Positions 1-64,000 of a DNA stretch of 64,000 nucleotides are shown here, in pieces (the stretch's first letter is position 1; the number at the start of each line of letters is the position of its first letter). The DNA lies in contig NZ_JAGEVF010000010.1 of the NCBI RefSeq assembly GCF_017581965.1, forward strand, positions 62,001 through 126,000, written 5' to 3'. Under the pieces are notes generated by a model that was not told the origin of the DNA, searched no databases, and saw nothing but the letters and a program-made list of their open reading frames with translations. The position numbers and the translations under genes were made by a program. Source of the stretch: Winogradskyella pelagia (lineage in GTDB: Bacteria > Bacteroidota > Bacteroidia > Flavobacteriales > Flavobacteriaceae).

Positions 1-602
1 GTAAGAGTATTATTAATAATGCACAAAAGATGATGCAACTTTTGGATAATGCACCTTACGATTTTGTAATGCATCATAAAGTTAAGGATTTAGGGCAGCT
101 TAAAAACTTTGTGCACAGAACCTTTAATGGACAAGACTTTGCGCAATTTGTAAAAAGTTTAAATCATATTTACAAGCTTCATGGTGGACTTGAAAATGTT
201 TTTGCTAAAAATGCAAAACAGCACTCCCTACAACAAAGCATTCATCATTTTAAATCTATTTTTTTTGAAATTGACCATTTAAAACGGACTCAAAAGCATG
301 TTTCTGACCCCTTAAAAAATTCGGCAGCCAAACGTATTAACATGTATTTACGTTGGATGGTTAGGCAAGATAATGCTGGTGTTGACTTCGGTATATGGAA
401 AAGCCTTTCTCCGGCACAACTCAGCTGTCCTTTGGATGTACATTCTGGGAACGTGGCACGACAATTAGGCTTATTGAAACGCAAACAAAATGATGCCAAA
501 GCCTTAGCCGAACTGGATAAAAATCTACGTAAACTCGACCCAAACGACCCAGTAAAGTATGATTTTGCCTTATTTGGCTTGGGTGTTTTCGAGGGATTTT
601 AA
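1..602 (+). CDS. TIGR02757/DUF2400-like protein, 5' end outside window
   Basis: The reading frame is open to the left edge (first complete codon at position 3), so the start lies outside the window; the ATG at 30 is internal. The visible part carries the features I associate with the TIGR02757 (DUF2400) family: an early GNxxS-like helical stretch, a central RWMVRQD segment and a C-terminal KYDFALFGLGV ending. The family has no established biochemical role; a relation to helix-hairpin-helix DNA-repair folds has been suggested, which I cannot test here. The next gene starts 37 bases downstream on the same strand. Family call is moderately secure; function unknown. Confidence 0.75.
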   Translation, partial: KSIINNAQKMMQLLDNAPYDFVMHHKVKDLGQLKNFVHRTFNGQDFAQFVKSLNHIYKLHGGLENVFAKNAKQHSLQQSIHHFKSIFFEIDHLKRTQKHVSDPLKNSAAKRINMYLRWMVRQDNAGVDFGIWKSLSPAQLSCPLDVHSGNVARQLGLLKRKQNDAKALAELDKNLRKLDPNDPVKYDFALFGLGVFEGF

Positions 603-639
603 ATGATGAATAGTATCTTTAAACCTAAACTAATTAACT

Positions 640-2127
640 ATGAAAAAAATACTTACGCTTCTTACCCTATTGACTATTAATGTTTGTATGTCCCAAGATT
701 TGCAAATCCCTGTAGATACAGCATATATTACTACCAATACGGTAAAAATTAAAGGGAAAGCTATCGAATATAATGCTGAAACGGGCTTTCAACCTGTTTG
801 GGATGACAACGGAAAACTTATTGCCTCATTAAATTATACCTATTACAAACGCACCAATGACAGCCAGAATAATCAAAGACCATTGTTGTTTTCATTTAAT
901 GGTGGTCCAGGTTCTGCATCGGTTTGGATGCATTTAGCTTACACAGGCCCTAAAATCTTAAAGATTGATGACGAGGGTTACCCTGTGCAGCCTTATGGTG
1001 TTAAGGATAATCCTAATTCTATATTAGACCTTACTGATATTGTTTATATCAATCCTGTAAATACAGGGTACTCGAGGAAAATTGCTGATGCAGAAGGTAA
1101 AATGCCAGATGACGAGCTCTTTTTTGGTATAAATGCAGATACCAAATACCTAGCCGGTTGGATGAACACTTTTGTAACACGGCATAACCGTTGGGAATCA
1201 CCTAAATTCATAATCGGTGAAAGCTATGGAGGTACGAGGGTTATGGGATTGTCCTTAGAATTACAGAACCGTCAATGGATGTACCTTAACGGTGTAATAA
1301 TGGTGTCGCCAGCAGATTATAAAGTTCTGCGTGTAGGTGGACCTTTATCCTCAAGTTTAAACCTCCCCTATTATACTGCCGCTGCCTGGTACCACAAACA
1401 GCTTCCACAAGAATTACAATCTAAGGACCTATTGGAAATACTTCCAGATGCAGAAGCCTTTGCCATAAATGACCTTATGCCTGCCATTGCTAAAGGTGGA
1501 TTCATTTCAGATATCGAAAAAAACGCCATAGCCGAAAAAATGAGCTATTTTTCTGGGCTCTCTAAAAAAGTTATACTTCAACAAAATTTAGATGTCCCAA
1601 ATAGTTTTTTCTGGAAAGAATTATTGCGCAATACCTCTGCAATGACCATTGGAAGATTGGATTCTAGGTATTTGGGCATTGATAAGGTGGAGACAGGTTC
1701 TAGCCCTGACTATAATTCCGAAATAACATCATGGTTACACTCGTTTACACCAGCTATTAATTACTATATGAAAAATGAACTTGGGTTTAGTACAGATGTT
1801 AAATACAATGTATTTGGTAATGTTGGTAATTGGGATAGAAGCAACGACAATACTAGAGATAATTTAAGGCAGGCTATGGCCCAGAATCCATATCTTAAAG
1901 TATTAACCCAATCTGGATACTACGATGGTGCTACAACTTACTTTTCAGCTAAATATTCGCAATGGCAAATTGACCCGAGCGGAAAACTAAAAGACCGCTT
2001 TTCTTTTAAAGGTTACCGCAGTGGGCACATGATGTATTTACGAAACGAAGACCTTATAAAAGCAAATGATGATTTAAGAGACTTTATTAAGAGTGCACTG
2101 CCAAATGGCAAATCAGCTAAATACTAG
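640..2127 (+). CDS. secreted S10-family serine carboxypeptidase
   Basis: A 495-residue protein with a signal peptide (about residues 1-18, MKKILTLLTLL start, cleavage near CMSQ). It shows the S10 landmarks: NGGPG at 87-91 (oxyanion region), GESYGG at 193-198 with nucleophile Ser195, and candidate catalytic Asp429 (GYYDG) and His463 (SGHMM) near the C-terminus. S10 enzymes remove C-terminal residues from peptides and work at acidic pH; here it would act in the periplasm or outside. A near-match -7 box (TATCTTTA) lies in the short gap before it, and a strong bidirectional terminator follows. Confidence 0.88.
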   Translation: MKKILTLLTLLTINVCMSQDLQIPVDTAYITTNTVKIKGKAIEYNAETGFQPVWDDNGKLIASLNYTYYKRTNDSQNNQRPLLFSFNGGPGSASVWMHLAYTGPKILKIDDEGYPVQPYGVKDNPNSILDLTDIVYINPVNTGYSRKIADAEGKMPDDELFFGINADTKYLAGWMNTFVTRHNRWESPKFIIGESYGGTRVMGLSLELQNRQWMYLNGVIMVSPADYKVLRVGGPLSSSLNLPYYTAAAWYHKQLPQELQSKDLLEILPDAEAFAINDLMPAIAKGGFISDIEKNAIAEKMSYFSGLSKKVILQQNLDVPNSFFWKELLRNTSAMTIGRLDSRYLGIDKVETGSSPDYNSEITSWLHSFTPAINYYMKNELGFSTDVKYNVFGNVGNWDRSNDNTRDNLRQAMAQNPYLKVLTQSGYYDGATTYFSAKYSQWQIDPSGKLKDRFSFKGYRSGHMMYLRNEDLIKANDDLRDFIKSALPNGKSAKY

Positions 2128-2140
2128 TTATTTATAATTA

Positions 2141-2170
2141 AAAAAGGCTGCCTAATCGGCAGCCTTTTTT
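2141..2170. terminator. bidirectional intrinsic terminator
   Basis: Stem GGCTGCC (2146-2152) / GGCAGCC (2158-2164) with loop TAATC, flanked by an A-tract on the left and a T-tract on the right, so it can stop transcription in both directions. It sits between the convergent S10 and M61 peptidase genes. Confidence 0.9.
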
Positions 2171-2189
2171 TAAACATATAAAATTAGAA

Positions 2190-4079
2190 TCAACCTTTTA
2201 ACCAAGCCTTCCGTAATTCTATTTGATCGTTAGTTGCTTCTGTATTTTCAATTATGCTCTCATCAATGGCCATTGGCTTTGTCAATGTTGCCTTTATAAG
2301 TATCGGTTCTCCGTCGCGTTCTAAGTCCATAGTTATCTCCTGTCCTTCTTGCCACATAAACATACCACCTATAACCTGTTGCACATTCTGAAGTGTCAAT
2401 TCTTGACCATTGACTTTTTTAATAATATCTCCTGACTTAACGTCTTGTGAGGCCCAAAAGGAATTCTTCAAAGCCATATCCGAAAAGAAAATAGTCCCTG
2501 CCTGTTGATCGCCATCAAAAATTACGTTTTGTCCTCCTGCAAAAATATAATTGGTCTCAACTTCGGTTTGCCCTTTAGTTAAACCAACCATTTCAAAAAA
2601 CTCGTCGTAATTAATCGGTACGTCACCTTGGACATGCGTTTTAAGAAATTCTCCAACACTTGGATAGGTCATTGCGGTAATTTCAGTAATGATTTTATCA
2701 TCCTCAAAAGGTTTGTTCTTACCATATTTCATGGAAAGCTCTTTCATTAGAGACAACATGCTACGCTGACCATTACTTTCTTTTCGCATTAAAATATCAA
2801 TGCACATACCAATTAAGGCCCCTTTCATATAGACATTTCCATAATTGGACGCATAAGGCTCGTCAAGCACATTTTCACTCATAATAGTAAAACTCATGGC
2901 ATCATCCATCATTCTAGATATTCCAATCTTCTGGTTTATTGTACCGTAAAACTCCTCATTAGAGACCAATCCTTTATATACCTGGAAATGCTGGGCAAAA
3001 TATTCCGTAACTCCCTCATACATCCACAAATGCTTAGAAAAGGTTGGCTGATTGTAATCGAAATAGTGAATATCTTCAGAATGAACCGATAATGGTGTTA
3101 CAATATGAAAAAACTCATGTGCCACAACATCTATGAAAGAACTCTTTAGACCTTCTAAAGGTGTACTTTCTGGAAATACCGCAACTGTTGATGTGTGATG
3201 CTCGAGTGCACCAAATCCTTTAGGTGAATTTTCTTTACCCTCAGAAAGGTACAAGAAGATGTCGTACCTCGCTGTAGTATTAATATCTCCCAAATAGGCT
3301 TTTTGTGCTTTCATCATTTCAAAAGCTGTTTCTTTAAGACTTGCAGCGGTATGCACTTTGTTTGGAGAATACAAGCTCAATACAATTTTAATATCACCAA
3401 CCATAAACTCCTCTACATCAAGATTACCATACATCATGGGATTATCAGTAATATCAAAGTAACGCGGTGCAAAATAAGTTGTTGTTATAACGTCCTCTGA
3501 AACATTTTTAGAACCTGTACTGACCAAGGCAGAAGTTCTATCAAACCTAGCAGGTGCAGTCACATCTAGCGTGTATTGATTAGATTTTAAAGAATCGAAA
3601 TAACCAATGAAACCATGTAAATTAAGCACATAATTCTCTGGTTCTATGTTAGTACCTGCGGGAGAGAACGGCTGCTCACCTCCAATTCCTCCTGAAGTCT
3701 CAATATCAAAAGTATCATTGACAAAATACTCGATCTTATCTAACTGAGTGGCGTTTTCAATAGCCCAACTATTGGTGTCTATTTTTTCATAAGCCAATTC
3801 ATTTCCATTGTAATCCAATGCTTTAAAATCATCTATATATTTTCCAAAATCACTAACGGAATAAGTACCCTGTACAACTCTTGGAATTCTGTAGGTTACA
3901 GTCTCTACAGTAAATCGCCCTGGGTTTACCACTACAGGAACTTTATCATTTTTCACTGCAGTTAAATCTAGTGATGTTTCAATGGGATTGCTGGTAGCTA
4001 AATCATCTGCTTTCGGTTTTGCAGATCCACAGCCAACCAATATTAGGCTTAAACTAAGTATGGCAATGTAATTCTTCAT
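2190..4079 (-). CDS. M61-family metallopeptidase, lipoprotein with PDZ domain
   Basis: A 629-residue protein. The N-terminus is a lipoprotein signal with lipobox LVGC (Cys17), placing it on the outer or inner membrane facing the periplasm. The zinc site is HEFFH at 321-325 with the third ligand probably Glu355 in the YEGVTEY segment, as in glycyl aminopeptidases of family M61. A PDZ-like domain occupies about residues 500-600 (SGDIIKKVNG motif). These enzymes trim N-terminal residues of peptides. It is transcribed alone from a divergent promoter (-7 box at 4110-4117). Confidence 0.87.
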   Translation of the reverse strand: MKNYIAILSLSLILVGCGSAKPKADDLATSNPIETSLDLTAVKNDKVPVVVNPGRFTVETVTYRIPRVVQGTYSVSDFGKYIDDFKALDYNGNELAYEKIDTNSWAIENATQLDKIEYFVNDTFDIETSGGIGGEQPFSPAGTNIEPENYVLNLHGFIGYFDSLKSNQYTLDVTAPARFDRTSALVSTGSKNVSEDVITTTYFAPRYFDITDNPMMYGNLDVEEFMVGDIKIVLSLYSPNKVHTAASLKETAFEMMKAQKAYLGDINTTARYDIFLYLSEGKENSPKGFGALEHHTSTVAVFPESTPLEGLKSSFIDVVAHEFFHIVTPLSVHSEDIHYFDYNQPTFSKHLWMYEGVTEYFAQHFQVYKGLVSNEEFYGTINQKIGISRMMDDAMSFTIMSENVLDEPYASNYGNVYMKGALIGMCIDILMRKESNGQRSMLSLMKELSMKYGKNKPFEDDKIITEITAMTYPSVGEFLKTHVQGDVPINYDEFFEMVGLTKGQTEVETNYIFAGGQNVIFDGDQQAGTIFFSDMALKNSFWASQDVKSGDIIKKVNGQELTLQNVQQVIGGMFMWQEGQEITMDLERDGEPILIKATLTKPMAIDESIIENTEATNDQIELRKAWLKG

Positions 4080-4109
4080 ATTCTAATTTTAATTTTTTAA
4101 CAAGTCGCA

Positions 4110-4117
4110 CAAATCTA
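4110..4117 (-). promoter_or_regulatory. -7 promoter element of the M61 peptidase gene
   Basis: Reading the minus strand, TAGATTTG matches the Bacteroidota -7 consensus TAnnTTTG. It lies about 31 bases upstream of the start codon. A TTG further upstream could serve as the -33 element, but its spacing is slightly short. Confidence 0.6.
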
Positions 4118-4177
4118 CAATCTGTTACAAGCCAATGTCCAAAGTTTATGTTAAAATGAGATTATTATATTCGCAGC

Positions 4178-5182
4178 ATGAAGGCATTAGTAAGTATTCT
4201 TATTCCATTTAAAAACACCTCTTTATTTATTGAGGAGTGCCTGCTTTCTATTTTATCACAGTCTTATGCTTCCTGGGAAGCCATTTTTGTTGATGACTTT
4301 TCCACAGATAATTCATACAGTATTATAGAAGCGTATGCCAATAACGAGTCTCGAATCAAACTAGTAAAAAACAATGGTAAAGGCATCATAGATGCTTTGA
4401 GAACGGCATACGGTGTATCCAAAGGTGTATTTATTACGCGAATGGACAGTGATGATATTATGACTTCAGATCGACTTCAATGGATGGTATCTCAACTTCA
4501 TACGCACGGTAAAGGCCATATAGCAGTAGGTCAAGTAAAATATTTCAGGTCAGATGGTGTAAGTGATGGATACGCACGTTATGAAACATGGATCAATAGT
4601 TTAACCGAAACAGGTTCAAATTATTCTCAAATCTATAAAGAATGTGTTATCCCTTCACCCTGTTGGATGGCTTATAGAGACGATTTTGAAGCCTGTGATG
4701 CATTCTTACCCGATAGATATCCTGAAGACTATGACCTCACTTTTAGGTTTTATCAAAATCAATTGAAGTGTATTCCATGTGATCAAGTGCTATTGCATTG
4801 GCGAGATTATGCAACTCGAACCTCCAGAACTCATGAGCATTATGCTCAAAACTATTTTCTTGACATAAAAACACATTTCTTTTTAAAATTGGATTATGAC
4901 GAAAAAAGGCCGCTTACAATTTGGGGAGCTGGTTATAAGGGTAAGACTATCGCCAAATTATTGATTAAGGCCAATGTGCAGTTTTATTGGATTTGTGATA
5001 ACCCAAAAAAAATTGGTAAGCAGATTTACAATCAATCGTTATTTAATTTCGATTTCCTTTCAAAACTATCACATCCACAAAGTATTGTCACCGTTGCCAA
5101 TGAAACTGCTCAGCAAGAAATAAAGCTCTACTTTGAGAGTCAAGATATGAAACCAATGACTGACTATTTCTTTTTCTGTTAA
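4178..5182 (+). CDS. GT2 glycosyltransferase with extra C-terminal Rossmann-like domain
   Basis: A 334-residue protein. Residues 1-210 form a GT-A fold: N-terminal SILIPFKN strand, VDDFSTDN at 38-45 and the metal-binding MDSDD at 89-93. Such enzymes transfer a sugar from a nucleotide sugar to a glycan or lipid acceptor. From about residue 235 a second domain starts with LTIWGAGYKGK, a glycine-rich turn resembling a dinucleotide- or nucleotide-binding Rossmann fold, followed by a CDN motif. That extension is not part of a standard GT2 enzyme. Acceptor and product are unknown. It stands alone between two promoters. Confidence 0.83.
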   Translation: MKALVSILIPFKNTSLFIEECLLSILSQSYASWEAIFVDDFSTDNSYSIIEAYANNESRIKLVKNNGKGIIDALRTAYGVSKGVFITRMDSDDIMTSDRLQWMVSQLHTHGKGHIAVGQVKYFRSDGVSDGYARYETWINSLTETGSNYSQIYKECVIPSPCWMAYRDDFEACDAFLPDRYPEDYDLTFRFYQNQLKCIPCDQVLLHWRDYATRTSRTHEHYAQNYFLDIKTHFFLKLDYDEKRPLTIWGAGYKGKTIAKLLIKANVQFYWICDNPKKIGKQIYNQSLFNFDFLSKLSHPQSIVTVANETAQQEIKLYFESQDMKPMTDYFFFC

Positions 5183-5222
5183 ATTTCTCAAAAGCAGATA
5201 TTTTCGATCCCTTTTCATTTTC

Positions 5223-5230
5223 TATCTTTG
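5223..5230 (+). promoter_or_regulatory. -7 promoter element of the BatA-like operon
   Basis: TATCTTTG, a full match to TAnnTTTG, 22 bases before the start codon at 5253. Transcription would start near 5236, giving a leader of roughly 18 bases. Confidence 0.7.
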
Positions 5231-5252
5231 AGGCATAACTGAAACTCTAGGA

Positions 5253-7181
5253 ATGCAATTTAAACACCCTGAATTACTTTATGCACTTTTATTGCTTATC
5301 ATTCCTATTCTCATTCATCTCTTTCAGCTAAGGCGATTTCAAAAGGTTAAGTTCACTAACGTTAAGCTTCTAAAGCAAATCAACTTACAAACCCGTAAAA
5401 GTTCTAAACTAAAAAAATGGCTAGTTTTATTTACTAGGCTTTCAATAATTGGGTTTGTGGTTTTGGCATTCGCACAACCATTTATTCCAAACACTTCAAA
5501 TTATAACAAGGCGCAAGAGACTGTTATTTATTTAGATAATTCCTTCAGTATGCAGGCTATTGGTAAAAATGGTTCCTTGTTAAATGAAGCCATTCAAAAT
5601 TTGTTGACCTCATTACCAAATGATGAAAAATTAAGTGTATTTACAAATGACAATGTCTTTAAAAACACCTCAATAAAAGCTATTAAAAATGATCTTATCG
5701 CGTTATCGTTTTCACATAGTCAAATCGGTTATCAATCGGCTTACCTGAAGGGAAAGCAGTTGTTTTCGGATGATAATTCATCTACAAAAAATTTAGTGTT
5801 AGTTTCTGATTTTCAGCAACAAAATGAAGGGTTTAATATACCTACTGATAGTATTATTAATTTGAAATTGGTACAACAGAAACCTAATATAAATTCTAAC
5901 ATTAGCGTTGACAGTGTTTATGTGAAATCAACAAACGGAGAGACCTTAGAATTGGCCGCTGTTATTCGAACTTTTGGAGACATAAAAAACGATGTTTCAG
6001 TTTCTCTTTTTAATAACGAAGAACTCTTAGCCAAGAATATGGCATCTTTTGTTAGCAATACATCTGAAGTTGTATTTTCAGTACCAAACAATGCTATAAT
6101 TAATGGGAAGCTAACCATTGAAGATGGTGGGTTAAATTATGACAATACCTTTTATTTTAATATTAACGAAAAACCAAAAATAAAGGTACTTTCCATTTCT
6201 GATGAAACCGATAATGGTTTCTTAAATCGAATCTATACCAGTGACGAATTTGAATTTTTAAACTTTGATTTGGATAAACTCAATTTTAATCTTATTCCGA
6301 ATCAGAATTTACTGATACTTAACGAAGTTAGAAATATATCTGACGCCTTAAAGTTAGCACTCGTAGAGTTTAAAAAGGATGGTGGTTCAATTGTAATTAT
6401 ACCCAGTATTGATGCAGATTTAGACTCTTATAATGGATTGCTGAAACAGTTGAATGCAGTTTTGTTCACAGACGCAAATAACAGCGCTAAGCGCATCACA
6501 AAAATTAATTTCAATCATCCTTTACTAGAGAATACCTTCTACTCGCAGGTTACTAACTTTCAATATCCTAAGGCAGAAATGAGCTTTACATTTTCTGGTC
6601 AAAATAATCCTATTCTAAGTTTTGAAGACGACACGCCTTTTTTAACAGGTAGAAATGAGGTATATACATTTGCTGCTCCAATTAATAAGACAAATTCAAA
6701 CTTCATCAATTCTCAATTAATCGTGCCCGTTTTATATAATATGGGATTACAGAGTCTGCCTTTGGCAAAACTCTATTACCAATTGGGTACTAAAAACGAT
6801 ATCGCCATAAAGACCACGTTAGGCCAAGACGATATCCTAACCTTAGAGTCTACTAATTCATCAGTAATTCCTTTGCAAAAGACCTACAGTACCTCGGTTG
6901 TTTTACAAGTAGACGAATTTCCTAAAGAAGCTGGAATATTAACGGTTAAAAACAATGATTTAAGTTTGCAAAACCTGAGCTTTAACTATCCAAGACATGA
7001 AAGCCAATTGGCTTATTTTAATCTAGAGGATATGCCAAATGTCAATATTGATAATAGTTTGATTGAGGCCATTGACAGTATAAAAAGTAATACAAATGTT
7101 AATGCTCTATGGAAATGGTTTGTTATTTTTGCACTGGCATTTTTAATGATAGAAATGTTTCTACTAAAGTATCTTAAATGA
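5253..7181 (+). CDS. BatA/vWA-type membrane protein
   Basis: A 642-residue protein with the N-terminal double-transmembrane BatA domain (about residues 6-24 and 58-76), then a von Willebrand A-like domain beginning near 95 with a DNSFS sequence that fits the MIDAS pattern DxSxS. The long middle part is periplasmic-type sequence, and one more transmembrane segment lies near residues 615-638. Homologues are linked to aerotolerance and envelope functions, but no activity is proven. Its stop overlaps the next start as ATGA, so it is translationally coupled to the dihydroorotase-like gene. Confidence 0.8.
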   Translation: MQFKHPELLYALLLLIIPILIHLFQLRRFQKVKFTNVKLLKQINLQTRKSSKLKKWLVLFTRLSIIGFVVLAFAQPFIPNTSNYNKAQETVIYLDNSFSMQAIGKNGSLLNEAIQNLLTSLPNDEKLSVFTNDNVFKNTSIKAIKNDLIALSFSHSQIGYQSAYLKGKQLFSDDNSSTKNLVLVSDFQQQNEGFNIPTDSIINLKLVQQKPNINSNISVDSVYVKSTNGETLELAAVIRTFGDIKNDVSVSLFNNEELLAKNMASFVSNTSEVVFSVPNNAIINGKLTIEDGGLNYDNTFYFNINEKPKIKVLSISDETDNGFLNRIYTSDEFEFLNFDLDKLNFNLIPNQNLLILNEVRNISDALKLALVEFKKDGGSIVIIPSIDADLDSYNGLLKQLNAVLFTDANNSAKRITKINFNHPLLENTFYSQVTNFQYPKAEMSFTFSGQNNPILSFEDDTPFLTGRNEVYTFAAPINKTNSNFINSQLIVPVLYNMGLQSLPLAKLYYQLGTKNDIAIKTTLGQDDILTLESTNSSVIPLQKTYSTSVVLQVDEFPKEAGILTVKNNDLSLQNLSFNYPRHESQLAYFNLEDMPNVNIDNSLIEAIDSIKSNTNVNALWKWFVIFALAFLMIEMFLLKYLK

Positions 7182-8437
7182 ACACACTGATAAAATCTGC
7201 TACAATTGTTGATTCTAAAAGTGATTTTCACAACGAAAAAGTCGACATCTTAATAGAAAGAGGTCGTATTTCTAAAATTTCTAAACGCATAACCAATCAA
7301 AATAATTATCGTGAAATACGTCTAGATAATCTGCATGTATCGCGAGGTTGGTTTGATAGTAGTGTTTCATTTGGAGAACCAGGCTTTGAGGAACGAGAAA
7401 CTATATCTAACGGTTTAAAAACTGCTGCACGATCTGGTTTTACGGCTGTAGCCTTAAATTCTAATACACATCCTGTAGTAGATAGCAATCCAGACATTAC
7501 ATTTATTCAATCAAAAAGTGCTGGACATGCCACTAACCTATACCCTATTGGAGCTTTAACTAGAGCAGGAAATGGTGTTGATTTGGCAGAACTCTTTGAT
7601 ATGCAATCAGCTGGTGCTGTTGCGTTTTATGATTACAAGCAACCCATTGAAAATCCTAATTTATTGAAAATTGCTTTGCAGTATGCAAGCAATTTTAATG
7701 GGTTAGTTCTTTCTTTTCCGCAAGAAAATAAAATTTCAGGTCTGGGTGTGGTAAATGAGCATATTAATAGTACTAAATTAGGCCTTAAGGGCAACCCTGC
7801 GCTCGCCGAAGAATTGCAAGTAGCGAGAGATTTATTTCTTTTGGAATACACTGAAGGTAAACTACATATACCAACTATCTCAACAGCAAAATCGGTACAA
7901 TTAATTAGAGAAGCAAAATCTAAAAAGATGGATGTCACCTGTAGTGTTGCTATACACAATTTGGTTCTAACTGATGACGAGCTTGCTGATTTCAATACCA
8001 ACTTTAAAGTGTTACCGCCACTAAGAACCAATGAAGACCTAGAAGCCTTGATAGAAGGATTGAAGGACGGCACTATAGATATGGTAACCTCTGACCATAA
8101 CCCAATTGACATAGAAGGAAAAAAAGTAGAATTTGAATACGCTAAATACGGGACTATAGGTTTAGAATCTGCATTTGGGGCTTTACAAACAGTTTTTACA
8201 ACAAAAAAAGCGATTGCTTTGCTTACTAAGGGTAAAGAACGATTTGGGATAGAATTAAATCCTATCAATGAAGGTGAACGTGCAGAATTGACGCTATTCA
8301 ATCCAGATGTAAACTACAACTTCACGTCATCCGATATTTTATCAAAATCCAATAACAGTATTTTCTTAGGTCACAGACTAAAAGGAAAGGTCTATGGTAT
8401 AGTCGCAAACAACAAAATTAGTCTAAGTAATGAATAA
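7178..8437 (+). CDS. dihydroorotase-like protein, probably catalytically inactive
   Basis: A 419-residue amidohydrolase-fold protein aligned by eye with PyrC: DSSVSFGEPG at 60-69 corresponds to DxHxHxREPG, so both histidines of the metal site are serines (62, 64) and the substrate Arg is Gly. The family HxST motif is TIST, PHHL is IHNL, and only TSDHNP keeps the late Asp-His. Loss of most ligands for the two zinc ions argues against hydrolysis of dihydroorotate. Non-catalytic PyrC homologues are known to stabilise aspartate transcarbamoylase in other bacteria; whether this one does so is inference. Overlaps both neighbours (ATGA upstream, 8 bases downstream). Confidence 0.85.
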   Translation: MNTLIKSATIVDSKSDFHNEKVDILIERGRISKISKRITNQNNYREIRLDNLHVSRGWFDSSVSFGEPGFEERETISNGLKTAARSGFTAVALNSNTHPVVDSNPDITFIQSKSAGHATNLYPIGALTRAGNGVDLAELFDMQSAGAVAFYDYKQPIENPNLLKIALQYASNFNGLVLSFPQENKISGLGVVNEHINSTKLGLKGNPALAEELQVARDLFLLEYTEGKLHIPTISTAKSVQLIREAKSKKMDVTCSVAIHNLVLTDDELADFNTNFKVLPPLRTNEDLEALIEGLKDGTIDMVTSDHNPIDIEGKKVEFEYAKYGTIGLESAFGALQTVFTTKKAIALLTKGKERFGIELNPINEGERAELTLFNPDVNYNFTSSDILSKSNNSIFLGHRLKGKVYGIVANNKISLSNE

Positions 8438-8759
8438 TAAAACTGTACAGGAGGGTAAAACCTACGCAGTAGTAGCATACTTGACCATTATTGGTGTGCT
8501 CATTGCTTATTTTATGAATCAAGAAAAAAAGAACAATTTTACGGCGTTTCATGTGAGACAAAGTCTTGGATTATGGCTCTTATATTTCATATTCGGTTAC
8601 GTTGTAAGCGGTTTTGATGATTGGACAATATCTTATTCATTTTGGATTGTTTTTGCTTTACTTTTTATCTATGGTATTTTTGGTGCATTTTCTGGAAAAG
8701 CCAATAGCGTGCCAATCCTAGGTGATGTATTTCAGAAACTTTTTAAATCTATGGGATAA
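8430..8759 (+). CDS. small membrane protein, DUF4870/Tic20-like
   Basis: A 109-residue protein with three or four hydrophobic segments (about 13-30, 46-63, 72-90). The pattern FTAFHVRQSLGLW between the first two segments is typical of DUF4870-like proteins, which share a topology with Tic20 but have no assigned function. It overlaps the end of the dihydroorotase-like gene by 8 bases and is followed after 3 bases by the esterase gene, so it belongs to the same transcript. Confidence 0.72.
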   Translation: MNNKTVQEGKTYAVVAYLTIIGVLIAYFMNQEKKNNFTAFHVRQSLGLWLLYFIFGYVVSGFDDWTISYSFWIVFALLFIYGIFGAFSGKANSVPILGDVFQKLFKSMG

Positions 8760-8762
8760 ATT

Positions 8763-9410
8763 ATGTCTTCGAAACTGTTTTACATTAAAAGACCTTCTAC
8801 CCTAAAAGAAAATGCTCCATTATTAATTATGGCTCATGGTTATGGTAGTGATGAAAACGATTTGTTTTCTTTTGCTTCAGAGTTACCAGAAGAGCTATTT
8901 ATTATCTCCCTACGCGCACCTTATGCCATGCAGCCATACGGTAATGCTTGGTACGCAATTAATTTCGATGCAGAAAAAGGCAAATGGAGCGATAATGAGC
9001 AAGCAAGGCGTTCTGTAAATATTATCGCCAAATTTATTAACTACGCCTGTGAAACTTATCCTGTGAATCCCAAAAATGTAACCCTTTTAGGATTTAGTCA
9101 AGGTACTATTTTAAGTTATGCCGTAGCACTGAACTATCCTGAGATAGTCACTAATATCATTGCACTAAGCGGTTATATTAATGAGGATATTCTACCGGAA
9201 AGCGTTAATCCGTCAGAGGTTAGTCACCTTAATTTTTATTGTTCCCATGGTAGTGCAGACCAAGTTATACCTGTAGAATGGGCGCGGAAAGCACCAGAAT
9301 TTTTAAAGGCACTTAAAATTAACCACGTCTATTTCGAATATCCCGTAGGTCACGGTGTAGCACCACAGAATTTCTTTGATTTTAAAAGGTGGTTATCGGA
9401 GCGAATCTAG
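8763..9410 (+). CDS. alpha/beta-hydrolase esterase (carboxylesterase/phospholipase family)
   Basis: A 215-residue cytoplasmic hydrolase. The nucleophile elbow is GFSQG with Ser112; Asp166 (GSADQ) and His197 (GHG) complete the triad; HGYGSD at 25-30 supplies the oxyanion hole. The length and motif order match the small carboxylesterase/lysophospholipase family. Natural substrate unknown. Last gene of the run starting at 5253; it overlaps the convergent gene on the other strand by 4 bases with no terminator between them. Confidence 0.85.
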   Translation: MSSKLFYIKRPSTLKENAPLLIMAHGYGSDENDLFSFASELPEELFIISLRAPYAMQPYGNAWYAINFDAEKGKWSDNEQARRSVNIIAKFINYACETYPVNPKNVTLLGFSQGTILSYAVALNYPEIVTNIIALSGYINEDILPESVNPSEVSHLNFYCSHGSADQVIPVEWARKAPEFLKALKINHVYFEYPVGHGVAPQNFFDFKRWLSERI

Positions 9411-9913
9411 TTTAGTTTCGGATACATAAAGTACTCTACCAACTTATATTTTAATTCGTTATTTGCATCAATTTCATAGGTGAGAAATATTTCTCCCCAA
9501 TACTGTCCGTCCGTAAAATTAGCGACAACCCATTTATGGTTAAGAATCCTAATTTTATTGATAACTAATTTTGTTCCTGTTAGGGATACAAAAGGTACAA
9601 TGGGATGATCATCACCCTTATAATCGTTCATATTATAAAGGCCTTCTTTAATGGCAGGTATGAGTTCATCGGTATCATAACCCTGGGATTCAAAGTAATC
9701 TATCGCATCCTGATTTCTATCAATATTGAAATAACTCAACTCAAAATTCTCCTCCTCTAAAGCTTCAATAATCTTTGTATTCTCTTGTACAGATGCATTA
9801 TAGGAATTAATATCCTTTTCATATTTATCTATAATGTTTTTTGAATTCACATATTGAAATATGATTAACAATAGAGAAAAGATGAACAAATACATAAAAA
9901 CTCTTTGTTTCAT
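9407..9913 (-). CDS. conserved hypothetical protein with N-terminal membrane anchor
   Basis: 168 residues with one transmembrane segment (about 5-23) followed by a short coiled stretch and a compact C-terminal domain ending KLVEYFMYPKLN. I recognise it as a conserved flavobacterial protein but no catalytic motif is visible. It lies 2 bases after the metallo-beta-lactamase-fold gene and is surely cotranscribed with it. Its 3' end overlaps the convergent esterase gene. Confidence 0.7.
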   Translation of the reverse strand: MKQRVFMYLFIFSLLLIIFQYVNSKNIIDKYEKDINSYNASVQENTKIIEALEEENFELSYFNIDRNQDAIDYFESQGYDTDELIPAIKEGLYNMNDYKGDDHPIVPFVSLTGTKLVINKIRILNHKWVVANFTDGQYWGEIFLTYEIDANNELKYKLVEYFMYPKLN

Positions 9914-9915
9914 TG

Positions 9916-10677
9916 TTATATGGTTATTTGAAGGTTATCGTATGCTAAAAAAACGTTCTTAGGCAATTTTTGTTGCACCTCATCATGAAATCCGAGGTGA
10001 TGACTTATATGGGTTAAATAGGCTCGTTTTGGATTAACTTTGCTAATAAATTCTATAGCTTCTGCAAGGTTAAAGTGAGACATATGAGGTTCTTCTCTTA
10101 AGGCATTTATGACAAGAACGTCTGTGCCCTTAAGCTTTTCTATTTCTTCCTGAGGAACTGTTTTCATGTCAGTGAGATAAGCAAACCGATTAAACCTAAA
10201 GCCAAAAACTTGGAGTTTATGGTGTAAACCATCTATTGGCAATACTTTAATATTACCTAACTTAAAAGGCCTATTTTTAATTTTAATGCGCTTTACACTA
10301 GGTACTCCTGGATATTTGTCTTCTGATGTAAAAATGTAATCAAATCTTTTTCTTAAAGCTTTAAACACTCGTTTGTGAGCATATAATGGAATATCACCTT
10401 GCCTAAAGAAAAAAGGCCTAATGTCATCTAAGCCCATAGTATGATCCGCATGCTCGTGAGTAAACAAAATACCGTCAATTTTAGAGACATTAGCATTGAG
10501 CATCTGTTGCCTAAAATCCGGACCACAATCCACCACGTAAGCGTATTCATCCCATTCTACCAAGATAGATACACGTAGCCTCTTGTCCTTAGGGTTATCG
10601 CTTAAACAGACAGGGTGTTTACTCCCTATTATTGGTATGCCTTGCGATGTTCCTGTACCAAGAAAAGTTACCTTCAC
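9916..10677 (-). CDS. metallo-beta-lactamase-fold phosphodiesterase-like hydrolase (PhnP-like)
   Basis: 253 residues. The start GTGTSQGIP is typical of the PhnP/RNase-Z-like branch, and the metal site HEHADH at 74-79 gives HxHxDH. A later conserved His lies in THISHHLGFH near the C-terminus. Family members cleave phosphodiester bonds, for example cyclic phosphates; the substrate here is not predictable. A -7 box at 10695-10702 drives this gene and the membrane-anchored protein downstream. Confidence 0.85.
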   Translation of the reverse strand: MKVTFLGTGTSQGIPIIGSKHPVCLSDNPKDKRLRVSILVEWDEYAYVVDCGPDFRQQMLNANVSKIDGILFTHEHADHTMGLDDIRPFFFRQGDIPLYAHKRVFKALRKRFDYIFTSEDKYPGVPSVKRIKIKNRPFKLGNIKVLPIDGLHHKLQVFGFRFNRFAYLTDMKTVPQEEIEKLKGTDVLVINALREEPHMSHFNLAEAIEFISKVNPKRAYLTHISHHLGFHDEVQQKLPKNVFLAYDNLQITI

Positions 10678-10694
10678 ACGATTTAAATTTATGA

Positions 10695-10702
10695 CAAAAA
10701 TA
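10695..10702 (-). promoter_or_regulatory. -7 promoter element of the MBL-fold hydrolase operon
   Basis: Minus-strand TATTTTTG matches TAnnTTTG, 17 bases upstream of the start codon at 10677. It is back-to-back with the rightward promoter at 10713-10742. Confidence 0.6.
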
Positions 10703-10712
10703 CTGTTATTTT

Positions 10713-10742
10713 TTTGTTTACTTAGGTAATTGAGTACCTTTG
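10713..10742 (+). promoter_or_regulatory. complete Bacteroidota promoter (-33 and -7)
   Basis: TTTG at 10713-10716 and TACCTTTG at 10735-10742 with 18 bases between them, within the usual 17-23 range. The start codon at 10768 follows after 25 bases. This is the clearest two-element promoter in the window. Confidence 0.78.
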
Positions 10743-10767
10743 CTAAAACGTTGTAATCCCGAAATCT

Positions 10768-12216
10768 ATGGAAGAAATCACGTATGATGGCGATTCTAAT
10801 TTTGAGAATATTCCTTCGCTAAAAGACAAGGCCTTAAGGATAAACCTCAATAAAGACATCTATGGTACTTTTGCCGAAATTGGAGCTGGTCAAGAAACGG
10901 TGCGCCAGTTTTTTAGAGCAGGAGGTGCTTCGGGTACAATTGCAAAAACCATGTCGGCCTACGATAAAGACTTTAGCGATGCCATTTATGGTATTGAGAA
11001 CGACAGGCGCTATGTCACTGAGGCTCGGCTAAGAAAAATGCTTAATCATGAGGTTGATCTCATTGAACGACGTATTGTTAGAGAAAAACATCCTAACAAG
11101 ATATTTTTTGCCTATGCTAATACGGTTGCCACTATTGATTTTGCTAAAAAATATAAAGGTCACGGTTGGGTTGGTATAAAGTACCAAGTTGCACCAGACC
11201 AAGAGTACAATGACATCGTTCTCCATATTAGATTTAAGGAAAATGATGCACGGTTACAACAAGAAACATTAGGTAAACTAGGTACCAATCTCATTTATGG
11301 TGCTTTCTATAAATACAATCAACCTAAAAAGTTATTACGCTACTTATATGATCATCTAGACAAAGATCAACTAGAAATAGACACCATTAACTTTGCTGGT
11401 CCTGTATATCAAAATATAGATAATAGGCTCATGAGCCTTCAACTTGTTAAGAATGGTATGACTGATGCCGTAATGTTTGCTCCAGATGGCAACAACGTTC
11501 TCCCAGCAGCAGTACTTTACAAAAAGAATATTTTGGCCCTTAGAGGTAGTTTTAGACCTGTTACCAAGGTAAATATGGATATGTTTGAAAAATCATACGA
11601 AATGTTTATCAAGGAAAATAAGGTAGATAAAGAAAAAACTCAGGTCATTTTTGAAATAACCTTATCCAATCTAAGAGCTGAAGGTGAAATAGATGAGCAA
11701 GATTTCATGGACAGAGCACGTTTATTATGTTCGCTCGGTCAGACAGTATTGATTTCGAATTTTCAAGAATTTTATAAGCTTGTTGAATACTTCTCGCAAT
11801 ATACGAGAAGCAGAATGGGTCTTGCCATGGGTGTTAATAACCTAGTAGATATTTTTGACGAAAAATACTACCGTCATTTAAGCGGTGGAATTCTTGAAGC
11901 CTTTGGTAAGCTATTCTACAAAGATTTACGTGTTTATTTATATCCTATGAAGAATAAAGATAATAGCGTAACGAATAGCGAAAATCTGAAGGTTCACCCA
12001 AGAATGAAAGAACTCTATAAATTCTTTAAATACAATGGTAAAGTTGTAGATATTACAGATTACGATAATTCCATTCTGCGCATTTTCTCTAGGGAAGTGC
12101 TAAAAATGATAGCTAGTGGTGAGGATGGTTGGGAAAGTATGCTCCCAGAGGGTGTTGCCAAATTAATTAAAGAAAAAAGTTTATTTGGATACGAAGCAGA
12201 GGAAGTAATGCACTAG
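10768..12216 (+). CDS. large conserved cytoplasmic protein of unknown function
   Basis: 482 residues, no signal peptide or membrane segment. Near the N-terminus it has a strongly conserved-looking block, FAEIGAGQETVRQFFR, followed by GGASGTIAKTMSAYD. I know related sequences in Bacteroidota and cyanobacteria carrying inconsistent labels (TonB receptor, nicotinate-nucleotide adenylyltransferase); neither fits what is visible here, as there is no barrel, no plug and no HxGH motif. It has its own strong promoter and terminator, so it is a one-gene unit. Function should be left open. Confidence 0.72.
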   Translation: MEEITYDGDSNFENIPSLKDKALRINLNKDIYGTFAEIGAGQETVRQFFRAGGASGTIAKTMSAYDKDFSDAIYGIENDRRYVTEARLRKMLNHEVDLIERRIVREKHPNKIFFAYANTVATIDFAKKYKGHGWVGIKYQVAPDQEYNDIVLHIRFKENDARLQQETLGKLGTNLIYGAFYKYNQPKKLLRYLYDHLDKDQLEIDTINFAGPVYQNIDNRLMSLQLVKNGMTDAVMFAPDGNNVLPAAVLYKKNILALRGSFRPVTKVNMDMFEKSYEMFIKENKVDKEKTQVIFEITLSNLRAEGEIDEQDFMDRARLLCSLGQTVLISNFQEFYKLVEYFSQYTRSRMGLAMGVNNLVDIFDEKYYRHLSGGILEAFGKLFYKDLRVYLYPMKNKDNSVTNSENLKVHPRMKELYKFFKYNGKVVDITDYDNSILRIFSREVLKMIASGEDGWESMLPEGVAKLIKEKSLFGYEAEEVMH

Positions 12217-12233
12217 ACAATTCACAACAAAAA

Positions 12234-12286
12234 AATAAAGCGGCTTAGTAACAGTCTATCTGTAATTGGCCGCTTTATTTTTTTTG
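12234..12286. terminator. bidirectional terminator with large loop
   Basis: AATAAAGCGGC (12234-12244) pairs perfectly with GCCGCTTTATT (12269-12279), followed by a T-run; the loop contains a smaller ACAG/CTGT hairpin. It separates the convergent genes at 10768-12216 and bcp. Confidence 0.85.
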
Positions 12287-12302
12287 TAAGGTCTTGGTTA
12301 AT

Positions 12303-12755
12303 TTAGCCTAAAATTTGTTCAGCGTGTGCTTTGGTTTTTACTTTAGTAATTACATTTTCCAAGACACCATTCTCATCGATAACAAATGTAGTTCTATGAA
12401 TACCTTCATATTCTTTGCCCATAAACTTCTTCGGACCCCAAACACCAAAAGCATTGATGACAGATTTATCTTCATCAGCTATTAAAGGATATTTAAAACC
12501 ATATTTATCTTTAAAGTTAGACTGGCGCTTAGCACTATCTGCACTTACGCCCAATATGTCGTACCCTGCATCTTTAAAGCGGTCAATATTATCATTGAGG
12601 TTACAAGCTTCTGCAGTACAACCAGGCGTACTTGCTTTTGGGTAGAAGAAAACTACCAATTTTTTTCCCTTGTAATCGGACAATGAAACAGTATTACCTT
12701 GTTCATCTAATCCCTTGAAATTTGGTGCCTTATCACCTATTTTTAAGTGCGTCAT
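12303..12755 (-). CDS. bcp: thioredoxin-dependent thiol peroxidase (peroxiredoxin BCP)
   Basis: 150 residues, full length for the BCP/PrxQ family. Peroxidatic Cys46 lies in STPGCT and the resolving Cys51 is five residues later, the arrangement of E. coli Bcp and plant PrxQ. It reduces hydroperoxides in the cytoplasm using thioredoxin. Transcribed alone; a 7-of-8 -7 box (TATTTTTA on the minus strand, 12780-12787) lies upstream of the start. Confidence 0.93.
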   Translation of the reverse strand: MTHLKIGDKAPNFKGLDEQGNTVSLSDYKGKKLVVFFYPKASTPGCTAEACNLNDNIDRFKDAGYDILGVSADSAKRQSNFKDKYGFKYPLIADEDKSVINAFGVWGPKKFMGKEYEGIHRTTFVIDENGVLENVITKVKTKAHAEQILG

Positions 12756-12841
12756 GATCTTTGATTTTATGTTTAAGTAAAAATACGATGTATCAGCAAG
12801 CTACAAAAGGCAGGCCTTGTTATAAATACGTTAAATGCGCA

Positions 12842-13957
12842 TTAATTCGGATGCAGTTCTTCAAATAAGTCTTGCCAAAGCTTCATAATTTTTTCCTTCG
12901 CAAATCTCTGTATGTTTATTTGAGCCTTTTCACCCATCTCTTTCCTGAGATTGTTGTCCTTTATTAAGTGCTGGATAGATTCTGACAAAGCCAATACATC
13001 TTTTGGAGGGACCAAAATACCATCCTCTCCATTTTTAATAATTGCTCTCGGACCATAAGGGCAATCAAAAGAAACTACCGGAATCCCAAAAGACATCGCT
13101 TCTACAATTGTTAAAGGGAATCCCTCTATAACCGAGCTACAAACTAAAATCGAGGCATTTAGATATTCCTTTGAGATCTCCTTAGTATGTTCTAAGAATT
13201 CCACATTATCAGATATCCCTAAATCCTTGGCTTGCTTTCGTAAATCAATAACAGTTATTCTTTGACCAACAATTCTCAGAGTCCATTCTGGAAAATGTTC
13301 TAGAACCGCGGCCCAACTATCAATAAGCATATCAAACCCCTTTACAGGGTCGTGCCGTCCTACTGCAAGTACCACTTTGTTATTAAGTTCTGCTCTATTT
13401 CCTTCGGCATCTAAGATTATTGGATTGCCTATAACGCTAAGTCGCTTAACAAATTTCCAATCTTGTCTATGGTCATTGGTTAAAATTACAAAACGGTCAT
13501 AGCAATTACCACCAAAAAGCACAAGTTTAGATTTTATTACGTTACTGATTTTTGTTTTAAGCCCTTTATAATATCTGTTAAGATTAATATCCTTTGTACT
13601 ATGTCTTTGATAGACAATTTTATAATTCTTTTTTAAAAAATACGGGACGTAAAGCCAAGCAATATCATCAATACAAACCATTACAATATCAGGCTCTAAA
13701 CCTGGTAACAGGTTATTTAGGGATTTTACTAATTTAAAATAACTCTTTTTTGGTCCTTTTTTGGCATTAATGAAATGAAAAGGAATCTTATTATCTACTT
13801 CGAAGAAGGTTCTTTCCAGGTTGTTTTCGTTCTGTTCAATTAATACTAATTGCACATCATAACCGAAATTACGAACGAAATAATTAGACTGTACACTAAT
13901 CATTCGTTCTAGGCCTGTGGTACCATTAATTTTATTTGCAATATAAACTATGCGCAT
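12842..13957 (-). CDS. GT4-family glycosyltransferase
   Basis: 371 residues from the ATG at 13957; an in-frame TTG four codons further upstream is a less likely start, because MRIVYIANKING is the usual beginning of such proteins. GT-B fold: an N-terminal Rossmann half with a GxxGLERM-type turn, and in the C-terminal half the EGFPLTIVEA segment, the Ex7E motif of family GT4. It would transfer sugars in capsule, O-antigen or exopolysaccharide synthesis in the cytoplasm. No related genes adjoin it, so the pathway is unknown. Confidence 0.85.
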   Translation of the reverse strand: MRIVYIANKINGTTGLERMISVQSNYFVRNFGYDVQLVLIEQNENNLERTFFEVDNKIPFHFINAKKGPKKSYFKLVKSLNNLLPGLEPDIVMVCIDDIAWLYVPYFLKKNYKIVYQRHSTKDINLNRYYKGLKTKISNVIKSKLVLFGGNCYDRFVILTNDHRQDWKFVKRLSVIGNPIILDAEGNRAELNNKVVLAVGRHDPVKGFDMLIDSWAAVLEHFPEWTLRIVGQRITVIDLRKQAKDLGISDNVEFLEHTKEISKEYLNASILVCSSVIEGFPLTIVEAMSFGIPVVSFDCPYGPRAIIKNGEDGILVPPKDVLALSESIQHLIKDNNLRKEMGEKAQINIQRFAKEKIMKLWQDLFEELHPN

Positions 13958-14089
13958 TTCTAGGTCCAATTAAATAAGATTAGAATTTAAAATTAATACA
14001 ATCAATTTTTATTCATACCCGTTTAATTTGTTTATTTGTTTAATAGCACATAAAAGAGATTAACACCATTTAAAACTTGTATTCTTCGT

Positions 14090-14749
14090 ATGACTAAGCA
14101 ACAAAAGGTAGAATTTGTTATAGAGACTTTAAGCAAGCTTTATCCAAAAATTCCCATTCCTTTGGAGCACAAGGACCCTTACACCCTACTTATTGCAGTA
14201 TTAATGTCTGCACAAAGTACAGATGTAAGAGTAAATCAAATTACACCTCTACTTTTTAAAAAAGCAGACAATCCATACGATATGGTGAAACTGAGTGTTG
14301 AAGAAATTAGAGACATCATAAAACCCGTAGGCTTATCTCCAATGAAAAGTAAAGGAATCTATGGCTTGTCTAAAATATTAATTGAAAAACATAACGGAAA
14401 AGTACCTCAGACTTATGAGGATTTAGAGGCTTTACCCGCTGTTGGCCATAAAACTGCAGCTGTTGTCTTATCACAAGCGTTCGGCATACCTGCTTTTCCA
14501 GTAGACACACACATCCATAGGTTAATGTACAGATGGAATCTAAGTACAGGGAAAAATGTGGTACAAACAGAAAGAGATGCAAAACGGTTATTTCCAAAAG
14601 AACTTTGGAACGACTTACATCTTCAAATTATCTGGTACGGGAGGGAATACTCTCCTGCAAGGGGTTGGGACTTGGATAAAGATATTATTACAAAAACCAT
14701 CGGTAGAAGGTCCGTCATTAATGCTTATCACAAAAACAAAAAATCCTGA
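14090..14749 (+). CDS. nth: endonuclease III homologue lacking the iron-sulfur cluster
   Basis: 219 residues. The helix-hairpin-helix is LPAVGHKT with catalytic Lys121, and the catalytic Asp139 lies in PVDTH, so bifunctional DNA glycosylase/AP lyase activity on oxidised pyrimidines is expected. The C-terminus, where most family members carry CX6CX2CX5C for a [4Fe-4S] cluster, has no cysteine at all: the first position is Ser in YGREYSPARG. The tail is otherwise intact and not truncated. The stop codon lies inside the stem of the terminator that follows. Confidence 0.9.
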   Translation: MTKQQKVEFVIETLSKLYPKIPIPLEHKDPYTLLIAVLMSAQSTDVRVNQITPLLFKKADNPYDMVKLSVEEIRDIIKPVGLSPMKSKGIYGLSKILIEKHNGKVPQTYEDLEALPAVGHKTAAVVLSQAFGIPAFPVDTHIHRLMYRWNLSTGKNVVQTERDAKRLFPKELWNDLHLQIIWYGREYSPARGWDLDKDIITKTIGRRSVINAYHKNKKS

Positions 14750-14768
14750 TACATGATCAGGATTCTTT
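14742..14768. terminator. terminator overlapping the nth stop codon
   Basis: AATCCTGAT (14742-14750) pairs with ATCAGGATT (14756-14764), loop ACATG. The nth stop codon TGA (14747-14749) is within the left arm. A short A-tract on the left and a weak T-tract on the right allow use from either side, also for the small gene arriving from the right. Confidence 0.7.
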
Positions 14769-14774
14769 ACCAAC

Positions 14775-14918
14775 TTAATTTAGAAGTGCTTCAAACTTCA
14801 ATTTATTATAATTTATAACACTTAAAGCCTTAGAGTAATTCAAAAGGAAACTTATGGTTTCATCTTTTGGTTGTAGGTTGATTTTTTTTGAGGTTTGTTG
14901 TGAGTAAATTTTTGCCAT
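14775..14918 (-). CDS. 47-residue conserved-looking small protein beside the sigma factor
   Basis: An open frame on the minus strand starting at ATG 14916-14918 and ending with TAA at 14775. The peptide begins MAKIYSQQTSKKINLQPKD and ends FEALLN; it is hydrophilic with a helical C-terminal half (ISFLLNYSKALSV). It starts 58 bases after the sigma factor stop, on the same strand, and ends just before the terminator at 14742. I recall similar short proteins next to ECF sigma genes in other flavobacteria, but could not search. It could be a sigma-factor partner or regulator; this is inference. Confidence 0.6.
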   Translation of the reverse strand: MAKIYSQQTSKKINLQPKDETISFLLNYSKALSVINYNKLKFEALLN

Positions 14919-14975
14919 ATTAATAATTTAGGATTTATTATATGACAAGAACGCAACAGAATTATGTTTATTGTA

Positions 14976-15560
14976 TCAATTTGTTAAAACAATATTATTC
15001 TGCTCTATAACCTTTCTCATATTAATTAGGGCGTATCGCATTCTACCTAATGCTGTATTAATACTAACTCCTGTGCGTTCAGAGATTTCTTTAAAACTCA
15101 TGTCTTGATAGATTCGCATTTTAAGCACCTGCTTTTGATCTTCAGGTAGCTCTTCAATAATCCTTCTAACATCAGATTCTACTTGATCCTTAATTAAGGA
15201 TTTCTCCGCATTAAGACTAGAATCACTTAATACAGAAAAAATACTAAATTCTCCAGCATTATCAAATTTTGGCATCCGATTATTTTTTCTGAAATAATCA
15301 ATTACCAAATTATGAGCAATACGCATAACCCAAGGTAAAAACTTACCTTCCTCGTTGTATTTACCCAATTTTAAAGTCCTGATGACTTTGATAAAAGTAT
15401 CCTGAAAAATATCTTCAGTTACATCTTTGTCGTAGACTTTGGAGTAAATGAAACTGTATATTTTTTGCTTATGTCTCCCAATCAAAACTGAAAGTGCATT
15501 TTCATCGCCGTTAATGTATCTTGAAACCAAAGCTGCGTCTTGGATAAGTTCTGTCTTCAT
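14976..15560 (-). CDS. ECF-type RNA polymerase sigma factor
   Basis: 194 residues with region 2 (DVTEDIFQDTFIKVIRTL, about 45-65) and region 4 (YQDMSFKEISERTGVSIN, a helix-turn-helix, about 150-168) and no region 3, the ECF layout. It directs RNA polymerase to an alternative promoter set. No anti-sigma factor gene adjoins it; instead the only companion is the 47-residue protein downstream. The leader contains an extended inverted repeat 4 bases upstream of the start, suggesting autoregulation or translational control. Confidence 0.88.
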   Translation of the reverse strand: MKTELIQDAALVSRYINGDENALSVLIGRHKQKIYSFIYSKVYDKDVTEDIFQDTFIKVIRTLKLGKYNEEGKFLPWVMRIAHNLVIDYFRKNNRMPKFDNAGEFSIFSVLSDSSLNAEKSLIKDQVESDVRRIIEELPEDQKQVLKMRIYQDMSFKEISERTGVSINTALGRMRYALINMRKVIEQNNIVLTN

Positions 15561-15564
15561 AATA

Positions 15565-15620
15565 ATTACTTTAAAACCTAAATGATTAGGTCTGGGGTTT
15601 AAAATTTTCTTTAAAGTAAT
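15565..15620 (-). promoter_or_regulatory. inverted repeat in the sigma factor leader
   Basis: ATTACTTTAAA (15565-15575) and TTTAAAGTAAT (15610-15620) are perfect 11-bp arms. Between them sits a second hairpin, ACCTAA (15576-15581) / TTAGGT (15586-15591). The right-hand structure ends only 4 bases from the sigma factor start codon (15558-15560). It could be an operator or an RNA hairpin limiting translation. Confidence 0.55.
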
Positions 15621-15757
15621 ATTATGCTATACGCAGCTGTTTTATATATGAATAGGAACCAAATATAACAACAATCATTCCGAAAAAACAAAATTTGCCT
15701 CTAAAATTTAACATTTTATCCCATATTTCAACGTTTTACCGAGACAAATAGAAGTGG

Positions 15758-15765
15758 TATCTTTG
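15758..15765 (+). promoter_or_regulatory. -7 promoter element of uvrA
   Basis: TATCTTTG, a full TAnnTTTG match, 24 bases before the ATG at 15790. Transcription should begin near 15771, which rules out the longer GTG start at 15754. No clear -33 TTG is seen. Confidence 0.68.
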
Positions 15766-15789
15766 CAAAATCTTGTTCAAAATCAACTT

Positions 15790-18579
15790 ATGAATACTAA
15801 CATATTAGATGCAAACCCTAAGGATAACATCATTATAAAAGGTGCTAAACTTCATAATCTTAAAGATATTGATGTTGTTATACCTAGAAATGAACTAGTA
15901 GTCATAACAGGGTTATCAGGATCTGGAAAATCTAGTTTAGCCTTTGATACGTTGTATGCAGAGGGCCAACGACGATATGTAGAAAGCTTATCGAGTTATG
16001 CTAGGCAATTCTTAGGACGCTTAAATAAACCAAAAGTTGATTATATAAAAGGTATTGCTCCTGCAATAGCTATTGAACAGAAAGTAAATTCAACAAACCC
16101 AAGGTCTACCGTTGGTACAACAACAGAAATCTACGATTATTTAAAATTACTCTTTGCCAGAATAGGAAAGACCTACTCTCCTATTTCAGGAGATTTAGTT
16201 AAAAAACATAGGGTTAAGGACGTTATAGACTACGTCTTAACATTTAAGGAAGGGACCAAATTGCTATTGCTTTCTCCTATTCAGTTGGAAGAAGGCAGAA
16301 CTATAGAAAACAAGCTTCAAACCCTTCAACAGCAGGGTTATGCTAGGATAAAAATTAAGGATAGTGTAGTAAGAATAGATGATGTCTTAAAGAAAACTAT
16401 TTCTCCTGATACCAACTTGCACCTTGTCGTAGACCGTATCATTTTTAAAAATGATGAGGACTTTTTAAACCGTCTTGCAGATGCCATTGAAACTGCTTTT
16501 TTTGAAGGTGTTGGAACATGTATTATTGAATCATTAACTGATAACAAACAATCGGAATTCAATAATAAATTTGAGCTTGACGGCATGAGCTTTCTAGAAC
16601 CTAATGCTCATCTATTTAGTTTCAATAATCCTTACGGCGCCTGTCCTAAATGCGAAGGTTACGGCGATGTTATTGGAATTGACGAAGACCTTGTGGTTCC
16701 AAATACAGCATTGTCCATTTATGAAAATGCTATTTTTCCGTGGCGCGGCGAGAGTATGAGTTGGTATAGAGATCAATTAGTCAATAATTCTCATCTTTTC
16801 GATTTCCCTATTCACAAGCCCTACTTTGAATTAAGCGAAGCCCATAAGGCACTTATATGGTCGGGTAATAAGTATTTTGAAGGTTTAGATAGCTTTTTTG
16901 CTGAACTTGAGTCTAAAGCTTATAAGATTCAAAATCGCGTAATGCTGTCACGTTATAGAGGCAAAACCAAATGCAGCGTTTGCAAAGGTAAACGTCTTCG
17001 TAAAGAAGCTAATTATGTAAAAATAAATGGCTCTACCATTACAGATTTAGTAGATCTGCCTATTGGAGAACTTACGAAGTTTTTCGAGAATTTAGCACTT
17101 TCAGAACATGATAGAACTATCGCCAAACGTCTACTAACCGAAATTAACACAAGGCTAGAATTCCTAAGTAACGTAGGACTGGGCTATCTCACCTTAAACC
17201 GTAAATCAAACACACTTTCTGGTGGAGAAAGCCAACGTATAAATCTTGCAACCTCACTTGGTAGCAGCCTTGTGGGCTCTATGTATATTTTAGATGAACC
17301 TAGCATAGGATTACATCCTAAGGATACGAAACGGCTAATCGATGTTTTAAAATCATTGAGAGATTTAGGCAATACCGTTATTGTTGTTGAACACGATGAG
17401 GATATAATGAAAGCAGCCGATACTATAATAGATATAGGACCAGAAGCGGGTACTTTTGGAGGTGAGGTTGTTGCTAGCGGAGATTTCAAAGATATTTTAG
17501 CCTCGAACTCACTTACAGCAAAGTACTTAAACGGCGCATTGAAAATTGAAGTTCCTAATAAACGTAAAACTTCTAAATACAACGTAGAAATCATAGGGGC
17601 TCGAGAACATAATCTCAAAAATATCGATGTCAATTTCCCGCTCCAGATGCTTACGGTAATTACAGGAGTTTCAGGGAGCGGAAAAAGCACCTTGGTTAAG
17701 AAGATTTTATATCCTTCTATACAAAAGAAATTAACTGGGTTCAGTGATAAACCAGGCCAGTTTACAGAACTAAAAGGTGATTTTAATAATATAAAACAAG
17801 TTGAATTTGTAGACCAAAATCCAATAGGGCGTTCTTCTCGTTCTAATCCAGTGACATACATTAAAGCTTATGATGACATTAGAGCACTATTCGCGTCACA
17901 GAAATTAAGTAAGATAAGAAATTACCAAGCCAAACACTTTAGCTTCAATGTAGATGGTGGTCGTTGTGAAACCTGCAAAGGTGAAGGGGAAGTGACTATA
18001 GAAATGCAATTTATGGCAGATGTGCATTTAACATGTGAGACTTGTGGTGGCAAACGCTTTAAAAAAGAAGTTTTAGAAGTAAAATTTGAGAGTAAATCAA
18101 TTGATGACATTTTAAACCTTACCATTGATGATGCAGTGGATTTCTTTGAAAGTCACAAACAAACAAAAATTAAAAATAAGCTTCAACCTCTAAAAGATGT
18201 TGGATTGGGTTATGTCACCCTTGGTCAATCTTCTTCTACCCTGTCGGGTGGAGAAGCCCAAAGAATAAAATTAGCGACGTTTTTAGGTAAAGGAGCTAAT
18301 GCAAATAATGCTTTATTCATTTTCGATGAGCCTACTACAGGTTTACATTTTCACGATATTCAAAAACTTCTAAAATCGTTTAAAGCTTTAATCGATAAAG
18401 GACATTCAATCATTGTTATTGAACACAATATTGATTTAATTAAATGCGCAGACTACATTATCGATTTAGGTCCTGATGGAGGTAAATATGGAGGAAATTT
18501 AGTAGCTTGTGGTACGCCAGAAGAGATTACCGCCAATCCTAATTCTATAACAGGCCAATATCTTAAGGACAAAGTTTAA
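15790..18579 (+). CDS. uvrA: excinuclease ABC subunit A
   Basis: 929 residues from the ATG at 15790, chosen because the promoter lies between it and the upstream GTG. Two ABC ATPase modules are visible: Walker A GLSGSGKSS near residue 40 and GVSGSGKST near 635, signature LSGGE(S/A)QR in both halves. Zinc-binding pairs CPKC/CSVC in the first half and CETC/CETC in the second complete the UvrA pattern. It recognises DNA damage and loads UvrB in nucleotide excision repair. The next gene starts 6 bases downstream and is probably cotranscribed. Confidence 0.96.
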   Translation: MNTNILDANPKDNIIIKGAKLHNLKDIDVVIPRNELVVITGLSGSGKSSLAFDTLYAEGQRRYVESLSSYARQFLGRLNKPKVDYIKGIAPAIAIEQKVNSTNPRSTVGTTTEIYDYLKLLFARIGKTYSPISGDLVKKHRVKDVIDYVLTFKEGTKLLLLSPIQLEEGRTIENKLQTLQQQGYARIKIKDSVVRIDDVLKKTISPDTNLHLVVDRIIFKNDEDFLNRLADAIETAFFEGVGTCIIESLTDNKQSEFNNKFELDGMSFLEPNAHLFSFNNPYGACPKCEGYGDVIGIDEDLVVPNTALSIYENAIFPWRGESMSWYRDQLVNNSHLFDFPIHKPYFELSEAHKALIWSGNKYFEGLDSFFAELESKAYKIQNRVMLSRYRGKTKCSVCKGKRLRKEANYVKINGSTITDLVDLPIGELTKFFENLALSEHDRTIAKRLLTEINTRLEFLSNVGLGYLTLNRKSNTLSGGESQRINLATSLGSSLVGSMYILDEPSIGLHPKDTKRLIDVLKSLRDLGNTVIVVEHDEDIMKAADTIIDIGPEAGTFGGEVVASGDFKDILASNSLTAKYLNGALKIEVPNKRKTSKYNVEIIGAREHNLKNIDVNFPLQMLTVITGVSGSGKSTLVKKILYPSIQKKLTGFSDKPGQFTELKGDFNNIKQVEFVDQNPIGRSSRSNPVTYIKAYDDIRALFASQKLSKIRNYQAKHFSFNVDGGRCETCKGEGEVTIEMQFMADVHLTCETCGGKRFKKEVLEVKFESKSIDDILNLTIDDAVDFFESHKQTKIKNKLQPLKDVGLGYVTLGQSSSTLSGGEAQRIKLATFLGKGANANNALFIFDEPTTGLHFHDIQKLLKSFKALIDKGHSIIVIEHNIDLIKCADYIIDLGPDGGKYGGNLVACGTPEEITANPNSITGQYLKDKV

Positions 18580-18585
18580 ACTGAA

Positions 18586-19269
18586 ATGAGTACGCTAACA
18601 AATCCACACCAACACAATACAGACGTTGATGGTAGTGATGTTAATTTCTCAACTGAAACACTTAAAACCAATATTGCTCTTACCCCTCTGAAACATGGAG
18701 GCTCAAGTTTTAAGACCCATGTTTTAATAAGAGTCTCCGATGATATCTTTTCTTATAAACCTAGCTATGGAACAGCTATTTTTTGTTGGGTTTTTGTTTC
18801 TATTGGTTTGAGTCTGCTATTTTTCGGTGTAAGAGAAATTTTAGTAGGCATAAGTGAGGTGAAGTTTCCAGTGCTTCTGTTAGTAGGCATCGGACTGATC
18901 TTTACCTCGGTTGGAGCCTACATGTTCTATAGTTTTTACAAACCCATTGTTTTTGATAAGTCCAAAGGCCTATACCGTAAAGGATATAACACTAAAAAGC
19001 GGGCTGAAAACGTATTCAAATCTGCCCAAAAAATTAGACTAATTGAAATTATTGCATTTCAGATTATTGGCGAACGGGTTAAAGGGGATAAAAACACCTT
19101 TAATAGTTTTGAACTAAATATGGTTTTAAAAAATGGCAAAAGAAAGAATATTGTTGATCACGGTAATCTAAAATCTATAATCAATGATGCCCAATCACTC
19201 AGTGAGTTTTTAGACGTCCCTATCTGGCACGCAAAATCTAAAGAAATTAGTAAAACAGAAATGCAATAA
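18586..19269 (+). CDS. membrane protein of unknown function downstream of uvrA
   Basis: 227 residues with two transmembrane segments (about 59-82 and 91-118) between a 58-residue hydrophilic N-terminus and a C-terminal cytoplasmic-type domain. No motif points to a reaction. The short gap after uvrA suggests one transcript, though a DNA-repair role is not implied by the sequence. Its last 23 bases overlap the 3' end of the convergent DUF3667 gene, with no terminator between them. Confidence 0.7.
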   Translation: MSTLTNPHQHNTDVDGSDVNFSTETLKTNIALTPLKHGGSSFKTHVLIRVSDDIFSYKPSYGTAIFCWVFVSIGLSLLFFGVREILVGISEVKFPVLLLVGIGLIFTSVGAYMFYSFYKPIVFDKSKGLYRKGYNTKKRAENVFKSAQKIRLIEIIAFQIIGERVKGDKNTFNSFELNMVLKNGKRKNIVDHGNLKSIINDAQSLSEFLDVPIWHAKSKEISKTEMQ

Positions 19270-20341
19270 AACCTAGCATCACAAAAGACACTGGCACAAC
19301 AAGTAATAAAAAGAAGAAACTAATTATTCCACTTTTAATAAAACTCAAAATCCAATTTTGTTCATAAAATCGTATAACTGAAGCAACCAAATAAAAGAAG
19401 GTTGAAAATGCCAAAAGCCAATCTATCCAGTCCGGTATATCCCAAATCCATCTATTAATAGCAAAGATTAGACTGAACAACAAAAATAAAAACGAAAAAT
19501 AGTAGAAACTGAATACTAAATGATGTGCATAGCGACCTCGTTTAAAAAAGAATACCTTAAAAAACAGTGCAAACAAAGGCATAAGGAAAAACATAGCCAA
19601 CGGAATACTATCAATAAAGGTTTGATATATCTGACCTAGTCCCATCGTTTTATAAAACTTAAGTCCCTGTACAAATATTTTTCGTTGAAAATATCCCGCG
19701 TCTTCAGCCATTCCCATGGCCCTATAGATAGTCTCATTAGATGCACCAGACTGTATAAGGGAATCAATCTCAGATTCATTAAATCCAAAATCTGTATTGA
19801 TTTCTTCGGATCCTATCTCAACCGTCGTGATGGAATCTAGGCGTCGTAAATCTTCTTCCTTTAAACCTAAGGCATCTTTTTTCAACTTTATGGGCTTAAG
19901 AGCCATTTGTCGCAAGGAATCCATATAAATACTATCAGAAAGCTTTTCTTTACTCACTTTACCCTTATTTTCTCTGCTGGCTACAACCTCCTCCATGGTT
20001 TTGTCTAATTTTTCACGCCCTTCCCTAACGTAAAAATTAAAAATAAAGAAAAATATAACCGCAACGAAGAGATACATCTGGGCAGGATGCAGGTATAACA
20101 AACGTTTACCTTTAACAAACTCCTTAGCTAAATAACCTGGCCTAAACATTAAAGGAACAAAACTCTTTAAAAATCTAGCATCAAATGAAAAGTAGTTGCT
20201 TATGGTATTATAAAACAATACGCCTATTGTTAGTTCGTCATTTGTTTTTTGACCACAATGAGGACAAAATTGAAACCCTTCTTCATAAGGTTGTTCGCAA
20301 TTTTGACATTTCACTTTATTTGGTTCCATTTTTTCAGACAT
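19247..20341 (-). CDS. DUF3667-type zinc-ribbon membrane protein
   Basis: 364 residues. Near the N-terminus CQNC (about 11-14) and CPHC (about 27-30) form a small zinc ribbon, followed by an amphipathic stretch (NYFSFDARFLKSF) and a first transmembrane helix near 88-106. A long charged loop precedes four or five more membrane segments at the C-terminus. This is the DUF3667 architecture common in Bacteroidota; the function is unknown. It starts with MSEKMEPNK; a second Met at position 5 is an alternative start. Confidence 0.82.
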   Translation of the reverse strand: MSEKMEPNKVKCQNCEQPYEEGFQFCPHCGQKTNDELTIGVLFYNTISNYFSFDARFLKSFVPLMFRPGYLAKEFVKGKRLLYLHPAQMYLFVAVIFFFIFNFYVREGREKLDKTMEEVVASRENKGKVSKEKLSDSIYMDSLRQMALKPIKLKKDALGLKEEDLRRLDSITTVEIGSEEINTDFGFNESEIDSLIQSGASNETIYRAMGMAEDAGYFQRKIFVQGLKFYKTMGLGQIYQTFIDSIPLAMFFLMPLFALFFKVFFFKRGRYAHHLVFSFYYFSFLFLLFSLIFAINRWIWDIPDWIDWLLAFSTFFYLVASVIRFYEQNWILSFIKSGIISFFFLLLVVPVSFVMLGFIAFLFY

Positions 20342-20411
20342 TAGGGACTTCTTCTAATTTATAGAAGAATTACTCATTAATTTGTTTCAGTCAAACTAAT
20401 CAATCAGTTAT

Positions 20412-21842
20412 TTAATTCATTTTATTTGAATAATTCTGGTGTGATTTACTTCGAATTACATTTCCTTTGGCATCTCTTTCAAAGACTGTTTCCTCTGCCA
20501 GCTCACCATTAGATTTTACGCGTCTAAACGTGTCACCCTCAATATGCTTATACATTGTCATAGATTCTGACAAATCATTTGTAGGTAGTGAAATACTGAC
20601 CAATTTACCATTCCAGGTACCACAGTAGCTTTCGCTACCCCAAGGTTGTGAGTTATAAAAACCTACGTAATCGTTAAGATTTACGTCATTATCTTTTTGC
20701 TCTTCCAACTTCTCTGTCTTCATTAAAACTTTATGTATGGTTGAGGAATATTTTCCGGGATTTGTACTGCTGGCGTTAATCATAACAGCATAAGCCATCT
20801 TAGTTTTTAAATTGAGTTGAAGTGTGCTGCGGTAACCTGGACAACTACCTCCATGACCTACCCATTTGCTACCATCCGATCCTTTATATACAGAAAAGCC
20901 TAATCCCCAGGTTAGATTAAAATCTGGATTTGTCCAATGTACATTGTGCATATTTTTTAGCGTTGATGGTCTTAAGATTTCTGCTTCTTTTGACGCTCTA
21001 AGTCTAAATTGCCATGAGGCAAATTTTGCTAAGTCCAAAACATTTGAAGAATACCCTGCCGCAGGTGTGACTCCTTTAGGCTCATATAATGCCACCTGAT
21101 TTCTTTCTAACTGACGATTTAACGCGGAATATCCGATTGCCAATTCTTTACCATATAAATCCATGGGCATATCTGGCCTTGTATCTTTTAAATTTAAAGG
21201 GGTTAGAATATTCTCAATAACATAATCTTCGTAAGACACTCCAGATAATTCGCTGACAACTTGCCCCAAAAGACCCATAGCTAGATTAGAATATTGAAAG
21301 TTATAAGAAGCAGGATAAAGCGTCTCTTGATTATTTAAAGCTTCTGTCATTTCCTCAACGGTTGGAAATGGAAAATCTGGACCAGTCCAATATGGGACAT
21401 CAGCTTGTCTTGGTAAACCCGAAGAGTGTGTAAGTAATGTCCTAATGGTAATAGGTCCACTATCGGAAAATTGTTGTTTTAAATTAAATCTCGGCAAAAT
21501 ATCTTTCAATTGGTCATCTAATCTCAATTTGCCTTCATCGTAAAGTTTCATTATAGCTACTGAGGTAAACAATTTTGAAATTGAACAGATACTGCACAAT
21601 GTTGTGGTTTTGGTACTTACGTCTGCGTCTTCATTAGCCTTTCCATAGGCAGCACTCCAAATAGTCTCTTGATCTTTGACTACCGCTACAGAAATACCAG
21701 GCAATTTTTCATAATCTTTTTGAGCGTCTAGCCAGACTTCTATAAGTTTAAATGCTTCATCATAATTCTTCGTCTCTTCTTGTGCATTGAGAGAAGATAA
21801 AACAAGGAAATAACAGAAAAGGATAACAATACTTTTTTTCAT
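20412..21842 (-). CDS. secreted serine hydrolase of the class C beta-lactamase fold
   Basis: 476 residues with a signal peptide (about 1-20, ending SLNAQ). Catalytic motifs: SISK at 87-90 (SxxK, nucleophile Ser87), YSN at 184-186, and HGG in the GHGGSCPG segment in place of KTG. This set is typical of penicillin-binding-protein-like esterases and D-aminopeptidases more than of true AmpC enzymes. A C-terminal beta-rich extension (about 380-476) with a NDYVGFYN start resembles the DUF3471-type tail. Likely periplasmic; substrate unknown. Confidence 0.85.
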   Translation of the reverse strand: MKKSIVILFCYFLVLSSLNAQEETKNYDEAFKLIEVWLDAQKDYEKLPGISVAVVKDQETIWSAAYGKANEDADVSTKTTTLCSICSISKLFTSVAIMKLYDEGKLRLDDQLKDILPRFNLKQQFSDSGPITIRTLLTHSSGLPRQADVPYWTGPDFPFPTVEEMTEALNNQETLYPASYNFQYSNLAMGLLGQVVSELSGVSYEDYVIENILTPLNLKDTRPDMPMDLYGKELAIGYSALNRQLERNQVALYEPKGVTPAAGYSSNVLDLAKFASWQFRLRASKEAEILRPSTLKNMHNVHWTNPDFNLTWGLGFSVYKGSDGSKWVGHGGSCPGYRSTLQLNLKTKMAYAVMINASSTNPGKYSSTIHKVLMKTEKLEEQKDNDVNLNDYVGFYNSQPWGSESYCGTWNGKLVSISLPTNDLSESMTMYKHIEGDTFRRVKSNGELAEETVFERDAKGNVIRSKSHQNYSNKMN

Positions 21843-21955
21843 GAGGGTTGGTTTTACATTTCTAAAGTTACTTAAATTTTACTTTTTAAATTCTTCAAAT
21901 AGCCTATATCAGATATAGTTCAGAATTACCTACTGAAAATCAAAGCTTTATAGAT

Positions 21956-21972
21956 TTGGCACGCTGTTTGCA
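21956..21972 (+). promoter_or_regulatory. rpoN-dependent: sigma-54 (-24/-12) promoter
   Basis: TTGGCACG (21956-21963) and TTGCA (21968-21972) match the sigma-54 consensus YTGGCACGrNNNTTGCW except at one purine position; GG and GC are exactly 10 bases apart. Transcription would start near 21983, 26 bases before the ATG at 22009. The gene has no TAnnTTTG box of its own. Confidence 0.75.
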
Positions 21973-22008
21973 ACTCTGTTAATGAGTTTAATTTAAAACC
22001 CTTTAACT

Positions 22009-23214
22009 ATGAAACGGATACTATATCTATTTGCTCTGTTAGTGACGGTTAGCACTACGGCAAAAACGGAAACCAACACAACATTAGGAGCAGATGCCTC
22101 CATTAACAATTATGTGAGAGGTTATGGTAATTCTTTCATATTTATTGAAGGTGGTATTGAATTCGCGGTTTTCCCAGACGGTCAGTTTGATTTTTACATG
22201 CCTAATTATGGCCCTAATGTTAATTTAGGAATTAATAGCCCTGGATTCTCACTAAGCTTCAACACTGGATTTAATTACAACCCATTTGTTCAGTACGATA
22301 GCTTTGGTGCTATAATTCAAGTTGAAAACACACCGATTTTCTATGATTTCTATGGTAGAGTGAATCAGATTGGAAACATCTTTATAAACTATAACGGGTT
22401 CGGGCGAGTAAACAGAATTGGAGGACTAAATATTTTTTATAGAAATAATGCATTTTGGAGATATTCTGGATTCATTAATATATACAATAGAGCATATGTC
22501 TGGAGACCTTGGCATCGATTTTATGCTTTACCACCTGTAGGATTTTATGTGGTAAACACATGGGCTTATAGACAGTATTATACACCTGTAAGGCACATAT
22601 GGTATAGACCGTATAGAAATAATGTAAGACACTTTAATGTTAATGGAAGACGCGGTAATGCACAATATGGAAGACGCCATAACTCTAGAGTTAACGAACG
22701 CTATGCCCAAACACCAAGAACACGGTCTGAGCGCGATACTAGAAGACGTATAGAGCGCAGAAATTCTGAGATTGAAAGAACAAGAAATACGCGTATTACT
22801 AATAATAGTGGTACAGTAAGATCTAGGTCTAACAGTAGTACTAGTGTAGCTAATACAAGGACAACAACTAGAAGCTCTAATAACTCGGTCAGAGGAAATA
22901 ACAGATCTAATGTAACACGAAGCAAAGTAACTTCAACAACACGTTCTAAATCAAGGGTTAATGCACCAAGCAGAGGAACAAGATATAATGTGACCAAATC
23001 GCGTACTAACGTGTCCAATAATAGAACAGCCTCGGTAAGAAAACCAAAAGCGACTCAGACACGTAGTTATAATAGAACGTCATCGCAAAACAGTAAACAG
23101 CGAAGTGTTGTTCAGAATAAAAGAAAATCCTCGTCAGCAAGGACGAAGCCGAACACAAGTAGAAATAACAGTAGAAGCTCGGCCAAGACAAGCTCAAGAC
23201 GAAGTCGATTCTAA
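22009..23214 (+). CDS. secreted protein with aromatic repeats and Arg/Ser-rich basic tail
   Basis: 401 residues with a signal peptide (about 1-18). Residues 95-170 hold three imperfect repeats of about 18 residues with the pattern FGxxxQ/RIxNIFxxY (for example FYGRVNQIGNIF and FGRVNRIGGLNIFY). From about 205 to the end the sequence is low complexity and very basic, built from Arg, Ser, Asn, Thr with almost no acidic residues. No enzyme motif is visible. A basic exported tail might bind polyanions such as LPS, DNA or capsule; that is inference. It is monocistronic and preceded by a sigma-54 promoter. Confidence 0.75.
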   Translation: MKRILYLFALLVTVSTTAKTETNTTLGADASINNYVRGYGNSFIFIEGGIEFAVFPDGQFDFYMPNYGPNVNLGINSPGFSLSFNTGFNYNPFVQYDSFGAIIQVENTPIFYDFYGRVNQIGNIFINYNGFGRVNRIGGLNIFYRNNAFWRYSGFINIYNRAYVWRPWHRFYALPPVGFYVVNTWAYRQYYTPVRHIWYRPYRNNVRHFNVNGRRGNAQYGRRHNSRVNERYAQTPRTRSERDTRRRIERRNSEIERTRNTRITNNSGTVRSRSNSSTSVANTRTTTRSSNNSVRGNNRSNVTRSKVTSTTRSKSRVNAPSRGTRYNVTKSRTNVSNNRTASVRKPKATQTRSYNRTSSQNSKQRSVVQNKRKSSSARTKPNTSRNNSRSSAKTSSRRSRF

Positions 23215-23239
23215 AATATGATTTTTTTGGTTGGTTAGT

Positions 23240-23285
23240 AGAAGTCCCGTTTGATGTATGCCTCAGAGCACCTTACGGGACTTCT
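23240..23285. terminator. hairpin between convergent genes
   Basis: AGAAGTCCCGT (23240-23250) pairs perfectly with ACGGGACTTCT (23275-23285) around a 24-base loop. The T-tract is poor on the right, better on the left (T-run at 23222-23228), so termination of the leftward transcript is the stronger prediction. Confidence 0.65.
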
Positions 23286-23303
23286 CATTTTAAAAAGTAT
23301 TTA

Positions 23304-24761
23304 TTATAATTTTAGATGCTTTTTTATTTGAATTGAAATATCTTCCGATATATTCCATTTATAAATTATAATGAAATAAGCAAGTCCTACAACTAAGGAC
23401 TTCAGTACAATATTAATTACAGGATAAAATGGGAAATCCCAAAAGTAAAATACAAAAGACAATATTATTACACTTATAACTACTTTTAACGATGCCAAAG
23501 TAAAGGGCTGCATGTTAAACTTGCGTTTAACATAAATCAACTTTACAGTATTGTAAACAGCAATTGCAAGAAACGTAGCTATTGCAGAGCCATTGATGCC
23601 AAATAATGGAATAAAAATTAGATTGAAAAGTACAGCTACTATTGTCAATAAAACACCAAAAACCAGAACCATCCTATAGTAATCACTATTAAACAATATG
23701 GCATTGTTATTACCTAAAGCATTGTCATACAATTTAGCTATACTAATAATAATAACCACAATTAGACCTCCCGTAAATTCTTTAGGTAATATTTGATACA
23801 ACTGATTGATGTTAAGGATAATGAGTAAAAATATAAAACCACTAACTACCAAAAGATTTAGAGAGCTGCGTTTATATAAATCTTTAAGTGCCTTAAAATC
23901 GTTTTTATTCAAATATTGTGCTGTTAATGGCATCATTATTTGATGCATAGCACGCTGAGGAACAGCGATTACAGTGGCAATAAAAATAGCGACACTATAA
24001 TAGGCAACATTTTCAATGTGTTCTAACATTAAGCCAATCATAAACTTATCAATATCTAAAATTACCATGGCTATCGAACCTGCAACAATCATAAGCAAGG
24101 CATAGTTTAGCACATTACTTATGTTATCAAGTTTTTGAAATCTAAATTTTGGTAGTCTTATGGCATAGGCATATAGCTTCATCAGCATCATCCTAACTAC
24201 ATAAACAGCTACTAAACCTAAAATAAATTCATCTGCCGTAAGCCATTCTAGATAAACGCCGTATAATAATATCATTATTAAAATTCGATGGAAAATCTCC
24301 TTCATAATGTTTCCGAATACCGTTTGCAGCTGAACCTTTGTCCAAGCATAAAAAATTTCGAAATACGCCATGGCAATAGCTATTACAAATATGTGCCATA
24401 TGTAGTTTTTAACAATAGTATTCTCTGATGCTAAAACACTAGAAATAGTCTCGTAAGAAACAAATCCTATTAATCCAACAGGTAGAACAATAAGGAATGG
24501 TAAAAACAACATTAAGGTTAAGAAACTATTGATACTATTCTTTGATTTATAACCTGAATAAAACTTAACAATGGCATTATGAACACCAAATGCCATAAAC
24601 GGCATCATTATATTGGCAGCGGACAGTACAAAAGCTACTAGCCCGTAATACTCATCGCTTAAGAAATTGGTATAAAGAAATAAGGTGTTAATAGCCCCTA
24701 TTCCAAATCCAATATAGGTGCTTATGGTATTCTTAAAAGATTGCGTAAAAACCATTCCCAT
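23304..24761 (-). CDS. polysaccharide/oligosaccharide flippase family membrane protein
   Basis: 485 residues from the ATG at 24761 (MGMVFTQSFKNT); an in-frame TTG seven codons upstream adds a non-membrane stretch unlike the family. About 12-14 transmembrane helices in the MATE-like Wzx arrangement, with GFGIGAINTLFLY at the start of helix 1. Such proteins move lipid-linked glycans across the inner membrane. It is the last gene of a leftward cluster with a glycosyltransferase and YfhO. Confidence 0.85.
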   Translation of the reverse strand: MGMVFTQSFKNTISTYIGFGIGAINTLFLYTNFLSDEYYGLVAFVLSAANIMMPFMAFGVHNAIVKFYSGYKSKNSINSFLTLMLFLPFLIVLPVGLIGFVSYETISSVLASENTIVKNYIWHIFVIAIAMAYFEIFYAWTKVQLQTVFGNIMKEIFHRILIMILLYGVYLEWLTADEFILGLVAVYVVRMMLMKLYAYAIRLPKFRFQKLDNISNVLNYALLMIVAGSIAMVILDIDKFMIGLMLEHIENVAYYSVAIFIATVIAVPQRAMHQIMMPLTAQYLNKNDFKALKDLYKRSSLNLLVVSGFIFLLIILNINQLYQILPKEFTGGLIVVIIISIAKLYDNALGNNNAILFNSDYYRMVLVFGVLLTIVAVLFNLIFIPLFGINGSAIATFLAIAVYNTVKLIYVKRKFNMQPFTLASLKVVISVIILSFVFYFWDFPFYPVINIVLKSLVVGLAYFIIIYKWNISEDISIQIKKHLKL

Positions 24762-24812
24762 AGAATGACAAAGTACAACCAATTAGCACTAGAATCCAAA
24801 ATCAAACTCTAA

Positions 24813-26093
24813 TTAAATAAGAGCCGCTAATTTACGCGTTAGTTCTTTTCTGCCGTATGGATTTAGACCAATGGCATTGACTTGAAGTGTTCCATTCTGA
24901 AAACTCTCAAATACACTTAAAACGTGATTTTTAAGTTGTGATTTTTGGTTATATGTAAAATAGGACCCTGTATTAGTAGATTTTATTATTTGTTCAATGT
25001 CAGAATTCTCAGGACCTATAGCCAATATAGGAGTTTCAGAAATAAGATATTCAAAAACTTTACCAGGAATAATTGCTTTTGTTTCTTCAGAATCAATTTC
25101 TACAAGTAATAATACCTGTGACCGCATCTGATATTTAATAGCTTCAGCGTGGCTAACATATCCAACTACTTCTAAATGGTCGTTTAAATTGAAACTCTCT
25201 ATACTAGTTATAACATCAGCACTCACTACACCTATGAAACGCAATCGAAACAACTCTGAAAACGCTTTGTTTTCATCTATTAGTTCTGATAGCACCTCCC
25301 ATAAAACAATAGGATTTCGTTCTGATAACAGCGAACCAATGTGCGACATTGTAAACAATGAATCCTTGTCGTTAATTTTAACAGAATGAGTGTCGTAACC
25401 GTTAGTAATAAGTGTTACAGATTGATTTGTCTTCCTTTCAAACTCCTGTTTGGTATGATTGCTTGTTACAGTAATCTGATCAGCCTTATTAAGAACTTCA
25501 GATTCGAGTTCTAGATGTTTCGCTTTAGAACTAGATGTAAGCTTTAATAATTTATGGTATCCTATGGTTGTCCAAGGATCTCTAAAATCTGCAATCCATT
25601 TTACTTGGAGTTTTTCCTTTAGGCCCAAACCTATTAGATGAAGACTATGCGGTGGCCCAGTTGTAATTATGGTATTTATTTGATGTTTACGGATGTAGTC
25701 TGAAAGGAAACCTACCGAAGGCTTTACCCAATTCTTACGTGCATCAGGTATAAAGAAGTTTCCTCTTACAAATAACATTAATTGTTGTAAAAGAGATTGT
25801 TTTTCTCGCTTTGGAATTACTCCAGAGCTTATAGTTTTAGTTTGCTTTTTAGAAAATAATCCTGCTAAATTATATGGCTCTTTAATTGGTGTTTTAAGAA
25901 TTTCTAAATTGTTTGGGATTTCGGCTAATAGACTTTCATCCAAAATAGGGTAGCTTGGATTTTCTGGAGAGTATATAATTGGCTCAACCCCAAATTCTGG
26001 AAGATACTTTGCAAATTTCAGCCAACGTTGAACTCCAGGTCCTCCGGCAGGTGGCCAATAATAAGTGATTATAAGTACTTTTTTGGAAGCCAT
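24813..26093 (-). CDS. GT4-like glycosyltransferase
   Basis: 426 residues. The N-terminus YYWPPAGGPGVQRWLKF carries the glycine-rich acceptor-site loop of WbuB/GT4-type enzymes; the C-terminal half contains PGKVFEYL, the position of the donor-binding motif, then an acidic IGPENSD turn. It lies 9 bases after YfhO and 51 bases before the flippase, so the three genes probably form one operon for a surface glycan. Donor and acceptor unknown. Confidence 0.85.
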   Translation of the reverse strand: MASKKVLIITYYWPPAGGPGVQRWLKFAKYLPEFGVEPIIYSPENPSYPILDESLLAEIPNNLEILKTPIKEPYNLAGLFSKKQTKTISSGVIPKREKQSLLQQLMLFVRGNFFIPDARKNWVKPSVGFLSDYIRKHQINTIITTGPPHSLHLIGLGLKEKLQVKWIADFRDPWTTIGYHKLLKLTSSSKAKHLELESEVLNKADQITVTSNHTKQEFERKTNQSVTLITNGYDTHSVKINDKDSLFTMSHIGSLLSERNPIVLWEVLSELIDENKAFSELFRLRFIGVVSADVITSIESFNLNDHLEVVGYVSHAEAIKYQMRSQVLLLVEIDSEETKAIIPGKVFEYLISETPILAIGPENSDIEQIIKSTNTGSYFTYNQKSQLKNHVLSVFESFQNGTLQVNAIGLNPYGRKELTRKLAALI

Positions 26094-26102
26094 TTAAATA
26101 AA

Positions 26103-28526
26103 TTACGCTTCTGGTCTTTTTGGTTTAAATTGAAAATACAATCCAAAAATTATTAGCAATCCAAGAATCGCAGAACTTGCCAAGGCAATTCTACTACCTA
26201 TTTCAACCACTTTTGGTTCAAACTTAAATTCTATAGTGTGATGTCCTTGGGGAATACTCAACCCTCTAAGGACATAATTAACACGGGTATGAGGAACTAC
26301 ATTACCATCTATATAAGCATTCCAACCTTTACTATAATAAACCTCCGAAAATACGGCAAAACCATTATTATTGTTTTTTGAGTCATATTTAAGATAATTT
26401 GGCTTAAACTCCTTAAGCTCAATAGTTGCCAAAGAGTCCAAGGTAAATGTTTTAGAAGCTTCTATTAAAGTACTAACAGCTTTTACTTTTGTATTTAAAC
26501 TGTCAAGCATTTTTATTTCTTCATTTGCTGTATTTACCTGCTTAAGATTTTTTACAAACCATGCATTACCGTTAGCTTCAGTATTGGTATAGGGTAAAAT
26601 TTTACCTTGCTCTTCAACGATAATGTATTTGGTATTGAGCATATTTAAGACATTCATATTATTGTCATAAACATAAAACTCAAGAAGTTCATTGTAACGT
26701 CCTAATTTTGCAGCATGGTAGCCCATAAGTGAATTATGGAAATAGGCAGCACGTCCTGGTCTTCCCTGACCTTCATTGGATATGTCAAAAACTCTAAAAT
26801 GACTTTTATCCTTTAGAATTTCTTTATCGGCTTCAGTGGCCCTATAAGGTCTATCTACTTGAATTGCAGATATGAAATCGTCATTATTTACATATTGCTT
26901 ATTGATTGCAACTAAGTCGAAAACTATTAAAAAACCCAAACAGACAATAGCACTGTTTTTCTTAACCTTTTTATTAAAGAATAAATAGAGTGTACCAGCT
27001 GACAATACAACGAGTATCAATGTCCTAATTGTATCAGATGTAAGAAGTACTTTCCTGTCTGCAATTAATGCGTCAACAAAAGGCTGTCCATAGGCTTGCA
27101 CATATCTATCGTCCCTTAAACCTTCAAAATCAAATAAGGTAGATTTAAAAAGTAAAAACAAAACACACAAACCAGATGTAAGTATTACAGTATATTTTAA
27201 GGCTATTAGTTTTTCGTTCTTACTTTCAGTTTTTCCAAAGAATTGAACCAAGCCTAAAATGCCAAGGACAGGAACACACAGCTCCAAAATTACTTGAATA
27301 GAACTAACCGCACGGAACTTATTATAAAGGGGGATGTAGTCTATAAAGAAATCTGTTAAAAACTCTAGGTTTTTGCCATAAGATAATAATAAGGACAAAA
27401 CCGTACCTCCTAATAGCCACCATTTCATTTTACCCTTTACCAAAAATAGTCCCAGCACGAAAAGAAAAATCGCAACTGCTCCGACATAAGCCGGTGCTTC
27501 GACAATTGGTTGGTCGCCCCAATACATTGGCGCATTTCTACTCGCTTCTAAAGCTTCTATAGGTGAAGCCCCAAGATTTATATAAGCCTTGTAAGTTTCT
27601 GAATCCTTACCAACATCTTCATAGTTGCCACCACCCATAAATTTGGGTATAAATAGATTAAAAGTTTCTACCAATCCATAACTATACTCTGTAATGTATT
27701 CTCTGCTCAAACCTGATGTAGTTTCCTTAGGCGAGCCATCCGAATTAATGGTCAGTTCACTTTTTCCTCGTGTACTTTCCTTTACATATTCTTGGGTAGC
27801 TAGAATATTTGTAGCATTCAACCCTACGGCCAAAATAGCAGCGATACTCAAAATCCCGATTGATTTTAAAAAATCTGGTAACTGCTTCTTTTTGTAGGCA
27901 TCGACTAAATAACTTATTCCTAGTACAATAACCAACAAAAATAAATAATAGGTCATCTGATAGTGATTGGCAACAAGTTCTAGACCAAGGGCTACTGCCG
28001 TTATAAGAAACCCTATTATATATTTCTTTCTAAAGGTGAGTACAATACCAGAAAGTACCAATGGCATATAAGCAATGGCGTGCGCTTTAGAGTTATGCCC
28101 TACACCTAGAATAATTATAAGATAGGTAGAAAAGCCAAAGGCCAACGCTCCTAAAGCCGCTAACTTAAAATCTACTTTTAAGCATAAGAGTAAAATATAA
28201 AAGCCTAAAAAATATAGAAATAAATAATCAGCAGGACGCGGCAGAAAACGTAGTGAAAGGTCTAGTTTCTTTATGTAATTATGTGGATACTTTGCTCCCA
28301 ATTGATATGTGGGCATTCCTCCAAAAGCACTATTTGTCCAGTAGGTCTCTTCGCCTGTATTTTTGGCAAATTCCTTTTGCTGTTGTGCCATACCAATGTA
28401 ATGCATAATATCACTTTGGAATATTTTTTTTCCTTGTAATACAGGACTAAAGTATACTAAAGACACGATGACAAAGCCAATAATTACTGAGATGTGGGGA
28501 ATTATGCGTTTGATGGAATCGGACAT
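26103..28526 (-). CDS. YfhO-family multi-spanning membrane protein
   Basis: 807 residues with roughly 12-13 transmembrane helices. Hallmarks of the family are the early FQSDIMHYIGMAQQ segment and the mid-protein FGFSTYLIIILGVGHNSK region, followed by a large periplasmic domain (about 560-770) and a last helix near 780-798. YfhO proteins have GT-C-like topology and in Gram-positive bacteria are implicated in glycosylating lipoteichoic acid; in Bacteroidota the substrate is not known. Genetic linkage to a glycosyltransferase and flippase supports a role in surface glycan decoration. Confidence 0.87.
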   Translation of the reverse strand: MSDSIKRIIPHISVIIGFVIVSLVYFSPVLQGKKIFQSDIMHYIGMAQQQKEFAKNTGEETYWTNSAFGGMPTYQLGAKYPHNYIKKLDLSLRFLPRPADYLFLYFLGFYILLLCLKVDFKLAALGALAFGFSTYLIIILGVGHNSKAHAIAYMPLVLSGIVLTFRKKYIIGFLITAVALGLELVANHYQMTYYLFLLVIVLGISYLVDAYKKKQLPDFLKSIGILSIAAILAVGLNATNILATQEYVKESTRGKSELTINSDGSPKETTSGLSREYITEYSYGLVETFNLFIPKFMGGGNYEDVGKDSETYKAYINLGASPIEALEASRNAPMYWGDQPIVEAPAYVGAVAIFLFVLGLFLVKGKMKWWLLGGTVLSLLLSYGKNLEFLTDFFIDYIPLYNKFRAVSSIQVILELCVPVLGILGLVQFFGKTESKNEKLIALKYTVILTSGLCVLFLLFKSTLFDFEGLRDDRYVQAYGQPFVDALIADRKVLLTSDTIRTLILVVLSAGTLYLFFNKKVKKNSAIVCLGFLIVFDLVAINKQYVNNDDFISAIQVDRPYRATEADKEILKDKSHFRVFDISNEGQGRPGRAAYFHNSLMGYHAAKLGRYNELLEFYVYDNNMNVLNMLNTKYIIVEEQGKILPYTNTEANGNAWFVKNLKQVNTANEEIKMLDSLNTKVKAVSTLIEASKTFTLDSLATIELKEFKPNYLKYDSKNNNNGFAVFSEVYYSKGWNAYIDGNVVPHTRVNYVLRGLSIPQGHHTIEFKFEPKVVEIGSRIALASSAILGLLIIFGLYFQFKPKRPEA

Positions 28527-28594
28527 TAAAAAGCTTAATTATTTCAAAGGAAAGTTACTACTTTTTTTATAAGACGCTAGGATTTTTATTTCAA

Positions 28595-28885
28595 CTAGTC
28601 CACCTCTTCGTAATCTATATATTCACCTACGTCATCATTCGAAGATTTATGATTCTCAGGCATTTTATCAATAACTGTTTCACCCTCTTTTGCACGTTTT
28701 TGGTTGGATTGTTTTTGGTTTTGAAATCCACCAAATTGTTGGCCGAATTTTTGTTCTGCTTTTTTGGCAACAAACCTCAAAATTAAGGGCGCAAAAAGAC
28801 GTGAGAGAATCTTAACACCAAAGTAAATAAGCAGTAATATTAAAATGGTCCTTAAAAAACCCATAGCTGAAGCTTCGTAAATCAT
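28595..28885 (-). CDS. DUF4834-type small membrane protein
   Basis: 96 residues: one hydrophobic helix (about 9-28, GFLRTILILLLIYFGVKIL) followed by a basic amphipathic stretch FAPLILRFVAKKAEQKF and a hydrophilic acidic tail ending DYEEVD. This matches the DUF4834 family of Bacteroidota, function unknown. An internal Met at position 8 is an alternative start. It precedes yfhO by 68 bases on the same strand. Confidence 0.8.
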   Translation of the reverse strand: MIYEASAMGFLRTILILLLIYFGVKILSRLFAPLILRFVAKKAEQKFGQQFGGFQNQKQSNQKRAKEGETVIDKMPENHKSSNDDVGEYIDYEEVD

Positions 28886-28963
28886 AAATTCTTATTCATA
28901 TCAAAAATACAATTCTCGATGTTTATAATCGGATTATTAAGCCTAAAAAAAGTATAAAATATC

Positions 28964-28971
28964 TATATTTG
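28964..28971 (+). promoter_or_regulatory. -7 promoter element of the outer-membrane protein gene
   Basis: TATATTTG, full TAnnTTTG match, 17 bases before the start codon at 28989; the predicted leader is about 12 bases. Confidence 0.68.
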
Positions 28972-28988
28972 AGGCTAAACCTATTTGT

Positions 28989-29882
28989 ATGAAAGCTACA
29001 AAATCCTACCTTTTTGTATTTCTAGCATTATCTATCGTTGAGTTGCATGCGCAATATACAGAAGTTATTAATTCCAATAGACCAGGAGCTTCTGAAAGTG
29101 CTTTTTCGGTTGGTACCAACGTATTGCAATTTGAAGCAGGAGCGTTTTCGATTAAAGAAGAACATACGCCTTTGGAGTACGATGTCTCAGGATTTGGACT
29201 AGACTTTGCCGTCCGCTATGGTTTATTTTTTGAACAGCTAGAGCTACAACTAAATGGAGTATATCAAAACGATACTCAGACATTTAATAGTGGAGCATTA
29301 CCATTTGAAAGGGATCGTGCTAATTTCACAAATCTCACCATTGGGGCAAAATACCTCATATACGACCCGTTTAAATCGGAAGACGAGGCCAAGCCCAATT
29401 TATACAGTTACCACGCCAATAGAAAATTCCAATGGAAATCATTAATTCCTGCGGTGGCGGTTTACGCTGGGGCAAATTTTGACACGAAAGACAATCCTTT
29501 TACTGCCCCTGATGTAGAAGGTATTAGTCCTAAAATAATGGTTTTAACACAGCATAATTTTAATGGAGGATGGGTGTTTGTCATGAATTTTAGTCAAAAC
29601 CGTATAGGTTCTGATTTTTCTGAATTTCAGTATGTCCTTACATTAACACATTCTTTTACTAATCAATGGGTGATATTTGGAGAGACACAAGGGATAAAAA
29701 GTGATTTCTATGCGGATAATATATTTAGAGTTGGTGGTGCTTACCTCTGGAACAAGGATTTTCAACTTGATACGAATATTGCCTTTAATACTAAAGACAC
29801 GCCATCTATTTTTAATATTGCATTTGGCGCTTCTTACCGTTTAGATTTTCATAAAGACAAAAAAATAGATAATGGTAACTAA
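28989..29882 (+). CDS. outer-membrane beta-barrel protein (transporter family of the phenol MetA type)
   Basis: 297 residues with signal peptide (about 1-20, ending HAQ). It begins NSNRPGASESAFSVG, the RPG motif that typifies this barrel family in Bacteroidota, and the rest alternates in the manner of outer-membrane strands with aromatic ends, finishing ASYRLDFHKDKK. Related proteins are labelled putative MetA-pathway transporters; cargo is unknown. It has its own promoter and is followed after 73 bases by the acyltransferase-like gene. Confidence 0.75.
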   Translation: MKATKSYLFVFLALSIVELHAQYTEVINSNRPGASESAFSVGTNVLQFEAGAFSIKEEHTPLEYDVSGFGLDFAVRYGLFFEQLELQLNGVYQNDTQTFNSGALPFERDRANFTNLTIGAKYLIYDPFKSEDEAKPNLYSYHANRKFQWKSLIPAVAVYAGANFDTKDNPFTAPDVEGISPKIMVLTQHNFNGGWVFVMNFSQNRIGSDFSEFQYVLTLTHSFTNQWVIFGETQGIKSDFYADNIFRVGGAYLWNKDFQLDTNIAFNTKDTPSIFNIAFGASYRLDFHKDKKIDNGN

Positions 29883-29955
29883 GCCAGAGATTAAGCAAAG
29901 TGTTGAGTTTGCTGAAAAAACCTTTTCAACAATTTTTAATACGTCTATTTAGCAT

Positions 29956-31077
29956 ATGATCACTATTAAAGAAGCTGTAACCAAAAAACAAATCAAGGCA
30001 TTTGTTAAGTTTCCTTTTACAATCTATAAGGATTCAAAGTATTGGGTACCACCAATAATTAAGCAGGAGCTTGAAACTTTTAATAAGGATAAGAATCCTA
30101 TTTTTAAAGATGCTGAAGCTCATTTTTTGCTTGCTTATAAGGATAACGTTATTGTTGGCCGTGTTGCTGCAATTATAAATCATTTAGAAATCAATAATCA
30201 AAACATTAAAAAAATGCGTTTTGGGTGGTTTGATTTTATTGATGATCTTAACGTGAGCAAAGCGTTATTAGCTGAAGTTGAGAAGATTGGTAGAGATAAA
30301 AATTTAGAGTATACAGAAGGTCCCGTTGGATTTTCAAATTTAGATAAGGTTGGCGTTTTAACCGAAGGTTTTGATAGTCTTGGCTTAATGGTGAGTTGGT
30401 ACAATCACCCTTATTATGTAAAGCATTATGAGGCACATGGTTATGTTATTGAAAAGGAATACTCTGAGAGTAGGTTTCCGTTTTCTAACGTTGACCCAGA
30501 AACATTTAAAAAAGCACAAGCTCTTATAAAAAGACGATACCAACTTACTGCATTAAAATTCACGAAAACTAACGAGGTAATGCCCTATGCAGACAGAATG
30601 TTTGATTTGTTTAACACAACATATGCATCGCTCTCTTCTTTTGTTGAAATAACGGATATACAAAAAGCGTATTTTAAGAAAAAGTTTATAAGTTTTGTTA
30701 ATCCAGAATACATAAAATTTGTAATTGATAAAAATGATAATCTTGTGGCATTTGCTATAGTGATGCCAAGATTTGCAGAGGCAATACAAAAAACTAAAGG
30801 CAAATTATTTCCTTTTGGATTCAAACATATTTTAAGAGCGAAAAAGAACAGCAAAGATGTTATTTTCTATTTAATCGGTGTACATCCAGACTATCAAAAT
30901 AAAGGCGTACATGCTGTTATTTTTAATGAGTATTATGATATCTTTAAATCAAAGGACGTACAAACGTGTTATAGAACGGCTGAACTAGAGGATAATGAAG
31001 CCATTAAAAAAATATGGAAACACTTCAGCCCTGAAGTGTATAAGAGACGTAAAACCTACAGAAAAAATTTAAATTAA
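29956..31077 (+). CDS. GNAT-fold acyltransferase-like protein
   Basis: 373 residues, soluble. A first GNAT-like half includes FLLAYKDNVIVGRVAAI (beta4-beta5 of the fold) and a second one includes YLIGVHPDYQNKGVHAVIF, with the Q/RxxGxx-type acyl-CoA pyrophosphate loop (QNKGVH). Proteins of this double-domain type are widespread in Bacteroidota and sometimes wrongly named GTP cyclohydrolase. Substrate unknown. A strong terminator follows. Confidence 0.75.
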   Translation: MITIKEAVTKKQIKAFVKFPFTIYKDSKYWVPPIIKQELETFNKDKNPIFKDAEAHFLLAYKDNVIVGRVAAIINHLEINNQNIKKMRFGWFDFIDDLNVSKALLAEVEKIGRDKNLEYTEGPVGFSNLDKVGVLTEGFDSLGLMVSWYNHPYYVKHYEAHGYVIEKEYSESRFPFSNVDPETFKKAQALIKRRYQLTALKFTKTNEVMPYADRMFDLFNTTYASLSSFVEITDIQKAYFKKKFISFVNPEYIKFVIDKNDNLVAFAIVMPRFAEAIQKTKGKLFPFGFKHILRAKKNSKDVIFYLIGVHPDYQNKGVHAVIFNEYYDIFKSKDVQTCYRTAELEDNEAIKKIWKHFSPEVYKRRKTYRKNLN

Positions 31078-31110
31078 AAAAAGCTGCTTCGTTAGAGCAG
31101 CTTTTTTTTT
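31076..31110. terminator. bidirectional intrinsic terminator
   Basis: AGCTGCT (31082-31088) / AGCAGCT (31096-31102), loop TCGTTAG, with a run of A on the left and nine or more T on the right. Shared by the convergent acyltransferase-like and serine-palmitoyltransferase-like genes. Confidence 0.92.
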
Positions 31111-31135
31111 ATGACAACGGTATTCTTTTACATTC

Positions 31136-32395
31136 TTATTCACCCATTGCAGCCATTAACGCAGCTGACATGCGCTTATATGTTCCATTATCCAAACGCT
31201 CTCTAATAGCATCAAAGGCATCTAGAGTATCTTCAACATCTTGAAGTGTATGAGTGGCCGTAGGAATCATTCTTAATAAAATTAAACCTTTTGGTATAAC
31301 AGGATAAACTACAATAGAACAGAAAATACCATGATTCTCTCTTAAATCTCTAACAAGAGCCATAGCCTCAGGGATACTTCCTTTTAAATATACAGGAGTC
31401 ACACAACTCTGTGTAGTACCTATATCGAACCCTCGGTCTTTTAATCCAGATTGCAGTGCATTAACTATTTTCCATAGATTCTCTTTAAGTTGTGGCATTG
31501 TTTTTAGCATATCCAAACGCTTCAAAGCCCCAACAGTTAACTGCATCTGTAAAGATTTTGCAAACATTTGAGAACGCAAATTGTATTTAAGGTAATCAAT
31601 AATCTCTTGGTCACCTGCAATAAAAGCCCCTGTGCTAGCCATTGATTTTGCAAACGTTGCAAAATAAACATCTATATCGTCTTGTATACCTTGCTCCTCA
31701 CCTGCTCCAGCACCAGTTTTGCCAAGTGTACCAAAACCATGAGCATCATCAACTAAGAACCTAAAATTGAACTTTTTCTTAAGTTCAACAATCTCTTTTA
31801 ATCGTCCTTGCTCGCCTCGCATTCCAAACACACCTTCAGAAATAACCAATATACCCCCTCCAGTTTGCTCTGCCATTTTTGTGGCACGCTCTAGATTCTT
31901 TTCAAGACTTTCTATATCGTTGTGTTTGTAAGTAAAACGTTTACCCATATGTAAGCGAACACCATCAATTATACAAGCATGAGAATCTACATCATACACA
32001 ATAATATCATCTTTAGAAACTAATGCATCAATAGTAGACATTATCCCTTGATACCCAAAGTTAAGAAGGTAAGCTGCCTCCTTATTAACAAATGCCGCAA
32101 GTTCTTTTTGTAATTTTTCGTGTAAATCCGTATGACCAGACATCATTCTTGCACCCATTGGATATGCAGAACCATATTGTGCCGCAGCCTCAGCATCCAC
32201 TTTTCGAACTTCAGGGTGATTAGCAAGACCTAAATAATCATTTATACTCCATGTAATAACCTCTTTGCCTTGAAATTTCATACGATTAGAAATTTGACCC
32301 TCTAATTTTGGAAAAACAAAATAACCTTCAGCTTGAGAAGCCCATTTTCCTAGCGGTCCCTTATCTCTGTAAATCTTTTCGAATAAATCCTTCAT
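31136..32395 (-). CDS. alpha-oxoamine synthase, serine palmitoyltransferase-like
   Basis: 419 residues from the ATG at 32395; a TTG one codon upstream is the only alternative. Fold-type I PLP enzyme: DDAHG at 216-220 (Asp holds the pyridine nitrogen) and the Schiff-base Lys250 in TFAKSMAS. The SPMG/GARMMSGHTDLH region near 80-92 and the size fit the alpha-oxoamine synthase group. In Bacteroidota this version is best matched by serine palmitoyltransferase, which condenses serine with an acyl-CoA for sphingolipids; a sulfonolipid (capnine) role or KBL activity is also possible. It is monocistronic with two nearby -7 boxes. Confidence 0.82.
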   Translation of the reverse strand: MKDLFEKIYRDKGPLGKWASQAEGYFVFPKLEGQISNRMKFQGKEVITWSINDYLGLANHPEVRKVDAEAAAQYGSAYPMGARMMSGHTDLHEKLQKELAAFVNKEAAYLLNFGYQGIMSTIDALVSKDDIIVYDVDSHACIIDGVRLHMGKRFTYKHNDIESLEKNLERATKMAEQTGGGILVISEGVFGMRGEQGRLKEIVELKKKFNFRFLVDDAHGFGTLGKTGAGAGEEQGIQDDIDVYFATFAKSMASTGAFIAGDQEIIDYLKYNLRSQMFAKSLQMQLTVGALKRLDMLKTMPQLKENLWKIVNALQSGLKDRGFDIGTTQSCVTPVYLKGSIPEAMALVRDLRENHGIFCSIVVYPVIPKGLILLRMIPTATHTLQDVEDTLDAFDAIRERLDNGTYKRMSAALMAAMGE

Positions 32396-32487
32396 CAATC
32401 TTAATACTATTAACCGTTGTAAAAGTGATGTTTCTCACAGTCTTACAAACTATTAATTCTATGTTAATTTAACTCTTTTAGTAAGTG

Positions 32488-32505
32488 CAAAATTAGGCAA
32501 ATATA
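32488..32505 (-). promoter_or_regulatory. tandem -7 boxes upstream of the oxoamine synthase gene
   Basis: On the minus strand TATATTTG (32498-32505) and, 10 bases further on, TAATTTTG (32488-32495) both match TAnnTTTG. The leader would be about 85-100 bases, longer than most in this window, and contains a weak hairpin TTGTAA (32417-32422) / TTACAA (32443-32448). Confidence 0.55.
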
Positions 32506-32558
32506 TTATGACCTCATAATTTATTTATTTGAAGTCATTTCCATATTTTCTAGCTATA

Positions 32559-32593
32559 AAAAAGCCTGCTTCGCATTTGGTGAAGCAGGCTTT
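32559..32593 (-). terminator. intrinsic terminator between cysteine synthase and oxoamine synthase genes
   Basis: GAAGCAGGCTTT (32582-32593) pairs perfectly with AAAGCCTGCTTC (32561-32572); on the minus strand it ends in a T-run. It stops transcription leaving the cysteine synthase gene. Confidence 0.88.
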
Positions 32594-32612
32594 AGCTGTA
32601 TTATTTTAAATA

Positions 32613-33650
32613 CTATTTTATATATTCTATTGGAGTATGTACTTCGTTTTTACTGTCAAAAAAGCCTTGGTCTTCCATCCACTTATCACTGTATACCTTG
32701 CTCATATAACGTGAACCATGGTCTGGAAATACAACTACGACCTTATCGGTTTTATTAAATTCTCCTTCTTCACTCAGTTGCTTTACTGCTTGCATTGCCG
32801 CACCACTCGTATAACCAACAAAAAGCCCTTCTGTATTAGAAATCTCTCTTGCACAATGGGCACTTTCTTCGTCAGTGACTTTGATAAACTTATCTATTAA
32901 ATCAAAATCTGTTGCGGTTGGAATAAGGTTCTTACCTAATCCTTCTATGCGATATGGGTAAATTTCCTTATCATCAAACTCTCTCGTTTCGTGGTATTTT
33001 TTTAAGACAGAACCGTAAGCATCTACTCCTATAACCTTAACATCCGGATTTTGCTCTTTAAGATATTTTGCAATACCAGATATAGTTCCACCTGTTCCGC
33101 TACAAGCCACCAAATGGGTAATCTTACCTTCCGTTTGTTCCCAAATCTCTGGACCTGTACTGTTATAATGCGCATCAATATTTAATTGATTGAAATATTG
33201 ATTGATATAAATGGAACCTTTAATTTCTTCATGTAAGCGTTTGGCCACTTGATAATATGATCTTGGATCATCAGCATTTACATGTGCTGGGCAAACATAA
33301 ACTTTTGCTCCCATTGATTTAAGCATGTCTATTTTGTCTGCAGATGATTTAGAACTTACAGCTAAAATGCACTCATAGCCTTTGATAATACTCACCATAG
33401 CTATACTAAAACCAGTATTACCTGATGTAGTCTCGATAATGGTGTCTCCTGGAGTTAAAATACCTTGTCTTTCAGCTTCTTCTATAATGTGTAATGCAAT
33501 TCGGTCTTTCGAAGAGTGGCCTGGATTAAATGCTTCTACCTTAGCGTAAAACTCACCTTTGATATCAGCTGCCATTCGATTTAATTTGATCAAGGGTGTA
33601 CTGCCTATAAGCTGCAATACATTATCAAATACGTGCTTTGCTTTGTCCAT
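32613..33650 (-). CDS. PLP-dependent cysteine synthase-family enzyme
   Basis: 345 residues, fold-type II PLP enzyme. Schiff-base Lys48 lies in NPGHSSKDR, the substrate loop is TTSGNTG (74-80), and the phosphate-binding loop is SGTGGTISG near 190. The NPGHSSKDR form marks the Bacteroidota subgroup rather than classical CysK (NPSGSVKDR). It probably makes cysteine from O-acetylserine and sulfide, but cystathionine beta-synthase activity cannot be excluded. No CBS regulatory domain is present. Own promoter and terminator. Confidence 0.87.
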
Positions 33651-33700
33651 AAATGCTATTTATAGGTATCCAATTTAATTATTTGACACCAAAAACCTCG

Positions 33701-33708
33701 CAAAAGTA
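33701..33708 (-). promoter_or_regulatory. -7 promoter element of the cysteine synthase gene
   Basis: Minus-strand TACTTTTG fits TAnnTTTG, 50 bases upstream of the start codon at 33650. The -33 region would overlap the end of the upstream oligopeptidase gene. Confidence 0.58.
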
Positions 33709-33719
33709 ACAATTTTTTT

Positions 33720-35780
33720 TTATTGGGTTATATCTTCGAGCGCTAAAAGGAACGCAAACTCCCCTGCATCTTCCCTTATACTCTCAAATCTACCAGAGGC
33801 TCCTCCATGACCTGCGTCCATGTTTGTTTTAAGAAATAATTGGTTATTATCTGTTTTATACTCCCGTATTTTTGCCACCCATTTTGCAGGTTCCCAATAT
33901 TGTACCTGAGAATCATGTAAACCAGCTGTAACCAACATATTCGGGTATGCTTTAGCCTCTAAATTGTCATAAGGCGAATAGGATTTCATGTAGTTATAGT
34001 ATAACTTATCGTTAGGATTGCCCCATTCGTCATATTCTCCAGTAGTTAACGGAATGGAATCATCTAACATTGTGGTTATTACATCTACAAAAGGTACTGC
34101 TGCAACAATACCATGGTATAATTCCGGCGCCTCATTAATAACTGCACCCATAAGTAATCCTCCAGCACTTCCTCCCATAGCATATAGATGCTTTGAGCTT
34201 GTATAACGTTCCCTAATTAAGTGAATAGAACAATCAATAAAGTCGGTAAATGTATTTTTTTTGTTAAGCAGCTTACCATTATCATACCAACTTCTTCCAA
34301 GGTACTCCCCACCCCTTACATGAGTAATTACATAAATAAACCCTCTATCTAACAAACTCAATCTTATACTTGAAAAATGAGGGTCAACAGTGGAGCCATA
34401 GCTACCATAAGCATACTGAAGTAATGGATTAGACCCATCTCGTTTCATTCCTTTTCTATAAACAACAGACATTGGAATTTTTTCACCATCTCGCGCTTCA
34501 GCCCAAATACGTTCAGAAATATAATTAGATTTATCAAACTTACCGCCGAGCACTTCTTTCTCCTTTAAAACTTTTTTTGTTCTAGTTTCCATATTATACT
34601 CAATGACCGAAGGTGGAGTTGTAAGGGAATTATAACTATACCTTAAAAGTTTGGTTCTAAATTCTACATTAATTGTTGTATAACACGTATAGGTTTCACT
34701 GTTAAATGGTAAATAATAGTCTTCAGAATTGTCCCAACTTTTAATTCTTATTTGGTTTAATCCGTTTTCTCTTTCGCTAATTACTAAATAGTCCTTAAAG
34801 ATATCTATAGCCTCGATTAGAACATCCTTCCTATGTTCTACAACAGGTTCCCAATTTTTCATATCCCTGTTAACCTCACCTGTTCGCATTAACTTAAAAT
34901 TAGTGGCTTTATCCTTATTGGTTAAAATGTAGAAGTGATTTTCGAAGTGGGATATACTGTATTCTATACCTCTTACTCTTGGATGGAACACTTCAAAATT
35001 TTGTGTCGGGTTGTTTGCGTTAAGTATGTGATATTCATTGGTAAGCGTACTATAGCAGGCTATTATGATATATTTTTTAGATTTAGACTTATAAACCGTT
35101 ACCCCAAACGTATCATCACCTTCTTCAAAAACTAAGGTGTTATTTTGTTCACCTACGACATGTTTAAAAACTTGATTCGCCCTAAGTGTTACTTCGTCCT
35201 TTTTAGTGTAGAATATGGTGCGGCTATCATTGGCCCAAGCCGATGACCCCGTAGTATTTTCTATGAGGTCTTTATATATCTCATTTGTTTCTAGACACTT
35301 TATTTGTAAGGTGTACTGCCGCCTTCCTGTTGTATCAGTTCCAAATGATACTTTCTTATTATCTGGACTAATACTTATTCCAACTAACTTAAAATAAGGT
35401 AGGTCCTCTGCCATTTCGTTACAGTCAAATAGTAGTTCCTCCGGAGCATTTAGACTATCCTTCTTCCTCGTATAAATCGGATAATCTTTTCCCTTCTCAA
35501 ATTTTGTAATGTACCAATATCCATTGTATTTATAAGGTACTGAAGAATCATCCTCTTTGATTCGGGATTTCATTTCCTCAAATAAATCATCCTGAAAGGC
35601 TTTAGTGTGTTGGGTCTTTGATTCGTAAAAGGTGTTTTCCTCGTTTAGGTAAGCAATAACTTCGGGATGGCTTCTATCCTTCATCCAAAAATAGTTATCA
35701 ATCCTAATATCATCATGTTTTTCTAAGCGATGAGGGATTTTCTTGGCAATTGGTGAATTTATGTTGGAGGATTTATTCAT
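33720..35780 (-). CDS. S9-family oligopeptidase B
   Basis: 686 residues, normal for protease II. The first 400 residues are the beta-propeller that screens out large substrates; the hydrolase domain follows with Ser538 in MGGSAGG, Asp623 in GLHDSQV and His658 in DAGHGG. Oligopeptidase B cleaves short peptides after Arg or Lys in the cytoplasm. No signal peptide is seen. It is divergent from ybaB and followed closely by the cysteine synthase gene, which has its own promoter. Confidence 0.92.
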   Translation of the reverse strand: MNKSSNINSPIAKKIPHRLEKHDDIRIDNYFWMKDRSHPEVIAYLNEENTFYESKTQHTKAFQDDLFEEMKSRIKEDDSSVPYKYNGYWYITKFEKGKDYPIYTRKKDSLNAPEELLFDCNEMAEDLPYFKLVGISISPDNKKVSFGTDTTGRRQYTLQIKCLETNEIYKDLIENTTGSSAWANDSRTIFYTKKDEVTLRANQVFKHVVGEQNNTLVFEEGDDTFGVTVYKSKSKKYIIIACYSTLTNEYHILNANNPTQNFEVFHPRVRGIEYSISHFENHFYILTNKDKATNFKLMRTGEVNRDMKNWEPVVEHRKDVLIEAIDIFKDYLVISERENGLNQIRIKSWDNSEDYYLPFNSETYTCYTTINVEFRTKLLRYSYNSLTTPPSVIEYNMETRTKKVLKEKEVLGGKFDKSNYISERIWAEARDGEKIPMSVVYRKGMKRDGSNPLLQYAYGSYGSTVDPHFSSIRLSLLDRGFIYVITHVRGGEYLGRSWYDNGKLLNKKNTFTDFIDCSIHLIRERYTSSKHLYAMGGSAGGLLMGAVINEAPELYHGIVAAVPFVDVITTMLDDSIPLTTGEYDEWGNPNDKLYYNYMKSYSPYDNLEAKAYPNMLVTAGLHDSQVQYWEPAKWVAKIREYKTDNNQLFLKTNMDAGHGGASGRFESIREDAGEFAFLLALEDITQ

Positions 35781-35823
35781 GAGATTTATGAAAATATTAA
35801 TCTAAAAAAGTTGCGCAATTTAC

Positions 35824-35831
35824 TAATTTTG
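35824..35831 (+). promoter_or_regulatory. -7 promoter element of the YbaB gene
   Basis: TAATTTTG matches TAnnTTTG, 28 bases before the start at 35860. Confidence 0.6.
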
Positions 35832-35859
35832 AAACGTATTAATTTTAAAAAGAAAGATT

Positions 35860-36171
35860 ATGTTTGGAGATATGATGGGTATGATGAATAAATTGAAAGA
35901 AGCCCAAAAAAAAGTTGAGCAAACAAAAGAGCGTTTACATACTGTTTTATTGGATGAAGCTAGTAATGATGGCAAACTCAAAGTGACTATTACAGCAAAT
36001 AGAACAATAAAATCAATTGATATTAGTGAGGAGTTATTAGCGGATAAAGAAATGTTAGAGGATTACCTAATATTAACGCTTAATAAAGCTATAGAAAAAG
36101 CAACTAACGTTCATGAGGCAGAGATAGGTGCAGTTGCCAAAGAAGGTATGCCTAATATCCCCGGGCTTTAG
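35860..36171 (+). CDS. YbaB/EbfC-family nucleoid-associated protein
   Basis: 103 residues, full family length. The N-terminal helix is [18 protein letters not shown], followed by the conserved core around [18 protein letters not shown] and a C-terminal helical part. These dimeric tweezer-like proteins bind DNA, often encoded beside dnaX and recR, though not here. Transcribed alone and convergent with the threonine aldolase gene. Confidence 0.88.
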
Positions 36172-36175
36172 TATT

Positions 36176-36218
36176 CTTTCAATTCCCCGAAATCAAAAGG
36201 GTTTGATTCTTCTGAAAG
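36176..36218. other. structured spacer between convergent genes
   Basis: Nested inverted repeats: AATCAAA (36191-36197) / TTTGATT (36202-36208) inside CTTTCA (36176-36181) / TGAAAG (36213-36218). No T-tract, so not a typical intrinsic terminator. Nothing else is visible in the 110-base gap. Confidence 0.35.
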
Positions 36219-36281
36219 CGGCAAAGAACTTGTTTTCTGGATTATATAGGCTCCTAGTTGTTATTAGAATGACCATTTCGT

Positions 36282-37301
36282 TTAAAGATTTTCTATAATC
36301 TCTAGGAATCGGTCATGCAACTTATCTGTATAATCTAAATGCGTAACCATACGCAATTTATTGCTGCCCATTCCAATAATCTTAATCCCTTTCTCTGTTA
36401 AACTATCTAAAAATTGAGATTCATCAATATGCTTTTTTAGCTCAAAAATAATGATGTTTGTTTCGATGGGTTCAACTTTTTCAATAGCTGAATGTTTAGA
36501 TAATAATTGACCTATTTCCGTTGCTTTCTTATGGTCATCAGCCAATCTTTCAAAATGATTATCCAAAGCATACAGACCAGCCGCAGCTGCAAAACCAACT
36601 TGACGCATACCACCACCTAAAATTTTACGCACTCTAACAGCTTTTTGCATTAATTCTTTATTGCCTATCAAAACAGAACCCATTGGGCAACCCAACCCTT
36701 TACTGAGACATACAGAAATAGTGTCAAATAATTCGCCATATTGTTTTGGAGATTCACCTTTAGATATGAGCGCATTCCATAGTCTTGCACCATCCAAGTG
36801 ATAGCCTAAATTATGTTTAGTTGCAATCTGTCTTAACTTTTTTAATTCCTCAAAATCCCAGCAAGCACCGCCACCTTTGTTGGTAGTATTCTCCACTGCA
36901 ATTAAAGAAGTTAAAGGACTATGGTAAAAATCTGGAGGGTTTACAGACGCCTCAGCTTGTTCTGCAGTGAACATACCTCGATGCCCATCAACCAACTTAC
37001 AAGAAATACCACTATTAAATGATGCACCACCACCTTCATAATTATAAATATGGGCGTATTTGTCACAAATTACTTGCTCTCCTGGATTGGTATGCAGTTT
37101 TAAAGCGGCTTGATTAGCCATACTTCCGGTGGGAAAAAATAAAGCCTCATCCATGCCAAACATATCCGCCAATCTTTTCTCCAAGGCATTAATACTCGGG
37201 TCTTCTTTATACACATCATCACCAACTTCTGCATTAAGCATTGCATCTAACATGCCTTTAGTAGGCTTGGTAACAGTGTCGCTTCTTAAATCTATTGTCA
37301 T
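36282..37301 (-). CDS. low-specificity threonine aldolase
   Basis: 339 residues, PLP fold type I. The start DLRSDTVTKPT, the PTGSMANQ helix at 57-64, HLDGAR at 168-173 and Lys201 in CLSKGLGCP are the standard aldolase landmarks. It splits L-threonine or L-allo-threonine into glycine and acetaldehyde. The ATG shares one base with the stop codon of the upstream metalloprotease (TAATG), so the two are translationally coupled although their functions look unrelated. Confidence 0.9.
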   Translation of the reverse strand: MTIDLRSDTVTKPTKGMLDAMLNAEVGDDVYKEDPSINALEKRLADMFGMDEALFFPTGSMANQAALKLHTNPGEQVICDKYAHIYNYEGGGASFNSGISCKLVDGHRGMFTAEQAEASVNPPDFYHSPLTSLIAVENTTNKGGGACWDFEELKKLRQIATKHNLGYHLDGARLWNALISKGESPKQYGELFDTISVCLSKGLGCPMGSVLIGNKELMQKAVRVRKILGGGMRQVGFAAAAGLYALDNHFERLADDHKKATEIGQLLSKHSAIEKVEPIETNIIIFELKKHIDESQFLDSLTEKGIKIIGMGSNKLRMVTHLDYTDKLHDRFLEIIENL

Positions 37302-39715
37302 TAGTAATTTGGATTATAGTTACAAACATCACTTCCAATTGGCGAACCATCTGGTATCTTTGGTGAAGGTATAACTTTAAACTTCTCTTGATTTTCAAAA
37401 AACTCTTTGATCATCAATTTATACTGTATCGTATAAGCTTCAGGTAGATTTGTAGATTCTATTGATTTTACAATATCTGACAAGGTTTTATTAGCTATGG
37501 CCTTTACCTGAAAATATGATTTTTCATTAACCGCTAAATTCATAATATGCTTTAGTATGTTGGCATTTATTTGGGCTTGTACTTCGGTTAAGTAAGCATC
37601 CTTTTGTTCTTCCTTAAATGATGTTTCTATAATCTCGTTAAGCATCTCTTGAAATCCAATTTGCTCAGAATCTAAACTCTTCTGAAGGACCATACGATTT
37701 GCACGCTCTGGATGAAGTAAAAAGTTCAGCGTTAGATCACTCGCCGTTGATGCTGCACTTAAAGGGTCAAAAGCGACACCTGTAAGTCCCTTGAACGATT
37801 CTCTTGTGCGATTAAAGCCATAAGCCCTTGGAGGAAATAAGTTTAGCTTATCTTTAGGTATGGCTATTGTTTCTGCCGACAAGGTTTTTAGAATAGATGA
37901 TAAGGTCTGCCGCTGAATATCAGGGGCAACAGGCATGGTAGCGATTTGGTTATCTCCTTTTGTTTTATAGGCATAATTTAAACCGCCAATAACTTTTGTA
38001 GCAGCCTCAGTTTGATATCTATGGAAGAAATATAAGGGCACAAAAACATCCTCCAGGGTTGAATACGTTTCGGATGATTTAATATTATCTTCTGAAAAAT
38101 TTGAAATGGCCTGTTTTCTCAATTTTAAAACCGTTTCCAACTCTTCGTTCGGATACTTTCCGTTATCCCATAAATGTGCAAACATGTGTGCGCCACCAGA
38201 TGCACGAGCATCTGAATCTGAAATAAAGCGCAATCCTTGAGAAAATGCATCATCTAAAATAGACTGCAGTGCTTCTTCTTCCTCCACACCTTCTTCAAAA
38301 TCAGAGTAACTATAAGCCACCGAAACTTTGTCCCACGCACCAATTCCTTCGTCATAAGCTTCACTAATATCCAATTGGCCATTCTTAAAGTCTAACTTAG
38401 GATGCGGATAATCCATAACGGAAGCTCTATTATTAGAACTAGCAGCGAAATTATGTGTGAATCCCAGCGTATGCCCAACTTCGTGGGCACTTAGCTGCCG
38501 AATCCTTGCTAAAGCCATTTCTAGCATGGGTTGATAAGCGTCATCTCGTTCTGCGTAAGGCTTGTTCATTAAAGCCTGAGCAATTAAAAAATCTTGTCGC
38601 ACCCTCAAACTCCCAAGACTTACATGCCCTTTAATTATCTCACCTGTTCTTGGGTCAACAACACTTGCGCCATAACTCCATCCTCTTGTACTACGATGCA
38701 CCCACTGAATCACATTATACCTGCAATCCATTGGGTCCGCATCTTTAGGTAAGATTTTAACCTGAAACGCATTTTCATAGCCAATAGACTCAAAAGCTTG
38801 GTTCCACCAACTTGCACCCTCCAATAAAGCAGATTTAACAGGTTCTGGTGTACCAGGGTCTAAATAATAGATTATGGGATCTTCGGCCTCACTTTTTGGT
38901 ACATTTGGATTTTTCTTTTTTAACCGATGTCTAATTATAAATTGTTTTTTAATAGGTTCTTGAATTGGTGTAGCATAGTCCATATATGACATTGAAATAG
39001 CACCACTTCTTGTGTCGAATTTTCGCGGCTCGTAATTATCATCTGGTAATTTTATAAATGAATGATGTTGGATTACGGAAACCAAGGATGCTGTTGGTGT
39101 TACTGACCTAAGATTACGTCCTGTTGGCTGCCCCTTAAATGTGAGTAACACTTCAAACTCTACATTTTCCGGAAATGCCTTGGTACGATCTAATGAAAGG
39201 GCACTTTTAGAGGCATCAACACTATAACTGCCTTCTTTTTTTTGTTTTAAGGTATTGGCAACGCCTTGGGTATCTTGCATTAAAAAAGGTGTGAAATCAA
39301 TGACATATTTCCCACCCTCAATTGATAATATTTTAAATCCAAACAGAACCGACTTTGCAAAGGCCTGTTCAATACTCTTTCGCTCTAGGTCATTCGTTGT
39401 ATTAGCCCGATATTTTAAATTTGGTTGAATCAGTAACAACTTATTACCTGCCTTTATAAAGTGAACCAAACGCTTCTGTCCTAATTTGCCACGATCTAAA
39501 CCTATATCGTTACTTCCCACACCGGTTGCTAAAGAATTGATGTATAGAAAATCCTCATTCAACTCTTCTACTTCCAAATAGATTTTACCCGAAGAATCAT
39601 CGTAGTGAAAATTGAAGTAACCATTGTAAGTCTTAAGGTTTTTTTTGTCTAGTACTTGAGAAAAATTATAATTAGAAATAAGGATTAGACCTAAAAGGAG
39701 TGTTAGTTTTTTCAT
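37301..39715 (-). CDS. secreted zinc-dependent metalloprotease of the metzincin type (DUF5117-like)
   Basis: 804 residues with a signal peptide (about 1-19, ending NFSQ). The zinc motif HEVGHTLGFTH at 411-421 is a complete metzincin HExxHxxGxxH, and SVMDYP at 432-437 provides the Met-turn (Met434). Large N- and C-terminal regions resemble DUF5117/DUF5118-type proteins of Bacteroidota. Substrate unknown; it would act in the periplasm or outside. It is upstream of, and overlaps by one base, the threonine aldolase gene. Confidence 0.87.
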   Translation of the reverse strand: MKKLTLLLGLILISNYNFSQVLDKKNLKTYNGYFNFHYDDSSGKIYLEVEELNEDFLYINSLATGVGSNDIGLDRGKLGQKRLVHFIKAGNKLLLIQPNLKYRANTTNDLERKSIEQAFAKSVLFGFKILSIEGGKYVIDFTPFLMQDTQGVANTLKQKKEGSYSVDASKSALSLDRTKAFPENVEFEVLLTFKGQPTGRNLRSVTPTASLVSVIQHHSFIKLPDDNYEPRKFDTRSGAISMSYMDYATPIQEPIKKQFIIRHRLKKKNPNVPKSEAEDPIIYYLDPGTPEPVKSALLEGASWWNQAFESIGYENAFQVKILPKDADPMDCRYNVIQWVHRSTRGWSYGASVVDPRTGEIIKGHVSLGSLRVRQDFLIAQALMNKPYAERDDAYQPMLEMALARIRQLSAHEVGHTLGFTHNFAASSNNRASVMDYPHPKLDFKNGQLDISEAYDEGIGAWDKVSVAYSYSDFEEGVEEEEALQSILDDAFSQGLRFISDSDARASGGAHMFAHLWDNGKYPNEELETVLKLRKQAISNFSEDNIKSSETYSTLEDVFVPLYFFHRYQTEAATKVIGGLNYAYKTKGDNQIATMPVAPDIQRQTLSSILKTLSAETIAIPKDKLNLFPPRAYGFNRTRESFKGLTGVAFDPLSAASTASDLTLNFLLHPERANRMVLQKSLDSEQIGFQEMLNEIIETSFKEEQKDAYLTEVQAQINANILKHIMNLAVNEKSYFQVKAIANKTLSDIVKSIESTNLPEAYTIQYKLMIKEFFENQEKFKVIPSPKIPDGSPIGSDVCNYNPNY

Positions 39716-39791
39716 TTTTTAAATTTGAATGCTAAAGCTACGGAAAATAAAAAAAAGTAGCCTAAATTTTATCTGCTTCATTGCATCACAT

Positions 39792-39799
39792 TATCTTTG
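39792..39799 (+). promoter_or_regulatory. -7 promoter element of prfB
   Basis: TATCTTTG, full TAnnTTTG match, 17 bases before the prfB start codon at 39816. Confidence 0.65.
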
Positions 39800-39815
39800 T
39801 AAAAATTCAATTTTA

Positions 39816-40914
39816 ATGATAACATCAGATCAAATAAAAAATCTTAATACACGCCTAGGGAAGCTAAGGCAATATCTTTGACTTAGATGCCAAACTTATA
39901 GAAATCTCTAACGAGGAAGAGCAGACATTTGATCCAAATTTTTGGAACGACTCCAAAAAGGCAGAACAGGTTATGCGATCTCTAAGAGAAAAGAAAAGTT
40001 GGGTCAATGATTTTGATGCTGCCAAAACCTTTTACGAAGATTTAGAAGTCATTTATGAGTTCTTTAAAGAAGGTGAAGCTCCAATAGAAAATCTTGAGGC
40101 ACGTTTTGACAAGGCCCTTAATGCCATAGAAAAGCTAGAATTTAAGAACATGTTATCTGAGGAGGGTGACAGCTTAAGTGCGGTCTTACAAATTACTGCG
40201 GGAGCTGGTGGCACCGAAAGCTGCGATTGGGCGAGTATGTTAATGCGCATGTATTTAATGTATGCTGAAAAAAGTGGTTTTAAAGTAAAAGAACTCAACT
40301 TCCAAGAAGGCGATGTAGCTGGTATAAAAACGGTAACTTTAGAGATAGAAGGTGATTATGCTTTTGGATGGTTAAAAGGAGAAAACGGCGTGCATCGATT
40401 AGTTCGTATTTCACCTTTTGATAGTAACGCCAAGCGGCATACTAGTTTCGCTTCGGTTTATGTCTATCCTTTGGTAGATGATTCTATTGAAATAGAAATA
40501 AATCCAGCAGATATCGAAATAACCACCGCACGTTCAAGTGGTGCTGGAGGGCAGAATGTAAATAAGGTGGAGACTAAGGTTCAACTATTGCATAAACCAA
40601 GCGGTATCCAAATTCAGTGTTCAGAAACACGCTCCCAACACGATAACAGGTCAAGAGCTTTACAAATGTTGAAATCACAGCTCTATGAGATTGAACTTCA
40701 AAAACGAATGGCGCAACGTGAAGATATCGAAGCTGGAAAAATGAAAATTGAATGGGGAAGTCAAATTAGAAATTATGTGATGCACCCTTATAAATTAGTA
40801 AAAGATGTTAGATCCAACCATGAAACCGGTAATGTTGATGCTGTTATGGATGGTGATATAGAGCCTTTTTTAAAATCTTATCTTATGATGATGGGTCAAA
40901 AAGATACGGCATAA
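39816..40914 (+). CDS. prfB: peptide chain release factor 2 with programmed +1 frameshift
   Basis: Translation starts at ATG 39816 ([11 protein letters not shown]), runs 21 codons to the in-frame TGA at 39879-39881, and continues in the +1 frame from GAC at 39880 to the stop at 40914. The combined protein is about 365 residues. The downstream part holds the tripeptide anticodon SPF (in RISPFDSN) and the catalytic GGQ (SGAGGQNVN). RF2 releases peptides at UAA and UGA; when it is scarce, ribosomes slip at CTT TGA C and make more of it. The gene is split by design, not by mutation. Confidence 0.95.
39865..39882 (+). other. RF2 programmed +1 frameshift site
   Basis: TATCTTTGAC at 39873-39882 gives the conserved CTT TGA C slip. 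The stimulatory Shine-Dalgarno-like element is weak: only TAAGG (39865-39869), six bases from CTT, instead of AGGGGG three bases away as in E. coli. Confidence 0.9.
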
Positions 40915-40933
40915 TATTTGAAACGACAGAACT

Positions 40934-41278
40934 ATGATAACAATACTCCATAACCCAAGATGTAGAAAATCTAGAGAAGGCCTTTCTGTTTTAGAGAATT
41001 TAGGAAAGGAATTTGAAATTAGAAAATATCTAGATGATAAATTAAGTGAAGATGAGCTCAAAACAATAATTTCCAAACTTGATATTAACCCAAAAGCCCT
41101 TATCAGAAAATCGGAAGCCATCTGGAAAGAAAATTACAAGAGTAAGACAATGTCAGATGATGAATTGATTACAGCAATGGTTGAGCATCCTAAGTTAATT
41201 GAGCGACCTATTGTAATCCATAAGAACAAAGCTGTGGTGGGAAGACCCTCAGAGTTAATTTTAAGTATAATTAAATAA
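40934..41278 (+). CDS. arsC: ArsC/Spx-family glutaredoxin-dependent reductase
   Basis: 114 residues. The active-site loop is HNPRCRKS with Cys10 followed by Ser two residues after Arg-Lys, and conserved arginines appear in ALIRKSE and in ERPIVI and GRPSE, as in glutaredoxin-coupled arsenate reductases such as E. coli ArsC. No other ars genes are nearby, so an ordinary arsenate resistance operon is not indicated; a YfgD-like redox role is possible. It begins 19 bases after prfB. Confidence 0.83.
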   Translation: MITILHNPRCRKSREGLSVLENLGKEFEIRKYLDDKLSEDELKTIISKLDINPKALIRKSEAIWKENYKSKTMSDDELITAMVEHPKLIERPIVIHKNKAVVGRPSELILSIIK

Positions 41279-41288
41279 TTTAGTAAGA

Positions 41289-41738
41289 ATGAAAACACTA
41301 GTAACCTTACTTCTGCTTTTTATAGGACTGAGTTCCTTTAGTCAGGTCATTAGAAATCCCAATGGCGTTCCTAATAACTATAGAGACCCTACAGAACAAG
41401 AATTGGAAAGAAGAGATGAAAAAATGGAAGAGCGCAAAGAAGAATATGTCAACAACTTTTTATTTACGCTTGAAGGTGACGAATTTCAGAAAGTATTAGT
41501 TAAACAGCGTCTTTACACCTACTATGATGCCAAAAAAGTGATTTTTACATCACAGTATGAACACAGTATTGAACGTGAAAGCGCCATTAAAAACTTAGAC
41601 GATACGCATTTCAAAGATTTGGAAGATATCATTTCTGAAAACGACATGAAAAAAATCAAGGAATTTGTCAATGGCAAATTTGATGAGAAGGCGGCTGTAA
41701 AAGCCATGAAAAAGAAGAAGAAAAAGAAGAAATCATAA
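41289..41738 (+). CDS. exported lysine-rich small protein of unknown function
   Basis: 149 residues with a signal peptide (about 1-18, ending SSFSQ). A charged helical middle (EQELERRDEKMEERKEEYV) is followed by a domain of about 70 residues and a tail of nearly pure lysine (about 140-149). Similar proteins occur in other flavobacteria without a known role. It lies 10 bases downstream of the ArsC-family gene and closes that transcript before a terminator. Confidence 0.7.
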   Translation: MKTLVTLLLLFIGLSSFSQVIRNPNGVPNNYRDPTEQELERRDEKMEERKEEYVNNFLFTLEGDEFQKVLVKQRLYTYYDAKKVIFTSQYEHSIERESAIKNLDDTHFKDLEDIISENDMKKIKEFVNGKFDEKAAVKAMKKKKKKKKS

Positions 41739-41746
41739 TAATAGAG

Positions 41747-41776
41747 AAATCCCTTCTAAATAAAGGGATTTTTTTA
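41747..41776 (+). terminator. intrinsic terminator
   Basis: AAATCCCTT (41747-41755) / AAGGGATTT (41763-41771), loop CTAAATA, followed by a T-run. Ends the prfB-arsC-lysine-rich gene transcript. Confidence 0.85.
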
Positions 41777-41831
41777 ATTATAAATTTTTAGGTGAATCTA
41801 CACCATGCTATTCATATCTAGAAAGCACTGT

Positions 41832-42887
41832 TTAGATTTCGCCAGCATCTACATCTTTTATAAAATCAATTACCCCTTCAAAGTAAACCTTTTGGTCATC
41901 GAATTGAGATAAGTGACTGCCATCCGGACAAAGTAAAAAGCGTCCATTTTGCACCTCAGTCGAAATCCATTTCATGTGCTCTGGATCCATTGTATCGTGC
42001 GTTGCACCAATAGTTAATGTTGGCACTTTTATTGCCTTCAAACGGTCTTTTACATTCCACTGTAACAGATTAGCGTTACCCTTAATACCAAATTCACTTG
42101 GTCCTTGCATAGTTATGTAAACATCTGGATTCATATGCTTCACAGACCTATTCACCGGTTCTGGCCATTCTTCTAATGGCATCCTCAAAACATGTTTGGG
42201 ATAATAATGCTCCATAACAAGAGTAAGGTATTCTTCATTTGTATAATCCTCTTTTTCTTCGTACTCCATAATTGTTTCAAGTACTTCTTTGGGTAATTTT
42301 GGGGCAAGCACTTCGGAAGAATAGGTGTTGTAATCTTCTATAGATGCTACCATGTTAGAAATAATTAGTCCCTTTAAATTATCTTGATATTTTAATGCGT
42401 ATTGCATTCCTAAAATTCCACCCCAAGACTGCCCCATCAAATAGAAATTATCCTTATTCAACCCTAAGGCTACCCTTACCTGCTCTACCTCTTCTACAAA
42501 CCGATCTAATTTCCATAAGGACAAATCCTTTGGTTGGTCACTGTAATAAGAACCTAACTGATCATAATAATAATATTCTATACCTTCTTGCGGAAAATAA
42601 CCGTCGAAACACTCATATATCTCATGCGTAAATCCAGGTCCTCCATGTAAGAGCAAGACCTTTATTTTTGGGTTATTCCCTACCCGCTTGGTCCATACAT
42701 TAAATTCCCCTTTTGGAGTTTCAATTGGTATCATTTTAATTCCACCTGTAAATTGATCATCCTTTCCAGAATAATCTAAATAGTCAGTGTTAATAACCGA
42801 AGTAGATTCTGTATCTTTAGATGGTGATTGGTTCTGATTACATCCAAAAAAACAAAGCAGTACGAGAATAAAAGCGTTTCGTATCAT
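41832..42887 (-). CDS. proline iminopeptidase-family lipoprotein
   Basis: 351 residues, alpha/beta-hydrolase of peptidase family S33. Lipoprotein signal with Cys16 (CFFGC). The oxyanion loop is LLHGGPGF and the nucleophile elbow GQSWGG, both typical of prolyl aminopeptidases; a late Asp (ATHDTMDP) and His (DGSHLSQF) complete the triad. It would release N-terminal proline from peptides at the cell envelope, unlike the cytoplasmic enzymes of most bacteria. Transcribed alone, divergent from the DUF294 gene. Confidence 0.87.
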   Translation of the reverse strand: MIRNAFILVLLCFFGCNQNQSPSKDTESTSVINTDYLDYSGKDDQFTGGIKMIPIETPKGEFNVWTKRVGNNPKIKVLLLHGGPGFTHEIYECFDGYFPQEGIEYYYYDQLGSYYSDQPKDLSLWKLDRFVEEVEQVRVALGLNKDNFYLMGQSWGGILGMQYALKYQDNLKGLIISNMVASIEDYNTYSSEVLAPKLPKEVLETIMEYEEKEDYTNEEYLTLVMEHYYPKHVLRMPLEEWPEPVNRSVKHMNPDVYITMQGPSEFGIKGNANLLQWNVKDRLKAIKVPTLTIGATHDTMDPEHMKWISTEVQNGRFLLCPDGSHLSQFDDQKVYFEGVIDFIKDVDAGEI

Positions 42888-42982
42888 ATTTTAAATTTTT
42901 ATTAAAGTTACTAAATCTCACCTAGACCAAGATCATGACATTTCTCATAATTCCATTTTTAAAGAAACTGTACTTTTAAAAA

Positions 42983-44872
42983 ATGAACACAATTGCAGAA
43001 CGCATTTATGATTTCCTAAAGCACTTCCCTCCTTTCAATGTGTTAACACGTGAGCAACTCTTTGAGGTAGCAAAAACTGTTGAAGTAATTTATTTAGAAA
43101 AAAACACGTCCATTTTTGATATTGGTAAGCCTATTGGTAATCACTTTTACGTAGTTAAGGATGGTGCTGTTGGCCTCTTTAGAGCTAATGAGGTCTTGGT
43201 AGATGAATGTGATGAAGGTGACATTTTTGGCTTAAGGGCCTTATTGCGAAAAGGTGACTATAAGCTGCACGCAAGAGCCATTGAAGAAAGCATTGTCTAT
43301 AGCATTTCTTCAGAAGTATTTGACAACTATATTACTAGCAATACAGAAGCCAGTCAGTTTTTAATGTCTAGTTTCATCTCCAATACCAGACCTTCACAAA
43401 TAAATGATAGGGAGTCTATTAGTACTATAGAATTAAGCAAAGACCTTTCAGAGCTTCAATCCGCAGACTACTCAAAAAATCCAGTAACCTGCAGCAAAAC
43501 TACTACTATACAAGACGCAGCCACGAAAATGACCGCCAAACATGTAGGCTCAATAGTTATTGTTGAAAATAAAAAGCCGATTGGTATTATTACGGATAAG
43601 GATTTAAGAACAAAAATAGCAACTGGTGAGCATGCAATTTCAGATAAGGTCACAAAAATAATGTCATCTCCTGTGATTACCTACCCAGAATCCTTAACCG
43701 TCGCAGAAGCACAAATTGCGATGCTTAAAAATAGGATAACCCACTTATGTATAACCAAGGATGGCACTTCTGAAACTGAATTAACAGGTTTATTATCAGA
43801 ACATGATATTATAGTTTTAAGGGAAAATAATGCCTCTAGCCTATTAAAAGAAATAAAACGCTCTAAGACTACTGAACAATTAATGTCTATACGTCAACGT
43901 GCCGAGAAATTAATTGAAGGCTATCTAGACCAGGATATACCAATAGATTTTACAGCTAGGATTATATCTGCAATAAATGATGCTATCACTCAAAAAATTA
44001 TTGTTAGCTCTATTGACGAGATGAATCATAAGCCACCTTGTAAATTCGCTTGGTTATCCATTGGTAGCCAAGGCAGACAGGAGCAGCTACTTCTTACTGA
44101 CCAAGACAATGCCTTAGTCTTTGAACCAGTTTCGGATACTCTTTATGAAGAAACTAAATCCTATTTTCTGCGTTTAGCGAATAAAATAAATCAGGGATTA
44201 GCGATTGTAGGCTTTGAACTTTGCCCTGCTGAAATGATGGGCAATAATCCAAAATGGTGCCTATCTATAAATCAATGGAAACAACAATTTCACAGATGGA
44301 TTGCTACTCCAGACCAAGACAATTTAATGCTCTGTACCATATTCTTTGATTACGAATATGTTTATGGACACAAGGCCTTGGTTGAAGAATTGTCCGATGG
44401 AATTTTTAAAAGCATAAATAAACATGATATTTTTCTCACCTACCTGGGCAGAAATGCACTACAAAATCCGCCACCCTTAAGCTTTTTTAGGCAATTTTTA
44501 GTCGAAGAAAGCGGAGAGCACAAAGACCATTTTGACATTAAGGCAAGAGCTATGATGCCACTAGTTGATGCCGCACGATTATTGATTTTGTCTCATAACA
44601 TTAAATCCATCAACAATACTATTGAACGTTTTGAAAAGCTCGTAGAGATTGAACCTCAAAATAAGGACACTTACCTTTTTTGTATTGAGTCTTATAAAGA
44701 CTTGCTACGTTTTAGAACCGAACAGGGCATTTCAAAAAATGACTCTGGTCGTTTTATAGACTTAAAGTCGCTTTCAAAAGGTGATCGCTTAAAATTAAAG
44801 CGCAGTTTTAAAGCTGTTAAATTAGTCCAAGAATTGCTTCAAACAAGATTCAAACTTACACAATTATTGTAA
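42983..44872 (+). CDS. cNMP-binding, CBS and DUF294 nucleotidyltransferase-like protein
   Basis: 629 residues in four parts: a cyclic-nucleotide-binding domain (about 15-125), a CBS pair (about 165-285), a nucleotidyltransferase-like domain (about 300-440) with GSQGR at 361-365 and Asp373/Asp375, and a DUF294 C-terminal helical domain (about 480-620). This resembles GlnD/GlnE-type adenylyl- or uridylyltransferases and is expected to modify or sense a partner. In other bacteria such genes sit next to a DnaQ-like exonuclease and acetate transporters, as here. Its stop overlaps the next start by one base (TAATG). Confidence 0.88.
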   Translation: MNTIAERIYDFLKHFPPFNVLTREQLFEVAKTVEVIYLEKNTSIFDIGKPIGNHFYVVKDGAVGLFRANEVLVDECDEGDIFGLRALLRKGDYKLHARAIEESIVYSISSEVFDNYITSNTEASQFLMSSFISNTRPSQINDRESISTIELSKDLSELQSADYSKNPVTCSKTTTIQDAATKMTAKHVGSIVIVENKKPIGIITDKDLRTKIATGEHAISDKVTKIMSSPVITYPESLTVAEAQIAMLKNRITHLCITKDGTSETELTGLLSEHDIIVLRENNASSLLKEIKRSKTTEQLMSIRQRAEKLIEGYLDQDIPIDFTARIISAINDAITQKIIVSSIDEMNHKPPCKFAWLSIGSQGRQEQLLLTDQDNALVFEPVSDTLYEETKSYFLRLANKINQGLAIVGFELCPAEMMGNNPKWCLSINQWKQQFHRWIATPDQDNLMLCTIFFDYEYVYGHKALVEELSDGIFKSINKHDIFLTYLGRNALQNPPPLSFFRQFLVEESGEHKDHFDIKARAMMPLVDAARLLILSHNIKSINNTIERFEKLVEIEPQNKDTYLFCIESYKDLLRFRTEQGISKNDSGRFIDLKSLSKGDRLKLKRSFKAVKLVQELLQTRFKLTQLL

Positions 44873-45534
44873 TGCAGTGGTTTAAGCGAAAAGTGTATTC
44901 AAAATTCTGGGAAGATTATATTGCCCATTTTAAATATTCCCAAGATCAAGATTTAAGGGCTATTCGTTTTGTAGTTTTTGATACGGAAACAACAGGTCTT
45001 AGTACTAAGAACGATAGAATCTTATCCATTGGTTGTGTTGGGATTCAGAACTTAAGAATTAAAATATCAGATCAACTTGAATCGTATGTAACCCAAGACC
45101 TATTCGATTCTAGCACCGTAAAAATTCATGGGCTTTTAAAGGAAGGGTCACTAAATAAAATTACAGAGGCAGAAGCCTTACAAAACTTCTTAGGTTACAT
45201 TGAAAATGCAGTTTTAGTAGCGCATCACGCTGCATTTGACGTAGGAATGATAAATGCAGGATTAAAAAGAATGGGACTTCCAAAACTCAAAAATAAAGTC
45301 TTAGACACAGGTGTTTTGTTTCAGAAAACCAAATTAGACCTATCAAAACCACATTTTAGTCTCGATGAATTGGCCAATCGCTTTAATATTCCTTTGCACG
45401 ATAGACATACAGCCTCAGGAGATGCCTTTATTACTAGTTTATTATTTCTTAAACTTGTATCTGAATTAAATAAAAACAACACCATTCAATTAAAGGATTT
45501 ATTAAGAAACATAAAACGTATAGGACTTCTCTAA
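44872..45534 (+). CDS. DnaQ-like 3'-5' exonuclease
   Basis: 220 residues. Exo I is FDTETTG with Asp37 and Glu39; Exo II is HHAAFDVGM; Exo III is HDRHTASGDAF, giving the DEDDh arrangement. It is too short to be a polymerase epsilon subunit with a polymerase contact and has no other domain. Start overlaps the DUF294 gene, so they are coupled; this pair is recurrent in many phyla, though the reason is unknown. Confidence 0.88.
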   Translation: MQWFKRKVYSKFWEDYIAHFKYSQDQDLRAIRFVVFDTETTGLSTKNDRILSIGCVGIQNLRIKISDQLESYVTQDLFDSSTVKIHGLLKEGSLNKITEAEALQNFLGYIENAVLVAHHAAFDVGMINAGLKRMGLPKLKNKVLDTGVLFQKTKLDLSKPHFSLDELANRFNIPLHDRHTASGDAFITSLLFLKLVSELNKNNTIQLKDLLRNIKRIGLL

Positions 45535-45545
45535 ACCAATTTATT

Positions 45546-46523
45546 TTGAAAATAAATCATCTTGTCTATTATACCATTCTTTTTTTATTCTGCCAATCAT
45601 ATGGGTTCGCACAGGAGGATAAAGATTTTAAATTCCAACTAGAAATATCTACCGATAATGATGCCTTTATAATCTGGGAAAATTTTGACCGCTATTACAC
45701 CTATGGAGCTGGGTTTAAACTCAATTTTAAGGCGAAAAGACTATTAGGATTAGAAAACCTATTTCAGGATAAGTCTGCTTATTTCTTCAGTGCAGGAATT
45801 AGAAGCGAAGGCTACACTCCCACGAAAGAAACCTTTACGGTTCAAGAATTCTCTGAAGAGGGTTTTAATTTTGAAAGACCCTTTGCAGGACTTTTGTTTG
45901 GGACTTTTAATGTCAATTATTTATTTAAAAACGCTTTTGCAAAAGCAGAATTATATCTCGGAATAATGGGGCCTTCGGCCTATAGTCGCGAGATACAAGA
46001 CTGGATCCATGAAAACATTACTGACGATGACCTAATTAATGGATGGGAGTTTCAAATCCCTGATCAAGCCATTATCAATTTCAACTTTTCAGCTGCTCAG
46101 GTTCTTTATTCAAATAACAAGTGGTTTGAACTATATGCAGACGGCCAGGCAAGATTTGGAAATTTATATATTGACGCTACACCAGGCATAGGCGTTAGGC
46201 TAGGTAAGTTTGCATCATTGGGCGAATCAAATGTATTCGGTAATGGACTTGTAGCACCGCGAAAAGTAAAGGAACTCTACTTAAGGAGCTCGTTTTCGGC
46301 AACTGCATCGTTATTTGATGGCACCGCACAGGGAAATATTTTTAGCACTGACTATGCCTATCGCATTGATGATTTAAGCCATTTTCATACATCAATGAGT
46401 CATGGTGTTTTTTATTCTGGCAATCGCTTTTCTGCCAGTTTTGACCATATTTTTACATTCGGTAAAGTCAATCAACGTGTAAGGCATATTTATGGTCGAT
46501 TTGTTTTTAACTATAGATTTTAA
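45546..46523 (+). CDS. LpxR-like lipid A 3'-O-deacylase family protein
   Basis: 325 residues starting at a TTG codon (45546), needed to keep the signal peptide (about 1-22, ending GFAQ); no ATG is available upstream of it. The mature N-terminus STDNDAFI and then DRYYTYG match the conserved blocks of LpxR-type outer-membrane barrels, whose Asn-Asp pair and His form the active site. These barrels remove acyl chains from lipid A in the outer leaflet. The call fits the family; activity is not shown. A terminator follows. Confidence 0.8.
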   Translation: MKINHLVYYTILFLFCQSYGFAQEDKDFKFQLEISTDNDAFIIWENFDRYYTYGAGFKLNFKAKRLLGLENLFQDKSAYFFSAGIRSEGYTPTKETFTVQEFSEEGFNFERPFAGLLFGTFNVNYLFKNAFAKAELYLGIMGPSAYSREIQDWIHENITDDDLINGWEFQIPDQAIINFNFSAAQVLYSNNKWFELYADGQARFGNLYIDATPGIGVRLGKFASLGESNVFGNGLVAPRKVKELYLRSSFSATASLFDGTAQGNIFSTDYAYRIDDLSHFHTSMSHGVFYSGNRFSASFDHIFTFGKVNQRVRHIYGRFVFNYRF

Positions 46524-46527
46524 AGTA

Positions 46528-46556
46528 AAACACACCCTTTTTGGGTGTGTTTTTAC
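46528..46556 (+). terminator. intrinsic terminator
   Basis: AAAACACACCC (46528-46538) pairs perfectly with GGGTGTGTTTT (46544-46554), loop TTTTT. Ends the DUF294-exonuclease-LpxR run. Confidence 0.9.
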
Positions 46557-46615
46557 TAACAAAACTAATAAACAATTATAACAGATTACGAATACTAAAT
46601 TCTTCTTTTTCTACT

Positions 46616-48244
46616 TTATGCTACTACAGCTAATTTCTGTTTTTTCTTAGGCCCTGACTTTAATTCAAACTGGTTTGAGGTATTTTTAGCACCGCCTGCT
46701 TTGAGCGCTTTTTCGCCTGCAAAGAAAGTTTTGTGGTCATCTCCTAAATCAGAACCGGCCATTCTCTGGTGCTTCACACAAGACACGCCTTTTCTTATTT
46801 CCTGACGTTGAACACCTCTTACATAAGCCAGCATTCCCTCTTCACCAAAATAGCCTTCAGATAAATCATTCATGTGCAAAGCAGTAGTATGATAAGTCGG
46901 TAAAGTAATAAGGTGGTGGAAGATACCAGCTTCTTTAGCACCATCTAATTGAAATGTTTTAATTTTCTCATCTGCACGCACACTTAAATCTGATGTATCA
47001 TATTTAACATCCATAAGATTATCCTTGTCATATGCCGATACATCTTCACCATTTAATACCATTTCTTCAAAAACCTGATTGCGGAAATTCAACGTCCAAT
47101 TAAATGAAGGCGAATTATTGTATACCAATTTAGCATTTGGCACGGCTTCTTTCACACGATTTACCATGTGTGCAATTTGCTTAACATTAGGTGTCGGTGT
47201 TTCTATCCAAAGTAAATCGGCACCATTCTGAAGACTTGTAATACAATCCAGCACTACCCTATCTATGTTGGAACCTTCCTTAAATTTGTAAAGTCCATTA
47301 GGTAATCGTTTTGGTCGCATTAATTTACCGTCACGCTTCAATAGCACATCATCTTCCTTGGCTTCTTTAATAGTTATTTCTTCAGCATCAACAAAGGCTA
47401 AATATTGAGAAGCTAAGTCTCCAGGCTCTTGGCTAACCGGTAATTTTTGTGTGAGCCCAGCGCCTTCAGAATCTGTTCTAGCGACTATAATTCCATCCTC
47501 AACACCTAATTCTAAAAAGGCATAACGCACCGCATTTAGCTTAGCAATAAAGTCTTCGTGCGGAACGGTTACTTTTCCATCCTGATGTCCGCATTGCTTG
47601 GCATCTGATACTTGGTTCTCAATTTGAATAGCACATGCTCCAGCTTGTATCATCTTTTTAGCTAATAGATACGTGGCCTCTTCATTACCAAATCCTGCAT
47701 CGATATCAGCTATAATGGGAACAATATGAGTTTCAAAATTATCTATTTGAAATTGAACATTTTCGCCTTCAGCACGTCTTCTAAACAAGTCGTTTAATTC
47801 AATAGCATCTGCTTGACGCAAGAAATCATAAATCTCCTCTATCAAAGCCGGAACAGCTGTTTTTTCGTGCATTGATTGGTCTGGCAATGGTCCAAATTCC
47901 GAGCGTAATGCTGCTACCATCCAGCCAGAAAGGTAGAGATACCGCTTATTCGTGGTTTTGTGATGCTTTTTAACAGCAATCATCTTTTGCTGGGCTACAA
48001 ATCCATGCCAGCACCCTAATGATTGTGTGTAATTTTCGGGATTTGAATCGTACTCTGCCATATCCTTACGCATAATGGCAGCAGTGTATTTAGCGATATC
48101 TAATCCTGTTCTAAATTTGTTTTGAAATGCCATTCTTGCAGCATTTTCTGGTTGTATGGCATTCCAAGTATTGCCATATTTTTTCTTGAGATTTTTTACA
48201 GTTTCTAAAGCCGAGCTGTAATTGTTTAGTTGTAAATTTTTCAT
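46616..48244 (-). CDS. aceA: isocitrate lyase
   Basis: 542 residues, about 100 longer than the E. coli enzyme and closer to the long form. The catalytic loop is KQCGHQDGK with the essential Cys; DADAGFGNEE-type residues (DIDAGFG) upstream bind Mg2+. It splits isocitrate into succinate and glyoxylate, the first step of the glyoxylate bypass needed to grow on acetate. It lies downstream of aceB on the same strand, separated by 69 bases that contain a hairpin. Confidence 0.94.
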   Translation of the reverse strand: MKNLQLNNYSSALETVKNLKKKYGNTWNAIQPENAARMAFQNKFRTGLDIAKYTAAIMRKDMAEYDSNPENYTQSLGCWHGFVAQQKMIAVKKHHKTTNKRYLYLSGWMVAALRSEFGPLPDQSMHEKTAVPALIEEIYDFLRQADAIELNDLFRRRAEGENVQFQIDNFETHIVPIIADIDAGFGNEEATYLLAKKMIQAGACAIQIENQVSDAKQCGHQDGKVTVPHEDFIAKLNAVRYAFLELGVEDGIIVARTDSEGAGLTQKLPVSQEPGDLASQYLAFVDAEEITIKEAKEDDVLLKRDGKLMRPKRLPNGLYKFKEGSNIDRVVLDCITSLQNGADLLWIETPTPNVKQIAHMVNRVKEAVPNAKLVYNNSPSFNWTLNFRNQVFEEMVLNGEDVSAYDKDNLMDVKYDTSDLSVRADEKIKTFQLDGAKEAGIFHHLITLPTYHTTALHMNDLSEGYFGEEGMLAYVRGVQRQEIRKGVSCVKHQRMAGSDLGDDHKTFFAGEKALKAGGAKNTSNQFELKSGPKKKQKLAVVA

Positions 48245-48257
48245 AATTTTGAAATGT

Positions 48258-48306
48258 TATATTGATTAAATATTAGTCCCGTATTATGTTGCCGCATAAG
48301 CGGGAT
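48258..48306 (-). other. hairpin in the aceB-aceA spacer
   Basis: Between the two genes TAGTCCCG (about 48273-48280) faces CGGGATTA (about 48300-48307) with an inner TATG/CATA pair. No T-tract follows on the minus strand, so it probably sets relative mRNA levels rather than ending transcription. Positions are approximate by a base or two. Confidence 0.4.
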
Positions 48307-48313
48307 TAGTTTT

Positions 48314-49912
48314 TTATAATTGTCTGTAAGCTGAGATGGTTAAAAACTCCTCAAACTCATCCTGTGTTACCAAACGCTTAAATAAATCAATAGCCTGAGG
48401 GAATTTTGTAGATTCAATTTTATCTTCACCTACTTCAGTAATAAGTTTTTCAACCTCATCTGAAAATAAGTTTTCAAAGAGTGCCTGGTCAAATTGACGA
48501 CCATCCTCTAAAAAAGCCTCATTCTTAAGCCATTGCCAAACTTGAGTTCTTGAAATTTCTGCAGTAGCAGCATCTTCCATAAGGTGGTATAAAGCCACTG
48601 CACCGTATCCTCTGAGCCAAGCTTCCATATACAATATACCTACATTGATGTTCTTTCTAATTCCAGCTTCGGTAATTGTACCCATAGGTAACTCAACCAA
48701 ATCTGCTTCAGTTACTTCAATATCGTCTCGTTTTTTAAATATTTGATTTGGTGTAGGCATGTACTTATCAAATTCTTTCATAGCCACCTCAACCAGTGCG
48801 GGATGTGCTACCCAAGTACCATCGTGTCCATTTTTAGCTTCACGTTCTTTATCAATTCTCACTTTCTCTAAGGCTTCAGCATTTGCCTTTGGGTTATTCT
48901 TTATTGGAATTTGTGCCGCCATTCCTCCCATGGCGTGTATTCCCCTTTTATGGCACACTTTTATTACCAAATTGGAATATGCCGCCATAAAAGGTGTTGT
49001 CATGGTTACTTGATCTCTATTAGGAACAACAAAGCCCTTATGATTTCTAAACTTCTTAATATAGGAGAAAATATAATCCCATCGTCCACAGTTGAGCCCA
49101 ACTATATGGTCCTTTAGCTCGTAAATAAATTCATTCAATTGAAAACTTGCTGTAATGGTCTCAATGAGCAGAGTCGCCTTAAATGTCCCGTTAGGTACAC
49201 CTAAGTATGCTTGTGCATATTCAAAAACTGCATTCCACCATCTCGCCTCGAGGTAATGTTCTAATTTAGGCAGGTAGAAATATGGTGCAGAACCCTTATC
49301 CATAAGTGTTTTGGTGTTGTGAAACACATATAGCCCAAAGTCAAACAAACTACCAGACACTTCTTCTCCATTCACTAATACGTGTCTTTCGTTGAGATGT
49401 AACCCTCTTGGTCGTATAAGAAGAACCGCTGTTCTATCATTTAATTTATAGTGTTTGCCCCTTGCTTCATCAATGAGTTCAATTGTTCTTTTATTAGCAT
49501 CCAATACATTTTGTTGTCCTTCCAAAGTATTTGTCCAACTTGGTGCATTGCTATCCTCAAAATCTGCCATAAATGTCTTTGCCCCAGAATTGAGAGCATT
49601 GATTACCATTTTTCGGTCCACAGGCCCAGTAATTTCAACCCGTCTATCTAACAAATCATCTGGAATTGATTCCACTTTCCAATCTCCTTCCCTTATAGCC
49701 GTTGTTTCCTCTGGAAAAGAAGGATAATTACCTGCGTCAAAGAAAGTTTGTTGTTGATTGCGCTTTTCTAATAATTCTAAGCGTTGTTTATCAAACCTCT
49801 TATGAAGCTGTTTTATAAACTCTAATGCTTCCTCGGTTAATATGTTTGGGTAGTAACTGGTAACATCTTCGGAAAAGGTCATTTTGTTTGGTGTGGCAAC
49901 AGTGTATTCCAT
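48314..49912 (-). CDS. aceB: malate synthase A
   Basis: 532 residues from the ATG at 49912 (MEYTVATPNK); a TTG 17 codons upstream falls in the promoter region and is rejected. The core shows FMADFEDSNAPSW (Mg2+ and substrate region), RPRGLHLNERH and the GRWDYIFS block of the A isoform. It condenses glyoxylate with acetyl-CoA to malate, completing the glyoxylate bypass with aceA. The divergent regulator at 50032 probably controls it. Confidence 0.94.
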   Translation of the reverse strand: MEYTVATPNKMTFSEDVTSYYPNILTEEALEFIKQLHKRFDKQRLELLEKRNQQQTFFDAGNYPSFPEETTAIREGDWKVESIPDDLLDRRVEITGPVDRKMVINALNSGAKTFMADFEDSNAPSWTNTLEGQQNVLDANKRTIELIDEARGKHYKLNDRTAVLLIRPRGLHLNERHVLVNGEEVSGSLFDFGLYVFHNTKTLMDKGSAPYFYLPKLEHYLEARWWNAVFEYAQAYLGVPNGTFKATLLIETITASFQLNEFIYELKDHIVGLNCGRWDYIFSYIKKFRNHKGFVVPNRDQVTMTTPFMAAYSNLVIKVCHKRGIHAMGGMAAQIPIKNNPKANAEALEKVRIDKEREAKNGHDGTWVAHPALVEVAMKEFDKYMPTPNQIFKKRDDIEVTEADLVELPMGTITEAGIRKNINVGILYMEAWLRGYGAVALYHLMEDAATAEISRTQVWQWLKNEAFLEDGRQFDQALFENLFSDEVEKLITEVGEDKIESTKFPQAIDLFKRLVTQDEFEEFLTISAYRQL

Positions 49913-49932
49913 AATTATCTGATTTAGTGATA

Positions 49933-49963
49933 CAATGTTACAATCTATTTTTGAAAAAAACAA
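49933..49963 (-). promoter_or_regulatory. probable aceB promoter
   Basis: On the minus strand TTG (49961-49963), 20 bases, then TAACATTG (49933-49940), a 7-of-8 match to TAnnTTTG. The palindrome at 49963-49976 touches the -33 element, a position suited to repression. Confidence 0.5.
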
Positions 49964-50009
49964 GCGAACGTTCGCTATTTTTTATTTTTCGCTATTTATG
50001 ATAGTTCGC
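49963..50009. promoter_or_regulatory. operator: palindrome plus three TTCGC elements at 17-bp spacing
   Basis: AGCGAACGTTCGCT (49963-49976) is a perfect 14-bp palindrome. TTCGC recurs at 49971, 49988 and 50005, each exactly 17 bases apart; the first two extend to TTCGCTATTT. The group overlaps both the aceB -33 region and the region upstream of the regulator gene, so the regulator encoded at 50032 is the natural candidate to bind it. Confidence 0.7.
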
Positions 50010-50018
50010 AAATAGTGT

Positions 50019-50026
50019 TATATTTG
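50019..50026 (+). promoter_or_regulatory. -7 promoter element of the RamB/ScfR-like gene, leaderless
   Basis: TATATTTG matches TAnnTTTG and ends only 5 bases before the ATG at 50032. With the usual distance to the transcription start the mRNA would begin at or next to the start codon. Confidence 0.6.
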
Positions 50027-50031
50027 TTTTT

Positions 50032-51510
50032 ATGGAACAGGACTATATTAAGTTGATTTTTGGCTTAAAACTTAAGCAAATACGCACAGAACGCGGCCTC
50101 TCGCTGTTTGGACTGTCAAAATTATCTGGCCTCTCAAAGTCTTACTTAAATGAGATTGAAAAAGGAAAAAAATATCCTAAGCCCGATAAAATCGCCGCAC
50201 TATCAGAACATTTAGACGTACCATACGATGATTTGGTATCCCTAAAACTAGATAAAAACCTTGCGCCTATTGGTGAAATTTTGCAATCTAAATTATTAAA
50301 AGAGATCCCTTTAGAGCTGCTGGGAATTCAAGAAAGCACTTTAATCGACATAGTCGCAAATGCTCCACAAAAAATCACAGCATTTATAAGTACTATTATT
50401 GAAATTGCGAAAAATTACAGTTTCAGTAAAGAGAACTTCTACCTCGCTTCTGTGCGCTCCTTTCAAGAAGCTAACAATAATTACATTGATGAATTAGAGG
50501 AAGCGGTAGTAAAGTTTGCAAAAACCTACCAAATAGACTTAACTCAACAAATCAGAGCTCAAGAATTGGAAGAAGTACTTGTAGAGGAGTTTGGCTATAC
50601 CATAAATTATGATGAACTAGAAACCCACAGTGAGCTCGATAAGCTCCGGTCGATTTTCATCCCGAAATCTAAAACATTGCTAATAACCAAAAACATGGAC
50701 GACGCCCAACGCGCATTTATCTATGGTAAGGAGCTAGCATACAACTACCTTAAAATAAAAGATCGCCTGTACACCTTTTCTTGGATCGCATTCGATAACT
50801 TTGATGAAGTCCTCAACAATTTTTATGCCTCTTATTTCTCAGGTGCTCTGATTATTCCAAGACAAAGTTTAGTCGAGCAGCTTAAGAAACTTTTCGCCAA
50901 AAAACGGTTTAACGAGAAAGAATTTCAGTCCCTGCTCAATCATTACAATGCATCTCCAGAATCAGTTTACCAGCGACTCACTAATATTCTCCCCAAAGAT
51001 TTTAGCTTAAAGAATCTTTTCTTTCTAAGGTTTTCACACAAGAAAGACTCCAGTAAATTTGTGTTAAATAAAGAGTTACATTTAGCAAAACAACAATCGC
51101 CACGAGCTAGGGAAACGAATGAACACTATTGCCAACGATGGGTGTCATTAAAAACTTTAAACGCAATTAGTAAATCTGGCTCAGACCATGAATTTGATAT
51201 TCAGATTTCTAATTATCCTGTAGAAGAACGACAATATTTAGTATTAGCTTCGGCAACCCCAGACCCTTTCAAAGCCAATCAATATCGTAGCATATCAATT
51301 GGTATTGAATTGAATACGCAACTGAAACGCAAAACCAATTTTTTGGATCATAGAAGTTTAAAAACTGTAGATGTTGGTGTTACTTGTGAACGCTGCTCTA
51401 TAATTAATTGTAGTGAAAGACAGGCTGACCCAATTATCTTAGAAAAACGGAAAAAAGAAATGGATACAGCAAAGGTCGTTGAAGACATCCAAAAAAAATA
51501 CAGTAAGTAA
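50032..51510 (+). CDS. XRE-type regulator with IrrE-like and ScfR domains (RamB-like)
   Basis: 492 residues. An XRE helix-turn-helix occupies about 8-65 (LSKLSGLSKSYLNEIEKG is the recognition part). The middle (about 190-300) resembles the ImmA/IrrE fold but lacks HExxH (the position reads AFIYGKELAYN). The C-terminal domain ends with a Cys cluster CERCSIINC, as in short-chain fatty acyl regulators. RamB of Corynebacterium, with the same build, represses aceA and aceB. Divergence from aceB and the operator between them support the same job here. Confidence 0.85.
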   Translation: MEQDYIKLIFGLKLKQIRTERGLSLFGLSKLSGLSKSYLNEIEKGKKYPKPDKIAALSEHLDVPYDDLVSLKLDKNLAPIGEILQSKLLKEIPLELLGIQESTLIDIVANAPQKITAFISTIIEIAKNYSFSKENFYLASVRSFQEANNNYIDELEEAVVKFAKTYQIDLTQQIRAQELEEVLVEEFGYTINYDELETHSELDKLRSIFIPKSKTLLITKNMDDAQRAFIYGKELAYNYLKIKDRLYTFSWIAFDNFDEVLNNFYASYFSGALIIPRQSLVEQLKKLFAKKRFNEKEFQSLLNHYNASPESVYQRLTNILPKDFSLKNLFFLRFSHKKDSSKFVLNKELHLAKQQSPRARETNEHYCQRWVSLKTLNAISKSGSDHEFDIQISNYPVEERQYLVLASATPDPFKANQYRSISIGIELNTQLKRKTNFLDHRSLKTVDVGVTCERCSIINCSERQADPIILEKRKKEMDTAKVVEDIQKKYSK

Positions 51511-52167
51511 TTACAGCAGTAATTTTGCCTTATCGTAATGAAGCTCTTTAAAATCCGAGATAACTAAATCTGCTTTTGAGTAATCTTGGCCGTGAGAATG
51601 GAGACTCCTATAACCAACACAAAATATTTCTGCTGATTTGGCAGCGATTATACCATTAGTGGAGTCTTCTATCACCATACAATTAGTCTTGTGATAGCCT
51701 GTATGTGCTGCAGCCTTTACAAAAATCTCTGGATGCGGCTTAGATTGCTTTAAATCGGCTCCGCTGAATTTACCATTAAAATATTGATTTAAGTCAAACC
51801 TATCGAAGATTCGGTTTATATTAGGCATGGATGCTGAAGAGGCCACCACCAAGGTCACATTGTTGGCATGGAAATCTTTTATTAAATCCAACACTCCAGG
51901 TATTAATGTCAACGCCTCGTCATTATCAAACAAATACTTAAAGTGCTGTCGTTTTAGCGCGACAAGCTCCTCTGCTCGATTGCGTAATTGAAAATGATTA
52001 ACTAACCGACGACAAATATTTATAGTGGATTGCCCAGTGAAAGAATCATACAAAGCTTCACCGACATTAATACCCACATCTTTGAACATAAGATGGTAAG
52101 CCTTGTGATGTAATGGTTCAGTATCAACAATCACACCGTCCATATCGAACAAAACAGCTTTGAGCAT
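51511..52167 (-). CDS. HAD-superfamily phosphatase/phosphomutase-like
   Basis: 218 residues. Motif I is FDMDGVIVD (nucleophile Asp8, acid Asp10), motif II is VVASSAS, motif III includes KPHPEIF and motif IV VIEDSTNG, with the helical cap of the beta-phosphoglucomutase/phosphoglycolate phosphatase type. A phosphoglycolate or sugar phosphate could be the substrate. Its stop codon directly abuts the stop of the convergent regulator gene, with no terminator visible between. Confidence 0.85.
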   Translation of the reverse strand: MLKAVLFDMDGVIVDTEPLHHKAYHLMFKDVGINVGEALYDSFTGQSTINICRRLVNHFQLRNRAEELVALKRQHFKYLFDNDEALTLIPGVLDLIKDFHANNVTLVVASSASMPNINRIFDRFDLNQYFNGKFSGADLKQSKPHPEIFVKAAAHTGYHKTNCMVIEDSTNGIIAAKSAEIFCVGYRSLHSHGQDYSKADLVISDFKELHYDKAKLLL

Positions 52168-52225
52168 AGCCTTAATTTTAGGACGAAGATAAATTTAATT
52201 CAACAATGCTATAAGTTTTAAAATT

Positions 52226-52273
52226 AAAAAATCCGAATTCTAGACTCTCACAATGCGAGTTGAATCCGGATTT
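52226..52273 (-). terminator. terminator downstream of acs
   Basis: On the minus strand AAATCCGGATTC (52262-52273) pairs with GAATTCGGATTT (52229-52240), one G-T pair, followed by a T-run. It separates acs from the HAD gene downstream. Confidence 0.75.
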
Positions 52274-52292
52274 ACACTACTAATCAAAAGAG

Positions 52293-54200
52293 CTATTGGA
52301 CATTATCCATGATTTCTTGAACAACTTCTGGATTGAGCAAAGTACTTGTATCGCCTAAATTATCCGTTTCGTGAGATGCTATTTTTCTAAGAATCCGTCG
52401 CATTATTTTACCTGATCGTGTTTTAGGCAAGCCAGATGTAAATTGTATTTTATCAAGCTTAGCAATTGGACCGATACGGTCTGTAATCAACTGATTAATT
52501 TCTTTCCGCACATTATCGTGCATCCTTGTTTCACCAACATCCTTAAGGGTTATATAGCCATAAAGCGCATTACCCTTAACATCATGCGGGAATCCGACAA
52601 TAGCCGATTCCGCAACGGCATTATGCTCATTTATAGCATCCTCAATTGGTGCTGTACCTAGGTTATGGCCAGAGACGATTATAACATCGTCTACACGGCC
52701 TGTAATACGATAATAGCCTACCTCATCTCGCAGAGCACCATCACCTGTAAAGTACATATTTTCAAAAGCTGAAAAATATGTATCCTTATAACGTTGGTGA
52801 TTGCCCCAAATAGTTCGAGCCATGGATGGCCAAGGAAATTTAATACACAAACGACCGTCCACTTGATTACCTCTGATTTCTTCACCATTCTCATCCATTA
52901 AAGCTGGCTGAATGCCTATGAATGGCAGGGTTGCATAGGTTGGTTTTGTGGGTGTTGAAAAAGGTATTGGCGTAATCATAATACCTCCAGTTTCGGTTTG
53001 CCACCATGTGTCTACAATTGGACTTTTCTTTTTACCAACATTATCGTTATACCAATGCCAAGCCTCTTCATTTATAGGCTCTCCAACTGAACCAAGAACT
53101 TTTAGTGATGATAAATCATATTTCTCAATAAGCTCAGTTCCATGTTTAGCTAGGGCTCTTATCGCTGTTGGAGCCGTATAAAACTGATTGACTTTGTGTT
53201 TTTCTACTATATTCCAAAATCGACCAAAATCAGGATAGCTTGGCACGCCTTCAAACATCACCGTAGTAGCTCCGTTGCATAGAGGACCATAAACAATATA
53301 ACTATGTCCTGTTATCCATCCTATATCAGCAGTGCACCAATACACATCATCTTCACGGTACTGAAACACGTTTTTAAACGTATATGCAGTGTAAACCATA
53401 TAACCACCCGTGGTATGAAGCATCCCTTTAGGCATTCCCGTTGACCCTGATGTATATAAAATAAATAGCGGGTCTTCAGCATCCATAACAACTGCAGAAT
53501 ACTCACGATACGCTTCATCTAGCAATGGCTGCAACCATTCGTCGCGCCCTTCTTTCATGCTTATTTCAGAATTAATGCGTTTCGCCACAAGAACAGACTC
53601 CACTCCTGGGCAATCCTCCAAAGCTTCATCAACAATTCCCTTTAAATCAATAGTTTTAGCACCTCTGTAAGAGCCATCGGAACAAATGACCATCTTTGCA
53701 TCACAGTCATTAATTCTGGTAGATAATGCAGTGGAGGAGAATCCTGCAAATACCACAGAATGAATAGCACCAATTCTAGCGCAAGCCAATACAGCTACTG
53801 CTAATTCTGGAATCATAGGTAGATAAATACATATACGATCTCCTTTTTTAATGCCCTTATCATGAAGAACATTAGCAAATTTACAGACTCTTTCATAAAG
53901 TTGCTTGTACGTTATGTGCTCAGCAGGTTCATTAGGGTCATTTGGCTCAAAAAGAATTGCTGTTTTATCACCTCTTGTGTGCAAGTGCCTATCTAGACAA
54001 TTTTCTGTTATATTCAATTGCGCACCCTCAAACCATTTAATTTCGGGCTTATTAAAATCCCAACTCAACACATTATTCCATTTTTTACGCCAGACGAAAT
54101 GTTCTTCGGCAATTTCTTCCCAAAAAGATTGTGGATGATTAACGGATTTACGATAGACCTGGAAATATTCTTCGAAGTGCTTTATATGATAATTACTCAT
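52293..54200 (-). CDS. acs: acetyl-CoA synthetase
   Basis: 635 residues, full length. ANL superfamily: phosphate loop YTSGSTGMPKG, the family WWQTETGG motif and, near the C-terminus, TRSGKIMRR with the catalytic lysine that is typically regulated by acetylation. It makes acetyl-CoA from acetate, ATP and CoA, feeding the glyoxylate bypass encoded just to the left. The start overlaps the end of the propionyl-CoA synthetase gene by 8 bases, so the two are coupled. Confidence 0.93.
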   Translation of the reverse strand: MSNYHIKHFEEYFQVYRKSVNHPQSFWEEIAEEHFVWRKKWNNVLSWDFNKPEIKWFEGAQLNITENCLDRHLHTRGDKTAILFEPNDPNEPAEHITYKQLYERVCKFANVLHDKGIKKGDRICIYLPMIPELAVAVLACARIGAIHSVVFAGFSSTALSTRINDCDAKMVICSDGSYRGAKTIDLKGIVDEALEDCPGVESVLVAKRINSEISMKEGRDEWLQPLLDEAYREYSAVVMDAEDPLFILYTSGSTGMPKGMLHTTGGYMVYTAYTFKNVFQYREDDVYWCTADIGWITGHSYIVYGPLCNGATTVMFEGVPSYPDFGRFWNIVEKHKVNQFYTAPTAIRALAKHGTELIEKYDLSSLKVLGSVGEPINEEAWHWYNDNVGKKKSPIVDTWWQTETGGIMITPIPFSTPTKPTYATLPFIGIQPALMDENGEEIRGNQVDGRLCIKFPWPSMARTIWGNHQRYKDTYFSAFENMYFTGDGALRDEVGYYRITGRVDDVIIVSGHNLGTAPIEDAINEHNAVAESAIVGFPHDVKGNALYGYITLKDVGETRMHDNVRKEINQLITDRIGPIAKLDKIQFTSGLPKTRSGKIMRRILRKIASHETDNLGDTSTLLNPEVVQEIMDNVQ

Positions 54201-56106
54201 GGTTAATTATGTTTTTATGTATTCCTATTTGATTTTGTTTATATACGTGTTCAATTTCAGAAATTATTGTCACATCATCAATAGTTGACGGTACATTATA
54301 TTCCAAATCATCTGAAATATTACGTAGTAATTTACGCAAAATTTTTCCAGATCTTGTTTTCGGCAAACGCTTTACCACAAGCACATCCTTTAAGGAAGCT
54401 ACGGCACCAATTTCATGACGTACATCTTTTATAATTTCTTTTGAAATAGTTTGAGAATTAGACGAATTTCCAGATTTTAAGACCACTAAACCCAAGGGCT
54501 TCTGACCTTTTAAATCACAATGAACGCCAAACACAGCGCACTCTGCAACAGCTTCGTGGCTAGCAACTACTTCTTCCATTTCTGCAGTTGATAAGCGATG
54601 ACCAGCGACATTAATAATATCATCTACACGACCAGTAATAAAAACATAACCATCTTCGTCCTTATAGCCTCCGTCCCCAGAAAAATAATATCCGGGAAAA
54701 CGATTTAAATATCCATTTTTAAAACGTTCTGGGTTTTCCCAAAGGTTTAATAGACATCCTGGTGGTAAGGGTAACTTTACAGCCACAAAACCCTCGACAT
54801 CATCAGCTACTTTCTTACCGTTATCGTTAAGTATCTGAATATCATAGCCACAAACCGGCAAGGTTGCAGAACCCGGTTTAACGGGCAACCGCTCAATGCC
54901 AACCATATTAGCCAACATAGGCCAGCCACTTTCTGTTTGCCACCAATGATCAATTACAGGCACATTTAAATGCTGTTCTGTCCAACGGAGTGTTGACACA
55001 TCACAACGCTCACCTGCAAGAAACTGATATTTCAAACTCGCTAAATCATATTTTTTTATGAGTTCACCATTTGGGTCTTCTTTCTTTATAGCACGTATGG
55101 CGGTCGGTGCCGTAAACATTACCTTAACCTTATGCTCACTTATAACGCGCCAAAAGGTTGATGCATCTGGTGTTTTAATTGGTTTACCTTCAAAAACAAC
55201 AGTTGTATTTCTATTGAGCAAAGGACCGTAGACAATATAACTATGGCCAACAACCCAGCCAACGTCACTAGCGGCCCAATAGACATCGCCCTCATCTACA
55301 CCATAAACATGTTTCATGGAGAACTTTAAAGCAGTGGCATAGCCACCAGAATCGCGAATTATGCCTTTAGGTTTCCCTGTGGTACCTGAAGTATAGAGAA
55401 TATACAAAGGGTGATTTGATTCTACCGGAATCGGCTCTATACTTACAGATTTTGAAACTAAATCAGCATAATCTATGTCATAAGTTTTAGAAGGTATTTC
55501 AACACCTAAATTTCTATCATATACAATGACATGCTCCGGCTTATTTTCTGCAAGGGCAATTGCCTCGTCCACAAAAGGCTTATAAGGTATAATGCGTTCA
55601 ATTTCTATTCCGTTAGATGCAGTTATTATAGCTTTAGGTTTGCAATCATCTATTCTTATAGCTAATTCGTGCGGTGCAAAACCACCAAAAACTACTGAAT
55701 GAATGACACCTAATCTCGCGCATGCCAACATAGCGTAAAGGGCTTGGGGAATCATAGGCATATATATTATAACCGTATCCCCTTTAGACAAACCAAGAGC
55801 CTGAAGTCCACCAGCTAACTTAGAAACCTCTTGATGCAATTTATAAAACGATATATGCTCTTTAGTCTTTGTCACAGGTGAATCATAAATAATAGCATCT
55901 TGATCACCGTGACCGTCCTCAATATGTTTATCTATGCAGAGATAGCTCACATTAAGTTTACCGTCAACAAACCATTGCGGATAGCCATACTTATCTTTCC
56001 CTAGAATAGTTTTTGGTTTTGTGTACCAAGACAAGGCATTTGCTTGATCTTCCCAGAATTGCTCTTTGTTCTGGATACTTTCTATATACTTTTTACTATA
56101 ACTCAT
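54193..56106 (-). CDS. prpE: propionyl-CoA synthetase-like ANL ligase
   Basis: 637 residues. It has YTSGTTGKPKG, HWWQTESGWP and TRSGKILRK, and the start SYSKKYIESIQNKEQFW plus the FGGFAPHELA block are nearer to PrpE/ACSS3-type enzymes than to acetyl-CoA synthetase; in Acs the helix reads FAGFSSTAL as in the neighbouring gene. Propionate or another short acid is the likely substrate. It overlaps acs by 8 bases and its start overlaps the small membrane protein by 4. Confidence 0.8.
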   Translation of the reverse strand: MSYSKKYIESIQNKEQFWEDQANALSWYTKPKTILGKDKYGYPQWFVDGKLNVSYLCIDKHIEDGHGDQDAIIYDSPVTKTKEHISFYKLHQEVSKLAGGLQALGLSKGDTVIIYMPMIPQALYAMLACARLGVIHSVVFGGFAPHELAIRIDDCKPKAIITASNGIEIERIIPYKPFVDEAIALAENKPEHVIVYDRNLGVEIPSKTYDIDYADLVSKSVSIEPIPVESNHPLYILYTSGTTGKPKGIIRDSGGYATALKFSMKHVYGVDEGDVYWAASDVGWVVGHSYIVYGPLLNRNTTVVFEGKPIKTPDASTFWRVISEHKVKVMFTAPTAIRAIKKEDPNGELIKKYDLASLKYQFLAGERCDVSTLRWTEQHLNVPVIDHWWQTESGWPMLANMVGIERLPVKPGSATLPVCGYDIQILNDNGKKVADDVEGFVAVKLPLPPGCLLNLWENPERFKNGYLNRFPGYYFSGDGGYKDEDGYVFITGRVDDIINVAGHRLSTAEMEEVVASHEAVAECAVFGVHCDLKGQKPLGLVVLKSGNSSNSQTISKEIIKDVRHEIGAVASLKDVLVVKRLPKTRSGKILRKLLRNISDDLEYNVPSTIDDVTIISEIEHVYKQNQIGIHKNIINHE

Positions 56107-56330
56107 GGCTTGAGAGTTTTAGATTTGAACAAACCAAACCAATTAGGATTTAGAATATTTAGTTTTATGAGCACCCATAGAATAACTACAAAACACGCAC
56201 CCATAACTAATGATTCTACAGGTCCTGTAGCTGTTTTACTTTCTAATTTAAAACGGAAATATAGGGTAATAACGACATAAGCACTGATAAGGATATCAGA
56301 GGTCATACCATTTAATCGAAGTTGTTTCAT
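56103..56330 (-). CDS. 75-residue two-helix membrane protein upstream of prpE
   Basis: A small protein with two predicted membrane helices (about 11-29 and 41-60) and basic termini. Its stop overlaps the prpE start as ATGA. I do not recognise a family. It is the first gene of the prpE-acs transcript, placing a membrane component beside short-chain acid activation; a link to uptake or enzyme anchoring is inference. Confidence 0.65.
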   Translation of the reverse strand: MKQLRLNGMTSDILISAYVVITLYFRFKLESKTATGPVESLVMGACFVVILWVLIKLNILNPNWFGLFKSKTLKP

Positions 56331-56339
56331 TTTAATATA

Positions 56340-56388
56340 CTTTAATTACACATTGTTTGCTTGCACACAAAACCAATGGTTATTAAAG
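56340..56388 (-). promoter_or_regulatory. imperfect inverted repeat with the 17-nt shared motif
   Basis: CTTTAATTACACATTGTTT (56340-56358) and, read from the other side, CTTTAATAACCATTGGTTT (56370-56388) match at most positions after one gap in each arm. The element begins 10 bases upstream of the start at 56330. Its right arm and loop carry CATTGGTTTTGTGTGCA on the minus strand (56362-56378), identical to a site in front of the porin operon. Confidence 0.6.
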
Positions 56389-56394
56389 TTGAAA

Positions 56395-56760
56395 TTAAGT
56401 AGTGATTAACTCATTAATTTCTGAAACTATTTTTTTTATTGAAAACGGCTTTGTTAAATATTTATCAGCTCCAAGTTTTACACCCTTTTCAATATCTGAA
56501 GCTTTATTTTTTGCAGTTAAAAACACAACCTTAGTGTTCTTCAACTTTTTGTTTTCTTTAATTAACTTAAGTGTTTGATAACCATCTACTTTTGGCATCA
56601 TAACATCTAGTAGTATGATATCTGGAACAACTGTTTCTAATATCTCTAATGCTTCACCTCCATCTCTTGCAATATATACTTCAAAATTTTGCTTTTTAAA
56701 AGTATATTCTAATGTCATTACTATGTTTGGCTCATCATCAACGATGACTATCTTCTTCAT
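56395..56760 (-). CDS. single-domain response regulator
   Basis: 121 residues, CheY-like receiver only: acidic pocket Asp8-Asp9, phosphoacceptor Asp52 in LLDVMMP, Thr in VFLTAKN and Lys in LTKPFS. There is no DNA-binding output domain. It follows the transporter-kinase fusion by 20 bases and is its likely partner, so output must pass through a protein contact or phosphorelay. Confidence 0.9.
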   Translation of the reverse strand: MKKIVIVDDEPNIVMTLEYTFKKQNFEVYIARDGGEALEILETVVPDIILLDVMMPKVDGYQTLKLIKENKKLKNTKVVFLTAKNKASDIEKGVKLGADKYLTKPFSIKKIVSEINELITT

Positions 56761-56780
56761 TCTCCTAATTCTTATACAAT

Positions 56781-59471
56781 TTACTTAAAAGGTAGTTGAA
56801 AACCAAAGGTTACACCATTTTTCTCATTATTTTTTACCCAAATTTTCCCGTTGTGATTTTCTACGATTGTTTTAGATATAGCTAAGCCCAACCCACTACC
56901 CTCAGGTTTTATAATATTTTGATTTTTTGATTGGTAAAACTTATCGAAAATAAAAGGAATGTCTTGATTCGGTATACCCTTTCCATTATCTTTAACACTA
57001 ACTTCCAGAAGCCCCTTTTCATACTTATAATCTACTACAATTTCTCCTTGTTCCGGCTTACAAAATTTAATCGCATTAGAAATTAAGTTCGTTAATACCT
57101 GAAGTATTCGGTCCTCATCATATTGAGCAAAAACGTCACTGTTGTTAGAGTGGATAATTGTAATATGCCTTCTAGATGCAATGTGTTCTAAATTCTGAAT
57201 AGCTCTTTGAATAGTTTCTCTAATATTGTGCTTTTTTAAACTGAGCTGTGCTCGTCCCTTTGAAAGTTTCTCAAAATCCAGAATGCTATGTATTAGTCTA
57301 GACAACCGATCACTATCTTGCATCATATTTTTGAGAAATTGCGTTCTAAGCTCCACTGGCATTTCGTCAGAATCGTCCATCAATAGCTCCGTTGCCGCCC
57401 GGATTCCAGTAATAGGTGTCTTAAGCTCGTGTGCTACTGTATCTAAAAACTCGTCCTTTTGTTTATCTTTCTCAATCAACTCACTATTTGCTTCTTTTAA
57501 TTTTGAAGTTAATTGGGTCAACTCCTCTGATTTATCTCTTAACAATTTGTTGCGAGCGATTGTCTCCTTAGATTCCTCTAATATCTTAAGGACTTCAACT
57601 AAACTTACTTCCTCTTCTTTTACAACACTTGAGATTAGAATCTTTGCAGAAGCACTACCAATACTACCTGTCAATAATTTTTCTGAAAAATTAATCAGTC
57701 TGGCATCAGCCATTTGTGTATCTGAAGCTAGATTATATTTCCTAAAGAATAAACTAAGTGCACGTTCTGTGCGCGCTTGACCTAAAAACTTATTAAGGAC
57801 ATTTTTAATTTCGGCGACATAAGCTTCACCCTTCCAAACTAAAGCACCATCTTGTAAGTCCGAATAGTTGCGGCTGTCTACAAACATTTCGGCATAATTA
57901 CGCTCTCTGTAATTTCCTTTATATAACAGTGAAAACAATAGATAGCATGAGCCATTTACTAGCATACTCCAGAAAAAAGCATGAGTCGGAGGACTTAGAA
58001 AATCAATTCCAAAAAGGGCGTGGGGTTTTAGTGCTTCAATTGGCACAAAACCATTTTGGGCAAAATCGTTGGACCCTGTAAATGCTTCAATTAGAAAAGG
58101 AAGAATTAAAGTGTAAAACGTCACGAGAAAACCTGCCGTTATTCCGATAATTGTTCCTTTTGATGACCCTCGATTCCAAAACAGTCCAATGAAAAAGGAA
58201 GGCGCTAATTGTGCGATAATTACAAATGCAATTAACCCTATAGAATATAAAGACAACTCATAAGAAAAATTCACGTAAAAAGCATAGGCAATTATTATGA
58301 TTGAAAAAATTGAAATACGACGAATATTCTTTATATACTTGGCATTACGCTCGGGATGGCTTTGAATGAATCGATCTAAAAAGCCATAAGGAATCACAAG
58401 GTTATTACTTACCATTACAGATAAGGCCAAGGTCGAAACGACCACCATTGAAATGACAGCCGACAAACCTCCTAAAAAGACCAGAACTGCCAATGTGGTA
58501 TTTCCGTTTTTAAGTGGCAGCAATAAGGCATAATACTCCGCTTGCTCTTCTATGCCAATGTTTAAATTACCTGCCCAGGCCACAAAAATGACAAAGACAT
58601 TAAAGAGCAGTAAGTATAAGGGGAACATCCAAATAGCATTTTTTAAATGCTTCTCTCTAACATTTTCAACAACAGAAACCTGGAATTGTCTTGGCAATAA
58701 AAAAATGGCAAAGAATGACAGCAAAATCGTATAAAGCCAAATAAAACCGTTTTCGAAGCCGTTAATACTTATAAGGACACTAAAATTGGAACGCTCCACC
58801 ATCCTGGTATAAATATCTTCAGTACCATCAAACAATATATAAGTCACATAAAAGCCGACGCATAAGAAAAACACCAACTTTAATACTGACTCAATGGCCA
58901 CTGACATGACAATTCCTTTGCGTTTTTCTGAGGCATCTGTAGTTTGTGTTCCAAAAAACGTCGCGAAAATCGCTAGTAACAGAGCGATGTAAAATGTTGA
59001 ATCGTCGTAAACTGATGTTGATACATAACTCGTATCGTCAGACAAGATTTGAAATGTTTCAGAAACTGCTTTAAGCTGTAAAGAAATATAAGGTACAATT
59101 CCAAGCAGACAGATTAAAGTTACCAATGCTCCTAAAAATCTATTATTGCCATAACGCAAACTTAAAAAATCGGCTATAGAACTTATTTTATGCTGTTTAG
59201 AAATTCTAATAATTTTACGTAAAACTACAATCCATAATGGAGCCGCTATAACTGGCCCAAGATATATAGGTAAAAAACTTATTCCCGAATTAGCGGCTAT
59301 ACCAATACTTCCGTAATAGGTCCAAGCTGTACAATAGACTCCTAAGGAGAGTGTGTAAACTATGGAGTTGTTAACCCATTTACTTTTGGCGTTTTTTTCA
59401 GCCAAAAAAGCAATGCCAAAGAGACTTGCCAAGTAAATTACAATAATGATGAACAACCAGTAATTACTCAT
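56781..59471 (-). CDS. sodium:solute symporter-sensor histidine kinase fusion (CbrA-like)
   Basis: 896 residues. Residues 1 to about 500 form an SSS transporter-like unit with about 13 helices; about 540-640 look like the STAC domain (ERALSLFF, NFSEKLLTGSIGSASA), a short coiled coil follows, and the kinase has HELKTP with His681, NLISNAIKF and GSGLGLAISK. There is no PAS domain, unlike Pseudomonas CbrA. Such hybrids sense or transport a nutrient and adjust carbon metabolism; acetate genes all around suggest a short-chain acid signal. Start overlaps the 64-residue gene by 8 bases. Confidence 0.9.
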   Translation of the reverse strand: MSNYWLFIIIVIYLASLFGIAFLAEKNAKSKWVNNSIVYTLSLGVYCTAWTYYGSIGIAANSGISFLPIYLGPVIAAPLWIVVLRKIIRISKQHKISSIADFLSLRYGNNRFLGALVTLICLLGIVPYISLQLKAVSETFQILSDDTSYVSTSVYDDSTFYIALLLAIFATFFGTQTTDASEKRKGIVMSVAIESVLKLVFFLCVGFYVTYILFDGTEDIYTRMVERSNFSVLISINGFENGFIWLYTILLSFFAIFLLPRQFQVSVVENVREKHLKNAIWMFPLYLLLFNVFVIFVAWAGNLNIGIEEQAEYYALLLPLKNGNTTLAVLVFLGGLSAVISMVVVSTLALSVMVSNNLVIPYGFLDRFIQSHPERNAKYIKNIRRISIFSIIIIAYAFYVNFSYELSLYSIGLIAFVIIAQLAPSFFIGLFWNRGSSKGTIIGITAGFLVTFYTLILPFLIEAFTGSNDFAQNGFVPIEALKPHALFGIDFLSPPTHAFFWSMLVNGSCYLLFSLLYKGNYRERNYAEMFVDSRNYSDLQDGALVWKGEAYVAEIKNVLNKFLGQARTERALSLFFRKYNLASDTQMADARLINFSEKLLTGSIGSASAKILISSVVKEEEVSLVEVLKILEESKETIARNKLLRDKSEELTQLTSKLKEANSELIEKDKQKDEFLDTVAHELKTPITGIRAATELLMDDSDEMPVELRTQFLKNMMQDSDRLSRLIHSILDFEKLSKGRAQLSLKKHNIRETIQRAIQNLEHIASRRHITIIHSNNSDVFAQYDEDRILQVLTNLISNAIKFCKPEQGEIVVDYKYEKGLLEVSVKDNGKGIPNQDIPFIFDKFYQSKNQNIIKPEGSGLGLAISKTIVENHNGKIWVKNNEKNGVTFGFQLPFK

Positions 59472-59658
59472 AGTGACGCTTCAAGACTATGTATGAAATG
59501 ATTATTGAAACAGACCAAATACAAAAAATTGAGAAGTATAATGTTGGGACGCCCAATACAGCACCTTCGAAATCAAATATGAGTAGTAATGGAATATTCA
59601 GCAATAGCAACAAAACTATCCCTAAGACTACTAATTTCTGTTCGTGTCGTTTTTTCAA
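59464..59658 (-). CDS. 64-residue membrane protein overlapping the SSS-kinase gene
   Basis: Two hydrophobic helices (about 10-27 and 36-57) between charged ends; it starts with MKKRHEQK and ends KRHYE. It overlaps the fusion kinase gene by 8 bases, so expression is coupled. Small membrane proteins precede SSS-type kinases elsewhere (CbrX in Pseudomonas), and DUF4212/DUF3311-like small subunits partner symporters. This one may be the symporter's partner subunit; the role is inferred from position. Confidence 0.72.
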   Translation of the reverse strand: MKKRHEQKLVVLGIVLLLLLNIPLLLIFDFEGAVLGVPTLYFSIFCIWSVSIIISYIVLKRHYE

Positions 59659-59727
59659 GATATAATTCGTTTAAACGGAGATTTAAATATAAATGAAAAG
59701 ATCCTTAATGAGGTTATGAATACATGC

Positions 59728-59762
59728 AAAAAACAGCATTGCACATTGCAATACTGTTTTTT
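59728..59762. terminator. bidirectional intrinsic terminator after actP
   Basis: AAAAAACAG-C-ATTGCA (59728-59743) pairs with TGCAAT-A-CTGTTTTTT (59747-59762), loop CAT. It ends the leftward porin-DUF4212-actP transcript before the transporter-kinase genes. Confidence 0.9.
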
Positions 59763-59827
59763 CCTAACTAAAACATATCAAGATTAAAATGTATCGTTGA
59801 TACTATTTTTAAGTTTTCCGTAAAGCC

Positions 59828-61603
59828 TTAATGAGACTGAGCTTCACCTGCTCCTGACGGGATTCTTATATTTTCTACAATCTCCTGCACATGTTGTGGT
59901 GGTGGTGGTGTCATCCGAGATACGATAACTGAAACAACTACGTTAACTAGCATTGCTACTGTTCCAAATCCTTCTGGAGAAGTTCCAAACCACCATTCAC
60001 TAGCTGGTCTTGGATCCATAACTCCGATCAATCCAGTTTTATAAACAATCATATAAAACAGCATTAAGGTTATACCCACAATCATTCCTGCCACAGCACC
60101 TTGACGATTCATACGTTTATCAAAAATCCCAAGGATAATTGCTGGGAAAAATGATGCAGCTGCTAACCCAAAGGCCAGCGCAACTACCGCGGCAACAAAA
60201 CCTGGCGGATAAATACCAAATAGCCCTGCAATAATAATTGCCACAACAATAGCACCTCTAGCCCACATCAACTCCCCTTTATCAGAGATGTTAGGCTTTA
60301 ATTGCTTTTTAATTAAATCATGTGATATTGATGTGGAGATTACCAATAATAAACCCGCAGCTGTCGATAGAGCTGCAGCTATACCACCAGCGGCTACTAA
60401 AGCAATTACCCAGTTTGGCAAATTAGCAATTTCTGGATTGGCTAATACCATAATATCCCTGTCTACATAAAGCTCATTAGCTTCAGCATTAGGATTTGAA
60501 ATGGTACGTTCGCCATATTGGCCTCTTGAATCAGTATATTTTGGTTTTTTGCCTTCTATTGAGCTTCCTGCTACGTATTGAATTTTACCATCGCCATTCT
60601 TATCTGACCAAGCAATTAAACCCGTATCCTCCCAATTCTTAAACCATTGTGGAATTTCCTTATATTCAGTATTACTAACCGTTTCGATTAAATTAGTTCT
60701 TGCAAAAACAGCAATTGCTGGTGCAGTAGTATATAAAATAGCAATTAACAATAATGCATATCCTGCAGACTTACGCGCATCTTTAACTTTTGGTACTGTA
60801 AAGAATCGAACAATTACATGTGGTAATCCTGCCGTACCTACCATAAGCGCTAAAGTAATCGCGAATACATCCCAAGTGGATTTACTACCATCGGTATATT
60901 CGTTGAAGCCTAGTTGTGTATGTAACGCGTCTAGTTTATCAAGCAAAAATGTTCCATCTTCTACTGTTCCCCCCATTCCTATTTGTGGAATGATATTCCC
61001 AGTCATTTGAATAGAAATGAAAAACGCAGGTACCATAAATGCGAAAATTAACACGCAGTACTGTGCCACTTGGGTATATGTAATGCCTTTCATTCCACCT
61101 AAAAAGGCAAAAACTAAAACTACGGTCATTCCAATAATTACTCCAAATGTAATATCAACCTGTAAGAACTGTGAAAACACTATACCAACACCGCGCATTT
61201 GCCCAGCAACATAGGTAAACGATACTATTAATGCACAGATGACTGCAACGGTTCGTGCTGTATTTGAGTAATAGCGATCCCCAATAAAATCTGGAACAGT
61301 GAACTTTCCAAACTTCCTTAAATAAGGCGCTAATAACAATGCTAAAAGCACATAGCCTCCTGTCCAGCCCATTAAAAATACTGAGCCGTCATATCCCATA
61401 AAAGAAATAAGACCTGCCATTGAGATGAATGACGCCGCACTCATCCAGTCTGCTGCTGTAGCCATACCATTGGCTAATGGCGAAACACCTCCACCAGCAA
61501 CATAAAATTCTTTTGTTGAGCCCGCTCTAGCCCAAATTGCAATTCCGAAGTATAGTGCGAATGTCACACCTACTAATATCCATGTCCATACTTGTACACT
61601 CAT
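59828..61603 (-). CDS. actP: cation/acetate symporter
   Basis: 591 residues with about 13 transmembrane helices of the sodium:solute symporter family. The start MSVQVWTWILVG and the GMATAADWMSAASFISMAG segment near 45-63 are the standard ActP signature. It brings acetate or other short acids into the cell with Na+ or H+. It follows the DUF4212 small subunit by 26 bases, completing a porin-small subunit-symporter operon. Confidence 0.92.
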   Translation of the reverse strand: MSVQVWTWILVGVTFALYFGIAIWARAGSTKEFYVAGGGVSPLANGMATAADWMSAASFISMAGLISFMGYDGSVFLMGWTGGYVLLALLLAPYLRKFGKFTVPDFIGDRYYSNTARTVAVICALIVSFTYVAGQMRGVGIVFSQFLQVDITFGVIIGMTVVLVFAFLGGMKGITYTQVAQYCVLIFAFMVPAFFISIQMTGNIIPQIGMGGTVEDGTFLLDKLDALHTQLGFNEYTDGSKSTWDVFAITLALMVGTAGLPHVIVRFFTVPKVKDARKSAGYALLLIAILYTTAPAIAVFARTNLIETVSNTEYKEIPQWFKNWEDTGLIAWSDKNGDGKIQYVAGSSIEGKKPKYTDSRGQYGERTISNPNAEANELYVDRDIMVLANPEIANLPNWVIALVAAGGIAAALSTAAGLLLVISTSISHDLIKKQLKPNISDKGELMWARGAIVVAIIIAGLFGIYPPGFVAAVVALAFGLAAASFFPAIILGIFDKRMNRQGAVAGMIVGITLMLFYMIVYKTGLIGVMDPRPASEWWFGTSPEGFGTVAMLVNVVVSVIVSRMTPPPPQHVQEIVENIRIPSGAGEAQSH

Positions 61604-61629
61604 AATTTTAAATTTTTATTAGTGGCTGA

Positions 61630-61890
61630 CTATTCGTCGAAACCATATTTTTTATCTAGTTTATTCATCAATCGTACGTAAACGAAAATTAATATCACGA
61701 ATACATAAATAGAGCCTTGCTGGGCGAACCAAAAGCCTAGCTTGAAGCCTCCTAATCTTATTTCATTTAAGGCATCTTTAAAGAGAATACCACAACCATA
61801 GGATACGATGAACCAAATGGCCAATAGAATGGAAAGGTATTTGACGTTCTCTTTCCAATATGCTGTTGCATGTTTTTGTTTTTCCGACAT
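61630..61890 (-). CDS. DUF4212 symporter small subunit
   Basis: 86 residues with two helices (about 18-37 and 52-70) and the motif YWKENVKYLSILL at the start, with GFWFAQQGSIYVF between; this is DUF4212. The family almost always precedes an actP-like symporter and is regarded as its small subunit. It lies 12 bases after the porin gene. Confidence 0.92.
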   Translation of the reverse strand: MSEKQKHATAYWKENVKYLSILLAIWFIVSYGCGILFKDALNEIRLGGFKLGFWFAQQGSIYVFVILIFVYVRLMNKLDKKYGFDE

Positions 61891-61902
61891 AATTTTAAGT
61901 TT

Positions 61903-63114
61903 TTATAAGAATATCATAGCTTGTACCGTGAACAACCCCGTAGCATCTGCGCTACCAATTTTAGTGTTGGTATATTCAACACTAATCTTAGAATGATGAC
62001 CTGTTAAAAATATATTTCCACCTATACCAAGGCGTGTTGAATTATCATCAATAGCGTCTATCTGACTGTTGTTATAAGACACATAAGGCTGCAAACGTGT
62101 TTTTGTTTTGTCTCCAGGAATTAGATACCCCACATGGGTGTAAAACATATTACCTGTTGCATATGGTCCTAATCTAAAATCTTGACCGTAATCATTATTT
62201 TGAAAAACAGCATAAGCTGTTATAGCGTCATTATTTCCTCCAAGCGGTGCATCGTAAAAGGCATCAACAGCTAATATGGTAACATCTGCTCCTTCTCCAT
62301 TGGATTCTACAACACCATTGGCATGATTAAAGAAACCTGCACCAACATTAAATACTTTTTTACTTCCTAGATAGGTTCCTACCTTGTAGGGGAGAAAATT
62401 AGACTCCTCGTCTAAAAAGTTATAATCAAAATACCCTTGGATTACTTTTCCTGCATCACCAGAACCGAGAATTGTTCGCCCGCCATAAACAGTTGTAGCG
62501 TCCACCACAGGATCTCTTGTGTCTAAAGTACTGGCATTTGCCTCATTATAAGCTACACGATATTGAAGCCGACCGATTTTACCTTTCAAATAAACACCAA
62601 TATGTCTGGCAAATTGGTCTGACAACCCAAGAGTTGCCCAAGATTGACGGTTGTTGTCCAAGGTTAACATATTTAAGGTGCTTTGGTTGTTGGCGCGAGA
62701 AATACCATTCCAATAATGCAGACCAAATCCTGCTGAATGTTTATCTGTAAGTGCCCATTCGCCCCAAAAATCGTGAAAGAACAATTGAGAGTTTTCTCCG
62801 TAACCAAGTGGAGAGGTATTATTCCCATTTAAATTATTAAGGCCAAAATGAGTTAGAATTAAGAACTTCTTGTTAAGCTGGGTATAGGTTAATATCCTTG
62901 CTCGCCTAATGCTCAAATCTAATTTACTGTCCGTTGAGGGTGCATTATCATCGTATTGTGCCCAAAATTGGCCCCATGCTATAATGCGAAGGTATTTAGA
63001 CCCATCCTCATTAAATTTAACCTTATAGCCTCCAGTATACTCGTCTATACCTTGAGCAAAAAATAACTGACAGGATAGAAGTAATCCCATCAGTATTAAG
63101 CTTGTTTTTTTCAT
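61903..63114 (-). CDS. outer-membrane porin (phosphate-selective porin-like)
   Basis: 403 residues with signal peptide (about 1-20, ending FFAQG). The remainder alternates in barrel fashion with the early WGQFWAQYDDNAP segment, SIRRARILTY, and an ending ...TVQAMIFL with the terminal aromatic/aliphatic barrel residue. It is the first gene of the acetate uptake operon, so it probably provides the outer-membrane route for the acid; selectivity is not shown. An inverted repeat sits just upstream. Confidence 0.82.
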   Translation of the reverse strand: MKKTSLILMGLLLSCQLFFAQGIDEYTGGYKVKFNEDGSKYLRIIAWGQFWAQYDDNAPSTDSKLDLSIRRARILTYTQLNKKFLILTHFGLNNLNGNNTSPLGYGENSQLFFHDFWGEWALTDKHSAGFGLHYWNGISRANNQSTLNMLTLDNNRQSWATLGLSDQFARHIGVYLKGKIGRLQYRVAYNEANASTLDTRDPVVDATTVYGGRTILGSGDAGKVIQGYFDYNFLDEESNFLPYKVGTYLGSKKVFNVGAGFFNHANGVVESNGEGADVTILAVDAFYDAPLGGNNDAITAYAVFQNNDYGQDFRLGPYATGNMFYTHVGYLIPGDKTKTRLQPYVSYNNSQIDAIDDNSTRLGIGGNIFLTGHHSKISVEYTNTKIGSADATGLFTVQAMIFL

Positions 63115-63117
63115 ACA

Positions 63118-63170
63118 TTTAGAGTTTAGTTAGTTATACATTGGTTTTGTGTGCACTACTAAACTCTAAA
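63118..63170. promoter_or_regulatory. 13-bp inverted repeat enclosing the 17-nt shared motif, porin leader
   Basis: TTTAGAGTTTAGT (63118-63130) and ACTAAACTCTAAA (63158-63170) are perfect complements with a 27-base loop. The loop contains CATTGGTTTTGTGTGCA (63139-63155) on the plus strand, the 17-mer also found at 56362-56378. The structure begins 3 bases upstream of the porin start codon. It may be an operator, a leader RNA hairpin or both. Confidence 0.65.
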
Positions 63171-63222
63171 TAATAAGGACTTAAAAAAAAGTTAATATAT
63201 TTTTTTGGTAATTTTTTATACT

Positions 63223-63642
63223 TTATTCTCTAAAACGTTCCCATTTTATGAGCATAAACTTATCACCAAGCTCAGTTACAACAGTACCTGCTCCCGATAA
63301 ATTATCACGTTCTGAAAAGAAATTAGCAAGTTCTTCTGCATTAAGAATTTTATAGGTTGGATGATATTTTGAATTATAAGGGCGTTTTATATTGTACTTT
63401 TTTACCCAGTTCATAATACTAACGTGAGAAATACCTAGTATACGTTCTATTTCCCTATAGGTCAACCCCTCTAAATATAGCTGTAACGCCTTGTTAACAT
63501 AATAATCATCGATTTTTTTACCAATCTTATTGACGGTGAAAAAGTAACTACAATCTTTACACTTATAACGCTGTCTTTGATTAACCACTCCGCTCTTAAT
63601 GTACTGGTCGGAATTACAGTTAGGACAATTTGTAATTTTCAT
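63223..63642 (-). CDS. stand-alone InsA-like zinc-ribbon/HTH DNA-binding protein
   Basis: 139 residues. Cys6, Cys9, Cys28 and Cys31 form CX2CX18CX2C (start NCPNCNSDQ, then RYKCKDCSYFF), the zinc ribbon of the IS1 InsA protein. Residues about 60-83 (LTYREIERILGISHVSI) form a helix-turn-helix. No DDE transposase domain follows and there are no terminal repeats, so this is a host DNA-binding protein rather than a transposon. It lies 108 bases upstream of the porin operon on the same strand. A regulator of acetate uptake is a plausible but untested role. Confidence 0.75.
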   Translation of the reverse strand: MKITNCPNCNSDQYIKSGVVNQRQRYKCKDCSYFFTVNKIGKKIDDYYVNKALQLYLEGLTYREIERILGISHVSIMNWVKKYNIKRPYNSKYHPTYKILNAEELANFFSERDNLSGAGTVVTELGDKFMLIKWERFRE

Positions 63643-63647
63643 ATATA

Positions 63648-63675
63648 CTAAATTAGCATAAATATATCAATTTAG
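63648..63675. promoter_or_regulatory. inverted repeat upstream of the InsA-like gene
   Basis: CTAAATT (63648-63654) and AATTTAG (63669-63675), 14-base spacer, 5 bases from the start codon. Its CTAAA core also recurs in the porin leader arms. Autoregulation would explain both, but the match is short and AT-rich. Confidence 0.35.
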
Positions 63676-63725
63676 CAAACTATATAAAAACAGATGTCTT
63701 TTGTTTTATCTGAAGCTCTATGAAC

Positions 63726-64000
63726 CTAAACAAAATCTTTTGTTTTTAAGCCTTTAAAATAGACTTTGGCAGCCTTTAAGACCTTAGGTGCTAAAATAAG
63801 CGTTGCGGTCATAGTTGGTACGGCCATTAAAGCAAATACGCCGTCTATAAGATTTATCATCATATCCAATGAGGTGGTGGCACCAATAAGTATACTAAGG
63901 ATATAAAAATAAGTATAGTAGTGTTGGTTTTTGGCACCAAACAAAAAAGACATGCATTTAGAACCGTAGTAGGAATAAGAAAATAAAGAACTCATACTAA
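63726..64000 (-). CDS. C-terminal part of an alanine/glycine:cation symporter (AgcS family)
   Basis: Only the 3' end is visible; the frame stays open past the right edge and the Met near 63995 is internal. The fragment starts near SMSSLFSYSYYGSKC, corresponding to the FSTMxSWSYYG block of AgcS proteins, and contains two or three helices. AgcS members import alanine or glycine with Na+. It ends 83 bases upstream of the InsA-like gene on the same strand. Confidence 0.72.
   Translation of the reverse strand, partial: SMSSLFSYSYYGSKCMSFLFGAKNQHYYTYFYILSILIGATTSLDMMINLIDGVFALMAVPTMTATLILAPKVLKAAKVYFKGLKTKDFV

Follow-up and report, generated by a model that had tools for sequence, protein, structure and literature searches.

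A conserved, probable sigma-54 promoter for a predicted exported protein of Flavobacteriaceae, with a phased upstream block and a covarying 3'UTR hairpin

Introduction

Sigma-54 control in this group of bacteria has been described in F. psychrophilum, whose sigma-54 (SM4) regulon comprises chaperones and gliding genes as well as exported proteins without a known function (PMC9723704). The same study reports a single sigma-54, three PF00158 proteins and a reporter-based proof of the sigma-54 promoter at remFG-sprCDBF, and its regulon list includes Skp and a thioredoxin-family protein (PMC9723704). More broadly, sigma-54 has been tied to the bacterial exterior in general (PMC3162934), and a cross-phylum survey of sigma-54 covers Flavobacteriia, including tonB and grpE (PMC12316311). 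A further point of reference is the enterobacterial glnA-GlnZ system, in which a sigma-54-dependent mRNA carries a 3'UTR that yields a small RNA (PMC9731577).

The locus described here, from a Winogradskyella genome, resembles the F. psychrophilum regulon in having a -24/-12 promoter, an exported product of unknown function and one sigma-54, and differs in that its genome encodes two clear activators instead of three PF00158 proteins. It also has a second upstream block and a 3' hairpin, features that go unmentioned for the F. psychrophilum regulon in the accessible part of that report (PMC9723704). As in glnA-GlnZ, an mRNA from a sigma-54 promoter, here predicted from sequence, ends in a conserved 3'UTR.

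Results

We analyzed a 64,000-nucleotide stretch of Winogradskyella pelagia DNA (the window), in which a 401-codon ORF begins with the ATG at 22009. The plus strand reads TTGGCACG-CTGT-TTGCA at 21956-21972, with GG at 21958-21959 and GC at 21970-21971 separated by N10, and 37 nt lie between 21971 and the ATG. Direct reading therefore confirmed the original prediction, which had placed a near-perfect sigma-54 promoter with exact GG-N10-GC spacing in front of this gene. The features of the promoter and the gene are as follows.

21938..21950, plus strand: AATCAAAGCTTTA, a perfect match to WATCARNNNNTTR that begins 18 nt upstream of TTGGCA
21956..21962, plus strand: -24 element TTGGCAC, read directly and conserved across the orthologue sets
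21968..21971, plus strand: -12 element TTGC, read directly; orthologues mostly have TTGT
21983..22008, plus strand: predicted 5' UTR, its start set 12 nt past the -12 base
22009..23214, plus strand: 401-aa exported protein with a signal peptide (by eye), a beta-repeat domain and a basic tail

The exact form TTGGCAC-N5-TTGC occurs twice in the window compared to 0.03 expected from dinucleotide shuffles, in agreement with the claim that such a site is rare by chance. Allowing two mismatches gave 7 sites versus 8.0 expected, a count at chance level, so that the near-exact form alone is informative. The second exact match, at 42020-42035, lies within an ORF on the opposite strand, and no ORF of at least 80 aa was found to start within 350 nt downstream of it. 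Scanning the DNA ahead of the window gene for a sigma-70 consensus gave no entry, and a profile of the genus loci revealed a conserved GAGTTTAATTTAAAACCC at 21984-22001, inside the predicted 5' UTR.

The protein is present in 64/68 Winogradskyella genomes, and the 30 best loci returned for the genus all have TTGGCA-N6-TTG, starting 51–54 nt before the ATG. A set of 80 named loci from at least 10 genera, the nearest of them Winogradskyella, shares some genomes with these 30 and carries the -24/-12 element without exception (80/80); in two of its members (L119 and L120) the reported match is a short paralogue, and the site is likewise present before the long gene. Across the family, the protein was detected in 174 of 199 sampled genomes (198 genera). 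Taking one locus per genus among the matches listed in this search, with an open frame of at least 332 codons, yielded 60 genera, all of which have a -24/-12 site: 57 were recognized by regular expression and three by eye (L221, GTGGCATAAACTTTGG; L222, ATGGCATGCTGTTTGA; L235, ATGGCACGCTGTTTGT), compared to 0.05 of 60 expected from shuffles. Together, the shuffle expectations for the window and for the 60 genera led us to reject a chance match, and conservation upstream of orthologues, a check attached to the original prediction, was observed in all three sets (30/30, 80/80 and 60/60, the first two overlapping).

The flanking DNA is far less constant. An ungapped profile of the 30 loci from -200 to about -18 contained a single column of at least 70% identity, at -18, and a gapped alignment of the same loci showed scattered conserved columns at most further upstream; the little-conserved surroundings indicate that the promoter is kept by constraint and not by recent ancestry. 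Orthologues keep the GG and the TTG, and most of them have T in place of the -12 C: the base after TTG is T in 65/81 and 38/57 orthologue rows and C in 2/81 and 1/57, making the perfect GC of the window an exception. The -12 element of the orthologues is weaker than the textbook one. Judged from these alignments, the promoter is unusually well conserved, being kept almost letter for letter in the sampled family relatives. At the class level the protein was found in 11/247 genomes, of which four, all of one genus, lie outside the family. In Psychroserpens and some relatives (L125, L128, L130-L134, L139, L144, L146 and L148), GGTAGATTTACC-like inverted repeats are located ~45–65 nt upstream of TTGGCA, and may represent either a terminator that belongs to the preceding gene or a binding site.

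The genome encodes the corresponding machinery. A single-copy rpoN was identified with E 1e-52, so that the original prediction withstood both of its refutation tests, this one and conservation upstream of orthologues; because rpoN is present in 199/199 family genomes, its co-occurrence with the gene is uninformative. PF00158 returned 11 matches, two of them clear sigma-54 activators (E below 1e-67) and nine weak (E 5e-9 or worse), so that the search for NtrC-type activators was also successful. One activator (L002, 387 aa) consists of a receiver and an AAA+ domain, with no HTH or other DNA-binding domain found at E up to 0.5, and in this respect is comparable to FlgR and CtcC, activators that lack a DNA-binding domain (PMC7175178, PMC3162934). 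Unlike in those cases, there is a second activator (L003, 422 aa), which combines AAA+ with a Fis-type HTH_8; no receiver domain was found in it, and its neighbors, read by eye, are miaB and lptE. A dyad search for an upstream enhancer returned high-ranking dyads that could equally reflect the relatedness of the loci or the terminators of genes further upstream. The proposed need for an enhancer-binding activator is thus matched by two clear candidates, although one of them has no DNA-binding domain that we could find and the dyad search identified no enhancer.

Genome-wide, 65 sites match the -24/-12 pattern with at most one mismatch, whereas the pattern in reverse gives 21. A mechanical test placed 51 of these sites inside open frames of more than 150 codons and 14 outside, such that the excess overstates the regulon. 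Ten of these 14 have an ORF start within 350 nt downstream, and the genes behind them, identified by eye, include tonB-like (L043), thioredoxin (L069) and skp/ompH (L180) genes. In this genome, TTGGCACAATTTTAG is present upstream of the gene that we identified by eye as groES (L185:4354-4420, minus strand), which fits the regulation of groES by sigma-54 in F. psychrophilum.

The product of the window gene had been predicted to be secreted, and a signal peptide can be read by eye at its N-terminus. A conserved beta-repeat domain extends to about residue 215, with strand repeats of ~16 residues in a modest-confidence model, and is followed by an Arg/Ser/Thr/Asn-rich tail (residues 216-401; 49 K+R vs 6 D+E, pI 12). 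Searches of Pfam and NCBIfam gave no match at E up to 0.1. Structure prediction yielded pLDDT 58 for the domain (77 sequences) and pLDDT 36 for the full protein (14 close sequences). The top fold matches of the domain are teneurin/Rhs YD-repeat shells, with which it shares a YD-x-x-GR spacing by eye; the best E value of 0.11 is not significant and derives from the model at pLDDT 58.

In 47/80 named loci, counted within the fetched stretches, the gene is accompanied by a tandem short paralogue of 213–243 aa. An own -24/-12 site was found for 46/47 of these paralogues by regular expression, and the 47th (L102) has GTGGCACGCTAATTGA, with G in first position. In 3/5 loci scanned, a DUF805b RNA (RF02914) forms the leader of the short paralogue, shortly downstream of its -24/-12 site:

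L119:2947-2981, DUF805b leader
L078:2061-2095, DUF805b leader
L142:1818-1854, DUF805b leader

The Rfam scan did not find DUF805b before the window gene. The window genome has a single copy of the protein family and one sub-threshold DUF805b match, whose 3-kb stretch is free of -24/-12 matches, and this lone match leaves a role of DUF805b as a general sigma-54 leader unsupported. A short paralogue in tandem that carries a separate -24/-12 site, in some cases with a DUF805b leader, is new here. In a non-exhaustive literature search, we recognized no paper on the gene or the hairpin described below; the two tandem colony-spreading genes of PMC9950754 are polysaccharide genes and not this pair.

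The second upstream block is a perfect copy of WATCARNNNNTTR. This motif, which we take to be the IHF consensus, was counted in three sets using shuffles that preserve base composition only. Among the Winogradskyella rows (L070-L121, L145 and the window locus, including L102, labeled Flavobacteriaceae, and the short-paralogue promoters of L119 and L120), 24/54 have a perfect match (shuffle mean 0.8, max 4), positioned at -18/-19 from TTGGCA in 23/24 cases. Rows from other genera have 6/27 (shuffle mean 0.4, max 3), four of the six at -30, and the one-per-genus set has 18/58 (shuffle mean 0.99, max 4), with 16/18 at -29/-30 or -18/-19; one mismatch raises the latter count to 39/58, versus 14.6 in shuffles. 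The remaining rows of the 54, 27 and 58 are without a perfect match. The controls were less encouraging: a far region gave 1/54 and 3/27, and the reverse orientation 5/54 and 3/27, likewise above shuffles. Among the short paralogues, 14/46 have the motif, all at -18/-19.

Outside Winogradskyella the block is therefore displaced in most cases by about one helical turn (-29/-30), and this shift of 11–12 nt, close to one turn of DNA, suggests a bound, bending protein, for which the block would be a candidate site. A second promoter block with a phased position is new here. With slightly less than even probability, the block could instead be the putative site of a dedicated regulator or of the Fis-type activator and not of IHF/HU, consistent with the absence of perfect matches at the 13 other intergenic sigma-54-like sites of the genome and at groES (the L063 site has a one-mismatch match at -45) and with the presence of a TGATNATCA inverted repeat in 7/58 genera. 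However, neither the exact agreement with the IHF consensus nor the displacement by about one helical turn in other genera favors such a regulator, and the genome encodes two proteins of the HU/IHF family (PF00216).

Conservation resumes past the stop codon, where UUUUGGUUGGUUAG is retained along with a hairpin whose loop, UGCCUCARAGCA, is near-invariant.

23225..23238, plus strand: conserved TTTTGGTTGGTTAG ahead of the hairpin, with GGTTGGTT in 77/81
23243..23282, plus strand: 3'UTR hairpin with conserved TGCCTCARAGCA loop and compensatory stem changes
23292..23324, plus strand: second, AT-rich hairpin with a T-run, a possible terminator by its fold

We extracted 78 distinct 3' stretches (L100 and L106 did not yield the motif) and aligned 60 of the 78, hand-picked for diversity and leaving out L149, in which the hairpin is broken off. 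Compensatory changes were found in 9/12 stem pairs, and 95.7% of cells pair, versus 87.6% in shuffles and 29–52% in slid versions. Rfam models gave nothing in the window region 21900-23400 with an E value of 1 or less; in L128, the opposite strand has a single sub-threshold match (ARRPOF, 18.6 bits vs a gathering threshold of 127.2). With one mismatch allowed, the loop has two copies in the genome, and we attribute the second to chance, as it is located inside a coding gene, by eye a cytochrome c peroxidase-like ORF.

Of the 199 family genomes, 139 were matched by a covariance model of the hairpin (R1) with an E value of at most 0.01; the own genome has a single match. At E up to 1e-6, 63/68 matches follow the long-form gene, 963–1313 nt from the start of its domain, whereas one follows a short paralogue (in G195) and four are in genomes outside the gene matches listed. 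Weaker matches, up to five per genome, may be ordinary terminators. A covarying 3'UTR hairpin without Rfam match in the window is new here.

These weaker matches would also fit an interpretation of the 3' hairpin as merely an unusual intrinsic terminator, which we regard as a serious alternative, if one falling a little short of an even chance. The 8 nt past the GGGA arm contain a mean of 4.8 T by an approximate count that takes in the final bases of the stem, and similar GGGA-stem hairpins with T-runs stand behind many of 20 short paralogues; yet at least 6 T are present in those 8 nt in 13/77 only. Moreover, another T-tailed hairpin is found downstream of the first in 58/77 orthologues, versus 33.4 in shuffles under a permissive test, and the loop and 5' flank are conserved beyond the needs of termination. 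A consensus terminator scan lists neither hairpin, though both may fall outside the loop and G+C range that it accepts. The hairpin may thus be more than a terminator. As to possible targets of a small RNA, the complement of the conserved flank occurs at 5 sites in the Winogradskyella genome, one being the locus itself, compared to 6 for a control pattern. Flank complementarity thus gave no excess of candidate targets over the control; in this lack of enrichment, and in its unrelated gene, the locus differs from glnA-GlnZ.

Discussion

Taken as a whole, the data are best explained by a genuine sigma-54 (RpoN) promoter at 21956-21971 that drives an exported protein on demand, a reading to which we assign a probability of roughly 0.9. 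Comparison of sequences points to this promoter through the retention of the element and its spacing across the family and the presence of rpoN and activators. In the proposed mechanism, sigma-54 RNA polymerase would be held in a closed complex at -24/-12 until an AAA+ activator opens it, so that the exported protein (22009-23214) would be made on demand from a transcription start predicted near 21983. A DNA-bending protein of the HU/IHF type would use the WATCARNNNNTTR block beside the promoter, the basic beta-repeat protein would act at the cell surface, and the conserved 3' hairpin would probably control the stability or ending of the mRNA, or serve as a source of small RNA.

The inducing signal may be envelope, surface or protein-folding stress. 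By analogy to the published F. psychrophilum sigma-54 regulon, in whose list exported proteins of unknown function and the gliding operon share one co-expression cluster (PMC9723704), surface or envelope stress would be the likely inducer, and the exported, basic nature of the window gene's product points the same way. A sigma-54-dependent response to some other signal, such as nitrogen or carbon status or heat, strikes us as a credible but rather doubtful alternative: sigma-54 regulons elsewhere concern nitrogen and flagella, a number of chaperones in the F. psychrophilum regulon are co-expressed in a cluster apart (PMC9723704), and the own groES has its upstream TTGGCACAATTTTAG.

The original prediction also held that most genes here use TAnnTTTG. 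This was an overstatement, since 12/42 window genes have this motif within 120 nt upstream, a count that still exceeds the 3.8 obtained from shuffles. The prediction did not mention that one such motif, TAGATTTG at 21951-21958, overlaps the -24 element itself. That the primary sigma factor drives the gene from this motif, with the sigma-54 match incidental in the strain, is highly improbable and was rejected, because TAnnTTTG is found there in 5/81 and 3/57 orthologue rows only, compared to the -24/-12 element in all rows.

Assuming a sigma-54 promoter, the locus could constitute a dual-function unit, in which a sigma-54 stress signal elicits both a surface protein and, family-wide, a regulatory or protein-bound RNA from the 3'UTR, as a Bacteroidota counterpart of glnA-GlnZ; we consider this unlikely as it stands. 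Should the hairpin indeed be a source of small RNA, a non-coding arm would be added to sigma-54 control in Bacteroidota.

With no Pfam or NCBIfam model, presence in 174 of the 199 genomes and a -24/-12 site in all 60 genera, the gene offers a ready reporter for sigma-54 sensing in the group. Its relatives provide a natural promoter series in which the second site shifts by about one helical turn, along with a covarying 3' RNA element that has no Rfam match in the window and is widespread in the family. Experiments would be most worthwhile on this 3' RNA element and on the phased upstream block, and it is the 3' element that could surprise.
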